Below are positions 1 through 64,000 of a stretch of DNA of 64,000 nucleotides, piece after piece (the stretch's first letter is position 1; each line of letters starts with the position of its first letter). The position numbers were made by a program, and so were the translations under genes. This stretch comes from a virus. The notes below the pieces were generated by a model. That model did not search any database and had not been told where the DNA came from. It saw only the letters and a program-made list of their open reading frames with translations. The stretch is taken from the IMG/VR virus record IMGVR_UViG_3300030838_000001, positions 124,001 through 188,000 of that record; one strand, given 5' to 3'.

Positions 1-2
1 AA

Positions 3-3000
3 TACTACTCATTATTTGGTTCACTTACTGAGTTTGTTAGAGTTTCATTGGAAAATGTTATTACTACTTGGCCCGCTTCATTGTATATGTATTCAGTGAA
101 TACTAATGCGGCAGGTACAACAATTACAAATAATACATTCGATAATTATACTTATGATAGTATTTCAGATACTTCTAGCTTTAGAGTTAATACAAATTCA
201 ATCATAAACAGCTTTGATATCAATTACCTTTTAAACGGAACTATCCAAGATACTTTCAATGCATCAAATGATATAAGAAACTTAACAGTAAACTTTTATT
301 CATATGCTGTATTATTTGAAGGTGTGGAATTTCCAGTAATTGGATATACTGGTTCAACTGATACCGTAAACGATTTTATCTATTTTGATATCAAAGGAAA
401 CCCGTTTTCAGGACAACCAAACAATATAACTTATCACGTAAAGCCAAATAAGACGATTGAAGACACGTTCTTTAATACGTTGGATGATTTTACCTCTTAT
501 CTATTAAATCGTCTTATAACACCTGTTTATACGGCTACATTCAGTTATCCAATCAAATCTGAAGATGGATTGATTCTTTATGTAGATAAATCAGTAACTT
601 GGCCTGTAAGTGATGGTTATAACATTGATTTTGATTCAGGTGAGTATTTGTCGTATGCAACAGAATTATTTGAAATTGCAACAAATAATGACTTGTATAC
701 AAGTAACCTTATGAATAGATTTCTTGTATCGGAATCTATTACATCATTTGATACACAACCTGTATTCCTTGCCGATGAGCATATGGATTCTTCAGGTCAA
801 AAAATGAACAAGACTCTTAATCTTTATGGTCAAGAATTTGATGATATTAATAAGTTTATTACTGGTATTTCTTTTGCACATACAGTAACATATGATAAAT
901 TGGATAACACACCTGATATCTACGTTAAAGATTTAGCGAGAGTAATGGGTTGGGACCTTATCTCAAGTGTTGTAGAAAACGATTTATTAGCGAATTATGT
1001 AAAAGCGTCAAAATCAACATATAGTGGTCAAACTGTTGGACTTACAGCAGTAGAAGCTGATGTTGAGCTATGGAGAAGACTTATTCTTAATTCACCTTGG
1101 ATTTGGAAATCTAAAGGAGCTAGAAAAACAGTTGAATTCTTATTGAAGTTCATTGGAACTCCGCAAGGACTAATCCAATTTAATGAATATGTTTATAAAG
1201 CAGATGGACCGATTGATATTGATTTCTTTACACAAGTTCTAGAATTAAATGGTCTTGATACTGATTTGACATTATATTCATTGGATTCAAATGGTTATCC
1301 AAGATTTCAAACAGATACTGATGATATGTACTTCCAAAATGATGGTCTTTGGTACCGTGAAACTGGTGGTGCTGACTCAGTGGTTGATATCCTTACTGGA
1401 AATAACCCACACGTTGGGCCTTATGATGGTGGATATAAATACATCAATCAATTAAGAACACTTATACCTAATTTTTCAGCGGTAACGATTACTGGTGAAA
1501 CAATTACTAGTGGAACAACAAATCTATTTACAAATTATCTATTAGGTGATATAACTAACTATACAGGAGCTACTTACGTTGATGTAATAAATGATGATGG
1601 AAGCGAAATAAATTCTACACTTGTTGTAGTATCAAGTATTATTGATGACCCAAGACCAACTGTAGAACAAACACCTTGTGGTTGTATTCCAGCTAGTGCT
1701 GATGACGCTTTGAGTATCTGTGTTAAAACAGTTGAACCAACAATTGCATTACCTTGTAGTAGTCTTGCTAATCAACCAACGAAAGATAATGAAAATGGTT
1801 ATTATGTGTTCCAAAAATACCAATATAACCAAGATGGTAGTATTTATTCAGTTAATGGAAATCCTGTTTTAACAAATGGATTATTCATTGACAGAGAGTG
1901 TTGTACTGCGTTGAACGGTGCTCCAAGTTATTCAGACTATGTTAACCCTACAAATAGCGAAGTATCAAGTGGTTATGCATGTTGTCATGGTAATAATTGT
2001 GGTTGTTCACTAGCTTGTAATTGGTATTTAAGTCCAAGTACTATTTCAATAAGTGGAAATAACTTTTTAGATTTCAGAACCCTTTTCGGAACTGGAACTC
2101 ATAAGGTTGTATCTCCTGATACTTCTAATTGTCCGACACGTTGGTCAACACCAGTACCAAATATCATTGACCCATATACTAATGAAACAGGTTTTGGATG
2201 TAAGATTAATTCACTTGGAGTTACTGAGTTTACTACAATGGTAAACTACTTTAAGGCTAAGGCTGATGGTGGTAATGGTGAGGTTAAGTGTTGTGCTTTC
2301 ACACCTGAATACTATATTGATTTAATAACACCACCGCCAGTTGTTGTAGTACCACCAGTTGAACCGCCAGTGGTTATACCGCCAGCGGGTTGTAAACCAA
2401 TTCTTATATTTGATTATATCGGAAACGGTGGTCCAGCAATCTTTAAATATAAGGTTTGTGGTGATTCAAATTATTCAACACATACATTTAACTTGTTACC
2501 ATCAACGGCTAACCCATATACTTACCCAGTTTACTCTGATTCAGCGTTTACTACCAAGTGTATTGTTGAAAATAGTATGGAATTAGTAAGTGGAGATATA
2601 ACAATAACTCAAAACAGATATATTTATTCAGGTACGAGTTGTACAAGTAACCCACCAGTTGTTGTACCACCAATTGTTAGTAGAGCTTGGCATTTCAGTA
2701 ATGTAGGTAATACAACAGTAATGGATTCTTGTGGTAATAATACGTTTACATTAACACTTTACACAAGTCCACAAAATGGTGCAACACCACTTATGGGTAG
2801 TCAAATGTTTACTGATGCTAATTTAACAACACTTTATACAGGTGGTAACCTATGGTATAACTCTAAAGAGGCATCTGCTGGAACACCAACATCTTACAAG
2901 ATAAATAATGCGGGTGTTCTTATAGATTCATCAACTTGTCCTGATTATTGTTGTGGTGATTTAATATTCTACGCTTCTAACTTTACAGGTGAAAATATGA

Positions 3001-3335
3001 GTTATGCTTATCAAGATTGTGATACTGGTACGACGATTTACGTATTTATACCTTATGGTGGACAACCTGAAACGGCTTATGGTAGAATTCAGTGTGGTCA
3101 ACACCAATTTGGAATGAGTGCATATAAAAGCACTGGTGCTGAAGCTTGTGCTTATGTTGGAGCTGAAATAATACTTTATGCGGCAACAAATGCCTTGAGT
3201 ATTGGTACTATTGTATTTGAAGATGCTTCACTACAATATCCAGCAATTCACGGTACAACATTCATGAAAGAAATGGCAACTGGTAAGGTTTGGAAGATAG
3301 TAAATTCTAAGATTACAGCACAATATACATGTTAA
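3..3335 (+). CDS. Large virion structural protein, 5' end outside window
   Basis: The reading frame is open from base 3, so the start lies upstream and about 1110 residues are visible. The TTG at 48 is only the first start-like codon. Around residue 365 there is a W-x-SKG-(A/T)R...EFLLKFIG segment of the kind seen in large baseplate or tail-fibre-connector proteins (family memory, not proven). The middle is cysteine-rich. Proline-valine linkers (PPPVVVVPPVEPP near residue 780 and NPPVVVPP near 885) separate C-terminal modules. The last 130 residues, from CPDYCCG onward, are clearly similar to the C-terminus of the protein at 8557-9750, so this is a reused virion module. It heads the virion block on the same strand. 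Confidence 0.8.
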   Translation, partial: YYSLFGSLTEFVRVSLENVITTWPASLYMYSVNTNAAGTTITNNTFDNYTYDSISDTSSFRVNTNSIINSFDINYLLNGTIQDTFNASNDIRNLTVNFYSYAVLFEGVEFPVIGYTGSTDTVNDFIYFDIKGNPFSGQPNNITYHVKPNKTIEDTFFNTLDDFTSYLLNRLITPVYTATFSYPIKSEDGLILYVDKSVTWPVSDGYNIDFDSGEYLSYATELFEIATNNDLYTSNLMNRFLVSESITSFDTQPVFLADEHMDSSGQKMNKTLNLYGQEFDDINKFITGISFAHTVTYDKLDNTPDIYVKDLARVMGWDLISSVVENDLLANYVKASKSTYSGQTVGLTAVEADVELWRRLILNSPWIWKSKGARKTVEFLLKFIGTPQGLIQFNEYVYKADGPIDIDFFTQVLELNGLDTDLTLYSLDSNGYPRFQTDTDDMYFQNDGLWYRETGGADSVVDILTGNNPHVGPYDGGYKYINQLRTLIPNFSAVTITGETITSGTTNLFTNYLLGDITNYTGATYVDVINDDGSEINSTLVVVSSIIDDPRPTVEQTPCGCIPASADDALSICVKTVEPTIALPCSSLANQPTKDNENGYYVFQKYQYNQDGSIYSVNGNPVLTNGLFIDRECCTALNGAPSYSDYVNPTNSEVSSGYACCHGNNCGCSLACNWYLSPSTISISGNNFLDFRTLFGTGTHKVVSPDTSNCPTRWSTPVPNIIDPYTNETGFGCKINSLGVTEFTTMVNYFKAKADGGNGEVKCCAFTPEYYIDLITPPPVVVVPPVEPPVVIPPAGCKPILIFDYIGNGGPAIFKYKVCGDSNYSTHTFNLLPSTANPYTYPVYSDSAFTTKCIVENSMELVSGDITITQNRYIYSGTSCTSNPPVVVPPIVSRAWHFSNVGNTTVMDSCGNNTFTLTLYTSPQNGATPLMGSQMFTDANLTTLYTGGNLWYNSKEASAGTPTSYKINNAGVLIDSSTCPDYCCGDLIFYASNFTGENMSYAYQDCDTGTTIYVFIPYGGQPETAYGRIQCGQHQFGMSAYKSTGAEACAYVGAEIILYAATNALSIGTIVFEDASLQYPAIHGTTFMKEMATGKVWKIVNSKITAQYTC

Positions 3336-3361
3336 AATAAAAATAAAATAAATAAAAATAA

Positions 3362-5911
3362 ATGGCAAATACTAACTTATCAGAAGTTATAAGCAAATGT
3401 ACAACGCTTTGGAACACTGCGATTTCACAAAATGGAATCATCAAAAATGCAGATGGAACAATATCGGTGTATGTTACAAATAGTAATAACGTAAAAGCTC
3501 CTTATCAAGTAACCAAGACATGTTGTGAAACACTTGCTACTATGACAAATGAGGGTTATTTCTATGATTTAGATACACAAAAATGTAAATGGTCAATCGT
3601 TAACCAAGATGAGGTTAGCGATAAGCCATTTAAGATTGTATTGAATCCAACTGGTAATGATGGTAGTATTTTCCATTATGACACAAATGAAACTTGTTCT
3701 TTGGTAGTTGATTTAGACTATTTGTTGAAATTTGATTGTGAAGTTCTTTCAAATATACTTTCACCAGTAACACCAATTGACTCAGCTACGCTTGCAAAAA
3801 TAAATAACCTACAAACTCAAATTAATCAACAAAGTGTCTTATTAGAAGAAGTTGAATCTGATTTGAACTTATATAGAATAGAGTTGGATAATCTGACATA
3901 TTCTATCGTTTGTGATTCATTTCCAATACAAGATTCAAATCTTATTGCTGACCCACAAACAAGTGTAACACCTACAGCCAAACAAATTGTACCTTTTAGT
4001 AAAACAGCGTTTGGTAATGTAGCACCATTTTCATTTGCTTATGCAACGAAAGCGGTAACATATTGTCTTACAGAACCAACAGGTCTTGAAGTTTGGGAAA
4101 GTATTCTTGGAACAAACAGATATCAGTCATTCTTAAATGGAAATGCTGATTCTTATACTTGTAATGATGTAATTAACATTTTTAATCAAAGCGCATCGAG
4201 TTCTGAGGTTCTTATTTATGAGTGTACAACACCTTTCGGGGCCAAGACACTTGTTCAAAGTAAGATAAACGCTCTTGAATTGCAACAAGCAAGTCTTATT
4301 GACAGTATCTTAGCGTTACAAACTGAATTAAACCAAGTACAAAGACTAGAAGCAAATAGTTGTGATTATCCTATGGGTATTCTTGAAACAATGGATGTAT
4401 CTATGTCTATTGATTTAGTAGAACAAAATGGTAATTTAACAAGTGTTTATGATAATAATATCTTTCCAGCAATAGGATTAGGTAATCTATATGAATACTT
4501 AACACTAAAAGGTGATAAGAGTGGTTTTTTCATTTGCGGCCAACCTAATTCAACTGAGACTTGGACTAGCGGTTGTACTGGTTTAAATTTATCAGCGTCA
4601 AGCTTAGGACAAGAAACAAATGTAACATCTTGTATCAATATTCATGATTATTTCTTGAATGAATTATATACTGAATCAGGTTATAGAGATGTAACTGATG
4701 GATTAACAGCGTTTACAACATCACTAACACCAAATGTTTTAGCTTCAGAATGGCTACATTATTCGGTTAATATTGATGATAAAGCAATCATTGAACAAAT
4801 TACAGACCAAAAGATTAAATTAAGTCTTAAGATTAATAGTTCTTGTGGTGATTTCTGTGTTCTTGTTGATAATATTTCATTGAATAAGGTTTGTACTCAA
4901 GTTGATAGAAATGATATTGTTGTTTCGAAATCTCCTGGTTTCCAATTATCTAGAGTTATAGATAATAAGAAATCTTGGGTAAATAACGATTCACTTATTT
5001 CTAGAGTTTTTGATATTAATAATGTTAATACAAATTCTGATATTCGTCAAACGGATTACCAAATCAAAGATGAAAGACTTGTTATTAATACCAAGGAAAT
5101 TGACTTGGATTTAAACTCAGCAAAAGCGGTAGAGTATGATGTTTTAACATTCATACAAGATAATCCTTGTTTATTAACTGGTGAAACAACATGTCAGCCT
5201 TGTATTGATGATAATAAAATGTTCCAAGATGATGAGTGTTTTATCTTCATGGATGGTGATTCATATGACTTCCAAGATGGAATTGATGGTGATGATAACC
5301 CATGTTGTGGTGACCATACAGATTACTCTAAGTTATTTACAACAGACTTATCTACAATTACAACCGTTGAGATGTTTGAGACTGTCTTAACGTCAGAAAT
5401 TATTGATGCTAAGAATAGACAAACAATTTCAAGTTATCCAACACTTAAAGCCCTATATGAGAGATATCTTGCAAGTAGTGGTTTTTGTGGTGTACAAAGC
5501 TCAGGATTCAACTATGAAAATATGGACCAATTTGCAGGTCTTATTGGTGATTATTGGGTAGATATCATTGAACAAGTAATTCCAGCAACAACACTTTGGG
5601 GAAGTGCTAGAATCTATACAAATACCCTATTTGACCAACAGAAATTTAAATATAGAAGTTATTCATCTTTATTCTGTGAAAATACACATCCTGATATCAA
5701 AAATGTTAAAGGAATCTTCTGTAATTCAGAAGAAGTAGAGGTAATAACATCGGTAATAACACAAGTCGGAGCTAATGAGATTCAACCTAAACCAATTTAC
5801 ACTAGATGTAATAAGATTTATCTAGTTCAAATGAATGCAAGTTCAGAGTTTATTGGAACTGTTAGTTTTTCAAATAATAATGAGAATTCAGTAACAGAAA
5901 TCATAATCTAA
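3362..5911 (+). CDS. Virion structural protein (849 aa)
   Basis: Starts 26 nt after the preceding stop and runs in the same direction, so it is co-transcribed with the virion block. It is cysteine-rich, with CTTLWNT, KTCCETL and CQPCIDD segments. Residues 145-180 and 310-335 have Gln/Leu/Glu-rich stretches likely to form short coiled coils. No enzymatic motif is visible. The size, low complexity and position between two other structural genes suggest a tail, baseplate or fibre-associated protein; the exact role is unknown. Confidence 0.75.
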   Translation: MANTNLSEVISKCTTLWNTAISQNGIIKNADGTISVYVTNSNNVKAPYQVTKTCCETLATMTNEGYFYDLDTQKCKWSIVNQDEVSDKPFKIVLNPTGNDGSIFHYDTNETCSLVVDLDYLLKFDCEVLSNILSPVTPIDSATLAKINNLQTQINQQSVLLEEVESDLNLYRIELDNLTYSIVCDSFPIQDSNLIADPQTSVTPTAKQIVPFSKTAFGNVAPFSFAYATKAVTYCLTEPTGLEVWESILGTNRYQSFLNGNADSYTCNDVINIFNQSASSSEVLIYECTTPFGAKTLVQSKINALELQQASLIDSILALQTELNQVQRLEANSCDYPMGILETMDVSMSIDLVEQNGNLTSVYDNNIFPAIGLGNLYEYLTLKGDKSGFFICGQPNSTETWTSGCTGLNLSASSLGQETNVTSCINIHDYFLNELYTESGYRDVTDGLTAFTTSLTPNVLASEWLHYSVNIDDKAIIEQITDQKIKLSLKINSSCGDFCVLVDNISLNKVCTQVDRNDIVVSKSPGFQLSRVIDNKKSWVNNDSLISRVFDINNVNTNSDIRQTDYQIKDERLVINTKEIDLDLNSAKAVEYDVLTFIQDNPCLLTGETTCQPCIDDNKMFQDDECFIFMDGDSYDFQDGIDGDDNPCCGDHTDYSKLFTTDLSTITTVEMFETVLTSEIIDAKNRQTISSYPTLKALYERYLASSGFCGVQSSGFNYENMDQFAGLIGDYWVDIIEQVIPATTLWGSARIYTNTLFDQQKFKYRSYSSLFCENTHPDIKNVKGIFCNSEEVEVITSVITQVGANEIQPKPIYTRCNKIYLVQMNASSEFIGTVSFSNNNENSVTEIII

Positions 5912-5913
5912 CA

Positions 5914-5924
5914 ATATTTATAAA
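5914..5924 (+). promoter_or_regulatory. M2-class putative phage promoter
   Basis: ATATTTATAAA beginning 20 nt before the start codon at 5934. The same ATATTTATWA word recurs at nearly the same distance before many genes in this window. Confidence 0.5.
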
Positions 5925-5933
5925 TAAAAAGAC

Positions 5934-6224
5934 ATGAAATTAACAGATAGACAATTAGCCCCAGTATATTCAGAAACGGATTTGATTCACGTAGTATTAA
6001 CTGGTGATACATCACAAAATCCAGCAGGTAGTTCATATAAAGCTGAAATTGGTAACTATAACAATAATATTGTAAGGGACCTAATCATCAATATAAATTA
6101 TTTGCCAAATGATTACACGGAACAAGATGTTTGCGATTACATAAACAACTTACCACCTGAAGAAAGAACAATTGCTCCAACGGATAGTAAGTGGAACGTA
6201 ATCATAGCAGTTTTAGGTAGCTAA
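5934..6224 (+). CDS. Hypothetical protein in virion block (96 aa)
   Basis: Small soluble protein beginning MKLTDRQLAPVYSETDLIHV. It has its own M2-type promoter word and its stop overlaps the next start (TAATG at 6222-6226), which implies translational coupling to the glycosyltransferase-like gene. I do not recognise a family. Its position between structural genes suggests a small virion or assembly protein. Confidence 0.65.
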   Translation: MKLTDRQLAPVYSETDLIHVVLTGDTSQNPAGSSYKAEIGNYNNNIVRDLIININYLPNDYTEQDVCDYINNLPPEERTIAPTDSKWNVIIAVLGS

Positions 6225-6853
6225 TGACGGTTTATATTCCATCATATTTCAAGGATTACCAAGAAAGAAAAGATAAATTTAAAGAGGTCATTGATTCATA
6301 CCTTAAGCTAGATTTTTATATTGTAATTTATTGGATGAATCCTAGTAATGAAAAGATACTGAACGAAAGAATAAAATATATAGATGCTGATGAAATAGTC
6401 AATGCATCTATAGCTAGAAATCATCTTTTAAGGCTATTTTACGCAAGCGAAGATGATGAAGCAATACTAAGTGACGATGACACGATTTTAAACGCTTTTA
6501 ACAGCTTTAAAATAGATTTTGATGTAATATCACTAGTTAACGATAAAAGACCTGAAATAGTTGAAACTCCGATGATATCAAGTGCTATCATGATTGTTAA
6601 AAATTTAAAGAAGAAATATGATAAAGAGTTGTATTTTGATGAAAGTCTAGAATCTAACCAAGACTACGATTTTGGGTTAAATTTGGTAAGTAACGGATTA
6701 AAGGTCGGAACGCTGAATACTCAACAAGTAGAAATAAATAAAGGAAAATCAGTAATGTTTGACAATCAAATGCAAAGATTGTATAGAAAAAATCAAACAC
6801 TGCACACAATAATAAAAAAATGGAAATTAAACGATGGATTTAGTAATAGATAG
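6224..6853 (+). CDS. Glycosyltransferase-like protein
   Basis: 209 residues. The N-terminal half has the order expected of a small GT-A fold glycosyltransferase: a beta-rich start (TVYIPSYF), an ASIARNHLLRLF helix near residues 63-74, then an acidic ILSDDDTIL motif near residue 85 that could be the metal-binding DxD. It lies beside tail-fibre genes, so glycosylation of virion proteins or host surface is possible. The stop is TAG (6851-6853), backed up by TGA at 6860-6862. The 3' end overlaps the next gene by 20 nt. Function is inferred from motif order only. Confidence 0.55.
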   Translation: MTVYIPSYFKDYQERKDKFKEVIDSYLKLDFYIVIYWMNPSNEKILNERIKYIDADEIVNASIARNHLLRLFYASEDDEAILSDDDTILNAFNSFKIDFDVISLVNDKRPEIVETPMISSAIMIVKNLKKKYDKELYFDESLESNQDYDFGLNLVSNGLKVGTLNTQQVEINKGKSVMFDNQMQRLYRKNQTLHTIIKKWKLNDGFSNR

Positions 6854-7883
6854 AATATATGAAATTCAAAATATTGGAAAGGGTGAAATAATAAATATTC
6901 TTCCTGAAAATCTTTTGGAGTTATATAACGTTGATAATAACACCCTTTGGGAACGTGGAAGTGGTTATGGTTCGTTGATACCAAAAGGTTCAAACAACAC
7001 AGCTACTCAAAATAATTCTATTGCTATTGGTGCAGGTACTGAAGCAACTGGTAATGATTCATTTGCTGGTGGTTTTTTATCAATCGCAACCAATAATAAT
7101 GCTTTTGCCTTTGGTTATCAAACACTTGCTGACCAAGTAAATGCTTTTGCTATTGGTTCTGCAACAACAGCTTCAGGAACCAATTCATTTGCTGGTAATG
7201 AAAGTACACTTGCTTCAGGTTATGCTTCTTTTGCTGTAGGTAGAGGAACTATTGCCAGTGGTATGGTTGGTTCAGCATTTGGTAATGGAACAACAGCGGC
7301 AAACTATTCAACAACAGCATTTGGTAATTTTACAAACGCAAACGGTGATACATCATTTGCGGCTGGTTATTTAAGTGATGCAAACGGTGATTATTCATTC
7401 GTATTGGGTGCTGGTAGTATTGTTAACGGTAACTATTCTATTGTATTAGGTCAAAATATTACTGGAAATCAAAATGATACAACATATGTTGATAATTTGA
7501 ATATTAAGACTCTTGGAGTTGGAGCACCAGTTACTAGCCTTGCAATTGATTCAAATGGTTATGTAGTTCCAGCACAAGCGCAAAACCTACAAAAAACAAT
7601 CACTGGTAGTACAACACTAACAACAGCTGATAATAATTATACAATCCTTATTAATAACGGAGCTAACCCAATTACAATTACAGTACCAGCTGGTTTATTA
7701 TCAGCAATAAGTATTGGATTCATTCAACAAGGAACAGGTGATGTAACATTTATTGCTTCAGGAACAACAATTAGAACACCTCTAGTTGGAGCCTTTAAGA
7801 TTAAAGGTCAAAATTATAATGCTTACTTAGAACAAGTAGGAAATACAGACGTTTATCATTTATTAGGTAATTTAAAAGTATAA
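6834..7883 (+). CDS. Tail fibre protein with YadA-head-like repeats
   Basis: 349 residues. After a roughly 45-residue N-terminus come repeats of about 14-16 residues of the type ATGNDSFAGG, ATNNNAFAFG, ASGTNSFAGN and ANGDTSFAAG, as in the left-handed beta-roll head of trimeric YadA-type adhesins. These are followed by an NLNIKTLGVG trimerisation-like segment and a beta-rich C-terminus. The same repeat logic and the TYVD(N/K)LNIK linker recur in the minus-strand fibres at 53.8-58.0 kb. Likely a trimeric receptor-contacting fibre. Confidence 0.8.
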   Translation: MDLVIDRIYEIQNIGKGEIINILPENLLELYNVDNNTLWERGSGYGSLIPKGSNNTATQNNSIAIGAGTEATGNDSFAGGFLSIATNNNAFAFGYQTLADQVNAFAIGSATTASGTNSFAGNESTLASGYASFAVGRGTIASGMVGSAFGNGTTAANYSTTAFGNFTNANGDTSFAAGYLSDANGDYSFVLGAGSIVNGNYSIVLGQNITGNQNDTTYVDNLNIKTLGVGAPVTSLAIDSNGYVVPAQAQNLQKTITGSTTLTTADNNYTILINNGANPITITVPAGLLSAISIGFIQQGTGDVTFIASGTTIRTPLVGAFKIKGQNYNAYLEQVGNTDVYHLLGNLKV

Positions 7884-7886
7884 TTT

Positions 7887-8555
7887 ATGTGGAATTTTAA
7901 AAGAGATATCTTTAGGTCGGAAATGGATTCTGGTATTGAAATAGATTTATGTTTTGATACCATTAGCCCAAGTGCGGCTTGTTTTAGTTGTGGAGAAATA
8001 GAATTCGAACCTTTTGATTCAATGGTTGTAAGATTTATCTATGAAAAACCTTCAAATGGTACAGATTTAGATATTATGGTATTTTATGACAATACAGGTA
8101 CAATATACGATAAAGATGCAGTAGGATATGGACAAACACCTAATGGAACCAAGGTTCCAACTGATGCAACACCTGATGGTAATGCTTACTTATGGTGGGC
8201 TTCTGATGATGTTGGAACTACAGGTGGAACTTGTGTTGAAGCGGTTGTTATTGGAATTAAAAACTTCACAGATAACGTATCGACAGTTGGAAACATCATT
8301 GATATTCCATTAAGAGTAGGTTGGTTTAACTCAAGAGGTGATGGTAACATTACTATTGAATTAGTTACATATTCAGGTGGAACAATGTCTAAGGTTGGAA
8401 CAAATATTATCAATACTGGTGGAGTTGTAGTTGATTCTCAATCTACAACCAAAAATGTTCTGTCTACATCAGGACAAGTAACTGAAATACACTCAGATTT
8501 AGTAGGAACAGTTCAATATAACAAAACAACCAAAGCGGCAATTTTAATAGCATAA
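7887..8555 (+). CDS. Virion structural protein (222 aa)
   Basis: Follows the fibre by 3 nt and is separated from the next gene by 1 nt, a tightly packed operon. Beta-rich composition, two CxxC-type cysteines near residues 33-36 (ACFSC) and a threonine/glycine-rich C-terminus. No recognised catalytic motif. Probably a fibre-associated or head-decoration protein. Confidence 0.65.
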   Translation: MWNFKRDIFRSEMDSGIEIDLCFDTISPSAACFSCGEIEFEPFDSMVVRFIYEKPSNGTDLDIMVFYDNTGTIYDKDAVGYGQTPNGTKVPTDATPDGNAYLWWASDDVGTTGGTCVEAVVIGIKNFTDNVSTVGNIIDIPLRVGWFNSRGDGNITIELVTYSGGTMSKVGTNIINTGGVVVDSQSTTKNVLSTSGQVTEIHSDLVGTVQYNKTTKAAILIA

Positions 8556-8556
8556 C

Positions 8557-9750
8557 ATGGCAACATATTTCATAGATTCAACAGTATTTTCTGCGGCAAC
8601 AGCTGTATACACCAATATTGGATTAACAACGCATGCCCCTGATGGATATTATTCATTTAGTGGTACATACAGACAACAAAGTGGTGGAGTTTTACTTGCA
8701 CCAACTAATATATGTGTAGCTACACCAATCATTGCAGTAGATGATGCTTATTCAGCGATTGTAACACAAGGAATAAATGGTTACAATATCCTCGCAAATG
8801 ATACACTAGGTGGAAGTGCGGCAACTACAAGTAACGTGGTTATTTCTCAATTAACTACAAGTAGTCCAAACGTACATATAAATATAGGTACAGGTGCTGT
8901 AGTTGTTGCTACAGGAACAAGCGTTGGAACTTATTCGATAACATATAAAATTTGTGAGGTTGGAAATCCAACTAACTGTGATACTGCAAATATTGCAATT
9001 ACAATAAGTGCTTTACCAAATTATAATTGCTTTAATTATGGTGCAGATTGTGCGTCAGCTTGTCCTACGTCAGCGGCTACATTCTCTTATTTCGTGAATA
9101 AAACAGCAGGTGCAGGTGAACCCGCTCCTACAGCAGGTTGTTCAGCAGTAACAACAATTCCAGTTTATACAGCAGAAGAAATTACTGAAATCACAACTGG
9201 TATGACAATTTATGTTGATAGTAGCCTTACAACACCATTTAGTGGTGCTTCTAAGTGGTACGGTGTTGGAGCGAATGAAGAAGGACCAAGTTACGGTAAA
9301 TTCCAAGTAAATAATACAGGTACACTTACAGTAAAACAAACTTGTCCTGATTATTGTTGTGGTGAAATAGTTTTATATGCTTCTAACTTTACAGGTGAAG
9401 ATGCAAATTATTTCATTTATGATTGTGAAACCAATGCAGTAGTTGGTTATACTGTTCATTATGGTGAACCACCAATGAGTGTTTACGGTAGAATACAGTG
9501 TGGTCTTAATCCATTCCAAATGACAAGAGTAAGAAGCACTGGTGCTGAATCTTGTAACGATGTTGAATTAACATATGTATTATATGCTCAAACAAATCTT
9601 CTTACAGTTGGTAATTATTTATTTGAAGATAATGCAGGACTATATACTTTCCAACACGGTACAGTATATATGAAAGAAATAACAACCGATAGAATTTGGA
9701 AGGTAAACCAATACGGTAAAATAGAATCAGAATATACATCATGCCCATAA
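8557..9750 (+). CDS. Virion adhesin-like protein with flavobacterial Ig-like repeat
   Basis: 397 residues. Residues 55-155 carry a VDDAYS...NILANDTLGG...GTYSITYKICE...NPTNCDTANI pattern, the Ig-like repeat common in secreted adhesins of flavobacteria (family memory). Residues from about 265 (CPDYCCGEIVLYASNFTGE) to the end match the C-terminal module of the protein ending at 3335. The N-terminal DGYYSFSG...SGGVLL segment resembles the start of the protein at 10171. A modular virion surface protein with a host-derived domain is the best reading. Its 3' end overlaps the next gene by 10 nt. Confidence 0.75.
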   Translation: MATYFIDSTVFSAATAVYTNIGLTTHAPDGYYSFSGTYRQQSGGVLLAPTNICVATPIIAVDDAYSAIVTQGINGYNILANDTLGGSAATTSNVVISQLTTSSPNVHINIGTGAVVVATGTSVGTYSITYKICEVGNPTNCDTANIAITISALPNYNCFNYGADCASACPTSAATFSYFVNKTAGAGEPAPTAGCSAVTTIPVYTAEEITEITTGMTIYVDSSLTTPFSGASKWYGVGANEEGPSYGKFQVNNTGTLTVKQTCPDYCCGEIVLYASNFTGEDANYFIYDCETNAVVGYTVHYGEPPMSVYGRIQCGLNPFQMTRVRSTGAESCNDVELTYVLYAQTNLLTVGNYLFEDNAGLYTFQHGTVYMKEITTDRIWKVNQYGKIESEYTSCP

Positions 9751-10169
9751 TAAGTAATCAAAAAACATGGAAACTACTTGCACAAATACAAGAAGCTAAT
9801 AAAGACACAGTTTTTGTTGGTGGAATATCAGAAATGATGCAAGGAAAAAGAGAATCAGCAACAGATATTGATATTTGTGTATTAAATACTAATGGCCTAG
9901 ACGTTTTCGGTGAATTAAAAGAATGGATTACCGAATCACCAGTAAGTATAAGTGGAAAAAGAGCTGGAATTGAGAATCCAAACTTAATTTTAGATATTTT
10001 CATTGAAGACGAACTTCCTGAGTATGTAGAAATACTAGGATTACGTTTCGCTACCTTAGAAGCGTTAGAAACACGTTATGTAAAGGTAATTAGTGAACTT
10101 AATGACCCAACACAACAAAAATTTAAAGAAAGACTTGTTGAACAATTAAATAATTTAAGAAAAGAATAA
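9741..10169 (+). CDS. Nucleotidyltransferase-like protein
   Basis: 142 residues. FVGGISEMMQGKRESATDIDICVL near residues 26-50 fits the pol-beta nucleotidyltransferase signature (hG[GS]x9-13Dh[DE]h): GG-S, then the DID acid pair. This matches minimal nucleotidyltransferases and KNTase-like domains. The start overlaps the preceding virion gene. Substrate is unknown; an unusual presence inside a virion block. Confidence 0.55.
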   Translation: MPIISNQKTWKLLAQIQEANKDTVFVGGISEMMQGKRESATDIDICVLNTNGLDVFGELKEWITESPVSISGKRAGIENPNLILDIFIEDELPEYVEILGLRFATLEALETRYVKVISELNDPTQQKFKERLVEQLNNLRKE

Positions 10170-10170
10170 T

Positions 10171-11223
10171 ATGGAATCATGTTTTTATACACTTTGTAAC
10201 ACAATAATTGTTGGTTGCAAGCTTTTTCAAAATAACTTAGCTACTATACCTGTTATAGATGGTTATTATTCTGATGGAACCAATTGTTTTCAAGTAAGTG
10301 GTGGGACTGTTATTGCAATAACAACATGTCCTGATGCTCCTATTAGTAATGTTTTTTGTTATACACTTGAAGAGGAAACTCTTGAAACAGAAACAATAAA
10401 TTGTTTAGGTACACCATTTAATATTACACACGCAAGAACTGTTATAACACTTAAAGATTCAGATGGTAACCCAGTAGTTGCCGACCAAGATTATACTTTT
10501 AATGTTTTATATGATGAACATGATTGTCAAAATCCACCAGTTGTTGCAGGGAATACTATTACAGTATACTCAGGGTCAACATCAGGTTCTTATGGTTATG
10601 TATCTGATAACTGGGTTGATTGTGGTCAAGGAAATTGTGAATTTGAATCAATTAGATTATTAGGGATGGGTTCAGTTCCACCTGAATTAAGTGGAATAAC
10701 TGAATGTCCTGGTTTTACACCATGTGGATATAGACACTTACAAGCAGTTGTAGTTGCCGCAAACTTCCCTGAAGTTGTAACGTTAACATATTTAAACCAA
10801 ACTGGTGGAACGATTAATCAAATTTGGACAGCTGATGGAGCGGGTGAAGAAGTTTATCACAATTTCGGTGTTAATGAATGTGTTTTTGAATCAACACTTA
10901 GTATAAATGCTGGTAGAATAATAGATAAAATTTGGGTTGATGCAATTGACTGTTGTGAAACTTCAACTGGTACATGTAAGAGACTTAATGTAACTATTAA
11001 TGAAGCAGATGTTATTGCTTCAGATGATGGTACAGTAACTATGACTTATATGGATTGTACAGGTAATCCTTTAGCAACATACGGATTTAGTGAAGGTGGT
11101 ACTTGGTTAGTCGATATTTGTGTTGATGATGATTCAAGCTTCTCATTTAGTTACCTTCAAGGTGGTAGTTCACAAAACTCAGGAGCTTCAGGTGCAATCA
11201 TAACAGGTCCATGTCCAGCATAA
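10171..11223 (+). CDS. Cysteine-rich virion structural protein (350 aa)
   Basis: Starts 1 nt after the previous stop. The N-terminus (IDGYYSDGTNCFQVSGG) parallels the start of the 8557-9750 protein. Many cysteines are spaced through beta-rich repeats, such as QGNCEFES and NECVFES. No enzymatic motif is visible. Position and shared modules make it a fibre or baseplate-decoration protein. Confidence 0.7.
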   Translation: MESCFYTLCNTIIVGCKLFQNNLATIPVIDGYYSDGTNCFQVSGGTVIAITTCPDAPISNVFCYTLEEETLETETINCLGTPFNITHARTVITLKDSDGNPVVADQDYTFNVLYDEHDCQNPPVVAGNTITVYSGSTSGSYGYVSDNWVDCGQGNCEFESIRLLGMGSVPPELSGITECPGFTPCGYRHLQAVVVAANFPEVVTLTYLNQTGGTINQIWTADGAGEEVYHNFGVNECVFESTLSINAGRIIDKIWVDAIDCCETSTGTCKRLNVTINEADVIASDDGTVTMTYMDCTGNPLATYGFSEGGTWLVDICVDDDSSFSFSYLQGGSSQNSGASGAIITGPCPA

Positions 11224-11250
11224 TAAAATAATTTAAATAAAATAGATAAA

Positions 11251-11622
11251 ATGGAATTTTACATAAACCAACACGCAACACTAAATAAATTAAGACTTGA
11301 ACTTATTCAAGATGGAAGAAATGATTTTCATAAGTTCCACGAAAAGATTCAAAACGCTGTCATTCATTTTACTATGACAGATGTAGTTACAGGTGTTAAA
11401 AAGATTGCTAAAAAGCTTGCTGGTATTGAGCAAGTGGAGCCAATGAATTGTATTGGTGAAGAATTTTACCTTGTCTATCAGTTTACCAAAAAAGAAACAG
11501 CAGTTGCTGGAAGATACGTTGGTAAATTCGATATAGACTTCCTAGATGGAAGTGGTACGCTTATCGTACCTATTAGAGAAGAGCTTTTTATTAATATTCT
11601 TGACGGAAGTATAAAAAAATAG
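11251..11622 (+). CDS. Hypothetical protein ending the virion block (123 aa)
   Basis: Begins MEFYINQHATLNKLRLELIQ. Resembles small phage structural proteins of similar position in general character, but I cannot name a family. It ends at TAG (11620-11622), followed nine codons later by an in-frame TAA. Last gene before an M1 promoter that starts the replication/recombination block. Confidence 0.6.
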   Translation: MEFYINQHATLNKLRLELIQDGRNDFHKFHEKIQNAVIHFTMTDVVTGVKKIAKKLAGIEQVEPMNCIGEEFYLVYQFTKKETAVAGRYVGKFDIDFLDGSGTLIVPIREELFINILDGSIKK

Positions 11623-11632
11623 CATTTTTTAG

Positions 11633-11663
11633 TTGCATTTTTGCGAATTTAATGGTATCTTTG
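11633..11663 (+). promoter_or_regulatory. M1 Bacteroidetes-type promoter for nuclease operon
   Basis: TTGC at 11633-11636, 19 bp spacer, TATCTTTG at 11656-11663; start codon of the nuclease gene at 11682. Confidence 0.8.
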
Positions 11664-11681
11664 TAAATAAAGAGAGAATAA

Positions 11682-12458
11682 ATGAGCCAAGCAAAAATTT
11701 GGGAAGGTCCAGTATACTTGGAACCCATAGAACACAAATACATACACAGAAAAACTGGTAAAAAATACAAGTCAGTAACTACAATCCTCTCGTCAATTGA
11801 ACCACATTTTGACGTAGAGGGTGTTTCTGCGGCTATTGTAAATCAGGCCGATGATAAAAAACAAGAACGTTACATCGGATTATCACAAAAAGAAATTATA
11901 GATTATTGGCAGATGCTTAATGATGAGGCTAACGTATACGGTACAATGGTACACGATATTGTTGAGCGTTATCTATTAGGTAATGGATGGTATTTTCCAT
12001 CAGGAGAAAATGCTGAATTTGAACAAAAGGTAATCGACGGCTTTAATAGCTTGGAAATAGAAACTGGAATGGCTGTATGGCCTGAAAGGATTCTATTTGC
12101 CGAGCAATACGAGCTTGCGGGTATGTCAGATTTAATCATCGATATTGATGAGACTTATTTCGATGTTTTAGACCACAAAACAAATAGAGTATTCAATTTC
12201 TATAATCCTTATGGGTATGAAACACTACATAAACCATTTGACCACTTACAAGCTTGTCAATGGAGTATTTACACACTACAATTGAGTGTTTATGCTTATA
12301 TGTATGAATTGGAATTTCCAAAGAGAAAATGTCGCCAAATCGTAATTCTTTATTGGGATAAAGAAAAAGAAAGCTTCGAGAAAATACACGTTATGTATAT
12401 GAAACATGAAGCAAAAAAATTAATTGATATGCATTACCACAATATCATGATGAGCTAG
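11682..12458 (+). CDS. PD-(D/E)XK superfamily nuclease
   Basis: 258 residues. A KSVTTILS start, a GTMVHDIVERYLLG helix near residues 87-100, an EQYELAGMSDLIID segment near 147-161 and the FDVLDHKTNR core near 168-177 give the order typical of RecB/Cas4-like PD-(D/E)XK exonucleases: D of GMSD, then D-x-K as DHK. First gene after an M1 promoter and upstream of the gp47/gp46 genes, so a role in DNA end processing or host DNA breakdown is likely. It ends in TAG with an in-frame TAA one codon later. Confidence 0.75.
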   Translation: MSQAKIWEGPVYLEPIEHKYIHRKTGKKYKSVTTILSSIEPHFDVEGVSAAIVNQADDKKQERYIGLSQKEIIDYWQMLNDEANVYGTMVHDIVERYLLGNGWYFPSGENAEFEQKVIDGFNSLEIETGMAVWPERILFAEQYELAGMSDLIIDIDETYFDVLDHKTNRVFNFYNPYGYETLHKPFDHLQACQWSIYTLQLSVYAYMYELEFPKRKCRQIVILYWDKEKESFEKIHVMYMKHEAKKLIDMHYHNIMMS

Positions 12459-12473
12459 AATTAAAAACAAAGA

Positions 12474-13034
12474 ATGGATATAGATTTTACAATTGAAGAT
12501 AGAAATATTTACCTATCAGAACAAATCAGTCAAGAATCAGTGACTGGTGTTATCGAAAAGATAATAACAATAAATGAAAGCGATGCGTTTTTAGAGAAAA
12601 AAGCTCAATTATTCGGTTTTACTTATGAAAGAAAACCAATCAAATTATACATCGATTCATTTGGTGGAAGCGTATATCAGTGCTTAGGTCTTATCTCGGT
12701 AATGGGAAGGTCAGAAACTGAAATACACACAATATGTACGGGAGCGGCAATGAGCGCAGGGTTTGTAATATTAATCTCAGGTCATAAGCGTTTTGCTCAC
12801 AGATACTCAACTCCATTATATCACCAAGCTTCAAGCTTCGTAGTTGGAACGCTTAAGGATATGGAAGATGATGTTGAAGAAACTAAAAGACTTCAAAAAA
12901 TGCTTGAACAAATCGTATTAGAAAAAACCAGCATCAAGAAAGACAGACTTAAACAAGTCTATGTTGAAAAGATTGATTGGTTTCTTAGTGCTGAAGATGC
13001 ATTGAAATATAACGTGATTGATGAAATTTTATAA
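12474..13034 (+). CDS. ClpP-like serine protease 1
   Basis: 186 residues, close to the family's usual length. IKLYIDSFGGSV near 56-67 is the ClpP core strand. The nucleophile is in GAAMSAG (Ser94) and the histidine in LYHQAS (His117). The last residues SAEDALKYNVIDEIL match the ClpP C-terminal helix and turn. It overlaps the next start (TAATG). The phage encodes a second ClpP at 35405-36145. Possible roles are prohead-type maturation or regulated proteolysis; which one is not visible here. Confidence 0.8.
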   Translation: MDIDFTIEDRNIYLSEQISQESVTGVIEKIITINESDAFLEKKAQLFGFTYERKPIKLYIDSFGGSVYQCLGLISVMGRSETEIHTICTGAAMSAGFVILISGHKRFAHRYSTPLYHQASSFVVGTLKDMEDDVEETKRLQKMLEQIVLEKTSIKKDRLKQVYVEKIDWFLSAEDALKYNVIDEIL

Positions 13035-13852
13035 TGAGCGAAATTAAAAAAATAGTACACTTAGCAGATATTCACATTCGTACATTTCGTATGCATGATG
13101 AATATCAAGAGGTGTTCAGAAATCTAATGAGAGACCTTAACGGTCTCTTAGCAGACTATAAAAGAGAAGAAATTAGAATCGTAATAGCTGGTGACCTTGT
13201 ACATCAAAAAATCATTATTTCTAACGAACAGTTGATGCTTGGAACTTGGTTCCTTCGTAAGCTTGAAGAAATTGCACCAGTAATCCTTATTGCTGGAAAT
13301 CATGACCTTTTAGAGAATAACAAGGACCGTATGGACTCGATTAGCCCAATGGTTCAGTTTCTACCTGACCATAACATTAATTATTTCAAAGAATCAAAGT
13401 GTTATTTGGATGGTGATGTAGTTTGGTGTGTTTATTCAATCTTTGAAGAAAATGCGAAGCCTGATATTGAATCAGCAAGAAAGCAATTTGGTGAAGATAA
13501 AACATATATTGGATTATATCATGCGGCCCTTATGAATGCTAAGACAGATATTGGTTATGAAATAGACCACGGAGCTGATTTAGATATATTTGAGGGTTGT
13601 GACTTAGTTATGCTTGGTGATATCCATAAGAGACAAACATTCAACCATAAAGGAATCATCATTGCTTATCCATCAAGTCTAATTCAACAAAATTTTGGAG
13701 AGAATATTACAAAGCACGGTTTCTTATTATGGGATGTTGAAACAAGAACCTATACTGAACACGATGTAGAAAATAACGCACCATACTATCAATTTAATAT
13801 CAAGAGTCTTGATGATATTGAGAATGGTACTGAAGTAATAACAAACTTATAA
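13034..13852 (+). CDS. gp47: Recombination nuclease subunit, gp47/SbcD-like metallophosphoesterase
   Basis: 272 residues with all metallophosphoesterase blocks in order: LADIHIR near 10-16, VIAGDLVHQK near 50-60, LIAGNHDLLE near 92-101, YHAALMN near 162 and LGDIHKR near 198. It is the nuclease partner of the SMC-like ATPase encoded at 14418-16766, as in T4 gp47/gp46 and SbcCD. The pair resects DNA ends for recombination-dependent replication. It overlaps the neighbours on both sides by 1 nt. Confidence 0.88.
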   Translation: MSEIKKIVHLADIHIRTFRMHDEYQEVFRNLMRDLNGLLADYKREEIRIVIAGDLVHQKIIISNEQLMLGTWFLRKLEEIAPVILIAGNHDLLENNKDRMDSISPMVQFLPDHNINYFKESKCYLDGDVVWCVYSIFEENAKPDIESARKQFGEDKTYIGLYHAALMNAKTDIGYEIDHGADLDIFEGCDLVMLGDIHKRQTFNHKGIIIAYPSSLIQQNFGENITKHGFLLWDVETRTYTEHDVENNAPYYQFNIKSLDDIENGTEVITNL

Positions 13853-14085
13853 TGACACTATATGAATTAAAGGTATATGTTAATAGTATACCTGAAGAAA
13901 TGGATGAATTTAACGTTGTTAACGGGGAATTCGGCCTAGTAAAGGACGGTAATACCTTTGTAATGACAAATAATGAGGTTTTACTATGTTATGTAGATGA
14001 AAAAAACCAAGAAGTTCAGTTTTTACACCAAACTGACAAAGAAGTAAGAGATATATTGATAGATGGAGATTCCGAAGAACACTAA
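13852..14085 (+). CDS. Hypothetical protein between gp47 and gp46 genes (77 aa)
   Basis: Small acidic protein, MTLYELKVYVNSIPEEMDEF at the start. The start overlaps the gp47 stop (TAATG) and its 3' end overlaps the next gene by 23 nt, so it is translationally coupled. No motif recognised. Confidence 0.65.
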   Translation: MTLYELKVYVNSIPEEMDEFNVVNGEFGLVKDGNTFVMTNNEVLLCYVDEKNQEVQFLHQTDKEVRDILIDGDSEEH

Positions 14086-14428
14086 AGATGAGATTTGGGA
14101 CTATTGTAGACACAATAACATCACAAATATTGATGAATTTACACTAAAACTTATCAAACAAGGTTTTACTGTTGAAAAATTTGGTGCTACACCAGTTACT
14201 CAGGCTAAGATAATCGAAAAAATTGTTGAAGTACCTGTTGAAACAATAGTAGAAAAGGTCGTAGAACGAATAGTTGAGGTTCCTGTTGAAGTAAACGACA
14301 AGGAATTGACCAAAAAATATAAAGATTTACAAAAACAGAATGAAAAATTGTTAACTGAGGTTCAAAATATCAAATCTGAATTGGAAATCGAGAAAAAAAG
14401 AAACAAGAAAGACATATATGGCGAATAA
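14063..14428 (+). CDS. Coiled-coil protein upstream of gp46-like gene (121 aa)
   Basis: N-terminal 50 residues look globular. Residues 55-80 are a valine/glutamate repeat (VEVPVETIVEKVVERIVEVP), and the C-terminal third is a charged coiled coil. Overlaps genes on both sides (23 nt and 11 nt). Probably works with the nuclease complex, an inference from position only. Confidence 0.65.
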   Translation: MEIPKNTKDEIWDYCRHNNITNIDEFTLKLIKQGFTVEKFGATPVTQAKIIEKIVEVPVETIVEKVVERIVEVPVEVNDKELTKKYKDLQKQNEKLLTEVQNIKSELEIEKKRNKKDIYGE

Positions 14429-16766
14429 TTTAATATCACCATACTCTAAAATTAAGGTATATTGGGATGACAGACCCGAAAACTATAGCAAAGAAGCTAA
14501 AACTAGAGTTAGAAACTACTTTGCAAGCAAATATGGAGTTAGTAAAAGCAATATTAACGTAGTATATAGACCTATAAGGGTAAACTCTAAGGGGGAGACT
14601 ATAGAAATCACTGGTGCTGGGTTAGAAAACATCATGGATGTTAACTACCAACGTTCTTTAATGAAAGAACTTATTGAACGTGATGGAAAGGTAGTAGACT
14701 TTAATAGAATCATAGCACTAGATGAAAAGGTTAATGCTGAACTAGACATAGATGTTAATGCTTCACAACACAGAAATTGGGCCATAAAATGGATTATGGT
14801 AGATAACTTTTTATCTTTCGGGGAACAAAACTATTTTCCTTTTAGCAAGATGAAAGGACTTACTATTGTAAATTCACTTCCAGCAAACCAAGGTGGTAAA
14901 ACTACACTTACAATTGATGCTATCAAGTTCCTACTTCACGGAACAACAAGCAAGACAGATACAAACGAAGAAGTATTCAACAAATTTTCAGATAAAAATG
15001 AGTTGGTGGTTCGTGGTATGATTGATGTTGAAGGAGACGAAATCATTATTGAAAGAAAAATGAAGCGTTCACCTAAAAAAGGTGGAACTTGGACAGTTAG
15101 CAACAAGGTAAATTATTATGAACTTCTACCTAACGGTGATGAAGAAATGATGAATGAAGAAAACGCCAAATTAACAACGAAAAAGATAAAAGAGACCATT
15201 GGTTCGGAAAAAGATTTTGAGATGCTTGTATTAGCCACAGAATCTAATTTAGACGCACTTATTGGTTTATCTGCTACTGAATCAGGTAAGGTTATCACAA
15301 GACTTATTGGTCTTGAGATTCTTGAGATTAAAGAAGGTGTTGTTAGAAAGATGTATAACGAGTTTTCAAGCAAAAAGAAATCAAATAGTTTTGATATCAT
15401 TACTCTTGCTGAAGAAATAACGGACCACGAAGAAAAGGTAGCCCAAGGAATTGAGTTAGAAGCACATTTAGTTAAAAAGCTTGAAACTACCAAAGCTGAG
15501 ATAGTTTCTCTTAACGATGAGAAGGAAAAATACATAAACAGCAAAGAAAAGATTGATGTTGTGATTGCTGAATTAAATCCTGAAAAATTAGAAGAAGATA
15601 TCAAAACCCTTACTACTAAAGGTATTGCGTTAGCAAATACAGTAAAATTAACCAAAGAAAAGATACTTGAAATTGGAATACCTGAGTTCGATGAAGATAA
15701 ATTCTTCAATACAACAAAGGAACTTAACAAAAAAATCACTGAAAAAGCATTAGCTGAAGCAGAAATGGTTCGTTTAAGGAAGGTTGTTTCAGGTCTTGTT
15801 GCTGGTGGTATATGTCAATCATGTAATCGTAAATTGGACGATGTAGATAATACAGAACACATCATGAAACATGAATTAGAGATTGAGAAGCTAAGAATTA
15901 GTGTTATCGAACTTGAAAGTGTTATTGAAGCTCATTCTCTAGAATTAGAAGCATCAAATAAGGTTAAAAAACAAATTGATGAAAAGAATCGTCTAGACTT
16001 GGATGTTGATAGAACAGAAGTTGAAATGGGGAGCCTTAGAAATTCTGTAATCTCAAAAAAGAACGATTTGAATAAGTACAAGCTTAATTTGGACGCAATA
16101 GAGTTCAATAAAAACTTAGAAATTCAGATTATTAATGTTAAAACAAAGTTAAATGTTTCTGAGTATGCCAAGGATGAAATCTTGACCAAGATACAAAGAA
16201 CGACTACAGATACTCAAACTCACAGAGAGTCAATTCTTACAAAAATGAAACTTATTGAAGTTATCAAGAAAGAAGAAGAAATTGACAAGATATTTAAAAT
16301 ATACATCGAGTTGGTTGGAAAGAAAGGTGTTAGTAAGTTGGTGTTACGCAGTGTATTACCTATTATTAACTCTGAAGTACAAAGACTTCTTGAAGATGTT
16401 GTAGATTTCGAAGTTGAGATATTTATAGATGATAAAAATAATGTACAATTCTTATTAAATAAGGATGGTGTATCAAAACAATTGAAATCGGGTAGTGGAC
16501 TTGAAAAAACAGCTTCTAGTCTAGCTTTGAGATGTGTATTAGGGAAACTCTCAACGCTACCAATGCCTAATTTCATTACGTTTGATGAGATTTTAGGAAA
16601 AATTGCTCCTGAGAACCTTGAGAAGTTAAAATTATTGTTCGACAAGATTAAGGATATGTATGAAATTGTATTCTTTATTACGCACAATGATGTTGTTAAG
16701 GATTGGGGTGATAATGTTGTAACAGTTGTTAAAACTGAAAATATTTCCAAGATTTCTATTAAATAA
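14418..16766 (+). CDS. gp46: Recombination endonuclease subunit, gp46/SbcC-like SMC ATPase
   Basis: 782 residues. An extra N-terminal domain of about 125 residues precedes the ATPase head. Walker A is PANQGGKTTL near residue 156. Two long coiled coils flank a zinc-hook CQSC near residue 466. The ABC signature is SGSGLEKTASSLALR near 694 and Walker B is FITFDEIL near 718. The paired nuclease is at 13034-13852. The N-terminal extension is longer than in T4 gp46 and its role is unknown. Confidence 0.88.
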   Translation: MANNLISPYSKIKVYWDDRPENYSKEAKTRVRNYFASKYGVSKSNINVVYRPIRVNSKGETIEITGAGLENIMDVNYQRSLMKELIERDGKVVDFNRIIALDEKVNAELDIDVNASQHRNWAIKWIMVDNFLSFGEQNYFPFSKMKGLTIVNSLPANQGGKTTLTIDAIKFLLHGTTSKTDTNEEVFNKFSDKNELVVRGMIDVEGDEIIIERKMKRSPKKGGTWTVSNKVNYYELLPNGDEEMMNEENAKLTTKKIKETIGSEKDFEMLVLATESNLDALIGLSATESGKVITRLIGLEILEIKEGVVRKMYNEFSSKKKSNSFDIITLAEEITDHEEKVAQGIELEAHLVKKLETTKAEIVSLNDEKEKYINSKEKIDVVIAELNPEKLEEDIKTLTTKGIALANTVKLTKEKILEIGIPEFDEDKFFNTTKELNKKITEKALAEAEMVRLRKVVSGLVAGGICQSCNRKLDDVDNTEHIMKHELEIEKLRISVIELESVIEAHSLELEASNKVKKQIDEKNRLDLDVDRTEVEMGSLRNSVISKKNDLNKYKLNLDAIEFNKNLEIQIINVKTKLNVSEYAKDEILTKIQRTTTDTQTHRESILTKMKLIEVIKKEEEIDKIFKIYIELVGKKGVSKLVLRSVLPIINSEVQRLLEDVVDFEVEIFIDDKNNVQFLLNKDGVSKQLKSGSGLEKTASSLALRCVLGKLSTLPMPNFITFDEILGKIAPENLEKLKLLFDKIKDMYEIVFFITHNDVVKDWGDNVVTVVKTENISKISIK

Positions 16767-16779
16767 GAAATAAAAGTTG

Positions 16780-16787
16780 TACTTTTG
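16780..16787 (+). promoter_or_regulatory. M1-type -7 element, weak upstream box
   Basis: TACTTTTG located 17 nt before the ATG at 16804. No clear TTG box sits 19-20 bp upstream, so confidence is moderate. Confidence 0.5.
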
Positions 16788-16803
16788 TAAAAAAATAACA
16801 GAT

Positions 16804-17307
16804 ATGAAATTTAAAAATTATTGTGCAGTAATAATGGGGTTCACGGAAGGTGTGGCTCCTGAAATAGAAAAGATAAGCGATTCAACACCTAACGTGTTGG
16901 TAGCAAAAGGTAGCGGTATGGTCATTGCAACATTTACAAGTTTTATGTCAGTGCAAGAGATAACCGATTGGTTTAGAGAGAATAAGCGTAGTTTCTTCGT
17001 ATTTGAAATTAATGAAGAAACTGCTGGATATTACTTAAACAAACCTGAAATACATGAAGGACTTTTTGGGTTCCTTGATAAAGTAAACAATGAAGAGTTA
17101 AACACCAAAACGCTTGATTTCTTGAAAACGGTTGCCGTTGATGTAAAGAAAATTGAGCCGATTGAGGTTGACAAAGAGATAACAGAGGAAGACATTTTGT
17201 CTTTTAGCAATGATGAAAAGGAGCAATTATTAAATCAATTTATTGAGAACGGTTTCCAAAATTTAAGTGAAAAAGACAAAAAAATAATGACTCTTTTGTC
17301 TAAATAA
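16804..17307 (+). CDS. Hypothetical protein (167 aa) between gp46 and sigma factor
   Basis: ATG at 16804 is chosen because a TTG at 16777 lies inside the promoter -7 element. Globular N-terminal two-thirds (MKFKNYCAVIMGFTEG) followed by an acidic helical tail. No family recognised. Its position directly before the sigma factor and after the recombination nuclease suggests a regulatory or replication accessory role, unproven. Confidence 0.7.
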   Translation: MKFKNYCAVIMGFTEGVAPEIEKISDSTPNVLVAKGSGMVIATFTSFMSVQEITDWFRENKRSFFVFEINEETAGYYLNKPEIHEGLFGFLDKVNNEELNTKTLDFLKTVAVDVKKIEPIEVDKEITEEDILSFSNDEKEQLLNQFIENGFQNLSEKDKKIMTLLSK

Positions 17308-17320
17308 AGCCCTAAAAAGC

Positions 17321-17351
17321 TTGACTTTTCAACGTTTTATGCGTATATTTG
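17321..17351 (+). promoter_or_regulatory. M1 promoter of the phage sigma factor gene
   Basis: TTGA at 17321-17324, 19 bp spacer, TATATTTG at 17344-17351; leader of about 40 nt to the ATG at 17395. Confidence 0.8.
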
Positions 17352-17394
17352 TAATATACATAATAACATAAAAGAAAAAGAATGTGAGAGGTTA

Positions 17395-18222
17395 ATGAAC
17401 AAAAAATTCACAAATTTTGAAACTGACGATAGTGTCGCAAAATATTTTAAAGAAGTAAGAAAGTCAGTTATTTTAACTCCTGCTGAGGAAATTAATTTAG
17501 CTAAAAGAATAAAAGAAGGAGATAACAAAGCGATTGAAGAATTAATACAAGCAAATTTAAAGTTTGTAATTTCAATTGCAAAAGAATACCAAGGACAAGG
17601 TTTACTATTGGGAGATTTAATCAATGAAGGAAACTACGGACTAATAAAAGCAGCTCATAGATTTGACCATACAAGAGGTTTCAGATTCATATCATACGCT
17701 GTTTGGTGGGTTAAGCAGTCAATAATTCAAAGCCTTAATGATAATGCTAGAATCGTTAGACTACCAGCAAACGTGATACATAAGATTTCAAAACTAAACA
17801 AAGATATTGCTAAGTTTGAATCAGATAATGAAAGAGAACCAGTGTACGGTGAAATCTTTGATAAAGACAAGGATGCGATGCTATTAAGCTTTCCAAAAGC
17901 AACTAGTTTGAACCAAATGATAAATGAAGATGGTGATGAACTAATAGAATTAATTCCTAGCGAAGCTGAAGATTTAGACCAATTAGAGGTTAACGACATG
18001 TTAAAGAAAGAGTTAAATAAAACTCTTATGGTACTTGATGAAAGAGAAAAAATCATCATTGAGAGTTATTTTGGTGTAAACACAGATTGTGAACCAATGA
18101 CACTTGAAGCCATAGGTGAAAAGTACGATTTAACTAAAGAAAGAATCCGTCAAATCAAAGAAAAAGCAATTAGAAAACTACGTCATAATGCTCATGGACT
18201 ACAAGTCTTAATGAATGAATAA
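17395..18222 (+). CDS. Phage-encoded sigma-70 family factor, primary-sigma type
   Basis: 275 residues. Region 1.2 (DSVAKYFKEV), region 2 (EELIQANLKFVISIAKEY, LINEGNYGLIKAAHRFD, FRFISYAVWWVKQSI), a shortened region 3 and region 4 (LDEREKIIIESYFGV, LTLEAIGEKYDLTKERIRQIKEKA) are all present. Size and lack of region 1.1 match the compact primary sigma factor of Bacteroidetes rather than T4 gp55. It has its own M1 promoter and a terminator directly after it. It could direct host RNA polymerase to M1 or M2 promoters. The region 3 substitution MINEDGDEL is a likely point of divergence. Confidence 0.9.
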   Translation: MNKKFTNFETDDSVAKYFKEVRKSVILTPAEEINLAKRIKEGDNKAIEELIQANLKFVISIAKEYQGQGLLLGDLINEGNYGLIKAAHRFDHTRGFRFISYAVWWVKQSIIQSLNDNARIVRLPANVIHKISKLNKDIAKFESDNEREPVYGEIFDKDKDAMLLSFPKATSLNQMINEDGDELIELIPSEAEDLDQLEVNDMLKKELNKTLMVLDEREKIIIESYFGVNTDCEPMTLEAIGEKYDLTKERIRQIKEKAIRKLRHNAHGLQVLMNE

Positions 18223-18224
18223 AG

Positions 18225-18248
18225 AAAGGGCGTAATGCCCTTTTTTTG
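18225..18248 (+). terminator. Intrinsic terminator after sigma gene
   Basis: AAAGGGC, GTAAT loop, GCCCTTT followed by a T run. Confidence 0.85.
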
Positions 18249-18258
18249 TTTTAATAAC

Positions 18259-18269
18259 ATATTTATAAA
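18259..18269 (+). promoter_or_regulatory. M2-class putative phage promoter
   Basis: ATATTTATAAA beginning 20 nt before ATG 18279, immediately after a terminator, so it must start a new transcript. Confidence 0.6.
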
Positions 18270-18278
18270 ATAAAGAAA

Positions 18279-19520
18279 ATGAAAATAAAATTCAGTTACA
18301 TAATATTAGCTTTGGCCTTAGCAGTAGCAGGTACTGCGGCATATTTCTCAGTTTGGGGACTTAGCCAATTATTCGCAGGGGCAAGTACAGCGGTTATTAT
18401 AATGGCTAGTATTCTAGAAACGGCAAAGATTGTTTCAACAACAGCTCTGCACAAGTATTGGGATAAATTAGCAAAAGGATTACGTATTTATTTAACAACA
18501 AGTGTTGTTGTTCTTATGATAATAACATCGGCAGGTATTTATGGTTTTCTATCAAATGCTTATCAAAAAACAGCTAATAAGTTAGAAATACATGAAGGTG
18601 AAGTTAGAGTATTAGACGGAAAGAAACAAATCTTTGCAGATGCCTTAACTGCCAATAATAAAATCATTGATTCAAAGAATAAACGTATTGACCAATTAAG
18701 CGGGTTACGTTCAACACAAGAAAGTCGTATTGATGCGGCAAGAACCAATTCAAATGTGTTAAGAGGTGATATCAACTCATCAAATGCTGAAATTCAAAAG
18801 CTATCAACTGAAATAGACGTTTTAAACGCAAAAAATTCAGTATTAAATGATTCTATCAGTAAATATCAAACAAAGGTTTTAGAAGTTAAATCAGGAAGTG
18901 ATGTAGCTGGTGAAGTTGGTCCACTTAAGTATATTTCAGAATTAACTGGAACACCAATGGATAAGGTAGTTAACTACATGATTCTATTACTTATTTTCGT
19001 ATTTGACCCATTGGCAGTAGCTCTTGTTCTTATTACAAACAGAGTTTTCCAAATTGAAAAAGATGAAGAAGAAAAGAAAAATGAGGGAGCAAATGAGGGA
19101 GCAAATCAAGAACCAATTATAGTTGAAGAACCCGTAATTATTGATGAACCAGTGTTTGAAGCAGAACCAATTGAAGAAGAAATTCATGAAGATGAAGATA
19201 TTGATGATGGTGTAAATGAAATTGAAGTTCACGATGAAGAAATTGTGAGTGATGCTGTAATTGAGGCTGTAAGTGAGCCTGTAAATGATGTTGTAATCGA
19301 ACCAATTGTTGAACCACAACCTACACAATACTTTAGACAACCAGTACAAAAAACTGGTAGAGTTGAATTAGAAGACATAAAAGAAATCAAAGAAAATAGA
19401 GGTTTCAGTGTTTTGATTCCTGAACCTAAATCAAATACTATTGACCGTATTGGTAACAACAAGTTTTTGATGAATGGTGATAACAAAAAGATTTATTATA
19501 AACGTGATGATAATCAATAA
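18279..19520 (+). CDS. Membrane protein with coiled coil and acidic tail (413 aa)
   Basis: Three hydrophobic segments occur in the first 100 residues (ILALALAVAGTAAYFSVW, AVIIMASILETAKIV, SVVVLMIITSAGIYGF). A coiled coil follows at about 105-210, then a fourth segment near 230-248, and a long Glu/Val/Pro-rich acidic tail. The topology resembles membrane proteins of other large phages but I cannot name a family. It heads the operon that contains the amidase and spanin-like genes, so an envelope role is plausible. Confidence 0.75.
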   Translation: MKIKFSYIILALALAVAGTAAYFSVWGLSQLFAGASTAVIIMASILETAKIVSTTALHKYWDKLAKGLRIYLTTSVVVLMIITSAGIYGFLSNAYQKTANKLEIHEGEVRVLDGKKQIFADALTANNKIIDSKNKRIDQLSGLRSTQESRIDAARTNSNVLRGDINSSNAEIQKLSTEIDVLNAKNSVLNDSISKYQTKVLEVKSGSDVAGEVGPLKYISELTGTPMDKVVNYMILLLIFVFDPLAVALVLITNRVFQIEKDEEEKKNEGANEGANQEPIIVEEPVIIDEPVFEAEPIEEEIHEDEDIDDGVNEIEVHDEEIVSDAVIEAVSEPVNDVVIEPIVEPQPTQYFRQPVQKTGRVELEDIKEIKENRGFSVLIPEPKSNTIDRIGNNKFLMNGDNKKIYYKRDDNQ

Positions 19521-20118
19521 TGTAACACACAGATTAACAGAAGATAACTATATACCAGTTGAGTGTATTAAATCACAGATAGTTTTAGGGCAAACTTTCA
19601 ACCACGATATGAAGCATGTCGTGGGTTGGAAGAACCGATTTAATGGCAAATACAAAAAAACAGCGGCTTTCACTATTGATGCCGCTGGTTTGGTTTATAG
19701 TCATTTCGATTCAAAATATCAATCACGTTTCTTCGGGAACTTGGAATTAGATTCAAAATCTATCGTTATTTTGCTTGAAAATGACGGTTGGTTAGTCAAT
19801 AACCCTAAAAATAATAAATTTATTAATTGGATTGGCGATATTTATAACAATCAAGAGGATGTTGTTGAAAAGAAATGGAGAGGTTACCAATATTGGGCTC
19901 CATATAATCAAGAACAATTTGATTCAGCGGTTACGCTAATAAATATGCTTTGTGAAGAATTCTATATTCCGAAGACTGTAACCAGTCATAATACGAAGAT
20001 AGAAACACTACATGGTTATCAAGGTGTGATTTATAAGAGTAACCTTGAGAAACATTATACTGATTTAAACCCAACTTGGAATTTCAGTGAATTTAAAAAT
20101 AAAATAGAAGAAAACTAA
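19507..20118 (+). CDS. N-acetylmuramoyl-L-alanine amidase-like protein
   Basis: 204 residues from ATG 19507; an in-frame ATG at 19474 would add 11 residues inside the previous gene and is less likely. The N-terminal NHDMKHVVGWKN, the KTAAFTIDAAG...HFD segment, IVILLENDGWL, the GYQYWAPYNQEQFDSAV helix and the final HGYQGVIYKSN...DLNP match the order of the amidase_2 fold (zinc His, Glu in strand, late His). It cleaves cell-wall amide bonds in lysis or entry. A GH19 endolysin is encoded at 25405. Confidence 0.7.
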   Translation: MIINNVTHRLTEDNYIPVECIKSQIVLGQTFNHDMKHVVGWKNRFNGKYKKTAAFTIDAAGLVYSHFDSKYQSRFFGNLELDSKSIVILLENDGWLVNNPKNNKFINWIGDIYNNQEDVVEKKWRGYQYWAPYNQEQFDSAVTLINMLCEEFYIPKTVTSHNTKIETLHGYQGVIYKSNLEKHYTDLNPTWNFSEFKNKIEEN

Positions 20119-20123
20119 ACGAA

Positions 20124-20672
20124 ATGGCAGAAAGAATAAACGAACACGATATGACAAAAAGAATGATGGATGTTATGAGAGGTGGATATAAAGGATTGTT
20201 ATCAGAAGCTGATGCACCTGTACAACCACAAGCTCCTAACAATGTTGGACAACCGCCAGCACCAGTTGACCAAACACCAGCTGACCCATCACAACCAATA
20301 TCACAAACTCCTATCAAGGATGATACAATCCAATTAAAACCAGGAGATGCAGCATTCAACGACGAATTAAACTCAATGAGAGATATCGTTGATGGTTCAG
20401 TAGTCATCAATGATTTCAATATCTATCCAACAGATAGAAATGTTGTTATTGATGGACTTGTAGATAAACAAGAAGCGGCTGATTCAGGAATCTTCTTCAA
20501 GATGCAATCTACAGCTTCAGATGTTGAAATAAATATAAACGGTGTTGAATTAACAGACTCAACCAATGAACATATGCAAAGACTTAAAGGTTACTTCGCT
20601 AAGTTCAAAGAAGATTGGTCAACTAGAGTTAATGGAGAATACCAAAACGGTAATTCAGCAGATAATGTCTAA
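20124..20672 (+). CDS. Hypothetical virion-associated protein (182 aa)
   Basis: N-terminal basic helix (MAERINEHDMTKRMMDVMRG), a Pro/Gln-rich linker at about 30-70, then a beta-rich domain. Overlaps the spanin-like gene by 8 nt. The N-terminal style (short basic helix then LLSEA) recurs in nearby proteins and may be a virion-targeting or scaffold signal; inference only. Confidence 0.6.
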   Translation: MAERINEHDMTKRMMDVMRGGYKGLLSEADAPVQPQAPNNVGQPPAPVDQTPADPSQPISQTPIKDDTIQLKPGDAAFNDELNSMRDIVDGSVVINDFNIYPTDRNVVIDGLVDKQEAADSGIFFKMQSTASDVEININGVELTDSTNEHMQRLKGYFAKFKEDWSTRVNGEYQNGNSADNV

Positions 20673-21045
20673 ATTTGACTTAAAAACGAAGATTATCTTC
20701 ATTATGGGGTTACTACTCATAATTGGATTTATCTTCACGCAGAGGGGTTCTAAAAACGATTCTGAGAGTGTAATTAAAGACTTACATGAGAAGGCTATTT
20801 CTTTAGAGAAAGAAAATGAAGATTTGAAAAAAGCAAATATAAAATTGGATTCAAGTATTGCGGTTATTAAAACCGAATTAGCAGTTAATAAGGCTAATCT
20901 TGAAAAAACCCAATTAAAATTACAAGAATTAAATAGTAAACGAGATGAAATATCTTCTAACGTTAATCGTTTGTCTGCTAATGGGGTTGCAAATGCACTC
21001 TCAGACTACCTCGATAAAAGAACCAAGAGTACAAACAATCGTTAA
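20665..21045 (+). CDS. Inner-membrane spanin-like protein
   Basis: 126 residues from ATG 20665; the longer TTG start upstream lies inside the previous gene. One N-terminal membrane segment (IIFIMGLLLIIGFIFT), then a periplasmic coiled coil rich in Lys/Glu/Leu. This is the architecture of Rz-type i-spanins. A second gene with a signal-like N-terminus overlaps its 3' end by 101 nt in another frame, as in Rz/Rz1 pairs. Confidence 0.6.
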   Translation: MSKFDLKTKIIFIMGLLLIIGFIFTQRGSKNDSESVIKDLHEKAISLEKENEDLKKANIKLDSSIAVIKTELAVNKANLEKTQLKLQELNSKRDEISSNVNRLSANGVANALSDYLDKRTKSTNNR

Positions 21046-21406
21046 CGTAAAGGGTGATACTCTTATTCAGATGCATTTATCTGATGCTAAGATAATCCTT
21101 GCAGACGTTTTAGATAGAGAAGTCCTAGATAGCATCATAGATGTTTATAAGCAAAGAGACTCCATCAACGATAGCACGATTCAATTACAAGTGAAAGAAA
21201 TAAGACTTCTTAATGAAAAAAGTCTTAATCAAGTAGCACAAAATGATAATTTGAATAAAATAATTGAACTTAAAAATGCTGAGATTGCTGAATTGAATAA
21301 AACAATAGTTATTCAAAAGAAGGAAATCAAAAAGCAAAAGTTTTATAAGGTATTGACATTCATTGCGGCTGTCGTATTACCAATTACAGTTTTAACCCTA
21401 AAATAA
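20945..21406 (+). CDS. Spanin partner-like protein with signal and C-terminal membrane segment
   Basis: 153 residues. A hydrophobic N-terminus (MKYLLTLIVCLLMGLQMHSQ) is compatible with a signal peptide; Cys10 does not form a canonical lipobox. A coiled-coil middle region and a C-terminal hydrophobic stretch (FIAAVVLPITVLTL) follow. It overlaps the i-spanin-like gene by 101 nt. The arrangement suggests envelope fusion at lysis, but two membrane anchors are unusual for an o-spanin. Confidence 0.5.
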   Translation: MKYLLTLIVCLLMGLQMHSQTTSIKEPRVQTIVNVKGDTLIQMHLSDAKIILADVLDREVLDSIIDVYKQRDSINDSTIQLQVKEIRLLNEKSLNQVAQNDNLNKIIELKNAEIAELNKTIVIQKKEIKKQKFYKVLTFIAAVVLPITVLTLK

Positions 21407-21807
21407 TGAAAGGCGACTTTAAACCAAGAACACTAAATTTTCTAAAAAAGAATAGATTTATAGTAAATTTTCCTGAATCGTTTAACATTCCACAATACCA
21501 ATTAAGAAGTGTTAAGATTCCACAAATTCAATTAACTAATGGTTGGAAGATAAATTACTCAAACTGTGAGATAATTTACGGTCTTACAGTAAACGATGAT
21601 TTAGTAAAAACACTAATGGAAGTCATGGAAAAAATGGATAGTTTTGATTTTAATATTGAACTATTAGATTCTGTTGGTGTTGTAGTTGAAAAATATTCTA
21701 TGGTAGGTTTAATAAATAGAATCGAAATAGATGAATTAGATAATGGAGCTGATGGGAATATCAGTGTAAAAATATCACTCTCAATAAACAACTTTAAAGC
21801 CCAATAG
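21406..21807 (+). CDS. Virion protein, possibly tail-tube or baseplate type (133 aa)
   Basis: KKNRFIVNFPESFNIPQYQLRSVKIPQIQ near residues 13-42 resembles the N-terminal strands of tail-tube/baseplate proteins (NRF-V, F-IP, V-S--LP), followed by an alternating beta pattern. Starts at the last base of the previous stop. The TAG stop (21805-21807) is inside the terminator hairpin. The family assignment is tentative. Confidence 0.55.
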   Translation: MKGDFKPRTLNFLKKNRFIVNFPESFNIPQYQLRSVKIPQIQLTNGWKINYSNCEIIYGLTVNDDLVKTLMEVMEKMDSFDFNIELLDSVGVVVEKYSMVGLINRIEIDELDNGADGNISVKISLSINNFKAQ

Positions 21808-21817
21808 GGCTTTTTTT
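21796..21817 (+). terminator. Terminator overlapping the stop codon
   Basis: AAAGCCC, AATA loop, GGGCTTT plus T run; the TAG stop of the preceding gene is built into the loop and right arm. Confidence 0.85.
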
Positions 21818-21829
21818 GTTATTATTTTG

Positions 21830-21840
21830 ATATTTATTAA
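21830..21840 (+). promoter_or_regulatory. M2-class putative phage promoter
   Basis: ATATTTATTAA starting 22 nt before ATG 21852, directly after a terminator. Confidence 0.6.
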
Positions 21841-21851
21841 AAAACAATAAT

Positions 21852-22106
21852 ATGACTCAAGATAACAAAAATTACATTAGAGAAAATCTATCTAAATCGG
21901 ATGTTTCGAAAGAGATGAGTGTTTATATGAACACCAAGGAATTCAAAGATAAGATTGAAAAAATTGTTCAAGAGAAACTTAAGAATAATAAAGAACTAGA
22001 AGATAAAGTAGTAGAAATAACATCAAATGTATTAACACAACTTTATAAAACTCTTTGGGTTAAAAGAGGTCTTTGGAGAAATAATTTAAGTAATAAAAGT
22101 AGCTAA
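21852..22106 (+). CDS. Hypothetical helical protein (84 aa)
   Basis: Charged, largely helical protein (EFKDKIEKIVQEKLKNNKEL) ending in an aromatic/basic WVKRGLWRNN segment. Directly abuts the next gene. The family resembles small phage proteins with KDKVVEITSNVLTQLYKTLW ends, but no function is known to me. Confidence 0.65.
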   Translation: MTQDNKNYIRENLSKSDVSKEMSVYMNTKEFKDKIEKIVQEKLKNNKELEDKVVEITSNVLTQLYKTLWVKRGLWRNNLSNKSS

Positions 22107-23543
22107 ATGAAACAAACCCCAAACCGTAAATTGGTTAAGATTACCAAAGAACAATACAATAGAATATTCGCCTCTAAACTACTTACAGAAGGTGAAATGG
22201 ATTCTATGGCTCCAACTGAAACTGATGGAGATTTAAAAAACGAAACACTTGAACTTATCAAGTATTTATACCGTGAATCAAAAGACTTGTCTCCGTTTTG
22301 GGAACAAAACGGATTGACTTACGAAGAATTATGCACATATCTTGCAAACAAAAACCTTATCGTTCAAAAAGACGGTAAATATGAGATTCCTAAATCTTTA
22401 GGTAGTCCACAAAGAGCTGTAGAAGAAATTGAAACTGCTTTACAACAAGCTATTGGTTCACCTGAAGAAGAAATGTCTAGTGAATTACCAATGGATGTAG
22501 AAACTGAAATCGAACCTGAAATTAGCGATATCGAAATTGAAGAAGACAACTATCCATTAGGAGCACAAGATGACCCAATGGCACCTTGGAATCAAGGAGA
22601 GATGGAACCTGAATATACTGAAGAACCAATCGTTGAATTAAATGGTCCACTATCAACATTAGCAAGTAACCACGAGTTAAGCATCCTTACAGATGGTGTT
22701 AACCAATTTGTATTTGTTTATGGTGATATGAGTGAACAACCTCTTGATGACCAACAAGTTAATCAATGGGCTGAAATGAATCCACAAGAAATTGGTTACG
22801 GATTAGACTCTTGGATTGAAGGTAGAGATAGACTTATTCAAATTGATGATGCTCTTAAACAAGACCTTATGACAATGTATGATAAAGATGGAATTATTCT
22901 AAATGCAATCAATCCAATTGATGAGGAAGAAGAATTCATTGGACCAGTTGAACCATTAACACCAATTGTTATTGATTCTCCTTCAACAGGTGGAAATAAG
23001 GTAATTGAAAAACTAAAAGAATTAAAAAGAGAAGAAGATGCTATGGAAGGAATGGCACCTGAAGGTTTAGAAGAAATGACTTCTGCTGGTTCGTCTGCTA
23101 CAGGTGGTTCATCAGGTCCTTTTACTGCACCGTTAAATTTCGGAAATGGAAAAGAAGATGATATTATCAAAAAAGAAATTCCTACGATTTATGAAATGAC
23201 TGACTCAAGTTCATCAGGACAATATGATGCAAATGCACTACACGGAATCGGCCGTGATGGTTCTTTCAAGAAAACCAAAAAAACAAAAGCTGAAACTCAT
23301 ACACAATGGCCTGACGGTGGATTTGTTGAATTTAACGATTGTACAAAGCTTAATAATAAGGTAGCTGGTACAGGTTGTAGTGGTGGAGCAGTTGATAATG
23401 TAGTATCAGTAAAGAAAACAAGTGGAAATATTAATGCACCATCTTTAAATGAAATGAGAATTCTTGTGACTATTGCTCAAAAAACGGGTAAAACAATCAA
23501 AGAAATAAAAACGATAATTGAGGCAAAAAAGGCGAAAGCTTAA
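22107..23543 (+). CDS. Acidic virion-associated protein (478 aa)
   Basis: Begins MKQTPNRKLVKITKEQYNRI, then SKLLTEGEM. The middle is rich in Glu/Pro and the C-terminus holds NEMRILVTIAQKTGKTIKEI. No enzymatic motif. Expression from an M2 promoter and the shared ASKLLTEG/ERFLAEV style N-termini with the next gene suggest a scaffold or packaged virion protein. Confidence 0.65.
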   Translation: MKQTPNRKLVKITKEQYNRIFASKLLTEGEMDSMAPTETDGDLKNETLELIKYLYRESKDLSPFWEQNGLTYEELCTYLANKNLIVQKDGKYEIPKSLGSPQRAVEEIETALQQAIGSPEEEMSSELPMDVETEIEPEISDIEIEEDNYPLGAQDDPMAPWNQGEMEPEYTEEPIVELNGPLSTLASNHELSILTDGVNQFVFVYGDMSEQPLDDQQVNQWAEMNPQEIGYGLDSWIEGRDRLIQIDDALKQDLMTMYDKDGIILNAINPIDEEEEFIGPVEPLTPIVIDSPSTGGNKVIEKLKELKREEDAMEGMAPEGLEEMTSAGSSATGGSSGPFTAPLNFGNGKEDDIIKKEIPTIYEMTDSSSSGQYDANALHGIGRDGSFKKTKKTKAETHTQWPDGGFVEFNDCTKLNNKVAGTGCSGGAVDNVVSVKKTSGNINAPSLNEMRILVTIAQKTGKTIKEIKTIIEAKKAKA

Positions 23544-23563
23544 TAACTTTGCTGAAAAACAAT

Positions 23564-23574
23564 ATATTTATAAT
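23564..23574 (+). promoter_or_regulatory. M2-class putative phage promoter
   Basis: ATATTTATAAT starting 23 nt before ATG 23587. Confidence 0.5.
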
Positions 23575-23586
23575 AAACTCGTAAAG

Positions 23587-25314
23587 ATGGATAAAAACAT
23601 AATAAAACAATACTTATCAGAAAGATTTCTTGCTGAAGTGACTGGAGATAGCAGTACGCCTGGGATTACGGTGACTAATGCGGCTAACAAAAAGTCAGGC
23701 AAAATCAACAAAGATGGTGTTAACGCAATTGAAAAAGATGTTAAACAATACGACAAAGACTTGAAGAAAAACAAGTCTGAAGTAAAGAATAACAAATTCA
23801 ATTATGAAAATGATTGGGAAAAAACTTACCATAATGATATGGAAATCATGAATGGTCAAGAGATGATACAATACACTAGTGAACCAAGCAAGCTTTTTAA
23901 AGAAAAAGCTAAAGAAGCTATTGAAGGTAGTACTAGAATGGGAAACAAAGGTGGTAAAGGTAGAGGTAACGCTGAGGAATCTTGGGGTGCTTCATCTGAC
24001 GACTTTGGAAAAGACTTCGTAAAAAGAGTTGACGCAACTACAAAGAAAAGAGCTGATGCGGCTGATAAACTTATCAGTTTCGGTGATGATATCGAAAACA
24101 CAAAAAGCAAACCAAAAAACAATACCAAGTTTAGTGCCCTTAATGAAGGTGCGTTAGGTAAAGGATATACTCACTTTGCAATCAACAAAAATGATGGAAA
24201 AATCTATGATGGTTGGGATTACACTGGTGAAGATAAAGAAAGTGTTGCTTATTACGCTAAGATAGATTTAAAAGATAATTTTCCTAATAATAAACCAAGT
24301 GATTTTAAAGTAGTAACTAAAAACTTGCTTGCAAAACAAGGAATGAATGTTTCAGACACTAATAATTGGTATAAGCCAGAGAGTGCTAGTATTAACAATA
24401 ATAACCCACAAATAAAAGAATCAATGAAAAGACTTAAATTTAAAAAAGAATTTAACGGTGTTGGAAACGCCCTTAAAATGATACCTGAGTCATATAGAGT
24501 AGATAACAAAGAATTTGAAATGACTGACGGAAACGAAAGTTACAAAATTCGTTGGGAAGGTACTCTAACTGAAGGTAGAGCGGTAGTTTTAACTGCGGCA
24601 AACAAAACAATGATAAACGAAGATATGCAAAAGATGAAACACCTTATGGGGTACAAATCTCAAGATACTCTTGGAACTTCTAAAACGGTTTCTAGACTAA
24701 CTGAAGGTGCTATTTTTGACGATATTCTTGCAAAAACAAGAGTACTTTTAGAAGGTGAAGATATCGAAAGCGTAGATGCACCTGAAAAAGATGCAGAAGG
24801 TGATGATGTTATCAACCAAGCTCCTGAAGCTAAGAAACACATTGAAGGTTCAGCATCAACAGATGACGGTACTGATGTTCCAGCTCCAAAAGAAGGACAT
24901 TGGGAAGATATCAGCGTTCCACAAGCGGCTGACGCTAAGAAACATATCGAAGGAAGTGTTGCAACTGAAGCTAAAACAAACGCACCAGCTCCAAAAGAAG
25001 GTCATTGGGAAGATATTAAAAAACCACAAGCGGCAGAAGCTAAAAAAGACATTACAATGAACGAAAGTGAAGAAGAAGAGGTTCCAGTTAACAACGAAGA
25101 CCCTACGACTCAGCCTGGTTATGTTCATGAAGATGAGGTAGAAGACGAAGAAGAAGAAATGGTAGATGAATCAATCAAATTAATGGTTAGTGAGTCAACT
25201 GGTAAATTCTACATCGTTGGTGCTACAGATAAACCTTTTGCAGTTCCTGCTAAAGATAACGCTAAAGCTCTTAAAAATCCTAAGAAATATATCTCTGAAG
25301 TATTTAAAAAATAA
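23587..25314 (+). CDS. Large acidic virion-associated protein with internal repeats (575 aa)
   Basis: ATG 23587 is preferred over an upstream GTG/ATG-like extension overlapping the previous gene because an M2 word sits 23 nt before it. Charged N-terminal half with Lys-rich helices. Near residues 410-500 there are near-identical tandem units built on APKEGHWEDI and AKKHIEGS. The C-terminus carries an ESTGKFYIVGATDKPFAVPA domain. Likely a structural or packaged protein; no catalytic motif. Confidence 0.65.
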   Translation: MDKNIIKQYLSERFLAEVTGDSSTPGITVTNAANKKSGKINKDGVNAIEKDVKQYDKDLKKNKSEVKNNKFNYENDWEKTYHNDMEIMNGQEMIQYTSEPSKLFKEKAKEAIEGSTRMGNKGGKGRGNAEESWGASSDDFGKDFVKRVDATTKKRADAADKLISFGDDIENTKSKPKNNTKFSALNEGALGKGYTHFAINKNDGKIYDGWDYTGEDKESVAYYAKIDLKDNFPNNKPSDFKVVTKNLLAKQGMNVSDTNNWYKPESASINNNNPQIKESMKRLKFKKEFNGVGNALKMIPESYRVDNKEFEMTDGNESYKIRWEGTLTEGRAVVLTAANKTMINEDMQKMKHLMGYKSQDTLGTSKTVSRLTEGAIFDDILAKTRVLLEGEDIESVDAPEKDAEGDDVINQAPEAKKHIEGSASTDDGTDVPAPKEGHWEDISVPQAADAKKHIEGSVATEAKTNAPAPKEGHWEDIKKPQAAEAKKDITMNESEEEEVPVNNEDPTTQPGYVHEDEVEDEEEEMVDESIKLMVSESTGKFYIVGATDKPFAVPAKDNAKALKNPKKYISEVFKK

Positions 25315-25334
25315 TCAAATCACAATCAATAAAG

Positions 25335-25356
25335 CCACTCTTTGAGTGGTTTTTTT
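25335..25356 (+). terminator. Intrinsic terminator
   Basis: CCACTC, TTT loop, GAGTGG, then a run of seven T. Confidence 0.85.
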
Positions 25357-25365
25357 GTTTAAGGC

Positions 25366-25376
25366 ATATTTATAGT
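25366..25376 (+). promoter_or_regulatory. M2-class putative phage promoter before endolysin
   Basis: ATATTTATAGT after a terminator. The first ATG 19 nt downstream (25385) opens only a two-codon ORF (ATG ATT TAA); the endolysin start is at 25405. Confidence 0.5.
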
Positions 25377-25404
25377 AAAATAACATGATTTAAATCACAT
25401 TACT

Positions 25405-26019
25405 ATGAGTTTAATTAAACTACAAGAGAAAATAGGAGTTAAGGCCGATGGGTCTTTTGGTCCAGCAACACTAAAAGCGGCAATGGCGTACTTTGAGTTA
25501 ACACCAGTACAAGCGGCACACTTTTTCGGTCAAACAGCACATGAAACAGGTGGGTTCAGTGTATTTACAGAAAATCTTAATTATTCAGCTAAGGGACTTA
25601 TGACAACATTCCCAAAATACTTTCCAAGTAATCTATCGGAACTATACGCAAGACAACCATATAAGATTGGTTCAAGAGTTTACGCAAATAGAATGGGTAA
25701 TGGAAATGAAGCTTCACGTGAAGGATATTTCTACTGCGGTAGAGGTGCGCTTCAAACAACTGGAAAAGAAAATTACCAAAAATTGGCTAACTATCTTAAA
25801 AACCAAGATATCATGACAAATCCTGACCTAGTTGCGACAACATATGCTTTCGAATCAGCTAAGTTCTTTTTCGATAATAACAAATTATGGGCCAAGTGTG
25901 ATAAGGGTATAACTGATGCTACGATACTTGCAGTTACAAAGGTAATCAATGGTGGAACAAATGGTCTTGATGATAGAATTTCATTGACTAAGAGATATTA
26001 CAAATGGTTAACAGAATAA
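25405..26019 (+). CDS. GH19 chitinase-like endolysin
   Basis: 204 residues. The N-terminal LQEKIGVKADGSFGPATLKA is a short peptidoglycan-binding-like helix pair. The GH19 core follows: HFFGQTAHETGGF (catalytic Glu47), YAARQPY-type substrate loop, YFYCGRGALQTTGKENYQ and TKVINGGTNGLDDR. It hydrolyses the glycan backbone of peptidoglycan for lysis. Expressed from an M2 promoter; the holin candidate is at 36763. Confidence 0.88.
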   Translation: MSLIKLQEKIGVKADGSFGPATLKAAMAYFELTPVQAAHFFGQTAHETGGFSVFTENLNYSAKGLMTTFPKYFPSNLSELYARQPYKIGSRVYANRMGNGNEASREGYFYCGRGALQTTGKENYQKLANYLKNQDIMTNPDLVATTYAFESAKFFFDNNKLWAKCDKGITDATILAVTKVINGGTNGLDDRISLTKRYYKWLTE

Positions 26020-26073
26020 CACTATTAATCTTTATTTTTTTGAGTTTGATACTATATTAAATAAAAAAAGAAT

Positions 26074-26544
26074 ATGAATAGATTTGATAGAATTAGCTTT
26101 TTAGCATATATACATAATCCTATGAGTAGAGAGAGTATTGCGGTATTATATGATGCAAATAACATAAAGTTTGAAAAATGTGAACTTTATAGTGATTTTG
26201 TACAATCATTACTAATGCTGATTTTTAGCACATATATGGGTGATGAATTCACCAATCTTGATGACCAATTTAAACATTTCGAATGGTGTTGGGACAAGAC
26301 AATAAAAAACTTTGAAGAAGAAGGTATCTTTTTTAATAGCAATAAGTTATACAACTACTTTTTAGAGTTTATGCTTGAGGTATTTTACTCATACCCAGAT
26401 AAATCCAATTTTGAGTTTACCGAAAAAGGTATACTTAGAATATGGAATGATATCTTTAATTACACAAGTACAAAGACAAATTCGGATATTGACACACTGA
26501 TAGAAATCTATCAAATATTCGAAAAATCGTTGAATAATGATTAA
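26074..26544 (+). CDS. Hypothetical protein (156 aa)
   Basis: Aromatic-rich, helical soluble protein (MNRFDRISFLAYIHNPMSRE). No motif recognised. Upstream sequence contains no strong M1 or M2 element, so it may be read through from the endolysin transcript. Confidence 0.6.
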   Translation: MNRFDRISFLAYIHNPMSRESIAVLYDANNIKFEKCELYSDFVQSLLMLIFSTYMGDEFTNLDDQFKHFEWCWDKTIKNFEEEGIFFNSNKLYNYFLEFMLEVFYSYPDKSNFEFTEKGILRIWNDIFNYTSTKTNSDIDTLIEIYQIFEKSLNND

Positions 26545-26594
26545 AAAATAGGTTTTACACTTTATTTTAAAAAATAAATTAGTAGTTTTACAAT

Positions 26595-26837
26595 ATGAAT
26601 ACACAAAGACTTTTCGACGCAATGATTCTAAAGTTATCCCTAGACCAAAAAAAACTAGAGGATGAATTAGAACGTACAGTAAATTCAGATAACCCAATAG
26701 ATATGAAATTGGCTGATTTTACAAGGTTATTAGAAAGAATGGTAGCCTTAGATGCTTCGATACAAAAATTTAATCAAATTGTATCGAGTCAAAATAACAA
26801 TAATAATACAGAACAAAACAACACTCCAAATGGATAA
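26595..26837 (+). CDS. Hypothetical helical protein (80 aa)
   Basis: Charged helices (MILKLSLDQKKLEDELERTV) with an Asn/Gln-rich C-terminal tail. Overlaps the histone-like gene by 8 nt, so the two are coupled. Confidence 0.6.
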   Translation: MNTQRLFDAMILKLSLDQKKLEDELERTVNSDNPIDMKLADFTRLLERMVALDASIQKFNQIVSSQNNNNNTEQNNTPNG

Positions 26838-27009
26838 ATTTAATCAATTAAAAGACCTAGTTGCTGGGTTAGAAGAAGATGCAACAAAATTTTACGATAA
26901 AAACAATAAAGCGGCAGGTGTAAGACTTCGTAAGGGGCTTCAAGATATCAAAACGCTTTCACAAGCTTTGAGACAAGACGTTTCAGCTAAAAATAACGAA
27001 GGAAAATAA
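26830..27009 (+). CDS. Histone H1-like (Hc1-type) DNA-binding protein
   Basis: 59 residues from ATG 26830; upstream in-frame codons belong to the preceding gene's overlap. The sequence MDKFNQLKDLVAGLEEDATK...NNKAAGVRLRKGLQDIK...LRQDV follows closely the remembered pattern of Bacteroidetes histone H1-like proteins. Probably binds nucleic acid. A host-type nucleoid protein carried by a phage may condense phage DNA or alter host chromatin. Confidence 0.75.
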   Translation: MDKFNQLKDLVAGLEEDATKFYDKNNKAAGVRLRKGLQDIKTLSQALRQDVSAKNNEGK

Positions 27010-27017
27010 TAACTAAT

Positions 27018-27230
27018 ATGTTACTAACAATAATAAATAAAGTTTTGGTAGTTTTATTTTTTCTTGCATGTCTAACAGCGTTAAGACATGGATATTACAT
27101 TATCCAAGCAAGTCTTACTTCAACTGAAGAAAATCCAAGAAAATATGTTTTATCTAAAAAAACCCTTTTATTATTAGGGTTATCGGTAGCATATATCCTA
27201 TCAACTATCTTTACAGGAATACAAATTTAA
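27018..27230 (+). CDS. Small membrane protein (70 aa)
   Basis: Two hydrophobic segments: residues 2-22 (LLTIINKVLVVLFFLACLTA) and about 49-66 (LLLLGLSVAYILSTIF), with a polar connecting loop. No family recognised. Confidence 0.6.
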   Translation: MLLTIINKVLVVLFFLACLTALRHGYYIIQASLTSTEENPRKYVLSKKTLLLLGLSVAYILSTIFTGIQI

Positions 27231-27233
27231 AAG

Positions 27234-28022
27234 ATGGCAAATATACAAAAAGCACTAGATGCGCTTCAACCATACGTAATTGGAATTCGTTACCTACAAG
27301 GAACACCGTTGGTTGATGTTGTTTTTAAAGAAGGTTGGACACTACCTGAAGATGCTCATATTACCCGTGAGAAAGGTGACGAGTCAATGAACTACTATAT
27401 GTTGTTCAGTCAATCACCACACATTGGTTTAGATGAACTTTTAGCGTATGTCGAAAAAACAATCAGACTTAATCAAGACCGTGAGAAAAAAGAAGACTTG
27501 TTAAAAGCAAAGATTAATGAAATGAGACAATTATTCAATAAAAACTCATTAACGAAACTTCAAACACTTAAATTCACCTTCAAAGATGATATGGTGGTTG
27601 ATAATTTTTCTTTGGATATTGAAAATGATGTTCAGAATACTGTTAAAACACCAAGTGTTGCAGAAGTAGAAGAAACTGAAGATTCAGTTGTTTGGTCGGC
27701 TCCTTATCAAGAAGAAGAATATGATGAAGAACCTGAAATTCAAGAACCAATAGCTTATTTAGATGAAAATAAACAACCAATTGCCTTGACTGAAGAAGAC
27801 CGTGAAATTATGGCTGAAGAAGCTAGAGCTGAACGTAATCGTATCATGATTGAAAGAAGAAAAGAAAAACGTGCTAATGCACCTGCTCTTCCAAAAAATA
27901 AAGTGGAATTACCACCTAAAAGACGAGTTCCAGCTATGGCTGAAGAAGTTCACAACTACGGTAGTTGTAATTGTGGGCCTGATGAAGCATGTGGTGAGTG
28001 TATTGACTCAAAAGGTTACTAA
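27234..28022 (+). CDS. Hypothetical protein with C-terminal cysteine motif (262 aa)
   Basis: Globular N-terminal 90 residues, an acidic linker near 140-185, a basic RRKEKRANAP segment and a C-terminal CNCGPDEACGEC knot that could bind metal. A related tail (CDCGNNPDGACQC) ends the protein at 32004-32351. Followed by a bidirectional terminator. Confidence 0.6.
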   Translation: MANIQKALDALQPYVIGIRYLQGTPLVDVVFKEGWTLPEDAHITREKGDESMNYYMLFSQSPHIGLDELLAYVEKTIRLNQDREKKEDLLKAKINEMRQLFNKNSLTKLQTLKFTFKDDMVVDNFSLDIENDVQNTVKTPSVAEVEETEDSVVWSAPYQEEEYDEEPEIQEPIAYLDENKQPIALTEEDREIMAEEARAERNRIMIERRKEKRANAPALPKNKVELPPKRRVPAMAEEVHNYGSCNCGPDEACGECIDSKGY

Positions 28023-28030
28023 TAGACATA

Positions 28031-28060
28031 AAAAAAGACCCATTTAAGGGTCTTTTTTGT
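28031..28060. terminator. Bidirectional terminator between convergent genes
   Basis: AAAAAAGACCC, ATTTAA loop, GGGTCTTTTTT; symmetrical A and T runs serve both the plus gene ending 28022 and the minus gene ending 28079. Confidence 0.85.
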
Positions 28061-28078
28061 TTTTAGGTGTAAGATAAC

Positions 28079-28420
28079 TTAATCATTATTAAAAGCTCTT
28101 TCTAGGGCTTCCTGAAGCGTATGGATTAACCACACACCAGCAGTTGAAATCAAACCATTAAAGAAAACTATTAGATAAAGGTTAGTCATTCCTAATGAAG
28201 CCATTGGTGTTAATGCTAAATAACCAAAATAGTTAAAGATAAGCGTTACAGCAAATCCCATCCACGTACCTAAACACATAAAACATGTAAATAATTTATG
28301 AAGTGATTTCCCACCTGTTCCTAGCTTAGCTAGTAGGTTTCTGAAACCTTCAAATATGGACCCGTAAATTAGATTATTACAAGCACCATAACAAATTAAT
28401 ATAAAAAGAAGTAAAGTCAT
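28079..28420 (-). CDS. Membrane protein with CxxC motif (113 aa)
   Basis: Minus-strand gene. Hydrophobic N-terminus (MTLLLFILICYGACNNLIY), then FTCFMCLGTWMGFAVTLIF and a further pair of hydrophobic segments. The CxxC next to a membrane segment resembles DUF1360-type phage membrane proteins (tentative). It has its own minus-strand promoter and shares a terminator with the plus-strand operon. Confidence 0.7.
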   Translation of the reverse strand: MTLLLFILICYGACNNLIYGSIFEGFRNLLAKLGTGGKSLHKLFTCFMCLGTWMGFAVTLIFNYFGYLALTPMASLGMTNLYLIVFFNGLISTAGVWLIHTLQEALERAFNND

Positions 28421-28432
28421 AGTTTTTTATTT

Positions 28433-28463
28433 TAAATATAATAATAAGTTTTTACAATGTCAA
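28433..28463 (-). promoter_or_regulatory. M1-like promoter on minus strand
   Basis: Read on the minus strand: TTGA (28463-28460), 19 bp, TATATTTA (28440-28433), one mismatch from TAnnTTTG; start codon 13 nt downstream at 28420. Confidence 0.5.
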
Positions 28464-28509
28464 TAACTATTTACTAAAATAACGAAATTCGATAAATTTA
28501 ATAAAAAAG

Positions 28510-28728
28510 ATGAAAGATAACTTAACAAACAGAGAAGCTAGTAAACTTGAGAAGGATATACTAGTTGAAAAATACAAGACAGCTCTTAAAAAGAACCAAT
28601 TTCTTAATGAGTTGAAAAGTGGACTAGGTGCTGAGATTAAAAAGAATCCAGGTCGTGCCAAGATAATAAAAAAGCCTTGGTATGCTAAAATACTAATAAC
28701 ATTACGCAAAATATTCACTAAATTCTAA
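28510..28728 (+). CDS. Hypothetical basic protein (72 aa)
   Basis: Lys-rich helical protein (MKDNLTNREASKLEKDILVE) with a hydrophobic/basic C-terminus (AKILITLRKIFTKF) that could associate with membrane. Two bases separate it from the next gene. Confidence 0.6.
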   Translation: MKDNLTNREASKLEKDILVEKYKTALKKNQFLNELKSGLGAEIKKNPGRAKIIKKPWYAKILITLRKIFTKF

Positions 28729-28730
28729 AT

Positions 28731-28958
28731 ATGAACTACGACTCATTAATCGAAACCATTTCACTAATGGTTGAAAACGAAAAAATAAACACAAAAGGTC
28801 TTATTATGACTTATGAATTAAGCGAAGAGGAACACTTGAACCTAAATGTGGACCTATTCTATAAAACCAACCCAAACGGTAACTTCCAACCAACCAATGA
28901 CTTTGAAGTTGAAATTGGTGGAATATTAATTAAATTTGTAAAAAAGTTGCAAGATTAA
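28731..28958 (+). CDS. Hypothetical acidic protein (75 aa)
   Basis: MNYDSLIETISLMVENEKIN, then a beta-rich C-terminus. No motif recognised. The downstream M1 promoter begins inside its last codons. Confidence 0.6.
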   Translation: MNYDSLIETISLMVENEKINTKGLIMTYELSEEEHLNLNVDLFYKTNPNGNFQPTNDFEVEIGGILIKFVKKLQD

Positions 28959-28977
28959 AAACTTTTTAATACCTTTG
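28947..28977 (+). promoter_or_regulatory. M1 promoter placing the transcript start at or next to the ATG
   Basis: TTGC 28947-28950, 19 bp, TACCTTTG 28970-28977. The ATG at 28982 is 5 nt beyond the -7 box, so the mRNA may be leaderless. Confidence 0.75.
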
Positions 28978-28981
28978 CCTT

Positions 28982-29248
28982 ATGAATATTAACGATTGGA
29001 TTGGAATAGTTGGTTCTTTGCTAATGTTATTAGCATTTATCTTGAACATTATCGATAAAATTGATGATGATGATTTATTATACATTTTATTAAACTTCTT
29101 CGGTGCTGGAATAGCATGCTACGCTTCATATATGATACCGTACTACCCATTTGTGGTTTTGGAAGGAGTTTGGACACTAGTTTCAGCTTGGGGTATCTAT
29201 GACTACATCAAACGTTATATAAAAAGACATATAAATGAAATTAGATAA
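28982..29248 (+). CDS. Small CBU_0592-like membrane protein (88 aa)
   Basis: Three hydrophobic segments. The pattern WIGIVGSLLMLLAFILN, LLNFFGAGIACYASYM, and LEGVWTLVSAWGIYDY fits a widespread small bacterial membrane protein family (CBU_0592 type, from memory). Overlaps the RNase HII gene by 14 nt. Possibly leaderless. Confidence 0.6.
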   Translation: MNINDWIGIVGSLLMLLAFILNIIDKIDDDDLLYILLNFFGAGIACYASYMIPYYPFVVLEGVWTLVSAWGIYDYIKRYIKRHINEIR

Positions 29249-29861
29249 GATTCTTGATTATGCTCCTGAAAAGCTATTAGAATTAGAACATATCTGTGGA
29301 ATTGATGAAGTTGGAAGAGGTTGTGGTGCGGGTCCTGTGGTAACAGCGGCTGTGGTACTTCCGAAAGACTTCAAATCAAACCTATTAAGAGACTCAAAGA
29401 AGTTATCAGATAAACAGAAGAAAGAAGCCTACGACTTAATCATGGAAAATGCTCTAGCTATTTCATGTAAGGCTGGAATTGTAACAGATATAGATACGAT
29501 GGGAATTAACCCAGCAACATTCAAAGCAATGCATGAATGTATCTTAGAAGTTAAAACAATTCTAGCGATAAAATATCAAGAGCTTGATGCAATCTTATTA
29601 GATGGGATTGTTTGGGATAAAAACTCAGATATTAAGGTTAACTTGGTTCCAAAGGGTGATGATACTTATATGTCCATTGCAGCGGCCGCTATCGTGGCTA
29701 AGGTAAGAAGAGATGAATACATGGTAAAGCTCCATCAACTCTATCCAAATTATGGTTGGGACACGAATGTAGGTTACTTATCACCAGCTCATATAAAGGG
29801 TTTAAAGGAACACGGAGCAACAAAATACCATAGAAAAGAGTATATTAAAAAATTTATTTAA
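29235..29861 (+). CDS. rnhB: Ribonuclease HII
   Basis: 208 residues, standard length. GIDEVGRGCGAGPVV (Asp24, Glu25) holds the first catalytic acids, RDSKKLSDKQK is the conserved basic block, ILLDGI near 120 the third acid, and IAAAAIVAKVRRDEYM the fourth acid. It removes RNA from RNA:DNA hybrids, as expected for primer removal during phage replication; T4 uses an unrelated RNase H. Confidence 0.92.
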   Translation: MKLDKILDYAPEKLLELEHICGIDEVGRGCGAGPVVTAAVVLPKDFKSNLLRDSKKLSDKQKKEAYDLIMENALAISCKAGIVTDIDTMGINPATFKAMHECILEVKTILAIKYQELDAILLDGIVWDKNSDIKVNLVPKGDDTYMSIAAAAIVAKVRRDEYMVKLHQLYPNYGWDTNVGYLSPAHIKGLKEHGATKYHRKEYIKKFI

Positions 29862-29879
29862 AAATATTTCACTTTTTAC

Positions 29880-29910
29880 TTGCATATTGAAAATTATTGT
29901 AGTACCTTTG
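29880..29910 (+). promoter_or_regulatory. M1 promoter for the TROVE-like gene
   Basis: TTGC 29880-29883, 19 bp, TACCTTTG 29903-29910. Confidence 0.85.
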
Positions 29911-29948
29911 TACCACATTAGAAATAACAAATTAAAACAAAAGAAATT

Positions 29949-31388
29949 ATGAGTACATTATTGAAAGCAATGCAAACTAAAGATTCAGTTACTGAAAACG
30001 GTATGGCAACAAACTCTACTTCATTGAACAACTCGGTTGATTTATTCTTCCAAATTGGTGCAATGAGAGGGCAAGACAAACAACGCCTTATTAATGCATT
30101 CACGAAATCTTTTGGTGAAAATCCGTTAACAGCTATGAAGTTGTTATTTTGGGCACGTGACGTAAGAGGTGGTGCTGGTGAAAGACAAATCTTTAGAGAT
30201 ATTGTTGCTTACTTAGCTACAAACCGTACTGAAACACTAGCGAAAAACGTTGGTTTATTTGCTGAATATGGTAGATGGGATGATATCTTGGTATTATTCG
30301 GTACTCCATTGGAAGCACAAGCTTTAAGCTTAATCGCTGAAGCGTTGGCAAACAAAAACGGTTTATGTGCTAAGTGGATGCCACGTCCAAACGTTAAGAA
30401 CCGTGAGGACAAAAGAATCGCTAATACAATTAGAAAACACTTGGGGTTAACACCTAAAGAGTACAGAAAATTGTTGGTTGAAAATTCTAACACTGTTGAG
30501 CAATTGATGTGTGCTAAAGAATGGTCAAAAATCGAATACTCTAAATTGCCTTCAAAAGCAATGAGTGATTTGATGAAAGCGTTTTCTAAAAATGACTTGG
30601 CTAGATTCCAAGCATACTTATCAAGTGTAGAAAAAGGAGAAGTTAAGATAAATGCTAGTGCGGTTTACCCATACGACATTTTGAAAAGCTTAATGCAAGG
30701 TAATACCAAAGGTGCTAACGTACAATGGACTGCTTTACCTAACTACCTTGAAGGAAGCAAAGAAATCTTCATTCCAGTTGTTGATACTTCGGGGTCAATG
30801 TTTTGGGATTCTGCTAAGATTAGTGGAGACTTGTTCGCAGGTCACGTTGCAATGTCATTAGGTATGTATATCTCAGAAAGAAACTTAGGTGTTTTCCAAG
30901 ATGCATTCTTAACATTCAACACTCGTCCTGAGCTTCATGTGTTAAAAGGTACATTATCTGAAAGATATGAACAATTGAGACGTTCACCAGTTGGTGGAAG
31001 TACAAACCTTGAAGCGGTTTACACACTATTGTTAAACAAAGCGGTAGAACACAGTGTTCCTGAAAGCGAAATGCCTACAATGATTATGATATTTTCGGAT
31101 ATGGAATTCAACCAAGGTACAAGCGGGAACTACTCAAATACTGCTCAAGAGATTGCTGAGAAAAAATACGCAGACGCTGGTTATAAAATGCCAAAGGTTG
31201 TTTATTGGAACTTAGCATCTAGAAATGACAAAAACAAACCAGTTCAATTCGACAAGAATGGAACAGCCTTAGTGTCAGGATTCAGTCCAGCACTTTTAGG
31301 TAGTTTGTTAGGTGGTAAAGACATGACACCATACTCAATGATGATGGAAGTTATCGGAGCTGAACGTTACTCTAGAGTAACAATCTAA
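29949..31388 (+). CDS. Ro60/TROVE-like RNA-binding protein with vWA domain
   Basis: 479 residues. The N-terminal half is an all-helical repeat with NPLTAMKLLFWARDVRGGAGERQIFR and FAEYGRWDDILVLFG, the signature shared by TROVE/Ro60 and DUF2828 proteins. The C-terminal half is a von Willebrand A fold with an intact MIDAS: VVDTSGSM near 276, GGSTN near 347, and FSDMEF near 378. Ro60-like proteins bind misfolded RNAs and Y RNAs, usually encoded next door. Here a 260-nt noncoding stretch with possible structure follows directly. It has its own strong M1 promoter. Confidence 0.8.
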   Translation: MSTLLKAMQTKDSVTENGMATNSTSLNNSVDLFFQIGAMRGQDKQRLINAFTKSFGENPLTAMKLLFWARDVRGGAGERQIFRDIVAYLATNRTETLAKNVGLFAEYGRWDDILVLFGTPLEAQALSLIAEALANKNGLCAKWMPRPNVKNREDKRIANTIRKHLGLTPKEYRKLLVENSNTVEQLMCAKEWSKIEYSKLPSKAMSDLMKAFSKNDLARFQAYLSSVEKGEVKINASAVYPYDILKSLMQGNTKGANVQWTALPNYLEGSKEIFIPVVDTSGSMFWDSAKISGDLFAGHVAMSLGMYISERNLGVFQDAFLTFNTRPELHVLKGTLSERYEQLRRSPVGGSTNLEAVYTLLLNKAVEHSVPESEMPTMIMIFSDMEFNQGTSGNYSNTAQEIAEKKYADAGYKMPKVVYWNLASRNDKNKPVQFDKNGTALVSGFSPALLGSLLGGKDMTPYSMMMEVIGAERYSRVTI

Positions 31389-31651
31389 AACAAAAATATG
31401 GAGTGGGAAACTGCTCCATATCTTTCAAATATTGTTTAAAAAGATGTATTCTGCAAAATTAAAACAAAAAAATTAAACAGATACTATTAACGATGAAAAG
31501 GGGGTCTTTCCTTTAAAAACAGATTACCAACAAGGGCCACAAAAGAAGATTAAGGATTGCCTTCCTACTTTAGTTTACAGTAACAACACAATGGGTAAAA
31601 TCTTACAGGGTTCGATGATAAAGCCCCCGCATCTTGAAACAATCAAACAAA
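31389..31651 (+). ncRNA. Candidate structured RNA downstream of TROVE-like gene
   Basis: No credible ORF is present. An 8-bp hairpin (ATATGGAG/CTCCATAT) lies at about 31397-31422. Farther on, GGGGGTCTTT at about 31500 can pair with AAAGCCCCC at about 31620, giving nine pairs with one bulge that enclose about 120 nt. A GGGTTCGATG tRNA T-loop-like word lies just before the closing arm. An intrinsic terminator follows. It could be a Y-RNA-like partner or only a long 3' UTR. Confidence 0.4.
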
Positions 31652-31653
31652 AT

Positions 31654-31677
31654 AGCTCCTTTTAGGGGCTTTTTTTG
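31654..31677 (+). terminator. Intrinsic terminator
   Basis: AGCTCC, TTTTA loop, GGGGCT followed by seven T. Confidence 0.8.
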
Positions 31678-31757
31678 TTTTATGTCTTTACTCATAATTT
31701 TTTTTTATGTAGTTTTGTTTATAAATTTAAAAATAATACTATATTTAAGAATATAAC

Positions 31758-31994
31758 ATGAAGACAATCGTTGTAAAAGAACTAAATAAAAAAGAATCCG
31801 TTTCAGAATACATTATCTATCTTATGGTAGGTGAAAATAAAAGGCCCGTACAAGCATTTACTGAAATTGGTGAAGAAAATAAAAAACTTAGAGTTAATGA
31901 TATAATTCTAGAACATTTCGTTGACCACGAGACGTTAAAATCACACAATAAAATAATACTAGAAGATATCCTTTTTGAAGAGTATCTTAAATAA
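31758..31994 (+). CDS. Hypothetical protein (78 aa)
   Basis: MKTIVVKELNKKESVSEYII; alternating beta and charged segments. A weak M1-like TAGTTTTG lies at 31710-31717. No family recognised. Confidence 0.6.
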   Translation: MKTIVVKELNKKESVSEYIIYLMVGENKRPVQAFTEIGEENKKLRVNDIILEHFVDHETLKSHNKIILEDILFEEYLK

Positions 31995-32003
31995 TCAAAG
32001 AAA

Positions 32004-32351
32004 ATGGAACAACACCCTTTAATTATCGTCTTTTATCTTGATGAAGATATGATGAGACAACCTGAAATAATTCAACCATTCGCAGAATCAATCAACGAAA
32101 TGCTTATTTATAAAAAAGTTAATGCACTTGCATTCTTTATTCCAACAAAAGGAGAAGAAAGAGTTGAATGTATCAACCCTGTAGTATTACCTGAAGCAGA
32201 TGTAGCTAAGGTTTATAAAATGATAGATGATATCAAAGAAAGCTTCGCAATTGGAGTTGATATTGATGTTGATATCGAAGATGTGGACCTAGACGTTCAA
32301 TACAAGCCTTGTGATTGTGGTAATAACCCTGATGGAGCATGTCAATGCTAG
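32004..32351 (+). CDS. Hypothetical protein with C-terminal cysteine motif (115 aa)
   Basis: Starts 9 nt after the previous gene. Alpha/beta N-terminal part (HPLIIVFYLDEDMM), acidic DVDIEDVDLDV segment and a final CDCGNNPDGACQC. The cysteine tail resembles that of the protein at 27234-28022, suggesting a shared metal-binding or disulfide tail. Confidence 0.65.
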   Translation: MEQHPLIIVFYLDEDMMRQPEIIQPFAESINEMLIYKKVNALAFFIPTKGEERVECINPVVLPEADVAKVYKMIDDIKESFAIGVDIDVDIEDVDLDVQYKPCDCGNNPDGACQC

Positions 32352-32500
32352 AACCAAGCATAGACCCAACATCAAGTTTTGATGTCAAAAAGGAATGGGT
32401 TGAAAAATATCTCCAAAAATCATGGAAAAAAAATAATGAGAATGACGAACAAGATTTGCCAATTTTCAAAAAAATAAGACAAATAATTAAACAAAAATGA
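32345..32500 (+). CDS. Small hypothetical protein (51 aa)
   Basis: ATG at 32345 overlaps the last codons of the preceding gene and the stop overlaps the next start (ATGA at 32497-32500), a coupled arrangement. MLEPSIDPTSSFDVKKEW followed by a lysine-rich helix. Absent from a 60-residue ORF cutoff, but both overlaps support it. Confidence 0.55.
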   Translation: MLEPSIDPTSSFDVKKEWVEKYLQKSWKKNNENDEQDLPIFKKIRQIIKQK

Positions 32501-32685
32501 CAAATCAAGAAAAAGCAGATTTCTACGATGCATGTATCAGAGAAAATGACAGATTACTTAGAGAAAATTCTAAGATAAAATCAGACTTCGCTGGTAACAT
32601 ACCACCTGAGTTAGACTTACAAATAAAACGAAACGAAGAAAGAATCGCTTTATTAGTTGGAAAGATTGAGCAAATGATGAGATAA
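32497..32685 (+). CDS. Small helical protein (62 aa)
   Basis: Charged helical protein (MTNQEKADFYDACIRENDRL) likely to form a short coiled coil. Last gene before a bidirectional terminator. Confidence 0.6.
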   Translation: MTNQEKADFYDACIRENDRLLRENSKIKSDFAGNIPPELDLQIKRNEERIALLVGKIEQMMR

Positions 32686-32690
32686 TATTA

Positions 32691-32713
32691 AACCCGCTAA
32701 ATGCGGGTTTTTT
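32691..32713. terminator. Terminator between convergent genes
   Basis: AACCCGC, TAAAT loop, GCGGGTT, then T run; located where the plus operon meets the minus gene ending at 32713. Confidence 0.8.
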
Positions 32714-33369
32714 TATGGACGGGTACTAGTTCTTCTTATCTTGGTGTAAGGCCAACCAGTTTCATCATGTATCAAGTCATATAGACGGGTCATAGTCGCT
32801 GGTGTTGCAGTACCCATAAATAATAGACTCTTTATCTTCTGTTTCTTGGCAATCTTAGCTAGTGTATGGTGCAGACGTTGAGCTTCTTCAAGGTTTTTAC
32901 AGATTACCATATCAAATTGTTCTTCATTATAGATAATTAGCTTATTATGAGCTATGATTATCTGTTTAACTACCTTTTTTGAGTGTGCGTTTACCATAAG
33001 ACGCTTAACAATCTCGGTAATTGTCACTCTATCAGTATCGTTAGGTAGTCCATATATCCAAAATGTTTCTTCAATATCGTATGTATCGGAAGTAAGGATG
33101 GTCCAATCACCTAAAGGAGCCTCAGTATAAAGCTTTCCTAAGTCATCTCTTCTAATTCTGAACACATCTCCTTCTTCGGTAACCTTTGTGATGCATATTT
33201 CAAACTTAACTGGTCTGATTCCGTGACTATTAATTACTTTTTTCGGAAAATAGACCTTATTTTGTTCTTTGAATGAATAAAACTTGGTATAAACTGTTTC
33301 TAAGGTATTACATTGGTATAGTGTTTTTTTATATTCTCCATTTGAGAGCAAAACAACTCGGTATTTCAT
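32713..33369 (-). CDS. Hypothetical protein (218 aa)
   Basis: Minus-strand gene starting MKYRVVLLSNGEYKKTLYQC. The middle holds a beta-rich domain (GDVFRIRRDDLGKLY), and the C-terminal third MVICKNLEEAQRLHHTLAKI then LLFMGTATPATMTRLYDLIH. I do not recognise a family. It is divergent from dnaJ and has an M2 word on its own strand. Confidence 0.7.
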   Translation of the reverse strand: MKYRVVLLSNGEYKKTLYQCNTLETVYTKFYSFKEQNKVYFPKKVINSHGIRPVKFEICITKVTEEGDVFRIRRDDLGKLYTEAPLGDWTILTSDTYDIEETFWIYGLPNDTDRVTITEIVKRLMVNAHSKKVVKQIIIAHNKLIIYNEEQFDMVICKNLEEAQRLHHTLAKIAKKQKIKSLLFMGTATPATMTRLYDLIHDETGWPYTKIRRTSTRP

Positions 33370-33375
33370 TTTTTA

Positions 33376-33407
33376 TTTGTTTTTATGGAATAAATATAGT
33401 ACTTTTG
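33376..33407 (+). promoter_or_regulatory. M1 promoter of dnaJ
   Basis: TTTG 33376-33379, 20 bp, TACTTTTG 33400-33407. Confidence 0.75.
33387..33397 (-). promoter_or_regulatory. M2-class putative promoter on minus strand
   Basis: Minus-strand ATATTTATTCC, 28 nt before the minus start at 33369. It overlaps the dnaJ M1 promoter, so the two divergent promoters would compete. Confidence 0.4.
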
Positions 33408-33428
33408 TACAATAAATAAATAACATAG

Positions 33429-34457
33429 ATGAAAAAAAGAGATTATTATGAAATTCTAGGGGTAACCAAAGAATCCTCTGCTAATGATATCAAGAAAGCA
33501 TACCGTAAATTAGCTAAGGAACTTCACCCTGATGTTAATCCAAACAACACAGACGCTGAAAACAAGTTTAAAGAGGTATCTGAAGCCTATGAACACTTAT
33601 CAGACAAACAAAAAAGAGCACACTACGATAGAATGGGTCATATGTCGGGTCCTAACAGACAAGACATGGATAACCAATTCAACGATATATTCAGATACAG
33701 CCAACAAAGACCAATCAGAACTGGTAATAACTTAAGTGTTATAATTAAATTAACTCTTGAAGAAATTTATTCAGGTGTTACAAAAACATATAAGTATACT
33801 AGAGATGTTAAGTGTAATGTTTGTGAGGGTCACGGTGGTCATGATGTACATGACTGTCCAACTTGTCATGGAATGGGTGAAATCGCTAGAATGTATAAAA
33901 CACCTTTCGGAGTTATCCAACAAGGAGAATTATGTTATTCTTGTCATGGAACTGGTGAAACAACCAAAACACCATGTGGTACTTGCCACGGAACTGGTCT
34001 TGAAAAAGAAGAAACAACTGTTGAACTTGAAATACCTTCAGGTGTAACTAATAATATAACAGTAGCAATGAATGGAAAAGGTAATGCTATCAAAGGTGGA
34101 ACCTATGGAAATCTTCATTGTACAGTAATGGAACTTCCTCATAAGGTATTCATCAGAAATGGTAATGACCTTAGAATGAACCTAAAATTAACATATCCAC
34201 AACTTATACTTGGTGATAAGGTTGAAATAGAGACCATAGGTGGCAAGAAAATTAGAATTACGATAGCTGAGCTCAGTAATATAGGAACGAACCTTAAAAT
34301 AGCCTCAAAAGGGCTTATACCGCTAGGTGAGACCGAATCTAAACGTGGCGATTTGATAATTACCCTTGGATTGGACATTCCGAAGGAAATTGACGATGAA
34401 ACGAAGAGCTTAATCATTGATTTAAAGACTAAAATGGATGCAAGTAAAATTTCTTAA
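33429..34457 (+). CDS. dnaJ: DnaJ/Hsp40 co-chaperone
   Basis: 342 residues, near full length. J domain with [12 protein letters not shown] and the HPD tripeptide (33-35). Four CxxCxGxG-type zinc-binding repeats ([36 protein letters not shown]) and the C-terminal client-binding barrels follow. It would recruit host DnaK. The Gly/Phe region is short. Phage-encoded complete DnaJ is uncommon and suggests help with folding of its large structural proteins. Confidence 0.92.
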
Positions 34458-34465
34458 GGAAAATG

Positions 34466-34496
34466 TTGCAACCAATACTTCTAAATAGTACCTTTG
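34466..34496 (+). promoter_or_regulatory. M1 promoter
   Basis: TTGC 34466-34469, 19 bp, TACCTTTG 34489-34496, 34 nt before ATG 34530. Confidence 0.85.
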
Positions 34497-34529
34497 TATA
34501 ACAATAAAAATAAACAATTAAATATAAGT

Positions 34530-34979
34530 ATGGGAAAGTACATAGAACCGTTTGAAGACACAGTTTTAGAATTTGAAGCAAAAATTAGAGAAGCTGGATT
34601 AGATGTTTCAACAAACATTAAAATTATCACAGATAACAAATTGAAACCTGAAATTTTCAGTGTTAAGAAATGTTCTCCAATTGAATCATATAAAACTGGT
34701 GATGATGTTAATATCTTTTTAAACGAAGACATTTTTGACAAATTACCTGATGATTTACGAGCATTAACAATAATCGAAGCATTGGCTTGGGTTTCATATG
34801 ATTCAGAAAAGGATGTAGTAGCGGTTAACGCACCTGACTTTAAAGCTCACTCAATGGTTTTAGCTAAACACTCGTATGAAGAAATGGTTGTTCTTAAAGA
34901 ATCAATCAAAACTCTTTTACAAGTGCAAAAAGAAGCTGAAGATGCTGAAAAAGCGGCAAACAAGAAAGCTAGACAATAA
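34530..34979 (+). CDS. Hypothetical protein (149 aa)
   Basis: ATG 34530 is used because an upstream TTG lies inside the promoter. MGKYIEPFEDTVLEFEAKIR, then an LPDDLRALTIIEALAWVSYD helix and a C-terminal Glu/Ala/Lys-rich helix. Similar proteins occur in other large phages as far as I recall, without known function. Confidence 0.65.
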   Translation: MGKYIEPFEDTVLEFEAKIREAGLDVSTNIKIITDNKLKPEIFSVKKCSPIESYKTGDDVNIFLNEDIFDKLPDDLRALTIIEALAWVSYDSEKDVVAVNAPDFKAHSMVLAKHSYEEMVVLKESIKTLLQVQKEAEDAEKAANKKARQ

Positions 34980-34982
34980 GTC

Positions 34983-35384
34983 ATGACACAAGAAGAGATT
35001 CATAAGGTAAATCCCAAGGTAATAGTTTGGGATTTTTTAGATGAAGCAATAATGGGTATCGCAAACAAGGAATTGGACGGACCCATTGTTGTAACTCTTT
35101 CTGAAGACCCTGAAACACTTGTTTTAGAATTTTTTGATAATGAAGAAGAAACATATGACAATTGGGGTAGACGAGAGTTTGGACCTGTAGTTGCATATGA
35201 CATTAATAAAATCATAGATATTCTAATGAGAGATGTAAGTGTTAATGAGAATGATTTAGAAGACGGAATGACGGTAGAAGATGCAAAGTATGAGACAGCG
35301 TTGGAGTACTTTGAATTTAATATTGACGGTGCTTGGGTTGGTGAATTTACACCTATACATATCTTAGTTAAAGAAGAAGAATAA
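34983..35384 (+). CDS. Hypothetical acidic protein (133 aa)
   Basis: Strongly acidic soluble protein (MTQEEIHKVNPKVIVWDFLD). Three bases after the previous stop and 20 nt before clpP, so part of the same operon. No motif recognised. Confidence 0.65.
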   Translation: MTQEEIHKVNPKVIVWDFLDEAIMGIANKELDGPIVVTLSEDPETLVLEFFDNEEETYDNWGRREFGPVVAYDINKIIDILMRDVSVNENDLEDGMTVEDAKYETALEYFEFNIDGAWVGEFTPIHILVKEEE

Positions 35385-35404
35385 AAACAATAAAAACAAA
35401 ATAA

Positions 35405-36145
35405 ATGAATTTAGTAAACGATTTTAAAAATTATGCTATCAAGCATATCGGATGTTCAGAGTATGACTTTCAAATTTGGGAAGAAATGCAAGGTCAAATC
35501 TATAATCCAAGCGTAGTAGCTAATATGTATGCAGGTGGAGTTGTTAGTGAACCAAAAGCCTCAATGACACCATATATCTTAGAAGAAAGAGAAATGCGTG
35601 TAACACAAATGGATATCTTTTCACGTCTTATGATGGATAGAATTCTTTGGTTGGCAGGTCCAGTAAATGATAGAATGAGTACTGTAGTACAAGCACAGCT
35701 TATGTTCTTAGATAACTTAGAAGTTGGAGATATTACTCTACATGTGGATTCACCTGGTGGGTCGGTTAAGTCAGGTCTTAGTATTGTTGACGTTATGAAC
35801 TATATCTCTTCAGATATCATCACAATCAACACAGGTATGGCGGCAAGTATGGGAAGTATCTTATTAGGTGCAGGAACCAAAGGAAAACGTTACTCTTTAC
35901 CAAACTCTAGAGTTATGCTTCACCAAGTTTCAACAGGTGCTCAAGGTACAATGGCAGACGTTAAGATTTCTATCGCTGAAGGTGAAAAATATAACACGAA
36001 ATTATTCGGTATGTTAGGTGAGTACACTGGAAAAGACCCTGAACAAATTATGATTGATGCTAACCGTGATTTATGGTTAAGTGCAGAAGAAGCTAAGGCT
36101 TATGGGTTGGTTGATGGTATCATCACAAAAAAAATTACAAAATAA
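35405..36145 (+). CDS. clpP: ClpP protease 2
   Basis: 246 residues. ITLHVDSPGGSVKSGLSI is the ClpP core. Ser148 lies in GMAASMGS and His173 in VMLHQVS; an Asp lies in NRDLWLSAEEA near 222. An N-terminal extension of about 75 residues precedes the usual ClpP start. It is closer to canonical ClpP than the 12474 gene. It may replace or mix with host ClpP, or process virion proteins. Confidence 0.88.
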   Translation: MNLVNDFKNYAIKHIGCSEYDFQIWEEMQGQIYNPSVVANMYAGGVVSEPKASMTPYILEEREMRVTQMDIFSRLMMDRILWLAGPVNDRMSTVVQAQLMFLDNLEVGDITLHVDSPGGSVKSGLSIVDVMNYISSDIITINTGMAASMGSILLGAGTKGKRYSLPNSRVMLHQVSTGAQGTMADVKISIAEGEKYNTKLFGMLGEYTGKDPEQIMIDANRDLWLSAEEAKAYGLVDGIITKKITK

Positions 36146-36157
36146 TTCATTTTTTAC

Positions 36158-36188
36158 TTGTTTTTAGTAAATTAATGTAGTACCTTTG
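36158..36188 (+). promoter_or_regulatory. M1 promoter of the tmRNA transcript
   Basis: TTGT 36158-36161, 19 bp, TACCTTTG 36181-36188. Confidence 0.8.
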
Positions 36189-36202
36189 TAAAACAAAATA
36201 AG

Positions 36203-36234
36203 ATATGTGGGTTTTTTTATCGGAACCCACATAT
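36203..36234 (+). other. Perfect 11-bp stem-loop in tmRNA leader
   Basis: ATATGTGGGTT at 36203-36213 pairs exactly with AACCCACATAT at 36224-36234. An M2 word (ATATTTATTTA, 36231-36241) overlaps the right arm. It lies between the M1 promoter and the tmRNA 5' end and could be a processing or regulatory element. Confidence 0.6.
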
Positions 36235-36258
36235 TTATTTACAAGTTCTTAAATTTAT

Positions 36259-36630
36259 GGGGATGCCAAGGTATTGACTGTCTAGTAGTACGAGGTAAGC
36301 ATGTAGTGAGATGACAACTATCACTTAAATCTATGTTATCAAAAATGTAATTGACAACGATTTATTCGTATCAGAAAATTTCTTCGATGAAGCTGTAATG
36401 GTTTCTACAAGAGAGCTTGCAGTAGCCTAATACTTGCACATGGTTGTATACAACCTGATGATAGTAATCTATCAGAACCCATTTTCGTCACTGTGGTAAA
36501 GAGGCGAGGTTTGATGATAGTGTAAACCTTAATAACACCTTTTAAAGATTGCTGGTTATATGAATCAGATAAACATGTAGAAAAAATCGTGGTATTATCC
36601 AACACAGGGGTTCGATTCCCCTCATCTCCT
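36259..36630 (+). ncRNA. ssrA: tmRNA (ssrA), phage-encoded
   Basis: About 372 nt. The 5' GGGGATG (36259-36265) pairs with CATCTCC (36623-36629) as a 7-bp acceptor stem. A T-arm with TTCGATT loop spans 36606-36622. The 5' domain GGTATTGACTG is like the D-loop region of bacterial tmRNA (GGAUUCGACGG). An open tag frame ends ...RELAVA then TAA at 36428-36430, a small nonpolar C-terminus suited to proteolytic tagging. AAACATGTAG near the 3' end matches conserved tmRNA sequence. The resume codon and tag length cannot be fixed by eye. Confidence 0.85.
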
Positions 36631-36684
36631 CAAAAACAAATGCTTTAACAGCTACTATCCCTACCAAGGAACACTAGTAATATT

Positions 36685-36721
36685 ATGCCAATTATATCGT
36701 CTATAATTGGCATTTGTTTTT
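36685..36721 (+). terminator. Terminator after tmRNA
   Basis: ATGCCAATTATA (36685-36696) pairs with TATAATTGGCAT (36702-36713), followed by TTGTTTTT. Confidence 0.8.
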
Positions 36722-36740
36722 AACTCTTTCAGTTTTTCAC

Positions 36741-36751
36741 ATATTTATAAA
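36741..36751 (+). promoter_or_regulatory. M2-class putative promoter before holin
   Basis: ATATTTATAAA starting 22 nt before ATG 36763, right after the tmRNA terminator. Confidence 0.6.
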
Positions 36752-36762
36752 TAAAAAAGAAT

Positions 36763-37035
36763 ATGGGTAAGATTATGCAAGATTTAGTAAACAGTTTCAA
36801 GACAAGCGCAGGTGGATTTAGTTCAAGAAAATTAACCGCATTTGTTATCGTATTTTTGGTTGTATTAACTCATATTAAATGGTTAACACTAGGAAATTTG
36901 TCACAATTAGAAATGGTTTTGACAATTGACTACGGATTTATTTCAGCATTGTTTGGTATGACAACATATCAGACAATAAAAAAGAAGAATGATGCTACAA
37001 AAGAAGAATCGAAAGACGAAACTAAGGTAGAATAA
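36763..37035 (+). CDS. Holin-like membrane protein
   Basis: 90 residues. Two hydrophobic segments (LTAFVIVFLVVLTHIKWL and GFISALFGMTTYQTI) separated by a short polar loop, and a charged C-terminal tail. Size, topology and M2-driven expression fit a phage holin, which would work with the GH19 endolysin at 25405. No biochemical motif exists to prove it. Confidence 0.6.
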   Translation: MGKIMQDLVNSFKTSAGGFSSRKLTAFVIVFLVVLTHIKWLTLGNLSQLEMVLTIDYGFISALFGMTTYQTIKKKNDATKEESKDETKVE

Positions 37036-37036
37036 A

Positions 37037-37058
37037 AAAGGCCCTCAAAGGGCCTTTA
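37037..37058 (+). terminator. Terminator after holin-like gene
   Basis: AAGGCCC, TCAAA loop, GGGCCTTT. Confidence 0.75.
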
Positions 37059-37168
37059 ATTATTTTTTAGGTGGTTTGCAACCACATCCGTTTTGTGTGT
37101 TCATAGCATTTAAGTATTAGTTTACGTTATTCTTACAATAATAAATATTTGAAATAATAAAAATAATT

Positions 37169-37438
37169 ATGTTTAACGAAAAATTTAATATATTTTCTTT
37201 TATCATAACCATTAAAAATCTCTTTAAAAAGAAATATACTGTCAACATATTAGATAGTAAATGGCAAGTTATATCAGAAGATGTTAAACTTGAAAAGATT
37301 CCAAGACAAGATGAATATATTTGGAGCGGGACAAGATACTATCAAGTAATCAATATTGTCCACATATTCAACAAAAAACAACAAATTTTAATAATTGTAG
37401 AGGAACTTACAAGTAATGAAATCACTGATATTCAATGA
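37169..37438 (+). CDS. Hypothetical basic protein (89 aa)
   Basis: MFNEKFNIFSFIITIKNLFK start, then beta-strand-rich VNILDSKWQVISEDVK with a small barrel-like pattern (DEYIWSGTRYYQVINIVH). Ends in TGA. No family recognised. Confidence 0.6.
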   Translation: MFNEKFNIFSFIITIKNLFKKKYTVNILDSKWQVISEDVKLEKIPRQDEYIWSGTRYYQVINIVHIFNKKQQILIIVEELTSNEITDIQ

Positions 37439-37473
37439 GTTAAAAAATAATTTAAAAATAAATTGAAAATTAC

Positions 37474-37504
37474 TTGACTTGAATTAAAATAATTAGTACC
37501 TTTG
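37474..37504 (+). promoter_or_regulatory. M1 promoter of an RNA/tRNA transcript
   Basis: TTGA 37474-37477, 19 bp, TACCTTTG 37497-37504. An M2 word ATATTTATTTG follows directly at 37508-37518, so the transcript may be driven by both promoter classes. Confidence 0.8.
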
Positions 37505-37518
37505 TATATATTTATTTG

Positions 37519-37853
37519 AAAACGTTCTTACAAATTATCATAAAAAAGATAGGTCCAGCAACCAAACAAACAAACAGCTAAGAAAATCCTGAAAGATGGA
37601 AAATTCGGAAGATAACCGAGGGTAAGCTAAATCACAACATCATTACCACCCCAATAGGTGCAAGTAGGGTGTAACCATCGGGATGATGGTCACTGCCAAA
37701 GCAAAGCCGAAGATGTAAACAGGGTTAATCTGCCGAGATGAAAAACACGAAAAACTATCTTGAGATAAAAAATATTGTTATTTACATACTAGAGATGTAT
37801 GACACTTGATGATTGATTAAGTGATTGGTGAAATCCCAATATAACAAACATAT
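37519..37853 (+). ncRNA. Unassigned structured RNA upstream of tRNAs
   Basis: About 335 nt between a strong promoter and the first tRNA contain no ORF of note. Visible hairpins include TCGG/CCGA near 37605, CCATC/GATGG near 37675, CATAC/GTATG near 37790 and CACTT/AAGTG near 37805-37825. I compared it with what I remember of RNase P RNA, 6S RNA and group I introns and saw no convincing match. It is transcribed together with three tRNAs and ends at the 38186 terminator. Confidence 0.4.
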
Positions 37854-37926
37854 TGCGGGGTAGAGCAGTTGGTAGCTCGCAAGGCTCATAACCTTGAGGT
37901 CGTCCGTTCGAATCGGGCCCCCGCTA
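37854..37926 (+). tRNA. tRNA-Met (CAT), initiator-like
   Basis: Acceptor GCGGGG/CCCCGC with a T1:T72 mismatch at the end, D-arm GAGC/GCTC, anticodon loop CTCATAA, T-loop TTCGAAT. The sequence closely follows bacterial initiator tRNA, whose 1:72 position is also unpaired. The anticodon stem (CAAGG/CCTTG) lacks the classic three G:C pairs. Confidence 0.85.
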
Positions 37927-37956
37927 CTAGAATCGTGAGGATTTAAAACTCAAATT

Positions 37957-38027
37957 AGTGATATCGTCTAAGTTTAAGATGGCTCCCGTGGAGGGAGTTG
38001 ATAAAGGTTCAAGTCCTTTTATTGCTA
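37957..38027 (+). tRNA. tRNA-Pro (TGG), atypical loop
   Basis: Acceptor AGTGATA/TATTGCT, T-arm AAAGG/CCTTT with TTCAAGT, anticodon stem GCTCC/GGAGT. The anticodon loop reads CGTGGAG, giving TGG but with G rather than T at position 33. The D-loop lacks the usual GG. Possibly degenerate. Confidence 0.55.
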
Positions 38028-38034
38028 CACATAT

Positions 38035-38105
38035 TGCGGTTTAGTGTAATTGGTAACATGACGGGCTCATAACCCGAAGTCGAGGTTCGAGTCCTTGCTC
38101 CGCTA
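38035..38105 (+). tRNA. tRNA-Met (CAT), second copy with GGG:CCC anticodon stem
   Basis: Anticodon stem CGGG/CCCG around CTCATAA gives the three consecutive G:C pairs of initiator tRNAs. T-loop TTCGAGT. Acceptor GCGG/CCGC again has T1:T72 unpaired and weak inner pairs. Confidence 0.75.
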
Positions 38106-38185
38106 CAGATAAAGAATAGTTACAGCAAATTAACAAAAATTTTTAATGGTATAAAAAACAAACATGCTATTCTGAACTTATAAAA

Positions 38186-38218
38186 AGAACCTCATCATAT
38201 CGGTGAGGTTTTTTATTT
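38186..38218 (+). terminator. Terminator of RNA/tRNA operon
   Basis: AACCTCA, loop, TGAGGTT plus T run. Confidence 0.8.
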
Positions 38219-38240
38219 TAAAACAATAAATAATTTAACA

Positions 38241-38919
38241 ATGGGAAAACTTAATTTAGAAATCCGTGACGCAGAAGGTGGAACTGATGCGAAGTTGTTA
38301 GTAAGTGTGATGAAAGAAATCTACACGAAAACAGCTAAAAATAACAATTTAGAATGTACAGTAGTTGAGGAAAGAAATGGGTTCGCCCATCTATGTCTTT
38401 AGCGGGGCTGATGTAGATAAAATATTCGGAAACGAAGTAGGAAACCACAGATGGCAAAGGGTACCGCCTACGGAAAAGAAGGGTAGAGTTCACACAAGTT
38501 CTATTACAGTTGCAATTCTAGGAGAAAACGATTATCAAGAGGTTGAAATATACCCAAGTGAATATCGCTTAGAAACAACAAGAGGAACAGGAAACGGTGG
38601 ACAACATAAGAATTCAACAGATTCTTGTGTGGTTGTAACTCACATTTCAACTGGAATAAAGGTTGTAAGAGATGGAAGGGACCAACATAAAAACAAAGCA
38701 GAAGCACTAAAAGAAATTCATTTAAGAGTTAATAATTTCTACAAGACAGGTCACGATGATGCGGCCAGTCAAGAAAGAAAAGAACAAATAGGTGACGGTG
38801 GACGTAGTGATAAAAGAAGAACGTATAGAGTTAAGGACTCATTAGTAATTGACCACGTAACGAATAAAACTGCTTCAATGAAGGACATATTAAGAGGTAA
38901 AATTGAACTATTATCATAA
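38241..38919 (+). CDS. prfA: RF1-type peptide chain release factor with programmed +1 frameshift
   Basis: Frame 1 starts at ATG 38241 and encodes LEIRDAEGGTDAKLLVSVM, the start of release-factor domain 2, up to CTT TAG (38397-38402). Skipping T38400 continues at AGC into the second frame: VFSGADVDK by analogy, HRWQRVPPTEKKGRVHTSS, then GTGNGGQHKNSTDS, DGRDQHKNKAEAL and GGRSDKRRTYRV. PPT is the PxT stop-recognition motif of RF1 (UAA/UAG), not the SPF of RF2; GGQ is intact. The fused product is about 225 residues and lacks RF domain 1. CTT-stop-C is the prfB-type shift site, here with UAG, which this factor itself would read. It overlaps the next gene by 1 nt. Confidence 0.85.
38377..38403 (+). 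promoter_or_regulatory. +1 frameshift signal: hairpin plus CTT-TAG-C
   Basis: ATGGG (38377-38381), TTCG loop, CCCAT (38386-38390) forms a perfect stem-loop 6 nt before the slippery CTTTAGC at 38397-38403. Geometry resembles the prfB frameshift window, in which slow termination favours slipping by one base. No clear prfB-style purine-rich Shine-Dalgarno-like stimulator is seen. Confidence 0.75.
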
Positions 38920-39134
38920 TGAAATTAGGACGTAAAAATAGAGTAATTGATTGGGAAGTGATAGGTGTAAATGTCTTAGGATTTAACCCATCAATGAGAC
39001 CAAAATTTATAGACATAGAAGTAGATTTACATCTTGTAGATAAGCTTTGGGTACCAGTTGGTAATTCTAGTACTAATATTCATACGAGAATAAGTGATAC
39101 AAACATCTTTGATTATATTAAAAAAGGCTCCTAA
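38919..39134 (+). CDS. Small protein of a local paralogous family (71 aa)
   Basis: Starts at the last base of the release-factor stop. MKLGRKNRVIDWEVIGVNVL, then FIDIEVDLHLVDKLWVPVG. The L-G-x-x...W--IG...LWVPV framework recurs in proteins at 39525 and 39721, and partly at 50349. Function unknown. Confidence 0.65.
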   Translation: MKLGRKNRVIDWEVIGVNVLGFNPSMRPKFIDIEVDLHLVDKLWVPVGNSSTNIHTRISDTNIFDYIKKGS

Positions 39135-39148
39135 TTAGGAGCTTTTTT
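39123..39148 (+). terminator. Intrinsic terminator
   Basis: GCTCCTAATTAGGAGC palindrome followed by T run; overlaps the last codons of the preceding gene. Confidence 0.8.
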
Positions 39149-39150
39149 AT

Positions 39151-39181
39151 TTGCACTATGTTAAAAAAAATAGTACCTTTG
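39151..39181 (+). promoter_or_regulatory. M1 promoter
   Basis: TTGC 39151-39154, 19 bp, TACCTTTG 39174-39181. Confidence 0.85.
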
Positions 39182-39202
39182 TTAAACTTAAAAACAAATA
39201 AA

Positions 39203-39268
39203 ATGGCAGGATTAATTTTACTTATCTTCATCATGTTAATGATGAGTGATAGCAATAACAGAAGATAA
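39203..39268 (+). CDS. 21-residue membrane microprotein
   Basis: First ORF after a strong M1 promoter: MAGLILLIFIMLMM then a polar SDSNNRR tail. The stop shares one base with the next start (TAATG). A single hydrophobic helix fits a small membrane peptide or a translated leader. Confidence 0.5.
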   Translation: MAGLILLIFIMLMMSDSNNRR

Positions 39269-39534
39269 TGGAAGAAATTACAGAATTAACGTCTGAAAAT
39301 GTAGAAGAAATAGTTTTAAACTATAAAACAAAGCATTTAGCTGGGTTTACAAGAGTTGAATTACTAGCCTTATTGGAAAAGTATTCGATTGATGTGGACC
39401 ATTTCTACGATAAATTAGGTGTAAATACCGTTATGGTAATCGAAACTGAAGTTGTAACCTATCATTGCGATATTCTAAAAGGGTTACGATGTGTAATTGA
39501 AAATAGAGAACAAACCTACGAAGAATGGGATTAG
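39268..39534 (+). CDS. Hypothetical protein (88 aa)
   Basis: MEEITELTSENVEEIVLNYK with an alpha/beta pattern (VDHFYDKLGVNTVMVIETEV). Coupled to genes on both sides by overlaps. Related in general style to other small phage proteins; no function known. Confidence 0.65.
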   Translation: MEEITELTSENVEEIVLNYKTKHLAGFTRVELLALLEKYSIDVDHFYDKLGVNTVMVIETEVVTYHCDILKGLRCVIENREQTYEEWD

Positions 39535-39734
39535 TACTTGGTGAAAGACTTCTTCAAGAAGAATGGTCTAGCTTAGGAACACAAATAATGGGTTTCAGGA
39601 TAAGTACTTGGACAGTTGGAATTGCCAGTGATGAAATTGAAGCTATGGTTCATCATAAATTATGGATTCCATTATGTGAGAAAATAACTGAATCATTAGA
39701 TGCTAGAAATCAAATACGATATGGTTTTAGGTAA
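39525..39734 (+). CDS. Small paralogue of the 38919 protein (69 aa)
   Basis: MGLVLGERLLQEEWSSLGTQ, later EIEAMVHHKLWIPLCEK. Aligns by eye with the 38919 and 39721 proteins (LG start, W--(I/L)G, LW(V/I)P). Overlaps its upstream neighbour by 10 nt. Confidence 0.65.
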   Translation: MGLVLGERLLQEEWSSLGTQIMGFRISTWTVGIASDEIEAMVHHKLWIPLCEKITESLDARNQIRYGFR

Positions 39735-39897
39735 AAAACTTCCAATTAGACATTGGACCGATATAGGTAAATGTCTATTACATAGAGATATATCAGACCC
39801 ATATAATTTTATAGTTAATATGGAAATTGATAGAATGATTAATATGATGGTTTGGAGTAGGGTTGGTAGGACAATAGTTTTTCAGCCTACGATATGA
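39721..39897 (+). CDS. Small paralogue of the 38919 protein (58 aa)
   Basis: ATG 39721 is chosen because it aligns MVLGKKLPIRHWTDIG with the paralogue starts; an in-frame ATG at 39700 lies deeper in the previous gene. Ends in TGA overlapping the next start. Confidence 0.6.
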   Translation: MVLGKKLPIRHWTDIGKCLLHRDISDPYNFIVNMEIDRMINMMVWSRVGRTIVFQPTI

Positions 39898-40373
39898 GAG
39901 TAGCTGGAACAGGTCATAGACCTGATAAACTAGGTGGTTATTCAAATAAGATGCATTTAAATCTTGTTTCAATAGCAGAAGAAGCTCTTAAGAAGATTAA
40001 ACCAACTGAAGTTATATCAGGGATGGCGATGGGGTGGGATATGGCACTAGCGCAAGCGGCAATTAACCTTGGAATACCACTAATAGCGGCTGTTCCGTTC
40101 AAAGGACAAGAAAAAGCGTGGTTTGAGAAGACTCAAAAATATTATCATAGCTTACTATCTAAGGCGAAAGAGATTGTAATTGTTTCTGAAGGTGGATTTA
40201 CCAAGGGAAAGATGCAAATTAGGAATGAATGGATGGTTGATAACTGTGATTTGGTGTTGTCGATGCATAATGGCGACAAATTTGGTGGAACCTTCAACTG
40301 TATAACATACATTGAGAATAAAAAGAAACCAAATATTAATTTATATACAAAACTTAAAATAGAAAATGAATAA
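39894..40373 (+). CDS. SLOG-superfamily (DprA/YspA-like) protein
   Basis: 159 residues. MRVAGTGHRPDKLGGYS, VISGMAMGWDMALAQAAINL and IPLIAAVPF follow the Rossmann-like SLOG pattern of DprA/YpsA relatives (GTGHR, SGxAxGxD). Such proteins bind nucleotides or DNA and some are linked to anti-phage signalling. Overlaps neighbours on both sides by 4-8 nt. The exact subfamily is uncertain. Confidence 0.7.
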   Translation: MRVAGTGHRPDKLGGYSNKMHLNLVSIAEEALKKIKPTEVISGMAMGWDMALAQAAINLGIPLIAAVPFKGQEKAWFEKTQKYYHSLLSKAKEIVIVSEGGFTKGKMQIRNEWMVDNCDLVLSMHNGDKFGGTFNCITYIENKKKPNINLYTKLKIENE

Positions 40374-40878
40374 ATTTAAAAGATTACTTATCATAGGCCA
40401 TGCTCGCCATGGGAAAGATACCTTTGCTGAAATTCTTGAGGAACACTACGGACTTAAATTCGTATCATCATCACAAGCGGCCGCAGATATCTTCATATTT
40501 GATGAGTTAAAAGACAAGTATGGTTATGAAACATCAGTAGAGTGTTTCGAAGACCGAGTAAATCACAGACCTGAATGGTATGAGATGATTTGCGATTACA
40601 ATAAAGACGATAAAGCTAGACTAGCTAAGGGAATCCTTGAAATGGCTGATTGTTATGTTGGAATGAGAGATAGAGGTGAAATACTTGAATGTATGAATCA
40701 AAAATTGTTTGATATTATCATTTGGGTAGATGCAAGTGAAAGACTTGAGCTAGAAGAAGCCTCATCATTCAACATTGATAAAAAAGATGCTGATTTTATT
40801 GTTGATAACAATGGAACACTTGAACAATTTACAGATAAGGTAATCCGTATTGGTAAACTATTGTTGAAAAATGACTAA
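40366..40878 (+). CDS. Deoxynucleoside monophosphate kinase (T4 gp1-like)
   Basis: 170 residues. P-loop IGHARHGKDTFA near 9-20, an acidic LSSSQAAAD lid-like block and IIWVDASERLE near 120. The pattern is that of T4-type dNMP kinases, which phosphorylate dNMPs for phage DNA synthesis. Overlaps both neighbours by 8 nt. Confidence 0.75.
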   Translation: MNKFKRLLIIGHARHGKDTFAEILEEHYGLKFVSSSQAAADIFIFDELKDKYGYETSVECFEDRVNHRPEWYEMICDYNKDDKARLAKGILEMADCYVGMRDRGEILECMNQKLFDIIIWVDASERLELEEASSFNIDKKDADFIVDNNGTLEQFTDKVIRIGKLLLKND

Positions 40879-41140
40879 GACAGAATTTATTGGGTTTTTG
40901 AAATCAAAAGCTATCGAATTACAACATGTTTCACATTGGGTCCAATCTTTTGAAGGAACTGATGAACATTGGACCCTTTATAGACCAAGTGTTGATTGGT
41001 TAGAAGATAGAATGGACCTATCTAATGAAGGTATTGTAAAGATAATTTACTCTGAAGCCTTTTATGATGACCCAAAGTCACTTGAAATGTCGTATGAAGA
41101 GTTTGTTGAAGATTACTCAAAATCAGTAGGTTACGTTTAA
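40871..41140 (+). CDS. Hypothetical protein (89 aa)
   Basis: MTKTEFIGFLKSKAIELQHV, aromatic-rich middle (SHWVQSFEGTDEHWTLYRPS). Translationally coupled to the dNMP kinase gene. No family recognised. Confidence 0.6.
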   Translation: MTKTEFIGFLKSKAIELQHVSHWVQSFEGTDEHWTLYRPSVDWLEDRMDLSNEGIVKIIYSEAFYDDPKSLEMSYEEFVEDYSKSVGYV

Positions 41141-41174
41141 AAATAAAAATAATATAAAAAAAGATACAAAAAAG

Positions 41175-41205
41175 TTTGGTAGTTCAAAATATTATTGTAC
41201 CTTTG
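41175..41205 (+). promoter_or_regulatory. M1 promoter
   Basis: TTTG 41175-41178, 19 bp, TACCTTTG 41198-41205, 17 nt before ATG 41222. Confidence 0.85.
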
Positions 41206-41221
41206 TAAAAGAAATCAGAAC

Positions 41222-41434
41222 ATGAATACACAAAAAATTATCAAGGCTTTAAATTCTGAAATAGGAATTAAGATTTTTATATTTGTTATGACATTTATAA
41301 TCGGTGGAATATTTTTCCTAGCCTTAAAACAAATTTACGTTAGAGAATGGTACGATTTGTTATTATCACTAATAATTGTTATAGCAAATGCTATCGGGAT
41401 TAGAAGAGAATTTAAAAAATTAACAAAAAAATAA
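41222..41434 (+). CDS. Small membrane protein (70 aa)
   Basis: ATG 41222; a TTG at 41195 lies in the promoter. Two hydrophobic segments (IFIFVMTFIIGGIFFLAL and LLLSLIIVIANAIG) and a basic C-terminus. Two bases separate it from another membrane protein. Confidence 0.6.
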   Translation: MNTQKIIKALNSEIGIKIFIFVMTFIIGGIFFLALKQIYVREWYDLLLSLIIVIANAIGIRREFKKLTKK

Positions 41435-41435
41435 T

Positions 41436-41624
41436 ATGAAAAACGAAAATTGGTTTAAAGCATTTTTATTTATACAAATATTTATGATTCCAGTATTTTT
41501 AGTTGGAACTATATTACATATAAATGCAGGTGAATGGTTTATGGCGACATTAACAAGTATACTAGTTGTATCTCATTGTTATATTGCTAGTTACAAGTTA
41601 AAAAAATTAACTTTTAAAAAATAA
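41436..41624 (+). CDS. Small membrane protein (62 aa)
   Basis: Two hydrophobic segments (FLFIQIFMIPVFLVGTILH and LTSILVVSHCYIASY). Paired with the preceding small membrane protein. Function unknown. Confidence 0.6.
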   Translation: MKNENWFKAFLFIQIFMIPVFLVGTILHINAGEWFMATLTSILVVSHCYIASYKLKKLTFKK

Positions 41625-41635
41625 TTGAAAAAATA

Positions 41636-41667
41636 TTTGTTTTATAAAATAATTATTATTACCTTTG
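41636..41667 (+). promoter_or_regulatory. M1 promoter of the suppressor-tRNA operon
   Basis: TTTG 41636-41639, 20 bp, TACCTTTG 41660-41667; the tRNA begins 13 nt later. No terminator is seen until 43430, so the operon spans the suppressor tRNA, PTH2-like gene and two tRNA-Cys. Confidence 0.85.
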
Positions 41668-41679
41668 TAAAACAAAATC

Positions 41680-41754
41680 GGTTCGATAGCTTTAATTGGT
41701 CAGAGCAGCGGACTCTAAATCCGAAGGTTGTGGGTTCGAACCCCACTCGAATCA
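41680..41754 (+). tRNA. Amber-suppressor tRNA (anticodon CTA)
   Basis: Acceptor GGTTCGA/TCGAATC (one G:T), D-arm with TTGG, anticodon loop CTCTAAA giving anticodon CTA (reads UAG) with T33 and A37 in place, 5-nt variable loop, T-arm GTGGG/CCCAC with TTCGAAC, discriminator A73. The fold is fully canonical apart from a G27:A43 pair. The attached amino acid cannot be read from the sequence. It lies 179 nt upstream of a gene with TAG as third codon. Confidence 0.9.
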
Positions 41755-41767
41755 CAAACAATACCAA

Positions 41768-41941
41768 ATGGAAAAATTTATAGTTTTATTTATCATAGCA
41801 ATTATTGCAACATTTTTTTGTCTATTAAGATTATCTAATGTAAATAAAGAGACTATTTCTAGAATTAATTCGTTTGATATTGACAAATTTAAAAAATTGA
41901 ATATATTTATAAACAAAGATAAAACAAATATCATGAAGTAG
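41768..41941 (+). CDS. Small membrane protein ending at amber codon (57 aa)
   Basis: ATG 41768. N-terminal hydrophobic helix (FIVLFIIAIIATFFCLLRL), then polar residues. It ends at TAG 41939-41941. The downstream PTH2-like frame continues in the same frame, so amber readthrough would make a membrane-anchored fusion. The last 13 codons overlap an M2 word and the ATG of the PTH2-like gene. Confidence 0.5.
   Translation: MEKFIVLFIIAIIATFFCLLRLSNVNKETISRINSFDIDKFKKLNIFINKDKTNIMK
41903..41913 (+). promoter_or_regulatory. M2-class putative promoter before PTH2-like gene
   Basis: ATATTTATAAA starting 30 nt before ATG 41933; supports an independent start for the downstream gene. Confidence 0.45.
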
Positions 41942-42283
41942 ATTAACAATCAAAAATTAAGAGTTGTCACAAGACGTGACTTATCAATTGCTTATCAAGC
42001 AGTTCAATCAGCGCATGCCGCTATCGATTTCCAACACGAACATCCTGTTGAAGCGAAAGAATGGCAAACATATTCAAACTACTTAGCGGTTCTTACCGTT
42101 GCTGATGAACAATCACTAATTAAATTAATTACAAAAGCTATCCTTACTGGTGTCAAGCATACAGTGTTCCGTGAACCTGATATTGACAATCAAATAACTG
42201 CTGTTGCTTTTGAACCAACTGAACAAGCTAAAAAATTAACTAGTTCATGTCCATTATTAGGAAAGGAGTTGGAAAATGCTTAA
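41933..42283 (+). CDS. PTH2-like peptidyl-tRNA hydrolase with in-frame TAG at codon 3
   Basis: Reads ATG AAG TAG ATT then NNQKLRVVTRRDLSIAYQAV, QSAHAAIDFQHEHPVEAKEW, LAVLTVADEQSLIKLI, VKHTVFREPDIDNQITAVAF and KLTSSCPLLGK. The RxDL, AVQSAHA and FREPD blocks match PTH2-type peptidyl-tRNA hydrolases. The frame is open for 113 codons after the TAG. Expression needs amber suppression from ATG 41933, readthrough from 41768, or initiation at ATT 41942. The CTA tRNA is encoded just upstream. The 3' end overlaps the next gene by 8 nt. Confidence 0.8.
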
Positions 42284-42539
42284 TTTAACGATTGATTCAA
42301 GAACTGAAATTATATTACATTTCAACAAGATGCATTTACAAGACCCTGAAATCCCTATGTGGGTAATCAAGGCCAAGGGTGAATCACATTATGTACACCA
42401 CGTAGATGTAGACGCAGGAATAGGGTTTTCAACAAAAGAAACACCTAATAACCCTCATACCAAGGGCTCATTGAAGTTCAAGGGTAAATTAGAAATAAAA
42501 ACAACAGAAGAAGAAATAACTGCAAGGATTTATCCTTGA
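42276..42539 (+). CDS. Hypothetical protein (87 aa)
   Basis: MLNLTIDSRTEIILHFNKMH then a SHYVHHVDVDAGIGFSTKET segment; soluble, beta-rich. Coupled to the PTH2-like gene by overlap and ending 5 nt before tRNA-Cys. Confidence 0.65.
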   Translation: MLNLTIDSRTEIILHFNKMHLQDPEIPMWVIKAKGESHYVHHVDVDAGIGFSTKETPNNPHTKGSLKFKGKLEIKTTEEEITARIYP

Positions 42540-42544
42540 TAAAA

Positions 42545-42616
42545 GGTGGAGTGGTCAAATGGTAAGGCACCGATTTGCACAATCGGAGATTCGTGGTTCG
42601 AACCCACGCTCCACCT
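42545..42616 (+). tRNA. tRNA-Cys (GCA)
   Basis: Acceptor GGTGGAG/CTCCACC perfect, anticodon stem CCGAT/ATCGG, loop TTGCACA, T-arm CGTGG/CCACG, discriminator T as in tRNA-Cys. Confidence 0.92.
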
Positions 42617-42632
42617 CTAAAATGTAAAAATT

Positions 42633-42830
42633 ATGGCATTAATGTATTATGGTGGCGGGTTTCCAGCCGAAATTGAGGTTTTGGAAACAATCAATTCAAA
42701 TTTGGAATCTTTTATTAGTAAAATTAAAGAACCAAATAATGTTTTAAGTGAAGAAGATAGAAACTTCATAAATGAACTATATAAATTAAGTGATAAATTT
42801 TTCTTTTTAAAGAAATACATTAACAAGTAA
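42633..42830 (+). CDS. Hypothetical protein (65 aa)
   Basis: MALMYYGGGFPAEIEVLETI, then a charged helical remainder. Sits between two tRNA-Cys genes. No motif recognised. Confidence 0.55.
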   Translation: MALMYYGGGFPAEIEVLETINSNLESFISKIKEPNNVLSEEDRNFINELYKLSDKFFFLKKYINK

Positions 42831-42836
42831 AATAAT

Positions 42837-42909
42837 GGTGAAGTAGTCAAGATGGCAAAGGCGCAGTCTCGCACAGACTGAGGCAGAGGTTCAAATCCTT
42901 TCTTCACCT
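42837..42909 (+). tRNA. tRNA-Cys (GCA), second copy
   Basis: Acceptor GGTGAAG/CTTCACC perfect, anticodon stem CAGTC/GACTG, loop TCGCACA (C at 33 is unusual), T-loop TTCAAAT, discriminator T. Confidence 0.8.
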
Positions 42910-42947
42910 CAATAATGAACATAATATTAACTTAAAAACTAGAAATC

Positions 42948-43015
42948 ATGAAATAGATTCTTAACAAACCGCCTTAATTTAGTTGTATGACTTGGACAAG
43001 TCAGCTGAGCTGACA
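42948..43015 (+). promoter_or_regulatory. Leader with ATG-AAA-TAG mini-ORF and stacked hairpins
   Basis: ATG AAA TAG ATT (42948-42959) repeats the start context of the PTH2-like gene, then CTT AAC AAA CCG CCT TAA. It is followed by two adjacent hairpins, GACTT/AAGTC and GTCAGC/GCTGAC. It precedes the gene at 43059 by about 40 nt and may be an amber-responsive leader. No long ORF is present between 42910 and 43058. Confidence 0.35.
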
Positions 43016-43058
43016 AAATTAAAAAATAACAATTATATAAATTAAATTAAGACAAATT

Positions 43059-43427
43059 ATGAAAACATTAGAACAAAAATTAAACGAAACAAAAGAATAC
43101 TTAGCAAAATCAGCACAACACTTATTTGTTGTAAACGATACACAAATCACAAAGGTTATCTTATTTACTAGAGATGGTAAAGAATACTTTGCAAAATTGG
43201 TTATCAATGGAGAAAAGGTTTATTTAAACACTTACTCAGCTGAGCAAATGAAATGGGATGTGAAATACACATTATTTCCACAATACGTGAAAACGAAATC
43301 TATTCCTTATTTTAAGGCTATGAAAGAAATCGTTGCAAACGTTGAGGCTAAGATTCAAGTTGGTGACAACTCAGCTTTGATTGCAGAAATTCAATCACAA
43401 GTTAAGAAATTAGAATTAGTTAAATAA
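43059..43427 (+). CDS. Hypothetical protein (122 aa)
   Basis: MKTLEQKLNETKEYLAKSAQ, then a beta-rich domain with KVILFTRDGKEYFAKLVING and a C-terminal helix. Last gene of the suppressor-tRNA operon; a terminator follows immediately. No family recognised. Confidence 0.65.
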   Translation: MKTLEQKLNETKEYLAKSAQHLFVVNDTQITKVILFTRDGKEYFAKLVINGEKVYLNTYSAEQMKWDVKYTLFPQYVKTKSIPYFKAMKEIVANVEAKIQVGDNSALIAEIQSQVKKLELVK

Positions 43428-43429
43428 TT

Positions 43430-43454
43430 AAAGAGGGCTTGTCCCTCTTTTTTT
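43430..43454 (+). terminator. Intrinsic terminator
   Basis: AAGAGGG, CTTGT loop, CCCTCTT plus T run. Confidence 0.85.
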
Positions 43455-43464
43455 ATGAAATAAA

Positions 43465-43496
43465 TTTGGTAGTCTCAAAATAAATGACTACCTTTG
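43465..43496 (+). promoter_or_regulatory. M1 promoter of the CCA enzyme gene
   Basis: TTTG 43465-43468, 20 bp, TACCTTTG 43489-43496. Confidence 0.85.
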
Positions 43497-43522
43497 TATT
43501 ATAATTAAAAACACGTAATAAA

Positions 43523-44641
43523 ATGGAAAAAAGACTTAGATTTGACATGGAGCTTCCGAAAGACATACGACTTATTCAAGAAACCTTTAAAAAACACGGT
43601 TTCAAGCTATATGTTGTTGGTGGAGCTGTTCGTGATGCTTACATGGGTCTTAGACCTAAAGATTACGATTTAGCTACGAATGCATTTCCTGGGGTGGTTG
43701 AGGATATTATGAGAGAACTTCACATAAGAACACTAGCTACTGGTAAAGCATTTGGAGTAATAAACGCCTTTACTAACGATGATGAGTACGAAATTGCTAC
43801 ATTCAGAGAAGATATTGGTAGCGGACGTAGACCTGAAGGTGTTGTTTTTACAACAATTGAAGGAGACGTTAAAAGACGTGACTTGACAATCAACGCATTG
43901 TTCTACGATATTGAAGAAGGATTGATTATCGACCTTGTAGGTGGACTTGATGATATTGACAACAAGGTAGTAAGAACTGTTGGTTCTGCAGAGGATAGAT
44001 TTGATGAAGATAGACTTAGAATCCTAAGAGCTGTTAGATTTGCTGGTAGATTCGGTTCAGATTTGGATATTGAAATTCAAGAAACACTTGAAAAATTCCC
44101 AAGTCTAGAAGAAATTTCAGGTGAAAGAATCAGAGATGAATTCATCAAAGGAATCAAATCAGCTAAGTCACTTAGACACTTCTTAAGAATGATTAAGAAA
44201 TTTCAACTATTTGCATGGATATTCCCTGAACTATCAGTAAGTGGTAGATTCTTTGAAACTAATGACCCAATAATAGCGATATCAATCCTATTAGCTCAAC
44301 ATAACAAGGCTGAATTGATGCCGAAGGTTCTAGACAAGCTAAAATACTCAAAAGATGAAATCAAAGCAATTATGTTTTTGAACTCTCTTTGTACTATAGA
44401 TGTAACAAATGTTATTGCAGTTAAAAGACAACAAAAAAACTCAGGTCTTAAAGATGCTCAAATTAGAGAGTTTGCTAGACTTGCGGGATTGAGTGGAATA
44501 CTAATTGATGCTTTCTTGGATTTTAATTTAAGTGTAAGTGGTAGTCAATTGATGGAAGAAAGAGGAATTCCACAGGGGCCTGAAGTAGGTAGACTTGTTG
44601 AACAAATTGAAAGAAATATTTTTACCAAGATGTTATTCTAA
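43523..44641 (+). CDS. cca: CCA tRNA nucleotidyltransferase / poly(A) polymerase family
   Basis: 372 residues. LYVVGGAVRDAYMGLRPKDYDLAT (29-52) gives the GG and the D-x-D catalytic pair, RRDLTINALFYD near 113 is motif B, and DRFDEDRLRILRAVRFAGRF near 152 is the C/D region of class II CCA-adding enzymes. The C-terminal helical tRNA-binding part is shorter than in many host enzymes. None of the phage tRNAs here encodes a full CCA end, so this enzyme is the logical partner of the tRNA cluster. Confidence 0.9.
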   Translation: MEKRLRFDMELPKDIRLIQETFKKHGFKLYVVGGAVRDAYMGLRPKDYDLATNAFPGVVEDIMRELHIRTLATGKAFGVINAFTNDDEYEIATFREDIGSGRRPEGVVFTTIEGDVKRRDLTINALFYDIEEGLIIDLVGGLDDIDNKVVRTVGSAEDRFDEDRLRILRAVRFAGRFGSDLDIEIQETLEKFPSLEEISGERIRDEFIKGIKSAKSLRHFLRMIKKFQLFAWIFPELSVSGRFFETNDPIIAISILLAQHNKAELMPKVLDKLKYSKDEIKAIMFLNSLCTIDVTNVIAVKRQQKNSGLKDAQIREFARLAGLSGILIDAFLDFNLSVSGSQLMEERGIPQGPEVGRLVEQIERNIFTKMLF

Positions 44642-44666
44642 GGTTTAGATTTAAAACAATTTAAGT

Positions 44667-44677
44667 ATATTTATTAG
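44667..44677 (+). promoter_or_regulatory. M2-class putative promoter
   Basis: ATATTTATTAG starting 23 nt before ATG 44690. Confidence 0.5.
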
Positions 44678-44689
44678 AAAAAACATAAT

Positions 44690-45058
44690 ATGGCAAAATT
44701 TTTGGTTACGTTTAACGATATCGTTGATGAAAGTATCGAGGTAAGCGGGTTTGTAGTAATGAATGGTTCAGATTTAACTCGTTTTGAAGAAATAGCAAAC
44801 AGTATAACATGGGCATTTTCTCACGAGTTTGAAGATGGTAGTGAATTATACTACTCAAATGGTGAATCATTTCTTTCATCAATAACGAGCAAGGAATTAA
44901 ATCCTGAAGAAGTAAAAACATTCAAAAGACTCTTCAATAATGAGTTTGGATTCTTTATCGGTGAAGCTTTTTTACAAAAGGTAATCGGTGATGAAGATGA
45001 AGACTATGATGATTTTGATGAGGACGATGATAATATGGATATAATACATGATTATTAA
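44690..45058 (+). CDS. Hypothetical acidic protein (122 aa)
   Basis: MAKFLVTFNDIVDESIEVSG, beta-rich, ending in an Asp/Glu-rich tail (DEDEDYDDFDEDDD). Overlaps the C39 peptidase gene by 11 nt. No family recognised. Confidence 0.65.
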   Translation: MAKFLVTFNDIVDESIEVSGFVVMNGSDLTRFEEIANSITWAFSHEFEDGSELYYSNGESFLSSITSKELNPEEVKTFKRLFNNEFGFFIGEAFLQKVIGDEDEDYDDFDEDDDNMDIIHDY

Positions 45059-45491
45059 TTATTTTAAGCAACCTAGTGGAAATACATGTGGGCCAACTTG
45101 TATAAAGATGGCTCACTCTTCTATCAAACAAGGTTCGCTAATGGATTCAGAAGCATTCCCAATTGAAGCAATAGCTGAAATGTGTGGAACAGATTGGATT
45201 GTAGGTACACCACCTGATAGGATGGAAAAAGGTTTCAAGGCTCTAGAAATGGATTATAAAATCCACCTCAACGATGAGAAGCCATACGAAAAGTTAAAAA
45301 GTCTTATTGATAATGAAAAAATAACAATACTAAGAACCCTAACACATGGTGTTCCGCATTGGATAGTTATCGAAAGCTACGTAGGAGATACGTATAATGT
45401 ACTTGACCCTTGGTTAGGTAGAATACAATACACAGAAAAACAACTAGAAGATATTTGGTCGGTAAGAGACTATTTTATTTTCGAAATATAA
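45048..45491 (+). CDS. C39-like papain-fold peptidase
   Basis: 147 residues. QPSGNTCGPTCIKMA places the nucleophile Cys14 after the oxyanion Gln8. VPHWIVIES supplies His104 and VLDPWLG supplies Asp120. This is the C39-like peptidase triad. No ABC transporter domain is attached. It may cleave virion or host proteins. Confidence 0.75.
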   Translation: MIINYFKQPSGNTCGPTCIKMAHSSIKQGSLMDSEAFPIEAIAEMCGTDWIVGTPPDRMEKGFKALEMDYKIHLNDEKPYEKLKSLIDNEKITILRTLTHGVPHWIVIESYVGDTYNVLDPWLGRIQYTEKQLEDIWSVRDYFIFEI

Positions 45492-45496
45492 AAATT

Positions 45497-45658
45497 ATGG
45501 CAAGTAGATACACAAAATCAATTCCTGAATTCGTATACTTTGTAGGTGAAGGAGAATGGATTCAAGGACCATACGTAAAACCACAAAGAGGTAGTGTTAA
45601 CAGAAAGTTTAAATTAACAGAAGTTATCGAGGAACCAAAAGAAAAACCAAAAAAATAA
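45497..45658 (+). CDS. Small hypothetical protein (53 aa)
   Basis: ATG 45497 (an upstream frame extension would overlap the peptidase gene). MASRYTKSIPEFVYFVGEGE, then a basic/proline-rich end (EEPKEKPKK). Confidence 0.5.
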   Translation: MASRYTKSIPEFVYFVGEGEWIQGPYVKPQRGSVNRKFKLTEVIEEPKEKPKK

Positions 45659-45659
45659 A

Positions 45660-46112
45660 ATGAAAGAATACGAAATACTACAGTCAATCCCAAAAGAAAG
45701 AATAGATGAAGCAATACTTTTTAGTTATGACTACTTCAATACACTTATGCCTTTTGACGCATTTACAGCTTATTTAAAGGCTGTTTCTAATTGGGATATA
45801 TCTTTTTACATACTAGATGAAAATGACGTTATTTCGGGGGTTTATTTCATTGGTAATAAACAAGTTTCCAGCCTAATTCCAGCACCTGAGTATGATGATT
45901 TGGTAGGAGTTGAAGGGGTTCTATTAGCAGTTGATGATTCGATAAGAGGATTTGGCTTCGGAAATAGACTTAAAGATTTACCTAAAACACTTGGTGTAGA
46001 TTATATTTGGGGACAACAATTCAAGGCTTTAAACAATTTAGAAGATTGGTTAAAAAGGCGAGTAGAGGTCGGAAGGACAGAATTTGTTTACGTAACAGCA
46101 GAAAAATTTTGA
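45660..46112 (+). CDS. GNAT-like acetyltransferase
   Basis: 150 residues. The C-terminal half VEGVLLAVDDSIRGFGFGNRLKDLP has the strand and R-G-x-G-x-G acetyl-CoA loop pattern of GNAT enzymes, followed by DYIWGQQFKALNN. Substrate unknown. Preceded by small genes in the same operon. Confidence 0.55.
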   Translation: MKEYEILQSIPKERIDEAILFSYDYFNTLMPFDAFTAYLKAVSNWDISFYILDENDVISGVYFIGNKQVSSLIPAPEYDDLVGVEGVLLAVDDSIRGFGFGNRLKDLPKTLGVDYIWGQQFKALNNLEDWLKRRVEVGRTEFVYVTAEKF

Positions 46113-46130
46113 TTTTAATGTTTTTTCATG

Positions 46131-46141
46131 ATATTTATTAT
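46131..46141 (+). promoter_or_regulatory. M2-class putative promoter
   Basis: ATATTTATTAT starting 22 nt before ATG 46153. Confidence 0.55.
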
Positions 46142-46152
46142 TAAAAAATACT

Positions 46153-47013
46153 ATGAGAAAATTCGATAAAAAATTAAACATTGTTAAAGCAAACTTATTG
46201 TCTGAACAAAGATATTTAAACAATAAAGAAGGTATTAACGAAGATTGGAAAACCAACCTAGCGGCAGGTATTGCTACTTTAGGTGGTGCGGCAGGAGCTC
46301 AAGCTCAACAACAAGCACCTCAGCAAGCTCCACAACAACAATCAATACAACACCAACAAGCTCAAAAAGCTGATGATGGTAAGACTTCAAACGCATTCAA
46401 TACGCCAAGAACTCTTCCAATCGCTAAGATTCAAACAGGTGTAGTTGATGGTAAAACTGGAAAATCAGGTGTATATGTATACCACAAGTTACCAACGGAC
46501 CCATCATTTGATGTTAACAGAGATAGAGAAATGGTTTACAATGAAAACCTACCTAACTTAAGAAAAACAGTAGAGTATCAAGAATACATGAGAAACCAAC
46601 AAGGTGGACAACAAGCTCAAGGTCAAGCAGTAGCAGGACTAAATGAGGCTGGAAAAAAAAAAGTAATCTTTAAAGAGGGTTGGAAACAAAACCTAGCGGC
46701 TGGTCTTGCAATGGCAGGTGGAGTAGCAGGAAATTCAGGTAGTGCAGGAGCGAAACCTCAATATCAAACACAACAACCTGAAATGACACAATTTGATAAA
46801 CCAATTGTAGGAGTAAAAGCTCATAACCAAGATGGTGTTAATGGATTTTATGTTTATCATAAGTCACCAAGCGACCCTTCATTTAATAAGGTAGCTGATT
46901 TATCATGGGTAAGTGCAGATAATTGGAGCCAAGTGTCTAGAACACCAGCGTTTAGAAACTTCGTTGACCATGCGCAAGGTAATAGTTTAGACGTACAAGC
47001 ACCAATGAACTAA
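46153..47013 (+). CDS. Virion-associated protein with two-fold repeat (286 aa)
   Basis: N-terminus MRKFDKKLNIVKANLLSEQR. Two copies of an NLAAG(I/L)A...GG-AG hydrophobic segment (residues 33-48 and 179-194), each followed by a Gln-rich stretch and a GVYVYHKLPTDPSF or GFYVYHKSPSDPSF domain. Looks like an internal duplication. M2-driven, so likely a late virion protein. Confidence 0.65.
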   Translation: MRKFDKKLNIVKANLLSEQRYLNNKEGINEDWKTNLAAGIATLGGAAGAQAQQQAPQQAPQQQSIQHQQAQKADDGKTSNAFNTPRTLPIAKIQTGVVDGKTGKSGVYVYHKLPTDPSFDVNRDREMVYNENLPNLRKTVEYQEYMRNQQGGQQAQGQAVAGLNEAGKKKVIFKEGWKQNLAAGLAMAGGVAGNSGSAGAKPQYQTQQPEMTQFDKPIVGVKAHNQDGVNGFYVYHKSPSDPSFNKVADLSWVSADNWSQVSRTPAFRNFVDHAQGNSLDVQAPMN

Positions 47014-47042
47014 AAAAAAATTAAAAATATTTTACAAAAAGC

Positions 47043-47073
47043 TTGACTTGTATTAAAATAAGTTGTACCTTTG
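47043..47073 (+). promoter_or_regulatory. M1 promoter of a small-ORF transcript
   Basis: TTGA 47043-47046, 19 bp, TACCTTTG 47066-47073. Confidence 0.8.
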
Positions 47074-47116
47074 TATAAGAAAATTAAGGAAAGCTAGTCT
47101 TTTCACAGAATACAAG

Positions 47117-47127
47117 ATATTTATAAA
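47117..47127 (+). promoter_or_regulatory. M2-class putative promoter in the same leader
   Basis: ATATTTATAAA 44 nt before ATG 47161; same M1-then-M2 arrangement as at 37474-37518. Confidence 0.4.
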
Positions 47128-47160
47128 CAACGGAGAAATCCAAACAAAAAAAAAGAAACA

Positions 47161-47262
47161 ATGAACACAATTAACATACATATGATATCGATTAGCAATT
47201 GGAGACGTAATAGTCACCGTGCTACGGGTATGCCAAATTGTGAAGGTGGTACTGAAGTGTAA
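47161..47262 (+). CDS. 33-residue small protein with private promoter and terminator
   Basis: MNTINIHMISISNWRRNSHR, then ATGMPNCEGGTEV. It is the only ORF between an M1 promoter and a strong terminator, so either it is a real small protein or the transcript is a noncoding RNA of about 240 nt. No similarity recognised. Confidence 0.45.
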   Translation: MNTINIHMISISNWRRNSHRATGMPNCEGGTEV

Positions 47263-47288
47263 CTTCTAGTAATCCTTAATAATAACAT

Positions 47289-47324
47289 AAACCCGATAGC
47301 TCTAGAGTTCATCGGGTTTTTTAT
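47289..47324 (+). terminator. Intrinsic terminator
   Basis: AAACCCGAT, 13-nt loop containing TCTAGA, ATCGGGTTT plus T run. Confidence 0.85.
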
Positions 47325-47339
47325 TTAAATACTATTACA

Positions 47340-47525
47340 GTGGGAGATTTAGTAAGAAACTTAGGAAGAGAAAAAAGTGTTAACTTAGTTAAAGATTTTG
47401 ACTTGATAGTGGATAAATATAGACAGATTGCAGATGCCAGTGGATATCATGGAGAATTGAAGTTCCAAAAAGAAGGTGGATTTACAATAGTGTTCGTTGA
47501 AATTAAAAATGAAATAAAAGAATAG
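47340..47525 (+). CDS. Small hypothetical protein (61 aa), GTG start
   Basis: MGDLVRNLGREKSVNLVKDF from GTG 47340. Ends at TAG 47523-47525; the first base of the tRNA-Ser gene is inside the stop codon. Start choice is uncertain as no ATG is available. Confidence 0.45.
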   Translation: MGDLVRNLGREKSVNLVKDFDLIVDKYRQIADASGYHGELKFQKEGGFTIVFVEIKNEIKE

Positions 47526-47606
47526 AGGATTCGCATAATGGTATTGCAACAGTCTTGAAAACTGTATCGGGAAACTGATTTGTCGGTTCGACCCCGACAT
47601 CCTCTG
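47524..47606 (+). tRNA. tRNA-Ser (TGA)
   Basis: Acceptor AGAGGAT/ATCCTCT, anticodon stem ACAGT/ACTGT, loop CTTGAAA, long variable arm, T-arm GTCGG/CCGAC, discriminator G. Confidence 0.92.
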
Positions 47607-47614
47607 CAAAATAC

Positions 47615-47687
47615 ACGGCTATGGTGTTTAACGGTAGCATAGGGGACTCCAAATCCTTTGGTGTGGGTTCGAAACCTACTAGCCGTG
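47615..47687 (+). tRNA. tRNA-Trp (CCA)
   Basis: Acceptor ACGGCTA/TAGCCGT, anticodon loop CTCCAAA, T-arm GTGGG/CCTAC, discriminator G as in bacterial tRNA-Trp. Confidence 0.9.
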
Positions 47688-47697
47688 CTAATTTTTT

Positions 47698-47770
47698 GGT
47701 CTAGTAGCTCCAATGGTAGAGCGGCACCCTGTTAAGGTGAGGCGTGTAGGTTCGAATCCTACCTAGACCG
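47698..47770 (+). tRNA. tRNA-Asn (GTT)
   Basis: Acceptor GGTCTAG/CTAGACC perfect, anticodon stem GCACC/GGTGA, loop CTGTTAA, T-arm GTAGG/CCTAC, discriminator G. Confidence 0.93.
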
Positions 47771-47777
47771 CAAGAAT

Positions 47778-47867
47778 GGAGAGGTTAGCCGAGTTGGCCT
47801 AGCGGCAGCGGTCTTGAAAACCGAGGGCCTGTAAAAGGGTGTGTGGGTTCGAGTCCCACTCTCTCCG
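47778..47867 (+). tRNA. tRNA-Ser (TGA), second copy
   Basis: Acceptor GGAGAGG/TCTCTCC, anticodon stem GCGGT/ACCGA, loop CTTGAAA, long variable arm, T-arm GTGGG/CCCAC, discriminator G. Confidence 0.92.
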
Positions 47868-47887
47868 CAAAAAAAAGTGAAAATAAA

Positions 47888-47919
47888 TTTGGTGGTCTCG
47901 AAATAAAGTATTACCTTTG
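47888..47919 (+). promoter_or_regulatory. M1 promoter inside the tRNA cluster
   Basis: TTTG 47888-47891, 20 bp, TACCTTTG 47912-47919. About 120 nt of sequence without a recognised gene follow before the first tRNA-His. Confidence 0.85.
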
Positions 47920-48041
47920 TAGTAACAAAAATAGTGTGATGCTTCCTCCTCTGATTTATCATGAAAGTAGTCTCGATAAGCGCAGGGCCCGTGACTTATA
48001 CGGTGGTTGGTAACATACCATAAAGCAAATGTTACAAATAT

Positions 48042-48128
48042 GGTGTTCATAGAAGCGTAACGGTAGCGTGCTTGGTTGTGAGCCAAGTGGTAGGAATACT
48101 CCTGCGGGTTCGAATCCCGTTGTACACC
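48042..48128 (+). tRNA. tRNA-His (GTG) with extended variable arm
   Basis: Anticodon stem CTTGG/CCAAG, loop TTGTGAG. G at -1 opposite C73 matches the tRNA-His identity element. The acceptor has one T:T mismatch, and 5 nt separate acceptor and D-stem. The variable region is 16 nt with an AGGA/TCCT stem, abnormal for tRNA-His. Confidence 0.7.
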
Positions 48129-48137
48129 CAATTATAT

Positions 48138-48212
48138 GGTGGCTATAGCTCAGTCGGTTAGAGCATCGGTTTGTGGTACCGAGGGTCGTGGGTTCGAGCC
48201 CCACTAGTCACC
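48138..48212 (+). tRNA. tRNA-His (GTG)
   Basis: Acceptor GTGGCTA/TAGTCAC with G-1:C73, D-arm AGCTC/GAGC, anticodon stem TCGGT/ACCGA, loop TTGTGGT, T-arm GTGGG/CCCAC. Regular class I structure. Confidence 0.92.
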
Positions 48213-48218
48213 CAATAT

Positions 48219-48294
48219 TCCGTAGAGGCAAGTCAGGTATGTATAGCTATAACCCGATTAGAAGGAGAAAGTGGTTCGAATCCACCCCATGGAG
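48219..48294 (+). tRNA. Degenerate tRNA-like sequence, anticodon uncertain
   Basis: Acceptor TCCGTAG/CCATGGA (one mismatch) and T-arm GTGG/CCAC with TTCGAAT are clear. The anticodon arm pairs poorly (TAGCT/GATTA around ATAACCC, which would give AAC). Probably a decayed or unusual tRNA. Confidence 0.45.
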
Positions 48295-48300
48295 CAAATT

Positions 48301-48393
48301 TATTTAGTAAGTCAAAAGAGTAAACTGGGTATTGACTGCTGTATACAAGCGGTAACCTAAGGAGGTGTGCAGGTTCGAATCCTGTCTAAATAA
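48301..48393 (+). tRNA. Class II tRNA-like sequence, possibly tRNA-Tyr
   Basis: Acceptor TATTTAG/CTAAATA perfect, T-arm GCAGG/CCTGT with TTCGAAT, extended variable stem ACCT/AGGT, discriminator A. The anticodon stem CTGCT/AGCGG leaves loop GTATACA, nominally ATA. The class II arm fits bacterial tRNA-Tyr, but the D-arm is irregular. Confidence 0.5.
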
Positions 48394-48418
48394 CAAATGA
48401 TTATTGAAGAGAAACATT

Positions 48419-48619
48419 ATGGACAAATGGACATATGATAAAACAGTAAGAGAATTGGTTCAAAATATTAAGAATTATGAAATTCATGCCGCTAGAGAAA
48501 TTAAAAACAACGAAGTAGCAAGAAAGGATAAGGTTAGAAATAACTCCCAAGAATATCTTTTAATATGTAAACAACGATACAAGGATTTTACAGGAGAAGA
48601 TTATCAACAAGAAACTTAA
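48419..48619 (+). CDS. Hypothetical protein (66 aa)
   Basis: ATG 48419. MDKWTYDKTVRELVQNIKNY, charged and helical. Located between tRNA genes. Confidence 0.55.
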   Translation: MDKWTYDKTVRELVQNIKNYEIHAAREIKNNEVARKDKVRNNSQEYLLICKQRYKDFTGEDYQQET

Positions 48620-48629
48620 TCTAACGATT

Positions 48630-48881
48630 ATGGAAGAGAAGATAGAACAATTGGAAGAAGAAATAATCGAGTTGAAGTATCAGCTTAAGAAAGCCAAGGA
48701 TAAAGAATTAATCTACTTGGATATACTTTCAAATGTTTATTCTGCATTAAGAACCCTCTTCAAAAGAGAGGAAGAAAATGAGAGATTTAAACTAGGAGAT
48801 ATTATCAACTTTAGAGAGAATCTTGTAAACCTAAAAACGTCACTGGATGACTACATTAGGATTTATAAATTGAGATTATGA
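48630..48881 (+). CDS. Coiled-coil protein (83 aa)
   Basis: MEEKIEQLEEEIIELKYQLK is a heptad-like coiled coil over residues 1-45, then a helical C-terminus. Function unknown. Confidence 0.6.
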   Translation: MEEKIEQLEEEIIELKYQLKKAKDKELIYLDILSNVYSALRTLFKREEENERFKLGDIINFRENLVNLKTSLDDYIRIYKLRL

Positions 48882-48932
48882 AACAAGAATTTGATATGCT
48901 TTGAGGTCTACTAAACAATAGACTGAAAAGTT

Positions 48933-49127
48933 ATGAGTGTAAATCGAAACAGAGCCAAATATAAAAAGGCTACGACAAATCATGAATATTTATCTATGCA
49001 AGATAATTTCTTATTCAACGATTGGTATTGGGAAGATTACGGAAGTAAAAAAAGTGGTATCTACACATGGAAATACAGAATGTATAGAACGTGGAAATAC
49101 AACAGAAAAACACAATGGAAGCCCTAG
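48933..49127 (+). CDS. Small aromatic/basic protein (64 aa)
   Basis: MSVNRNRAKYKKATTNHEYL, then NDWYWEDYGSKKSGIYTWKY. Rich in Trp, Tyr and Lys. No family recognised; lies just before tRNA-Ile. Confidence 0.5.
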   Translation: MSVNRNRAKYKKATTNHEYLSMQDNFLFNDWYWEDYGSKKSGIYTWKYRMYRTWKYNRKTQWKP

Positions 49128-49138
49128 GTTTCCAAAAT

Positions 49139-49212
49139 AGGCAGTTAGCTCAACTGGTTAGAGCACCTCGCTGATACCGAGGAGGTTATGAGTTCGACTC
49201 TCATATTGCCTA
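49139..49212 (+). tRNA. tRNA-Ile (GAT)
   Basis: Acceptor AGGCAGT/ATTGCCT, D-arm AGCTC/GAGC, anticodon stem CCTCG/CGAGG, loop CTGATAC, T-arm ATGAG/CTCAT, discriminator A. Confidence 0.93.
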
Positions 49213-49214
49213 CA

Positions 49215-49469
49215 ATGAAAAGAGAATTTACATCGAACGAAAAGGAGTTTGTGGAAGCAATTGTTGGATTATTTATCCTTTTGCCAAACCCTGAATTAAA
49301 TAGCCGTAAAGGTGAAGTAATGAAGGTTGCCTATGACGTTTTAAATAAGCTCTTGGATGAATATGTTCCTGAACCTGAGAGAGAACTCACGGAAGAGGAA
49401 TTAGAAGAAATCGAATTCAATGATATGTATTATCAATACCTATTAGAAGACGATGAAGAAGAAATATAA
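49215..49469 (+). CDS. Hypothetical acidic protein (84 aa)
   Basis: ATG 49215, two bases after the tRNA-Ile end; longer in-frame starts lie inside the tRNA. MKREFTSNEKEFVEAIVGLF with an acidic tail. Its TAA directly abuts the next tRNA. Confidence 0.55.
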   Translation: MKREFTSNEKEFVEAIVGLFILLPNPELNSRKGEVMKVAYDVLNKLLDEYVPEPERELTEEELEEIEFNDMYYQYLLEDDEEEI

Positions 49470-49543
49470 GGTCTTATAGCTCAGTTGGTTAGAGCAGCTC
49501 GCTCATAACGAGAAGGTCACAGGTTCGAGTCCTGTTTGGACCA
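49470..49543 (+). tRNA. tRNA-Met (CAT), elongator-like
   Basis: Acceptor GGTCTTA/TTGGACC, D-arm AGCTCAGTTGGTTAGAGC, anticodon stem CTCG/CGAG, loop CTCATAA, T-arm ACAGG/CCTGT, discriminator A. Resembles bacterial elongator tRNA-Met; a lysidine-modified Ile role cannot be excluded. Confidence 0.88.
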
Positions 49544-49549
49544 CAATAT

Positions 49550-49632
49550 AGTGATGTGGATGAATGGTTTAGTCGCCAGCCTGATACGCTGGGTACGCAA
49601 GTACAACGTGGGTTCGAGCCCCACCGTCACTA
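49550..49632 (+). tRNA. tRNA with anticodon GAT (Ile) but class II variable arm
   Basis: Acceptor AGTGATG/CGTCACT, anticodon stem CCAGC/GCTGG perfect, loop CTGATAC, 15-nt variable arm with a GTAC-GCAA-GTAC hairpin, T-arm GTGGG/CCCAC, A73. Extended arms belong to Leu, Ser and Tyr tRNAs, so the charged amino acid is uncertain. Confidence 0.85.
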
Positions 49633-49770
49633 CAAGGAGTAATGCTTGTTGGAACAAGATTATGGAAGGTTAGCTCAACCCTAACTTGAAGTAAAGGAGT
49701 TTGATTTTTGGCTCGCCCGCTTGTAGGGTTGTGTTCAAAAATACAGCAAGGGTTGACATTGCTCACTTAT

Positions 49771-49844
49771 TCTCCTGTAGCTCAGTTGGTTAGAGCGGCA
49801 CCCTGTTAAGGTGAGGGTCACAGGTTCGAATCCTGTCAGGAGAG
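49771..49844 (+). tRNA. tRNA-Asn (GTT), second copy
   Basis: Acceptor TCTCCTG/CAGGAGA perfect, anticodon stem GCACC/GGTGA, loop CTGTTAA, T-arm ACAGG/CCTGT, discriminator G. The 140 nt upstream hold no recognised gene. Confidence 0.93.
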
Positions 49845-49873
49845 CAAAATGATTAACTTTTTTAATTAATCAG

Positions 49874-49884
49874 ATATTTATAAT
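49874..49884 (+). promoter_or_regulatory. M2-class putative promoter of HNH gene
   Basis: ATATTTATAAT starting 22 nt before ATG 49896. Confidence 0.55.
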
Positions 49885-49895
49885 AAAAGAATATT

Positions 49896-50264
49896 ATGAA
49901 TACTGAAATTAAAGAATGTAGAAATCATGGAATAACTGAATTTGTTAAAAGAGCTGATGGTTATTGCAGATGTAAAAAATGTGCAGTAGATGCAGTAAAC
50001 AAACGAAGAATAGTTTTGAAGGAAAAAGCTATTGAATACAAGGGTGGTGAATGTCAGGAATGTGGATATAAAAAATCTAAAAGAGCGTTAGAATTTCATC
50101 ATTTAGACCCAAATGAAAAGGATTTTGGTATATCAGCGAATGGTTATACAAGGTCTTGGGAAAAAGTAAAAAGTGAATTAGATAAATGTATCTTATTGTG
50201 TGCAAATTGTCACGCTGAGAAACATGAAGAAATTGAAAAGAATAAAAAGGATGGGTTGCTTTAG
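49896..50264 (+). CDS. HNH endonuclease in tRNA cluster
   Basis: 122 residues. Three CxxC zinc pairs (CRCKKC, CQECG, LLCANCH) and the HNH core: H68-H69 in LEFHHLD, N104 and H106 in CANCHAEKH. Free-standing HNH enzymes in phage tRNA arrays are often homing endonucleases. The last five codons and the stop form the start of a tRNA-Asn gene (16-nt overlap). Confidence 0.85.
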   Translation: MNTEIKECRNHGITEFVKRADGYCRCKKCAVDAVNKRRIVLKEKAIEYKGGECQECGYKKSKRALEFHHLDPNEKDFGISANGYTRSWEKVKSELDKCILLCANCHAEKHEEIEKNKKDGLL

Positions 50265-50335
50265 TTGGTCGAAAAGTCTAGACTGTTAATCTAGTGAGCA
50301 TTGCTCCACCGTGGGTTCGAATCCCACCCTGTCCT
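50249..50335 (+). tRNA. tRNA with anticodon GTT (Asn) and class II variable arm
   Basis: Acceptor GGATGGG/CCTGTCC, D-stem CTTT/AAAG, anticodon stem CTAGA/TCTAG perfect, loop CTGTTAA, variable arm with GAGC-ATT-GCTC, T-arm GTGGG/CCCAC, discriminator T. It overlaps the HNH stop. Third GTT tRNA in the window and structurally unlike the other two. Confidence 0.85.
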
Positions 50336-50348
50336 CAAAATAAAATAT

Positions 50349-50510
50349 ATGAAATTAGGTAAAAGATTTGATATTATCCCATCACCTGTTAATATTAACA
50401 GCAAAACAATTGTATTTTGTAATGAAATGTCAAAAAAAATTGATGTAGTTAATGCACCAAAGACATATGAAAGAGTATTTATAATTAGAACTTCAGAATT
50501 ATGGATTTAG
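50349..50510 (+). CDS. Small hypothetical protein (53 aa)
   Basis: ATG 50349; longer starts lie inside the tRNA. MKLGKRFDIIPSPVNINSKT and ending TSELWI, echoing the MKLG...LW(V/I) framework of the 38919 family. Overlaps the next gene by 10 nt. Confidence 0.5.
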   Translation: MKLGKRFDIIPSPVNINSKTIVFCNEMSKKIDVVNAPKTYERVFIIRTSELWI

Positions 50511-50695
50511 GTGAAGAAATACTAAGAAGACAATATAAAGATGAAAGTTTACCTGATTTTACTAGTAGTTTTTGTACTATTATGGTTAACATTATAGATG
50601 AAACAATAGAGAATTATCCAAAAATATATAGTAATCCTGAAATTAGTATGTTTTTTGATTTTCTAGAATTAAAACGTTCAAAAGATTTTAAATAA
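50501..50695 (+). CDS. Small hypothetical protein (64 aa)
   Basis: MDLGEEILRRQYKDESLPDF, acidic and helical. Begins within the end of the preceding gene, as in the paralogue pair at 39525/39721. Distant family membership is possible. Confidence 0.5.
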   Translation: MDLGEEILRRQYKDESLPDFTSSFCTIMVNIIDETIENYPKIYSNPEISMFFDFLELKRSKDFK

Positions 50696-50698
50696 TAT

Positions 50699-50772
50699 GG
50701 CGCAATGGTAGAGGCGGCTTCTTACGCTACTCTCATAAGGTAGAGACACTGGTTCGAGTCCAGTTTGCGCTA
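50699..50772 (+). tRNA. tRNA-Met (CAT) or lysidine-Ile type
   Basis: Acceptor GGCGCAA/TTGCGCT, D-stem GTAG/TTAC, anticodon stem CTACT/GGTAG, loop CTCATAA, T-arm ACTGG/CCAGT, discriminator A. Fourth CAT tRNA in the window. Confidence 0.8.
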
Positions 50773-50785
50773 CAAAACACATAAC

Positions 50786-51211
50786 ATGGAAAAGCACGAA
50801 GAAAAGCTTGTTAAACATAGAGGTAGTAAAATACATGCTTTCAAGTATAAGTGGAAAGAAGAAAACGAAAAAGGAAAAGAAGTTGATAAGTCACAGATAG
50901 TATGTTTACTATATCGTGCTGGAAGCAAAAACCAACCTTTAAACCTTGGAGAAATGAGTGACGGAACACCATTTATGGCAGTTGCACAAGCAGTCAACGA
51001 AGCTAAAAAGCTAGTTGATATGCGAATGACACCTGAATATCTTAAACTATACGGTAGGGATGTAATGGGTGTTGGTGAATATGTCAAAGAAGGTAGAAAA
51101 TTCGTCTTTAAAACCGTTGAAGGTTTAAGACTTTGGAAATGTGAAGATAGATATTATTTCGTTAAAGATGGACAAGTTAGTCTTTTAACAAATAGTGTTT
51201 TAGATAAATAA
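50786..51211 (+). CDS. Hypothetical protein (141 aa)
   Basis: ATG 50786. MEKHEEKLVKHRGSKIHAFK, then IVCLLYRAGSKNQPLNLGEM and a beta-rich C-terminus ending in YYFVKDGQVSLLT. No family recognised. Abuts tRNA-Arg. Confidence 0.6.
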   Translation: MEKHEEKLVKHRGSKIHAFKYKWKEENEKGKEVDKSQIVCLLYRAGSKNQPLNLGEMSDGTPFMAVAQAVNEAKKLVDMRMTPEYLKLYGRDVMGVGEYVKEGRKFVFKTVEGLRLWKCEDRYYFVKDGQVSLLTNSVLDK

Positions 51212-51212
51212 T

Positions 51213-51286
51213 GGCGACATAGCTCAATTGGATAGAGCACTCGATTACGAATCGAGAGGTTGTAGGTTCGACCCCTACTGCCGCTA
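51213..51286 (+). tRNA. tRNA-Arg (ACG)
   Basis: Acceptor GGCGACA/TGCCGCT (one A:C mismatch), anticodon stem CTCGA/TCGAG, loop TTACGAA, T-arm GTAGG/CCTAC, discriminator A. A34 would need deamination to inosine. Confidence 0.85.
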
Positions 51287-51293
51287 CTAAGAG

Positions 51294-51351
51294 ACAGGAT
51301 TAAAATCTGAACGAGGTTACTTAGATAACAGGATATAAATCTGAACGAGGT
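51294..51351 (+). repeat. Two 24-nt direct repeats between tRNA-Arg genes
   Basis: Copies at 51294-51317 and 51328-51351 start ACAGGAT and end ATCTGAACGAGGT, differing at two positions. The pair is framed by GAGAC (51291) and GTCTC (51350-51354). Could be an RNA element or a recombination scar. Confidence 0.7.
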
Positions 51352-51360
51352 CTCTTTTAA

Positions 51361-51433
51361 GCCTCCATAGCATAAATGGAAATGCAACACCCTTCTAAGG
51401 TGTCCAATCGGGGTTCGAATCCCTGTGGGGGTA
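51361..51433 (+). tRNA. tRNA-Arg (TCT)
   Basis: Acceptor GCCTCCA/TGGGGGT, anticodon stem ACACC/GGTGT, loop CTTCTAA, T-arm CGGGG/CCCTG, discriminator A. Confidence 0.88.
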
Positions 51434-51447
51434 CAAAATTTAAATAT

Positions 51448-51654
51448 ATGAATAAAAAAATGTTTACATCGATATTAAATTATCCTGATGATAGGTCAAT
51501 TGAAAGTGTTCATGCTTATGTTGATAAACATTTTAAAAACTATGATGTTTTTTTAATAACACATGTTGAAACTAAGGATTTGGATAAGACATATTTTAAT
51601 CATGTTGATTATCCACATGGTGGTATTAAAGTATCATATATGAATAGATATTAA
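51448..51654 (+). CDS. Hypothetical protein (68 aa)
   Basis: ATG 51448; earlier starts lie inside the tRNA. MNKKMFTSILNYPDDRSIES with a soluble alpha/beta pattern. No motif recognised. Confidence 0.5.
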   Translation: MNKKMFTSILNYPDDRSIESVHAYVDKHFKNYDVFLITHVETKDLDKTYFNHVDYPHGGIKVSYMNRY

Positions 51655-51657
51655 GAT

Positions 51658-51858
51658 ATGGAAAAGAAAAAAGTTTATAGAATTCGTGAAAAAGGAAAAA
51701 CAGAATTTGTCTCATTAGGATATAACCGAAAAAACAAATGGAATGTATATCCGTCAGCGGCAATCAACACTTCAATCAGAGAATCTGAAAAGGATAAATA
51801 TGAAGTTGTTGTATTTGAATATGAATTAAAAGAAGTCTCAACTATAGACTTAAAATAA
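51658..51858 (+). CDS. Small basic protein (66 aa)
   Basis: MEKKKVYRIREKGKTEFVSL, beta-rich, basic N-terminus. Three bases after the previous stop, six before tRNA-Ser. Confidence 0.55.
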   Translation: MEKKKVYRIREKGKTEFVSLGYNRKNKWNVYPSAAINTSIRESEKDKYEVVVFEYELKEVSTIDLK

Positions 51859-51864
51859 TAAATT

Positions 51865-51951
51865 GGAAGGTAGTCTAATATTGGTTTGTGGTGGCACCCT
51901 GCTAAGGTGTTCCGTGTAACAGCGGTGAGGGTTCGATTCCCTTGCCTTCCG
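51865..51951 (+). tRNA. tRNA-Ser (GCT)
   Basis: Acceptor GGAAGGT/GCCTTCC, anticodon stem GCACC/GGTGT, loop CTGCTAA, long variable arm with CCG/CGG, T-arm GAGGG/CCCTT, discriminator G. Confidence 0.9.
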
Positions 51952-51974
51952 CTAAGTTTTTTAGTAATTTCGTA

Positions 51975-51985
51975 ATATTTATATT
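51975..51985 (+). promoter_or_regulatory. M2-class putative promoter of the amber-interrupted gene
   Basis: ATATTTATATT starting 22 nt before ATG 51997, which supports that ATG as the true start upstream of the in-frame TAG. Confidence 0.55.
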
Positions 51986-51996
51986 AAAAGTATAAT

Positions 51997-52668
51997 ATGG
52001 AATTTATAAAAAAACGTCTTAAAGAATCACTAGCAAATTCAATCTTAGAATCACTGCTTGATGAGGATTATCCATCTCAGTTCAATATGGAAGAATTCAA
52101 ATAGTTAAACTCATTTAACAAAAGAATCAATTATTGTCAAGAGAATCTTAAAAGAATATCTTCAGGTTCTTCTAGAATCGTTTATATGATAGACGATACC
52201 AAGGTATTAAAATTAGCCAAGAATCAAAAAGGACTTGCTCAAAATGAAGTCGAAATTCAATGGGGACAAGATAGCTATTTTTCTAGCATCCTTGCTCATA
52301 CCTTTGATTATCATCCAAACGACCAATGGGTTGAAATGGAACTTGCAAAGAAAGTAACAAAAGGAATATTTCAAAACCATGTAGGTTATGATATCTACGA
52401 GGTTGGAGTTTATCTTCATAATCAATATGCTACCAACAATCCTTATAAAAAATTATCAAAATGGAATCAAGACCCACAAATCAAAGCTGGGTTAGATGAA
52501 AATGAATTTACACAATCCATAATGGAATTCATGCTTCAAGTTGATGCGCCAGCTGGTGACTTCGGAAGACTTAGTTCTTATGGACTGGTTCAACGTGGTG
52601 GTCAAGATGATATTGTTCTTATTGACTTTGGAATCACTAGTGATGTTTATGATACTTATTATTCATAA
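51997..52668 (+). CDS. Gene with in-frame amber codon; kinase-like N-lobe pattern
   Basis: ATG 51997 opens 35 codons (MEFIKKRLKESLANSILESL...NMEEFK), then TAG at 52102-52104, then the same frame continues for 187 codons to TAA at 52668. The downstream part SSGSSRIVYMIDDTKVLKLA, then LAQNEVEI, resembles phage proteins with a G-S-S-R-x-V-x loop and V-L-K-L lysine like a kinase small lobe. The segment before M52186 is needed for that motif, so a simple restart at 52186 would truncate it. One amber in 223 codons fits suppression by the CTA tRNA at 41680. It could instead be a mutated gene. Confidence 0.7.
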
Positions 52669-52671
52669 TAA

Positions 52672-52703
52672 TTTGGTTGTCTAGTTTTTTATTTGTACCT
52701 TTG
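52672..52703 (+). promoter_or_regulatory. M1 promoter of the kinase/2H gene
   Basis: TTTG 52672-52675, 20 bp, TACCTTTG 52696-52703, 16 nt before ATG 52720. Confidence 0.85.
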
Positions 52704-52719
52704 TAGAAAATTAATACAA

Positions 52720-53619
52720 ATGGAAACAAATAGATTAGGAATAGCAGTAACAAGACCTGACCAAGTACTTATAATCATGCGAGGCATCCCAGGAGCTGGA
52801 AAATCCACACGAGCTAAACAATTAGTCTGTGAAGGAAAAATCCACTCAACTGATGACCTTATTGAAGCCAAGGGTGACTACTCAGTATTCTTCGAACAAA
52901 TGCATGCCGCAAATGACTTCGGTCCATTATTTGGATTACACATCAAAAACTTCAGAAATGCAAGAGCGTCGATATTAGAGGGTATTTCACCAGTAATCAT
53001 AGATAATACTAACATTAAGCAATCAGACGCTAAATCATACGTTAAAGCGGCTCTAGAGTTGGGTCTATCAGACTCAAACATAAGATTTGAAGATGTTGGT
53101 ACAAGCGGATTAGATGCTAAGGTATTATCAGAGAGAAATACTCACGGAGTTCCATTAAAAACAATTGAAAAAATGATTGCCAGCCATAAAGGTCAAGGTG
53201 AACTAACACTTGAAAGTGTATTAAAAGCTAGAGATATGTTTAAAGAAAGTAATGTTTTATATTCATGTGTGTTGCTTGACGAAATGTCAAGAACTGCCCT
53301 ATTATCACGTGATTTGCCAGTTCAAATCCCTAATGGGTGGAAAGTATTCGCACACCACGTAACAATTAACCTTGGTCCATTGAAAGATAAGTCTAGACTT
53401 GGTGAAAAGGTTGTTTTGACAGTTGAAGCTGTTGGAATTAGCGATATGGCTATGGCCGTAAAGGTAAGTGGTATCGAAACCAAGAATGAAATTCCACATA
53501 TTACTATAGCGATTAATCCTGACGGTGGTAAGCCAGTTATGAGCAACGATATTGTGAAATGGCAAAATGTGAAGCCATTTATGGTTCAAGGAGTTATTAC
53601 AGAAATTAAAAAGAACTAA
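52720..53619 (+). CDS. RNA-repair enzyme: P-loop kinase fused to 2H phosphoesterase domain
   Basis: 299 residues from ATG 52720 (an upstream TTG lies in the promoter). Walker A RGIPGAGKST at 21-30, STDDLIE near 48 and VIIDNTNIK near 95 are typical of polynucleotide-kinase-like P-loop enzymes. The C-terminal third holds two H-x-T motifs, HHVTINLG near 206 and PHITIAIN near 263, the signature of 2H cyclic phosphodiesterases. It would heal RNA ends before ligation; an Rnl1-type ligase is at 61613. Likely protects tRNAs against host anticodon nucleases. Confidence 0.8.
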   Translation: METNRLGIAVTRPDQVLIIMRGIPGAGKSTRAKQLVCEGKIHSTDDLIEAKGDYSVFFEQMHAANDFGPLFGLHIKNFRNARASILEGISPVIIDNTNIKQSDAKSYVKAALELGLSDSNIRFEDVGTSGLDAKVLSERNTHGVPLKTIEKMIASHKGQGELTLESVLKARDMFKESNVLYSCVLLDEMSRTALLSRDLPVQIPNGWKVFAHHVTINLGPLKDKSRLGEKVVLTVEAVGISDMAMAVKVSGIETKNEIPHITIAINPDGGKPVMSNDIVKWQNVKPFMVQGVITEIKKN

Positions 53620-53620
53620 T

Positions 53621-53797
53621 ATGGGACTAAATGCTGTGTTATTAAAAGAATTGATTAAAAGAGGTGGAAATCTTCAAAAATTGAAGAATATTCAGACAGA
53701 AAATCAATTACGTAGTTGTTTATGTACTCAGATAGTTTCGCAAGGTGAATGTAAACTAACAGAGATAGTAAAAACAGTCCGTTTAAGCGGTTATTAA
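53621..53797 (+). CDS. Small hypothetical protein (58 aa)
   Basis: ATG 53621, one base after the previous stop. MGLNAVLLKELIKRGGNLQK with three cysteines (SCLCTQ, ECKL). Ends at a bidirectional terminator. Below common length cutoffs, but position and spacing support it. Confidence 0.55.
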   Translation: MGLNAVLLKELIKRGGNLQKLKNIQTENQLRSCLCTQIVSQGECKLTEIVKTVRLSGY

Positions 53798-53799
53798 AC

Positions 53800-53834
53800 A
53801 AAAAAGGTATAACATAATGTTATACCTTTTTTTA
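53800..53834. terminator. Strong bidirectional terminator
   Basis: AAAAAGGTATAACA (53801-53814) pairs perfectly with TGTTATACCTTTTT (53819-53832); it separates the plus operon from the minus-strand fibre block. Confidence 0.92.
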
Positions 53835-55355
53835 TTAAGAGAGAGTTATAGTTTTTGTTACACCATTTATTCGAATCTTGAGACCTGTGTTGGTATTTGA
53901 TTCTAGCCATATTTGACCATCTAGGGTTCCTGCGGTTGATGCAATATTCAAGCTTAATAGTTCTTTTATGTTTAAACTATTAACATATGTTGTATTTGCT
54001 GTATTTCCAGTGATATTTGAACCTAATACAACTGTTGATTCACCATTAGCTTGTGAACCATAACCATGTACAAATGAATAATTTCCAGTAGCATATGAAA
54101 ATGAACCCCCAGCATGACCTGATTGACCACTAGCAATTGTATTATCACCTTCAGCATGTGAGTATTGACCTATGGCTTGGGTGAAATAATTTTGAGCATG
54201 TGAATATCCACCACCAGCAATTGTATTGAAACCTTCTGAGTGTGATGTTTGACCACTGGCAATACTTCCTTGTCCTTCAGCATGAGAAATAGCTCCAATA
54301 GCTTGAGTTTGTTGTCCTTCGGCATGAGAAATTTGACCACTAGCAGAACTTTGTGAACCTTCAGCAACACTATAAGAACCATTTGCTTGGTTAGCGGCAC
54401 CTTTTGTCACAACAGAAGCATAACCATTACTAGCTTCCCAAACCTCAGTATTAGCTGAACCACTAATAATAAATCCATTGGCATCAAGACCAATTTGAGT
54501 AAATGTGCTACCACTTTGTGGTCTTGTTACATTTCTAACATTAAGCCTATCAACATATACAGTGTTTGGTTCACTACCTGTAATATTAACACCAAAAATC
54601 GTAACATAATTACCATTAGCATTTGAATTTTGACCAAATACGAATGAACCTTCACCATTGGCTTGTGAATTATAACCACCAGCAAACGAATAAGAACCAT
54701 TTGTTATTGTTTGAAAACCTTGCGTAAGTGAATAATTACCATTAGCAAGTGTAAAATATCCTTGTGCATTAGAGTAAGCACCACCTGCTTTGGTAAAACC
54801 ACCTTGAGCAGTTGACATTTGACCATTAGCTTGTGTTTGGTTACCTGATGCAAATGAATAATCACCATTACCTTCAGATATGAAATATGGATAATACTCG
54901 TAATCACCTGAATCTTGAATCCAAAGAGTATCTTCTTGACTAGCACTTTGATTATCATAATAAACACTACTAATAGTTCCATTGGTTGAATCTATAAAGC
55001 TGAATTCAATATATCTTCTAGTACCATCACTTAGAATAACCGTAAAAAGATTATTATATCCTGCACTACCTATATTATCACCATCAAGATTAGCTCCACC
55101 AACGGCAATAATAGCATTTGAATTTTGAGTAAGAGTTATTTTACCAATTCCCTTTCCAAGGTTAATACTATTACCAATTTCATTATCTGTTTCCCATCCT
55201 CTTACATATGAGTTACCACTACTTGTCCCACCACTTAATCCATTTTGAATATCTTCGAATGTTACTTGTGATGTAACACCCTCAGCTACAATAGGGAATA
55301 TACTTGCTGATGTTAAATTACCAATAGGTAAATCGCTTATTTTTTTATTTGCCAT
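53835..55355 (-). CDS. Tail fibre with anchor domain and YadA-like repeats (506 aa)
   Basis: Residues 1-40 (KKISDLPIGNLTSASIFPIV, AEGVTSQVTFEDIQ) match the N-terminus of the 58022-59380 protein and probably attach to the virion. Two arrays of 14-residue YadA-head-type units (ASGQTSHSEGFNTI) follow, each ending in a TVYVDRLNV or TTYVNSLNIK coiled-coil neck, then a short beta C-terminus. Separate M2 promoter on the minus strand. Confidence 0.82.
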   Translation of the reverse strand: MANKKISDLPIGNLTSASIFPIVAEGVTSQVTFEDIQNGLSGGTSSGNSYVRGWETDNEIGNSINLGKGIGKITLTQNSNAIIAVGGANLDGDNIGSAGYNNLFTVILSDGTRRYIEFSFIDSTNGTISSVYYDNQSASQEDTLWIQDSGDYEYYPYFISEGNGDYSFASGNQTQANGQMSTAQGGFTKAGGAYSNAQGYFTLANGNYSLTQGFQTITNGSYSFAGGYNSQANGEGSFVFGQNSNANGNYVTIFGVNITGSEPNTVYVDRLNVRNVTRPQSGSTFTQIGLDANGFIISGSANTEVWEASNGYASVVTKGAANQANGSYSVAEGSQSSASGQISHAEGQQTQAIGAISHAEGQGSIASGQTSHSEGFNTIAGGGYSHAQNYFTQAIGQYSHAEGDNTIASGQSGHAGGSFSYATGNYSFVHGYGSQANGESTVVLGSNITGNTANTTYVNSLNIKELLSLNIASTAGTLDGQIWLESNTNTGLKIRINGVTKTITLS

Positions 55356-55366
55356 GTTTTTGTTTA

Positions 55367-55377
55367 TTAATAAATAT
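55367..55377 (-). promoter_or_regulatory. M2-class putative promoter (minus strand)
   Basis: Minus-strand ATATTTATTAA starting 22 nt before the start codon at 55355, just after a terminator. Confidence 0.6.
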
Positions 55378-55390
55378 TAAGTTATAATAT

Positions 55391-55416
55391 AAAAAGGTTG
55401 GAAAACCAACCTTTTT
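55391..55416 (-). terminator. Terminator between minus-strand fibre genes
   Basis: AAAAAGGTTGG (55391-55401), AAAA loop, CCAACCTTTTT (55406-55416). Confidence 0.85.
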
Positions 55417-55443
55417 ATATTTAAATAGCTTCTTTAAATCACA

Positions 55444-58020
55444 TTAAAGAGTTGCAAACCAATTAAGACTAATTGACCCAGCAGTTGGAGCACTTTCATA
55501 TGTTACAATGATATTTGTTGTATTATTTGTAGTATAAAAATCTGTAAAATTAGCTGAACCTTTTGTTACTAATGCTGTAGTAGGAGTTACACCTAATCCA
55601 TGAGCAATATTATAAACAGTTGATGTACCATCCGCAGTAAACGTAAAGATACCACCAGCTCTTCTAGAATTAATTATTGTATTAACGCTTGGAGCACCAT
55701 TTACAATATTTCCTGAAACATCAACACCCATAACGGTTGTACTTGTTCCAGTATTAATATTTGTCATTCCTGTTACGTTGAATGTACCACCAGTATTATT
55801 TCTAAATACAAAAGTTCCAGCTGAATATGTACCACCAGTAACTACCAAGTCGCTAGTTTTGAAACCACTAACGTTGAATGTACCACCAGTATTATTTGTA
55901 AATGTAGCAGTTCCATTGGTGTAAGTTCCACCAGTTACATAAATTTCAGTACCTGCGGCACTACCAGCAACAATAAATCCTTGTGCATTGATACCTAAGT
56001 TATTAACGCTTGTTCCAGTATAAAGTGTTTTTATATTTAATTTATCAACATATGTTGTATCTGCTGTATTTCCTGTAATGAATCTACCTAATACGATAGA
56101 GTAATCACCATTGGCTTGTGAATTATCACCATGAACAAAACTAGCAAGACCATTAGCGATAGTATTTTGACCACCAGCATGTGATGAAACACCATTAGTT
56201 CTAGTAAATGAACCTTGTGAATGTGAAAATTGACCAAAAGCAATTGTAGCATTACCTTCAGCGTGGGCTGTTTGTCCTGAAGCAGTTGAAGAACCCTCAG
56301 CATGTGAACGAGCACCCATTGCAACACTTCCTACACCTTCAGCATGTGAATAGAATCCAAATGCGAGAGTATTAGCTCCTTCAGCATGAGCATAATAACC
56401 TGAAGCAGTTGTATTATAACCTTCTGTATGTGAATAGTCACCATAAGCCTTAGTATTCCAACCTTCAGCATGTGAAGTGAAACCAGTAGACTGATTTTCA
56501 GCACCTTCAACAAATGAACTTGGTCCTGAAGCAGTATTTCCAGTACCAAAAGCAACTGAATATTCACCTGAAGCAGTATTTCCACTACCAAATGCAAAAG
56601 CACCTTGATTTGTAGCACTTGAACTAACACCACCAGCAAATGTGAAATTACCACTAGCAATAGATTGTGAACCATTAGCCAATGAACCAACACCTGAAGC
56701 GATTGTTTGATAACCACCAGCTTCTGAGAATTGACCTAGAGCTTGTGTTTCTTGACCATGAGCAAATGAATTTCCACCACCAGCAATTGTTCTATAGTTG
56801 GTAGCGTGAGCAGAAGTTCCACTAGCGGTAGTTGTATCACCTTCAGCAATACTATAAGCACCTGAAGCAGTAACATTATTACCTCTAGCTTGTGCATAAG
56901 TTTGTGTTGCTTGAGCTTGGTAACCAAATGCATAAGAAAACGAACCTGTTGCTTGTGAACCATTACCTTCAGAATGAGAAAATGAACCTGAACTAATAAT
57001 ATCAGAACCAAAACCATATCCATATACACCAGTAACATTTACATTTGAACCTTGAGCGTGAGCATAAGCATTATTTGCAATACTATTTTGACCATAAGCA
57101 TGGCTGGCAAATTGTAAGGCTTGAACATTGCTACCCAATGCGATACCATAAGTTCCTTGTACAAGGTTATTAGAACCAAATGTGAAACCTTGAGTATTAA
57201 CAGTATTATTATCACCGAAAACAACACCATAACTACCAGTAACATCTGAGTTATAACCTTGAATGAATGAGTTATATCCACTAGTAGTATTTTGAGAACC
57301 ATGAACATAAGATTGAGTACCATCTGACGTATTATTAGTACCAAAAATTACACCATAAAAAGCACTTTGATTAATTATATTACCACCACCAAAAGCAACT
57401 GAATAGTCACCTAAAACTTGATTGCTACCACCATGACCAAATGAGTAAGCTCCACTAACTATTGTGTTATTACCACCAGCATGTGATACGAAACCATTAG
57501 CTTGTGTACCATTTCCTTGTGAGTGTGAATATGTTCCATTAGCTTGAGTGTTACCACCTTCGGCATGTGAATTATGTCCAAACGCTGTAGTTTGATTTCC
57601 TTCTGCATGTGAGAAGGTACCACCAGCGATGTTTCCTGAACCTACAACTGTAGAACAGAATCCTGAAGATAAGTTATTTTGACCAAATGCTTGAGAGTAA
57701 CTAGCAGTAACCATATTGTTACCACCACCTACACTTGAATGGTCAGCAGTTACAGTATTAGAACGACCATTTGCATATGCAAAATCACCATTAGCTTTAT
57801 TCAAATAACCATCAGCTGTAGCCCATAAACCAGTAGCTTGATTTTGACCAAATGTTGTTACAAGAGAATTGTTACCTTCACCTGAAGACCATAGACCAGT
57901 TAAACCTGATGTTGGCATTTTTTTAACATTACCAAATACATCAATTAATAATAGGTTATTATTATTGTTCCCAGTATTAACAGCTTTTAGCTGTAAGTTT
58001 TTATTTATTACTTGTTTCAT
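55444..58020 (-). CDS. Long tail fibre of YadA-head-like repeats (858 aa)
   Basis: After a short N-terminus (LLLIDVFGNVKKMPTSGLTG) come about forty repeats of 14-15 residues (ASGYYAHAEGANTL and similar) over residues 40-620. A TTYVDKLNIK neck, two VTGGTYTNGTATFTNNTGG / VTGGTYSAGTFVFRNNTGG repeats and a C-terminal domain (AHGLGVTPTTALVTKG) follow. A long trimeric beta-roll fibre is expected. It differs from its neighbours in lacking the KISxLPxG anchor. Confidence 0.82.
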   Translation of the reverse strand: MKQVINKNLQLKAVNTGNNNNNLLLIDVFGNVKKMPTSGLTGLWSSGEGNNSLVTTFGQNQATGLWATADGYLNKANGDFAYANGRSNTVTADHSSVGGGNNMVTASYSQAFGQNNLSSGFCSTVVGSGNIAGGTFSHAEGNQTTAFGHNSHAEGGNTQANGTYSHSQGNGTQANGFVSHAGGNNTIVSGAYSFGHGGSNQVLGDYSVAFGGGNIINQSAFYGVIFGTNNTSDGTQSYVHGSQNTTSGYNSFIQGYNSDVTGSYGVVFGDNNTVNTQGFTFGSNNLVQGTYGIALGSNVQALQFASHAYGQNSIANNAYAHAQGSNVNVTGVYGYGFGSDIISSGSFSHSEGNGSQATGSFSYAFGYQAQATQTYAQARGNNVTASGAYSIAEGDTTTASGTSAHATNYRTIAGGGNSFAHGQETQALGQFSEAGGYQTIASGVGSLANGSQSIASGNFTFAGGVSSSATNQGAFAFGSGNTASGEYSVAFGTGNTASGPSSFVEGAENQSTGFTSHAEGWNTKAYGDYSHTEGYNTTASGYYAHAEGANTLAFGFYSHAEGVGSVAMGARSHAEGSSTASGQTAHAEGNATIAFGQFSHSQGSFTRTNGVSSHAGGQNTIANGLASFVHGDNSQANGDYSIVLGRFITGNTADTTYVDKLNIKTLYTGTSVNNLGINAQGFIVAGSAAGTEIYVTGGTYTNGTATFTNNTGGTFNVSGFKTSDLVVTGGTYSAGTFVFRNNTGGTFNVTGMTNINTGTSTTVMGVDVSGNIVNGAPSVNTIINSRRAGGIFTFTADGTSTVYNIAHGLGVTPTTALVTKGSANFTDFYTTNNTTNIIVTYESAPTAGSISLNWFATL

Positions 58021-58021
58021 A

Positions 58022-59380
58022 TTATGAGTTTATTGTCCAACCTTTAGCTTGTAAAAGACTTTCAGTTGTTGTACCTATTATTGTTTCTGACGAGTTAGTA
58101 CTATTAATTACACCATTATTTGGTAAATTAGAGATATAATCTGTTTCATCATTCCAACCACTAGTATTTATATGTGTATTAATAAGATTTAATGCAGTTA
58201 AGCTAGGTAATGGAGAAGTTGGATTAAAATACTGTAATGGATTATAATTTAAGTTAATACCTGTTATTGTTGTTGGTAACGCATTATTTGTTGGGTTGAA
58301 TATGTTAATATCATTTTGACTCAATTCTAAACCAGTTAAACTAGATGGTAATGCAATTGATGGGTCAAAGTTTATTATTCCATTATCACTTAAATATAGT
58401 AACATTAAACTATTAGGTAATGCTAAGCTTGGATTGAAATCATTAATGTTATTACCTGTTAATTCTAAAGCGATTAAGCTAGATGGTAATGCAATTGATG
58501 GGTCAAAGTTTGTTAATTCATTATAAACAAGAGTTAAACTTTGTATTGAATTAGGTAATGCTAAGCTCGGATTAAATTCAGTTAATTGATTATTTCCCAA
58601 TGTTAAATTAGTCAAAGTAGAAGGTAACGCAATTGATGGGTCAAACTCAGTCAATTCATTATCTCCTAATGATAAACTATTCAAGTTTGGTAATGGTAAG
58701 GTTGGATTAAATACTTTAATTTGATTTTGATTAATACTTAAACTTATTAATGAATCAGGCAATGGTAAGCTTGGGTTAAATTCAGTTAATTGGTTGTTAT
58801 CTAATGTTAAATAAACTAAATCATCAAATGCTTCAAGTTCAATTTCAGTTATCTCCATACCATAAAAATTCATAGTATCAATATATCCATTTTTTGTAAA
58901 AAGAGCTGAATTTCCAGCAATTTCAACACTATCAAATGACATAGTTCTAGCTGAAAAGAAAGCATTCCAATCATTTATACTGTTTTTATCATCAATACCT
59001 AAATTAGCCATGGTATTATCAATATTACTAAATGATAATGTTAAATTACTTACACTAACCAAATCAATATAATTAATTATATCGAAACTAGTAAGAGCAG
59101 TAATACTACCACCACTGTAAATAGCTTCAATTTTTTTATTGTCGATAATCCCTTGAACCATATCACCTACCTCAAGAACTTCAGGATTACCTGTAGCTAT
59201 TTTAAAAACAAGGAAATCACCAATAGGAACGATAAGTTTTGTAACACTAGAACCAGTACCAATAGCGTCTTGGATATCAGCGAATGTTATTTGCGAGGTA
59301 ACACCCTCAGCTACAATAGGAAATATTGACTCAGGGGTTAGGGTACCAACAGGTAATTGACTTATTTTTGCATCTGCCAT
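58022..59380 (-). CDS. Leucine-rich-repeat receptor-binding-like protein (452 aa)
   Basis: N-terminal anchor DAKISQLPVGTLTPESIFPI, AEGVTSQITFADIQ is shared with the 53835 fibre. Residues 170-410 hold about ten LRR units of roughly 23 residues built on L-x-L-x-x-N-x-L-T-x-F-(N/D)-P-S-x-x-L-P. C-terminus TTTESLLQAKGWTINS is like ends of secreted flavobacterial LRR proteins. Overlaps none but sits 1 nt from the next fibre gene, so co-transcribed. Confidence 0.8.
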   Translation of the reverse strand: MADAKISQLPVGTLTPESIFPIVAEGVTSQITFADIQDAIGTGSSVTKLIVPIGDFLVFKIATGNPEVLEVGDMVQGIIDNKKIEAIYSGGSITALTSFDIINYIDLVSVSNLTLSFSNIDNTMANLGIDDKNSINDWNAFFSARTMSFDSVEIAGNSALFTKNGYIDTMNFYGMEITEIELEAFDDLVYLTLDNNQLTEFNPSLPLPDSLISLSINQNQIKVFNPTLPLPNLNSLSLGDNELTEFDPSIALPSTLTNLTLGNNQLTEFNPSLALPNSIQSLTLVYNELTNFDPSIALPSSLIALELTGNNINDFNPSLALPNSLMLLYLSDNGIINFDPSIALPSSLTGLELSQNDINIFNPTNNALPTTITGINLNYNPLQYFNPTSPLPSLTALNLINTHINTSGWNDETDYISNLPNNGVINSTNSSETIIGTTTESLLQAKGWTINS

Positions 59381-59384
59381 ATTA

Positions 59385-59594
59385 TTATAGTGTTATTTTA
59401 AAGTTATCTTCTGTTAACATATAGAAACCATCTTCCAATAAAAGAAAGTCTCCAACGCTAGGAGTTGGTGGAGTTGGAGTGGGTCTACTAGGGTTAGGCG
59501 TACTTTGTCCATAACGATTGATTTTTTTCGTTGTACGACCACTACGGTCAGTTTCTAAGGTATATACCTTTGGAGAAATTAGTTGATTATACAT
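59385..59594 (-). CDS. Small virion-associated protein with Pro/Thr linker (69 aa)
   Basis: ATG on the minus strand at 59594; an in-frame start at 59651 lies beyond the M2 word. MYNQLISPKVYTLETDRSGR, then a proline/threonine linker and a short SVGDFLLLEDGFYMLTEDNF end. First gene of the minus-strand fibre operon. Confidence 0.6.
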   Translation of the reverse strand: MYNQLISPKVYTLETDRSGRTTKKINRYGQSTPNPSRPTPTPPTPSVGDFLLLEDGFYMLTEDNFKITL

Positions 59595-59608
59595 AGTTTT
59601 GTGTTTTA

Positions 59609-59619
59609 TTAATAAATAT
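59609..59619 (-). promoter_or_regulatory. M2-class putative promoter of fibre operon (minus strand)
   Basis: Minus-strand ATATTTATTAA starting 25 nt before the start codon at 59594. Confidence 0.6.
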
Positions 59620-59636
59620 AAATTTTTACAATAAAA

Positions 59637-59668
59637 TTTGGTATTTCTCAAAATAATTCATACCTTTG
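59637..59668 (+). promoter_or_regulatory. M1 promoter
   Basis: TTTG 59637-59640, 20 bp, TACCTTTG 59661-59668; divergent from the minus-strand fibre promoter. Confidence 0.85.
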
Positions 59669-59699
59669 TACCACAAACAAATGTTAAAAAAACTTAAAA

Positions 59700-60071
59700 A
59701 TGATATTTAGAACAAGAAAAATCATAAAACCTGAAGACTTAAACCCACGTGGGACCCTTTTTGGTGGACAATTGTTAAAATGGGTAGATGAAGAAGCCGC
59801 AATCTTTGCAATTTGCCAATTGGAAACGAATCAAATAGTAACCAAATTAATTTCTGAAATTGACTTTGTGGCTCCAGCAGTCCAAGGAGATATGATAGAA
59901 ATGGGAGTTGAGGTTGTTAACTTAGGAAGGTCCTCATTGACTATTAGATGTGTTGTAAGAAATAAAACAACCAAGAAAGAAATCCTTAAGATTGACAAGA
60001 TGGTTTTTGTCTGCGTAAATGAAGAAGGTAAATCAACACCTCACGGAATAACTGAAATTAAACAAGACTAA
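59700..60071 (+). CDS. Acyl-CoA thioesterase-like hotdog protein
   Basis: 123 residues. NPRGTLFGGQLLKWVDEEAA near 16-35 is the hotdog helix of YciA-type acyl-CoA thioesterases (N-x-x-G-x-x-F-G-G-x...D-E), followed by ISEIDFVAPA and the VRNKTTKKEIL strands. It would hydrolyse acyl-CoA. An auxiliary metabolic role during infection is possible but unproven. Confidence 0.78.
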   Translation: MIFRTRKIIKPEDLNPRGTLFGGQLLKWVDEEAAIFAICQLETNQIVTKLISEIDFVAPAVQGDMIEMGVEVVNLGRSSLTIRCVVRNKTTKKEILKIDKMVFVCVNEEGKSTPHGITEIKQD

Positions 60072-60074
60072 ATT

Positions 60075-60728
60075 ATGACAACAGCACAAGTAGTTTTAAT
60101 AAATAAAGAAGGATTGGTCCTTGGAGTATCAAGAAAAGATGACCATAATGATTTTGGATTGCCTGGTGGAAAGATGGAAGATATTGATAATAATGACCCT
60201 ATGGCTACAGCAATCAGAGAAACAAAAGAAGAAACTGGCCTTGATGTAAGTGACCTTTATCAAGTATTCTCTATTCATATGGGTGGTAATATGGGTTATA
60301 CCTATATTGCTAATTATGACGGTGAAATCAATCACGATGAACCTCACGTAGTAAAATGGGTACCATTTCAACTATTAATTAATGGTAAATTCGGCCGATA
60401 TAATGCGCTAGTATCTAAATCACTTGATTCTATGGGCGTTAGTTATCAAAAACACATTGATGAAGAAGCACTAGAAAGAGAATTAAAAGCATTTTTCCTT
60501 GTGAAATATGATGGAGTTCTTTTACTTAACTGTATCACTAGACAATCTAATTATCATGATGATGTTTACTATGAAATTAGTCTAACATATGCTGAAGATT
60601 CAGGTTTCGACGATGATGATTTGGAAGAAGGTTTTCAATTTGATAAGAAAACTGAAAGAGAAATCAATGAGTTAGGTCTTAAATATGGAGTTAAATTAAC
60701 TCTTGACAGCTATTATACACCAAAATAA
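60075..60728 (+). CDS. Nudix hydrolase (217 aa)
   Basis: Nudix box at LPGGKMEDIDNNDPMATAIR then ETKEETGL (30-56), with a few extra residues between GGKxE and RET compared with the usual GX5EX7REUXEE. The C-terminal 90 residues are an added domain with an acidic DDDDLEEG segment. Substrate unknown (nucleotide derivatives, cap-like or NAD-type molecules). Confidence 0.82.
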   Translation: MTTAQVVLINKEGLVLGVSRKDDHNDFGLPGGKMEDIDNNDPMATAIRETKEETGLDVSDLYQVFSIHMGGNMGYTYIANYDGEINHDEPHVVKWVPFQLLINGKFGRYNALVSKSLDSMGVSYQKHIDEEALERELKAFFLVKYDGVLLLNCITRQSNYHDDVYYEISLTYAEDSGFDDDDLEEGFQFDKKTEREINELGLKYGVKLTLDSYYTPK

Positions 60729-61207
60729 TGGAAGTAGTATCATTTACAAGAGTTTCACTACCGTTCGGTTGGCTTGGAAACATGTCAGCTTACCCTATTG
60801 AATTTAACGGAAAAACATGGAGAACTAGTGAAGCTCTGTTTCAAGCATTAAGGTTTAAAGATGAAGAGATTCAAGAGCTTATCAGAGCAGAAAAGAGTCC
60901 AATGTCAGCCAAAGCCGTAATGAATGAAAATCAGGAACATATCAAGGTTAAGAAACACGGACCTAAAGATGTTATGAATATGAAAATGTGTTTAATGTTG
61001 AAATTGAATCAACATCAAGAGCTTATCAAAGAACTAATAGATACTGGCGATGCAATGATAGTAGAAGATGTTACCAAGAGAGGTAATATCGGTGGTAATC
61101 TATTTTGGGGTGCTATGCTAGTTGATGGAGAATGGGTAGGAGAAAATAAGTTAGGTCAACTATGGATGGACCTACGAGAAGTTTATAAACAAAAAAATAC
61201 CTTATGA
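60728..61207 (+). CDS. NADAR-domain protein
   Basis: 159 residues. GWLGNMSAYPIEFNGKTWRT then SEALFQALRF (13-43), SPMSAKAVM near 56, and NLFWGAMLVDGEWVG...NKLGQLWMDLR near 123-150 match the NADAR/YbiA family. Some NADAR enzymes remove ADP-ribose from guanine and oppose DarT-type toxins (family knowledge), so a counter-defence role is plausible. Overlaps both neighbours. Confidence 0.85.
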   Translation: MEVVSFTRVSLPFGWLGNMSAYPIEFNGKTWRTSEALFQALRFKDEEIQELIRAEKSPMSAKAVMNENQEHIKVKKHGPKDVMNMKMCLMLKLNQHQELIKELIDTGDAMIVEDVTKRGNIGGNLFWGAMLVDGEWVGENKLGQLWMDLREVYKQKNTL

Positions 61208-61560
61208 TGAATAACAAGGTCAGAAAATTAGACTTAAGTGTAAAGTTTTTACAAATGGGTCAAGCGTTACAGCAAGAAGGTGAAGAAATTGAGGATGATG
61301 AAATAGCAATGTTAGGTACACTGCTTATTTTTGTAGGGTCCTTAGCATTAAATGATAAAGATTTGAATCAATTTGCTGATATAGTAGAAATGTTTACCGC
61401 AAAAAAGACATTTGATAACTTAGCAAGAACACAACCTCAAATTATGGCACTCATTAACGGTGTAGCCGATGGTTATTCCTATGATGATTTAATAAATCGC
61501 CTTAAAAATAATAAAAAAAGAGAAGAAAACAACGAAGACGAAGAAAATATTGACGAATAA
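61204..61560 (+). CDS. Hypothetical protein (118 aa)
   Basis: ATGA overlap with the NADAR stop. MMNNKVRKLDLSVKFLQMGQ, helical with acidic C-terminal tail. No family recognised. Confidence 0.65.
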   Translation: MMNNKVRKLDLSVKFLQMGQALQQEGEEIEDDEIAMLGTLLIFVGSLALNDKDLNQFADIVEMFTAKKTFDNLARTQPQIMALINGVADGYSYDDLINRLKNNKKREENNEDEENIDE

Positions 61561-61592
61561 TTTGCGTATTCCAATATAATGTTTTACCTTTG
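61561..61592 (+). promoter_or_regulatory. M1 promoter of RNA ligase gene
   Basis: TTTG 61561-61564, 20 bp, TACCTTTG 61585-61592. Confidence 0.85.
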
Positions 61593-61612
61593 TCAAATAA
61601 AACAAAGAAATT

Positions 61613-62737
61613 ATGTTAGCAATACAAGAATATATCAAAAAACACGGAATAAATAAGGCAATTTCAGACTTTAATCTAAAATCTAGAGAGTATGAAAACA
61701 AAATCTTATTGAAATACGACCAATTATCATCACCAACAATGATGGCAATGGCTGAAATGCAAGATTCTCGTGGTATTATCCTTGAAAAAGGAACTTGGAA
61801 GGTCTTATCACTTGCATTTAGAAAGTTCTTCAACTCAGAAGAAGGAAATGCACATAAAATTGATTGGAATACTGCCCGTGTACTAGAGAAACTAGATGGT
61901 ACCCTTATACAATTGTATTGGGATGCACATAAAGGTAAGTGGTTTGCAGGTACTACAGGTACAGCAGAAGGTGAGGGTGAAGTGAATAATAAAAATGGTA
62001 CTACATTTAATGACCTTTTTTTCCAAACAGTTGCTGAAAAATACAACTTGGATTTAAACAGACTTGATAAAAAATACTGTTTTGTGTTCGAATTAACAAC
62101 ACCTTATAATATAGTAGTGAAGCCACACGGTGAATCATCTGCTACGTTATTAACTATTAGAAACCTTGAGACACTTGAAGAAGTTTGTTATGAAGAATTA
62201 CTAAACCACGGTTCAGTATTAGGACTTCCAGTAGTTAAATCATTTGACCTTAATGCTAAGAACGTTGGAGCTTTGCTTCGTACATTCGAAAACATGCCAT
62301 GGTCAGAAGAAGGTTATGTTGTTGTTGATGGAAACAATGATAGAATCAAGTGTAAAAACCCAGCTTATGTTGCGGTTCACCACTTAAAAGGTAAGTCAGC
62401 AGAACACAATATCATCACGATTGTTAAATCAAACGAGATTGAAGAATTTGGTTCTACTTTCCCTGAAAGAAAAGAAGAATTGTACAAGCTTAAGGCTAAC
62501 TACGATATCCTTTTAGAAAAATTACTTGTAACTTGGGAAGAATTGAAATTACGTAAACCTAAGAATATCATGCCAGCCGAAAAGAAAAAATATGCGGCCG
62601 CTGTATTCGAAGTTTGCGAGAAACATGACTTAAAGCCATTTACAGGTTTATTCTTTGGACTAAACGATGGAAAGGTAGAAAGTGTTGAAAGCTTCCTTAT
62701 GAACTACGACGATAAACTCTTATACAAGATGTTATGA
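61613..62737 (+). CDS. RNA ligase, T4 Rnl1-like
   Basis: 374 residues, matching T4 Rnl1 length. The adenylated lysine is in LEKLDGTL (K93). SRGIILEKGTWKVLSLAFRK upstream, KYCFVFELTTPYNIVV (motif IIIa-like), SEEGYVVVDG (motif IV) and RIKCKNPAYV (motif V) are in order. Together with the kinase/2H protein at 52720 it forms a tRNA repair pathway. Ends in TGA overlapping the next start. Confidence 0.88.
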   Translation: MLAIQEYIKKHGINKAISDFNLKSREYENKILLKYDQLSSPTMMAMAEMQDSRGIILEKGTWKVLSLAFRKFFNSEEGNAHKIDWNTARVLEKLDGTLIQLYWDAHKGKWFAGTTGTAEGEGEVNNKNGTTFNDLFFQTVAEKYNLDLNRLDKKYCFVFELTTPYNIVVKPHGESSATLLTIRNLETLEEVCYEELLNHGSVLGLPVVKSFDLNAKNVGALLRTFENMPWSEEGYVVVDGNNDRIKCKNPAYVAVHHLKGKSAEHNIITIVKSNEIEEFGSTFPERKEELYKLKANYDILLEKLLVTWEELKLRKPKNIMPAEKKKYAAAVFEVCEKHDLKPFTGLFFGLNDGKVESVESFLMNYDDKLLYKML

Positions 62738-62913
62738 TTGAGCAAAAACACTTAGAAGCTGTGATTAAATCAATTAGAGAAAAACACTCTGATTTTGTGA
62801 TAGTCACAGCTACTCAACCACCAAGACCTGAATCATCAATTCCACCTAGAAGACTAGGACGAGGTGATGAACTCGACATAGTAATTATTGACTATATATC
62901 CTTAATAAAATGA
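62734..62913 (+). CDS. Small protein resembling a helicase fragment (59 aa)
   Basis: ATGA overlaps on both sides (62734-62737 and 62910-62913). MIEQKHLEAVIKSIREKHSD, then FVIVTATQPPRPESS and DIVIIDYISLIK. The TATQ-P-R-P and VIIDY-SLI words recall strand motifs of DnaB-like replicative helicases, but the rest of the helicase is absent. Either a remnant or an independent small protein. Confidence 0.5.
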   Translation: MIEQKHLEAVIKSIREKHSDFVIVTATQPPRPESSIPPRRLGRGDELDIVIIDYISLIK

Positions 62914-63161
62914 GAGAAAATATAACGGCAGAATGGGCCAAAGAAACAGCAACAAATATCTTAAATCAAAAGATTAAAACTCAAATCACAAAGTGTTTAG
63001 ATTCAATTGAATCAGCAGTAAAAGAGAATAGGTTTAATTGTACTTATTACGGTGATTTAGACCAATTTGCAATCGCTGAAATTAAAAAACGTGGATTCGG
63101 TATTGACCAAGATGGAAATTGGAATCAACAAGACGGAACCTCATATACAATAACTTGGTAA
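62910..63161 (+). CDS. Conserved hypothetical phage protein (83 aa)
   Basis: AEWAKETATNILNQKIKTQI, CLDSIESAVKENRFNCTYYG and FAIAEIKKRGF form a pattern I recall from many large phage genomes without known function. Operon position after RNA ligase. Confidence 0.65.
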   Translation: MRENITAEWAKETATNILNQKIKTQITKCLDSIESAVKENRFNCTYYGDLDQFAIAEIKKRGFGIDQDGNWNQQDGTSYTITW

Positions 63162-63173
63162 AACAAAGAAATC

Positions 63174-63674
63174 ATGACATATACAGAAAAAACATACCGT
63201 GAAGCAAGAATGGTAGGAGTAAAAGCCCATTCAAATCAATCATATGATGAAATATTTCCATATGAAAAACACTTAGATGATGTTGTTGATGTTCTTAAAA
63301 GATTTGGTTTCTCAGGAAAATTTATCGTTGCAGGATATCTTCATGATTCAATTGAAGATGATGGTATCAGTTATAACGATATCAACAAACACTTTGGTAG
63401 AGAAATTGCTGAAATGGTTTATTGTGTAAGTGATGAGTCAGGTCGTAATCGTGCTGAGAAAAAAGCTAAAACTCTTCCTAAAACTGCAAGCAACCCTGAT
63501 GCTATTATCTTGAAGTTAGCTGATAGAATTGCCAATGTTGAACATGCTGGTAAAATTGGTATGTATTCTAAAGAATATGGAGAATTTAAAGAAGCTTTAT
63601 TTGGTAGTTCAAAAGATGAAGCAAAAGCAATGTGGGAACATTTAGATAATTTATTACTAAAAGAGTTGGTTTAA
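63174..63674 (+). CDS. HD-domain hydrolase, MESH1/SpoT-like alarmone hydrolase
   Basis: 166 residues, the size of single-domain small alarmone hydrolases. His33, the HD pair in GYLHDSIEDD (57-58, with E61-D62) and the later LKLADRIANV Asp give the metal-binding set. The AEKKAKTLPKT loop matches the substrate region of SpoT/MESH1 hydrolases. It may degrade (p)ppGpp or related signals during infection. Confidence 0.8.
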   Translation: MTYTEKTYREARMVGVKAHSNQSYDEIFPYEKHLDDVVDVLKRFGFSGKFIVAGYLHDSIEDDGISYNDINKHFGREIAEMVYCVSDESGRNRAEKKAKTLPKTASNPDAIILKLADRIANVEHAGKIGMYSKEYGEFKEALFGSSKDEAKAMWEHLDNLLLKELV

Positions 63675-63696
63675 TCAAATATTAGTTGTACATTTG
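63665..63696 (+). promoter_or_regulatory. M1-like promoter
   Basis: TTGG 63665-63668, 20 bp, TACATTTG 63689-63696. Confidence 0.65.
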
Positions 63697-63720
63697 TACT
63701 CTAATTTAAAAACAAGTATT

Positions 63721-63870
63721 ATGGCAGGTGAAATAATCGGAGAAATATTAGTTGGTGCAATTGAACTAGCGGCAGAAATCGCAATAGATGAAAAGAAGCC
63801 AGGATGTGGATGCGCAATTATCATTGCCTTGCTATTAATACTAGGTTTTGGAATTTATTACTTTAACTAA
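63721..63870 (+). CDS. Small membrane protein (49 aa)
   Basis: ATG 63721 is 24 nt after the promoter. An amphipathic N-terminal helix (MAGEIIGEILVGAIELAAEI), a PGCGC linker and a hydrophobic helix (IIIALLLILGFGIYYF). Similar design to small phage membrane proteins; function unknown. Confidence 0.55.
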   Translation: MAGEIIGEILVGAIELAAEIAIDEKKPGCGCAIIIALLLILGFGIYYFN

Positions 63871-63880
63871 AAACAAAAAT

Positions 63881-64000
63881 ATGAAAATTAAACAAATTCT
63901 TGATGAAATCGCTGGTTTCAGTGGTAAATTGGATAAAGCGAAAGCCTTAACCAAATATAAAGACAATCAATTATTAAAAGATGTGATTTATCTTGCGCAT
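63881..64000 (+). CDS. DNA ligase, ATP-dependent T4 gp30-like (N-terminus only)
   Basis: Forty codons are visible: MKIKQILDEIAGFSGKLDKA then KYKDNQLLKDVIYLAH. This matches the N-terminal helix region of T4-type DNA ligases (ILxEIA...KxxxLxxxxxNxLLKxV). The catalytic KxDG lies outside the window. Assignment rests on this short segment. Confidence 0.6.
   Translation, partial: MKIKQILDEIAGFSGKLDKAKALTKYKDNQLLKDVIYLAH

Follow-up and report, generated by a model that had tools for sequence, protein, structure and literature searches.

An internal stop codon as a putative termination sensor in phage genes for RF1-type release factors

Two overlapping open reading frames in 64,000 nt of viral DNA (positions 124,001 to 188,000 of IMG/VR record IMGVR_UViG_3300030838_000001; hereafter, the window) raise the question of whether the stop codon between them breaks a release factor gene or controls it. 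An earlier note, made from the sequence alone, had proposed that the two frames encode one RF1-like release factor through a +1 frameshift at CTT-TAG-C, by analogy with the autoregulated gene of bacterial RF2, prfB.

A release factor gene split at CTT TAG C

The locus comprises the following features.

38241–38402, + strand: ORF1, 53 codons, release-factor domain 2 (EIRDAEGGTDAKLL...), with the putative sensor stop TAG at its end
38377–38390, + strand: AUGGG-UUCG-CCCAU hairpin with a 5-bp stem, upstream of the shift site; in this phage only and probably incidental
38397–38403, + strand: predicted shift site CTT TAG C, with the slippery CTT at 38397–38399, the sensor stop TAG at 38400–38402 and C as the +4 base
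38401–38919, + strand: ORF2 in the +1 frame, encoding the rest of domain 2, the PPT loop, GGQ domain 3 and domain 4, and ending in TAA
38464–38472, + strand: PPT, the RF1-type PxT decoding tripeptide, inside HRWQRVPPTE
38596–38604, + strand: GGQ catalytic motif, present in 79/79 family members

The product of ORF1 is MGKLNLEIRDAEGGTDAKLLVSVMKEIYTKTAKNNNLECTVVEERNGFAHLCL, terminated at CTT TAG. The +1 frame extends from AGC at 38401 to TAA at 38917–38919, and its translation onward from the junction is SGADVDKIFGNEVGNHRWQRVPPTEKKGRVHTS.... Joining the frames by reading CTTT as a single leucine gives a protein of 225 residues; the 15-mer of the shift site is unique within the window. According to Pfam, the joined protein matched PCRF with 57.6 bits versus 20.4 bits for ORF1 alone, and RF-1 was matched with 77.5 bits. 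Among the NCBIfam models, prfA was the best match to the joined protein (188 bits, spanning residues 5 to 223), ahead of prfB (106 bits) and prfH (73 bits), and solved RF1 structures were matched as well. The prfA score misses the equivalog cut-off of 400, and the alignment starts at position 107 of 347, domain 1 being missing. Together, these comparisons of predicted proteins confirmed that 38241–38919 is one gene, split by a stop, for a phage class-I release factor that is RF1-like in type and lacks domain 1. The proposal of two frames for one RF1-like factor, with PPT and GGQ in the +1 frame, thus held when the joined protein was compared with class I release factors.

We scanned IMG/VR twice with a query from downstream of the junction that did not contain the stop, which yielded 11 close and 80 broader relatives; further loci were added beyond these two scans. 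CTT TAG C and the +1 frame are kept in L060, L073, L075 and L082 (80%, 72%, 68% and 51% protein identity, respectively), which come from separate IMG/VR samples, and L072 and L080 also keep CTT TAG C, together with an in-frame TGA upstream. The site recurs in related phages, where the earlier note had suggested looking for it: CTTTAGCGG is without change across seven aligned divergent phages. Within the window's clade, where synonymous sites are unsaturated, dN/dS was 0.16–0.28 before the junction and 0.11–0.19 behind it, ratios by which both halves of the gene are under purifying selection. Since the junction sequence is invariant in seven phages and both halves are selected, the split is not a sequencing error.

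More broadly, an assembly error or a decayed gene might be suspected, as a one-base shift would join the frames and the close relatives are all metagenomic; a DNA comparison with deposited phages gave a distant match to just a short piece of LR745206. This explanation is extremely improbable in view of the recurrence of the heptamer in divergent phages that were sampled separately, the dN/dS ratios on both sides of the junction and the recoding features, described below, in 77 of 79 family genes, where the in-frame stops are all in weak-stop contexts. For the family, these sequence data have refuted it already.

Alternatively, ORF2 could start independently inside ORF1, at ATG 38377 or TTG 38365, to give a short protein or a second chain. 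A +1-frame ATG does lie 24 bases upstream of AGC 38401, but it is not conserved: L060, L072 and L080 have TTG only and L092 has neither. Moreover, the short form would be without most of domain 2, many relatives with in-frame stops have the stop directly before the conserved part, and L016 and L106 encode the protein in one continuous frame. We rejected the internal start on its lack of conservation and consider this alternative improbable.

The GGG-UUCG-CCC hairpin to which the earlier note drew attention is indeed present in the window, but was not kept in L060 or L073 (z of −1.68 in the window, 0.13 in L060 and 0.29 in L073), and it was rejected as a shift stimulator for this reason. An internal Shine-Dalgarno sequence ∼3 bases before CTT was not found at the window's site. 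With neither this sequence nor a conserved hairpin, the efficiency of the shift could be low. Low prfB frameshifting has been reported in Flavobacterium johnsoniae (PMC12421855).

Internal stops across the phage family

We classified 79 distinct loci, nearly all of them on phage contigs; six were huge-phage records from a phage collection and one, L181, was from a Bacteroidetes genome bin. L081 was excluded because its frame is locally disturbed, and L273 and L274 were not classifiable by the script. Many release factor matches in the phage collection look bacterial (e.g., L175 and L179) and were used as outgroups. A stop codon occurs within the same short stretch in 77 of the 79 genes. The CTT-stop +1 junction is found in 48 genes (32 UGA, 15 UAG and 1 UAA), two of which also have an in-frame UGA, and 29 have solely in-frame UGA or UAG with no shift. 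By position (s1 or s2) and stop, the loci are distributed as follows.

CTT-TGA at s1, located in the strand that follows the first helix: 31 loci, typically CGG-AGG-GGT-CTT-TGA, RF2-type with an internal Shine-Dalgarno sequence
CTT with another stop at s1: TAG at 7 loci, TAA at 1 locus
CTT-TGA beyond s1: 1 locus (L118)
CTT-TAG at s2, the window's type: 6 loci
In-frame TGA at s1 plus CTT-TAG at s2: 2 loci (L072, L080)
In-frame stops only: two TGA at 13 loci, one TGA at 13, TGA plus TAG at 2, TAG at 1
No stop, the protein encoded by an uninterrupted frame: 2 loci (L016, L106)

Additional loci outside the 79 show the same pattern. As far as these sequences indicate, the window's site represents one local form of a feature that is found across the family, is mostly UGA and often consists of an in-frame stop without a shift. 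At several positions, shift and read-through swap at the aligned residue, as in L134 (CTA TGA CTG versus CTT TGA C) and in L118 versus L122. Relatives with one continuous frame, which had been named as evidence against a programmed shift, do exist, but they amount to two basal ones. The bacterial genome hits include about 70 cellular genes for RF1 and RF2 that are open across the stretch; the sole hit with a stop there is a contig from a Mycoplasmataceae bin, and Mycoplasmataceae read TGA as tryptophan. Prevotella phage Lak-B5 (L180) encodes a SPY-type (RF2-like) release factor that, unlike the family, is continuous over the stretch read.

The tree that the earlier note had called for, built from the part behind the junction, placed the phage factors in one clade separate from cellular RF1 (SH-aLRT 98), with the stop-free L016 and L106 at the base of that clade. 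On this tree, TAG at s1 requires about seven separate changes. Around the window's gene on the tree, members with a shift and members with read-through are interspersed, with seven changes, two of them forced by well-supported branches; a single origin of CTT-TAG at s2 was not rejected (AU p of 0.08 with seven rows and 0.44 with four rows). The RF1-type Q is present in 67 of the 79 proteins. PPT and the replacement of V184 by W or F (Acinetobacter RF1 numbering, as for all residues here) each occur in 77, counts that are biased because the broader search pattern favoured both. Outside that pattern lay the stops and three further substitutions relative to the sampled cellular RF1s: E123D (78/79), A125K (75/79) and H197Q (40/79), His197 being fixed in the sampled cellular release factors.

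The base after the in-frame stops was A or C in all 46 cases (43 TGA and 3 TAG), never T or G. Of 150 stops that end long frames nearby, 74 have A or C next and 76 have T or G (Fisher p 2.5e-12, uncorrected for kinship among the loci). Read-through is reported to be lowered by +4U (PMC5289835). An internal Shine-Dalgarno-like sequence precedes CTT at 37 of 40 s1 sites versus none of 8 s2 sites. The s1-shift loci have a mean of 53% GC and Shine-Dalgarno-like sequences at 26% of neighbouring frames; the corresponding values are 35% and 10% for in-frame loci, and 31% and 5% for s2-shift loci. The recoding mechanism goes with the type of host. Based on the genome bin of L181 and the low use of Shine-Dalgarno sequences, the hosts of the window's phage are probably Bacteroidota, whose ribosomes rely little on Shine-Dalgarno pairing.

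Genetic code and suppressor tRNAs

The window's release factor gene sits among tRNAs, with DnaJ, ClpP and a CCA-adding enzyme (43523–44641) nearby, and a YpsA/SLOG-family protein is encoded just downstream (39894–40373). One of the tRNAs is a candidate suppressor.

41680–41755, + strand: tRNA with a CTA anticodon (ARAGORN 'Pyl'), a candidate amber suppressor found close to the gene in this clade, but not needed across the family

As CTA tRNAs are found in the window, G001, G002, G004, G005 and G006, the gene could conceivably be gated by a phage suppressor tRNA or a late switch of code. This is unlikely. Read-through of UAG in the window's frame would run into UGA three codons on, recoding signs were absent from the sampled genomes, and G007, which has an in-frame UGA and UAG, contains neither a CTA nor a TCA tRNA in its whole 318-kb record. 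The last result ruled out a suppressor tRNA as the general gate.

The code check covered 20-kb samples from eight genomes (those behind L003, L009, L010, L011, L013, L014, L015 and L017) and short flanks of the other in-frame genomes. In the eight sampled genomes, TGA and TAG terminate ordinary genes, and little coverage is gained when either is read as sense. Genome-wide reassignment of TGA or TAG was rejected for these eight on that small gain, and by this measure they use the standard code.

Several observations were made alongside. Reading TGA as sense lifts open-frame coverage from 0.63 to 0.92 in L122 and from 0.65 to 0.89 in L128, which are possible TGA-recoded phages. Well-formed CTA-anticodon tRNAs lie at L047:9-80, L050:18498-18570 and L051:972-1043, and more of them at L055:18020-18091, L056:18099-18172 and L059:12715-12786; these candidate amber suppressors recur in the phage clade with no TAG reassignment visible. 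The sequence scanned for tRNAs contained none with a UCA anticodon. A tRNA-like gene with a four-base CCTA anticodon (L053:18692-18768) is located ∼1.7 kb from the release factor gene of G006, the genome behind L009 contains a phage tmRNA (L050:14583-14937), and the 274-kb viral record G000 has 62 tRNA matches, many of them clustered.

Proposed mechanism and relation to known systems

The internal stop is apparently kept so that the factor is made only when stop codons are poorly read. For the window, we consider it likely that the gene is a termination-capacity switch with self-sensing at UAG, in which the full RF1-type factor would be made only when termination fails at the internal stop. 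A ribosome with its P site on CUU and its A site on UAG would either terminate, yielding the 53-residue dead-end peptide, or, were release slow, let Leu-tRNA slip from CUU to UUU and translate on in the +1 frame, which encodes PPT and GGQ. RF1-type factors read UAG, so the gene would respond to the combined RF1-type activity of host RF1 and the phage factor, being off when this is high and on when it is low; the completed factor would restore release and close the shift again. GC-rich phage relatives would use RF2-like CUU-UGA-C with an internal Shine-Dalgarno sequence, and phages in which such sequences are rare would rely either on CUU-UAG-C with no Shine-Dalgarno sequence or on weak-context in-frame stops (UGA or UAG). 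Where a gene has two UGA codons, read-through would have to be strong. We infer the fused product, the slip, the stop specificity and the feedback from sequence.

An RF1-type factor is not expected to read UGA; unless the phage factor does, the activity sensed in the UGA relatives would be that of host RF2. As most relatives carry UGA, strict self-feedback cannot account for the family in its entirety. The RF1 autoregulation originally proposed thus retains its UAG site and its RF1-type product, from which self-regulation may be inferred in the window, but does not extend to a family that is mostly UGA and often shiftless.

The stop may instead sense general termination capacity, not the factor's own level, the product being a backup factor that may also read UGA and would be made whenever class-I release activity of any kind falls short. 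We hold this possible rather than probable. UGA, UAG and UAA interchange at s1 (31, 7 and 1 loci, with the repeated UAG changes on the tree), one RF-1-domain gene was found per searched genome, and the substitutions at residues 123, 125, 184 and 197, in the decoding domain, are specific to the family; on the other hand, the decoding residues are otherwise RF1-type, allowing for the bias of the search pattern towards W/F and PPT, and UGA may prevail merely as the leakiest stop. Tentatively, the conserved thing might be the termination sensor itself, stop identity and bypass mode varying, and the factor may serve all stops in an emergency, when the host's own release factors are in short supply.

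Self-sensing at UAG, the reading we prefer for the window, has partial counterparts. With bacterial prfB (PMC12421855, PMC5009743), the phage genes share the CTT slippery codon, a release factor as product and a stop mostly followed by C; most phage relatives, unlike the window's site, also share the internal Shine-Dalgarno sequence ∼3 bases before CTT. Whereas prfB encodes RF2 and uses UGA (rarely UAA), the window encodes an RF1-type factor without domain 1 and uses UAG at a site inside domain 2. In-frame stops occur in many phage relatives and are unknown in prfB. According to a 2025 survey (PMC12421855), autoregulatory frameshifting is found in prfB, not prfA, and UAG in none of 8,164 prfB motifs; a 2016 review (PMC5009743) described in-frame read-through in RF2 genes and an RF1-UAG counterpart as unknown, and noted only an amoeba giant virus, the one treated in PMC3521657.

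The phage factor shares PxT, GGQ and domains 2 to 4 with RF1 (prfA), from which it differs in being without domain 1 and in having PPT, W/F184, E123D and A125K. To our knowledge, programmed frameshifting is known in no prfA. PrfH (RFH) has a similar length (∼200 aa) and likewise no domain 1, but the phage factor scores 72.9 bits against the prfH cut-off of 166.65 and retains the PxT loop. RtcB (PF01139) had no match in G000, a record that may be incomplete.

The closest viral parallel is eRF1 of Mimivirus (R726) and Megavirus (mg280), also class-I release factors: the Mimivirus gene uses UGA-C read-through and then CUU-UAG-C (PMC3521657). UGA followed by C is a further shared feature. The combination of UGA read-through with CUU-UAG-C is found in Mimivirus, L072 and L080, whereas the window has, by its sequence, the frameshift site alone. 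The two amoeba viruses encode factors of eukaryotic/archaeal type and were tested experimentally; the phage family is broad, belongs to the bacterial RF1 family, not eRF1, and is known here from sequence. We found no published RF1 with frameshift control at UAG in the open-licence literature, consistent with the earlier note and in agreement with PMC12421855 and PMC5009743; a paper on huge phages lists release factors 1 and 2, with frameshifts unmentioned (PMC7162821). The idea of a device rebuilt for RF1 stands as an RF1 case undescribed in that literature, but the device is not new to viruses, given the Mimivirus eRF1 precedent (PMC3521657).

Genes split by a stop in this way are easily missed by annotation. 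The phage family appears to hold both RF2-style in-frame read-through and RF1-UAG control, repeatedly switching stop and mechanism. The parallel with the amoeba giant viruses suggests that large viruses have more than once placed their release factors under the control of failing termination, and a testable question is raised: is the supply of release factors limiting in phage-infected cells?
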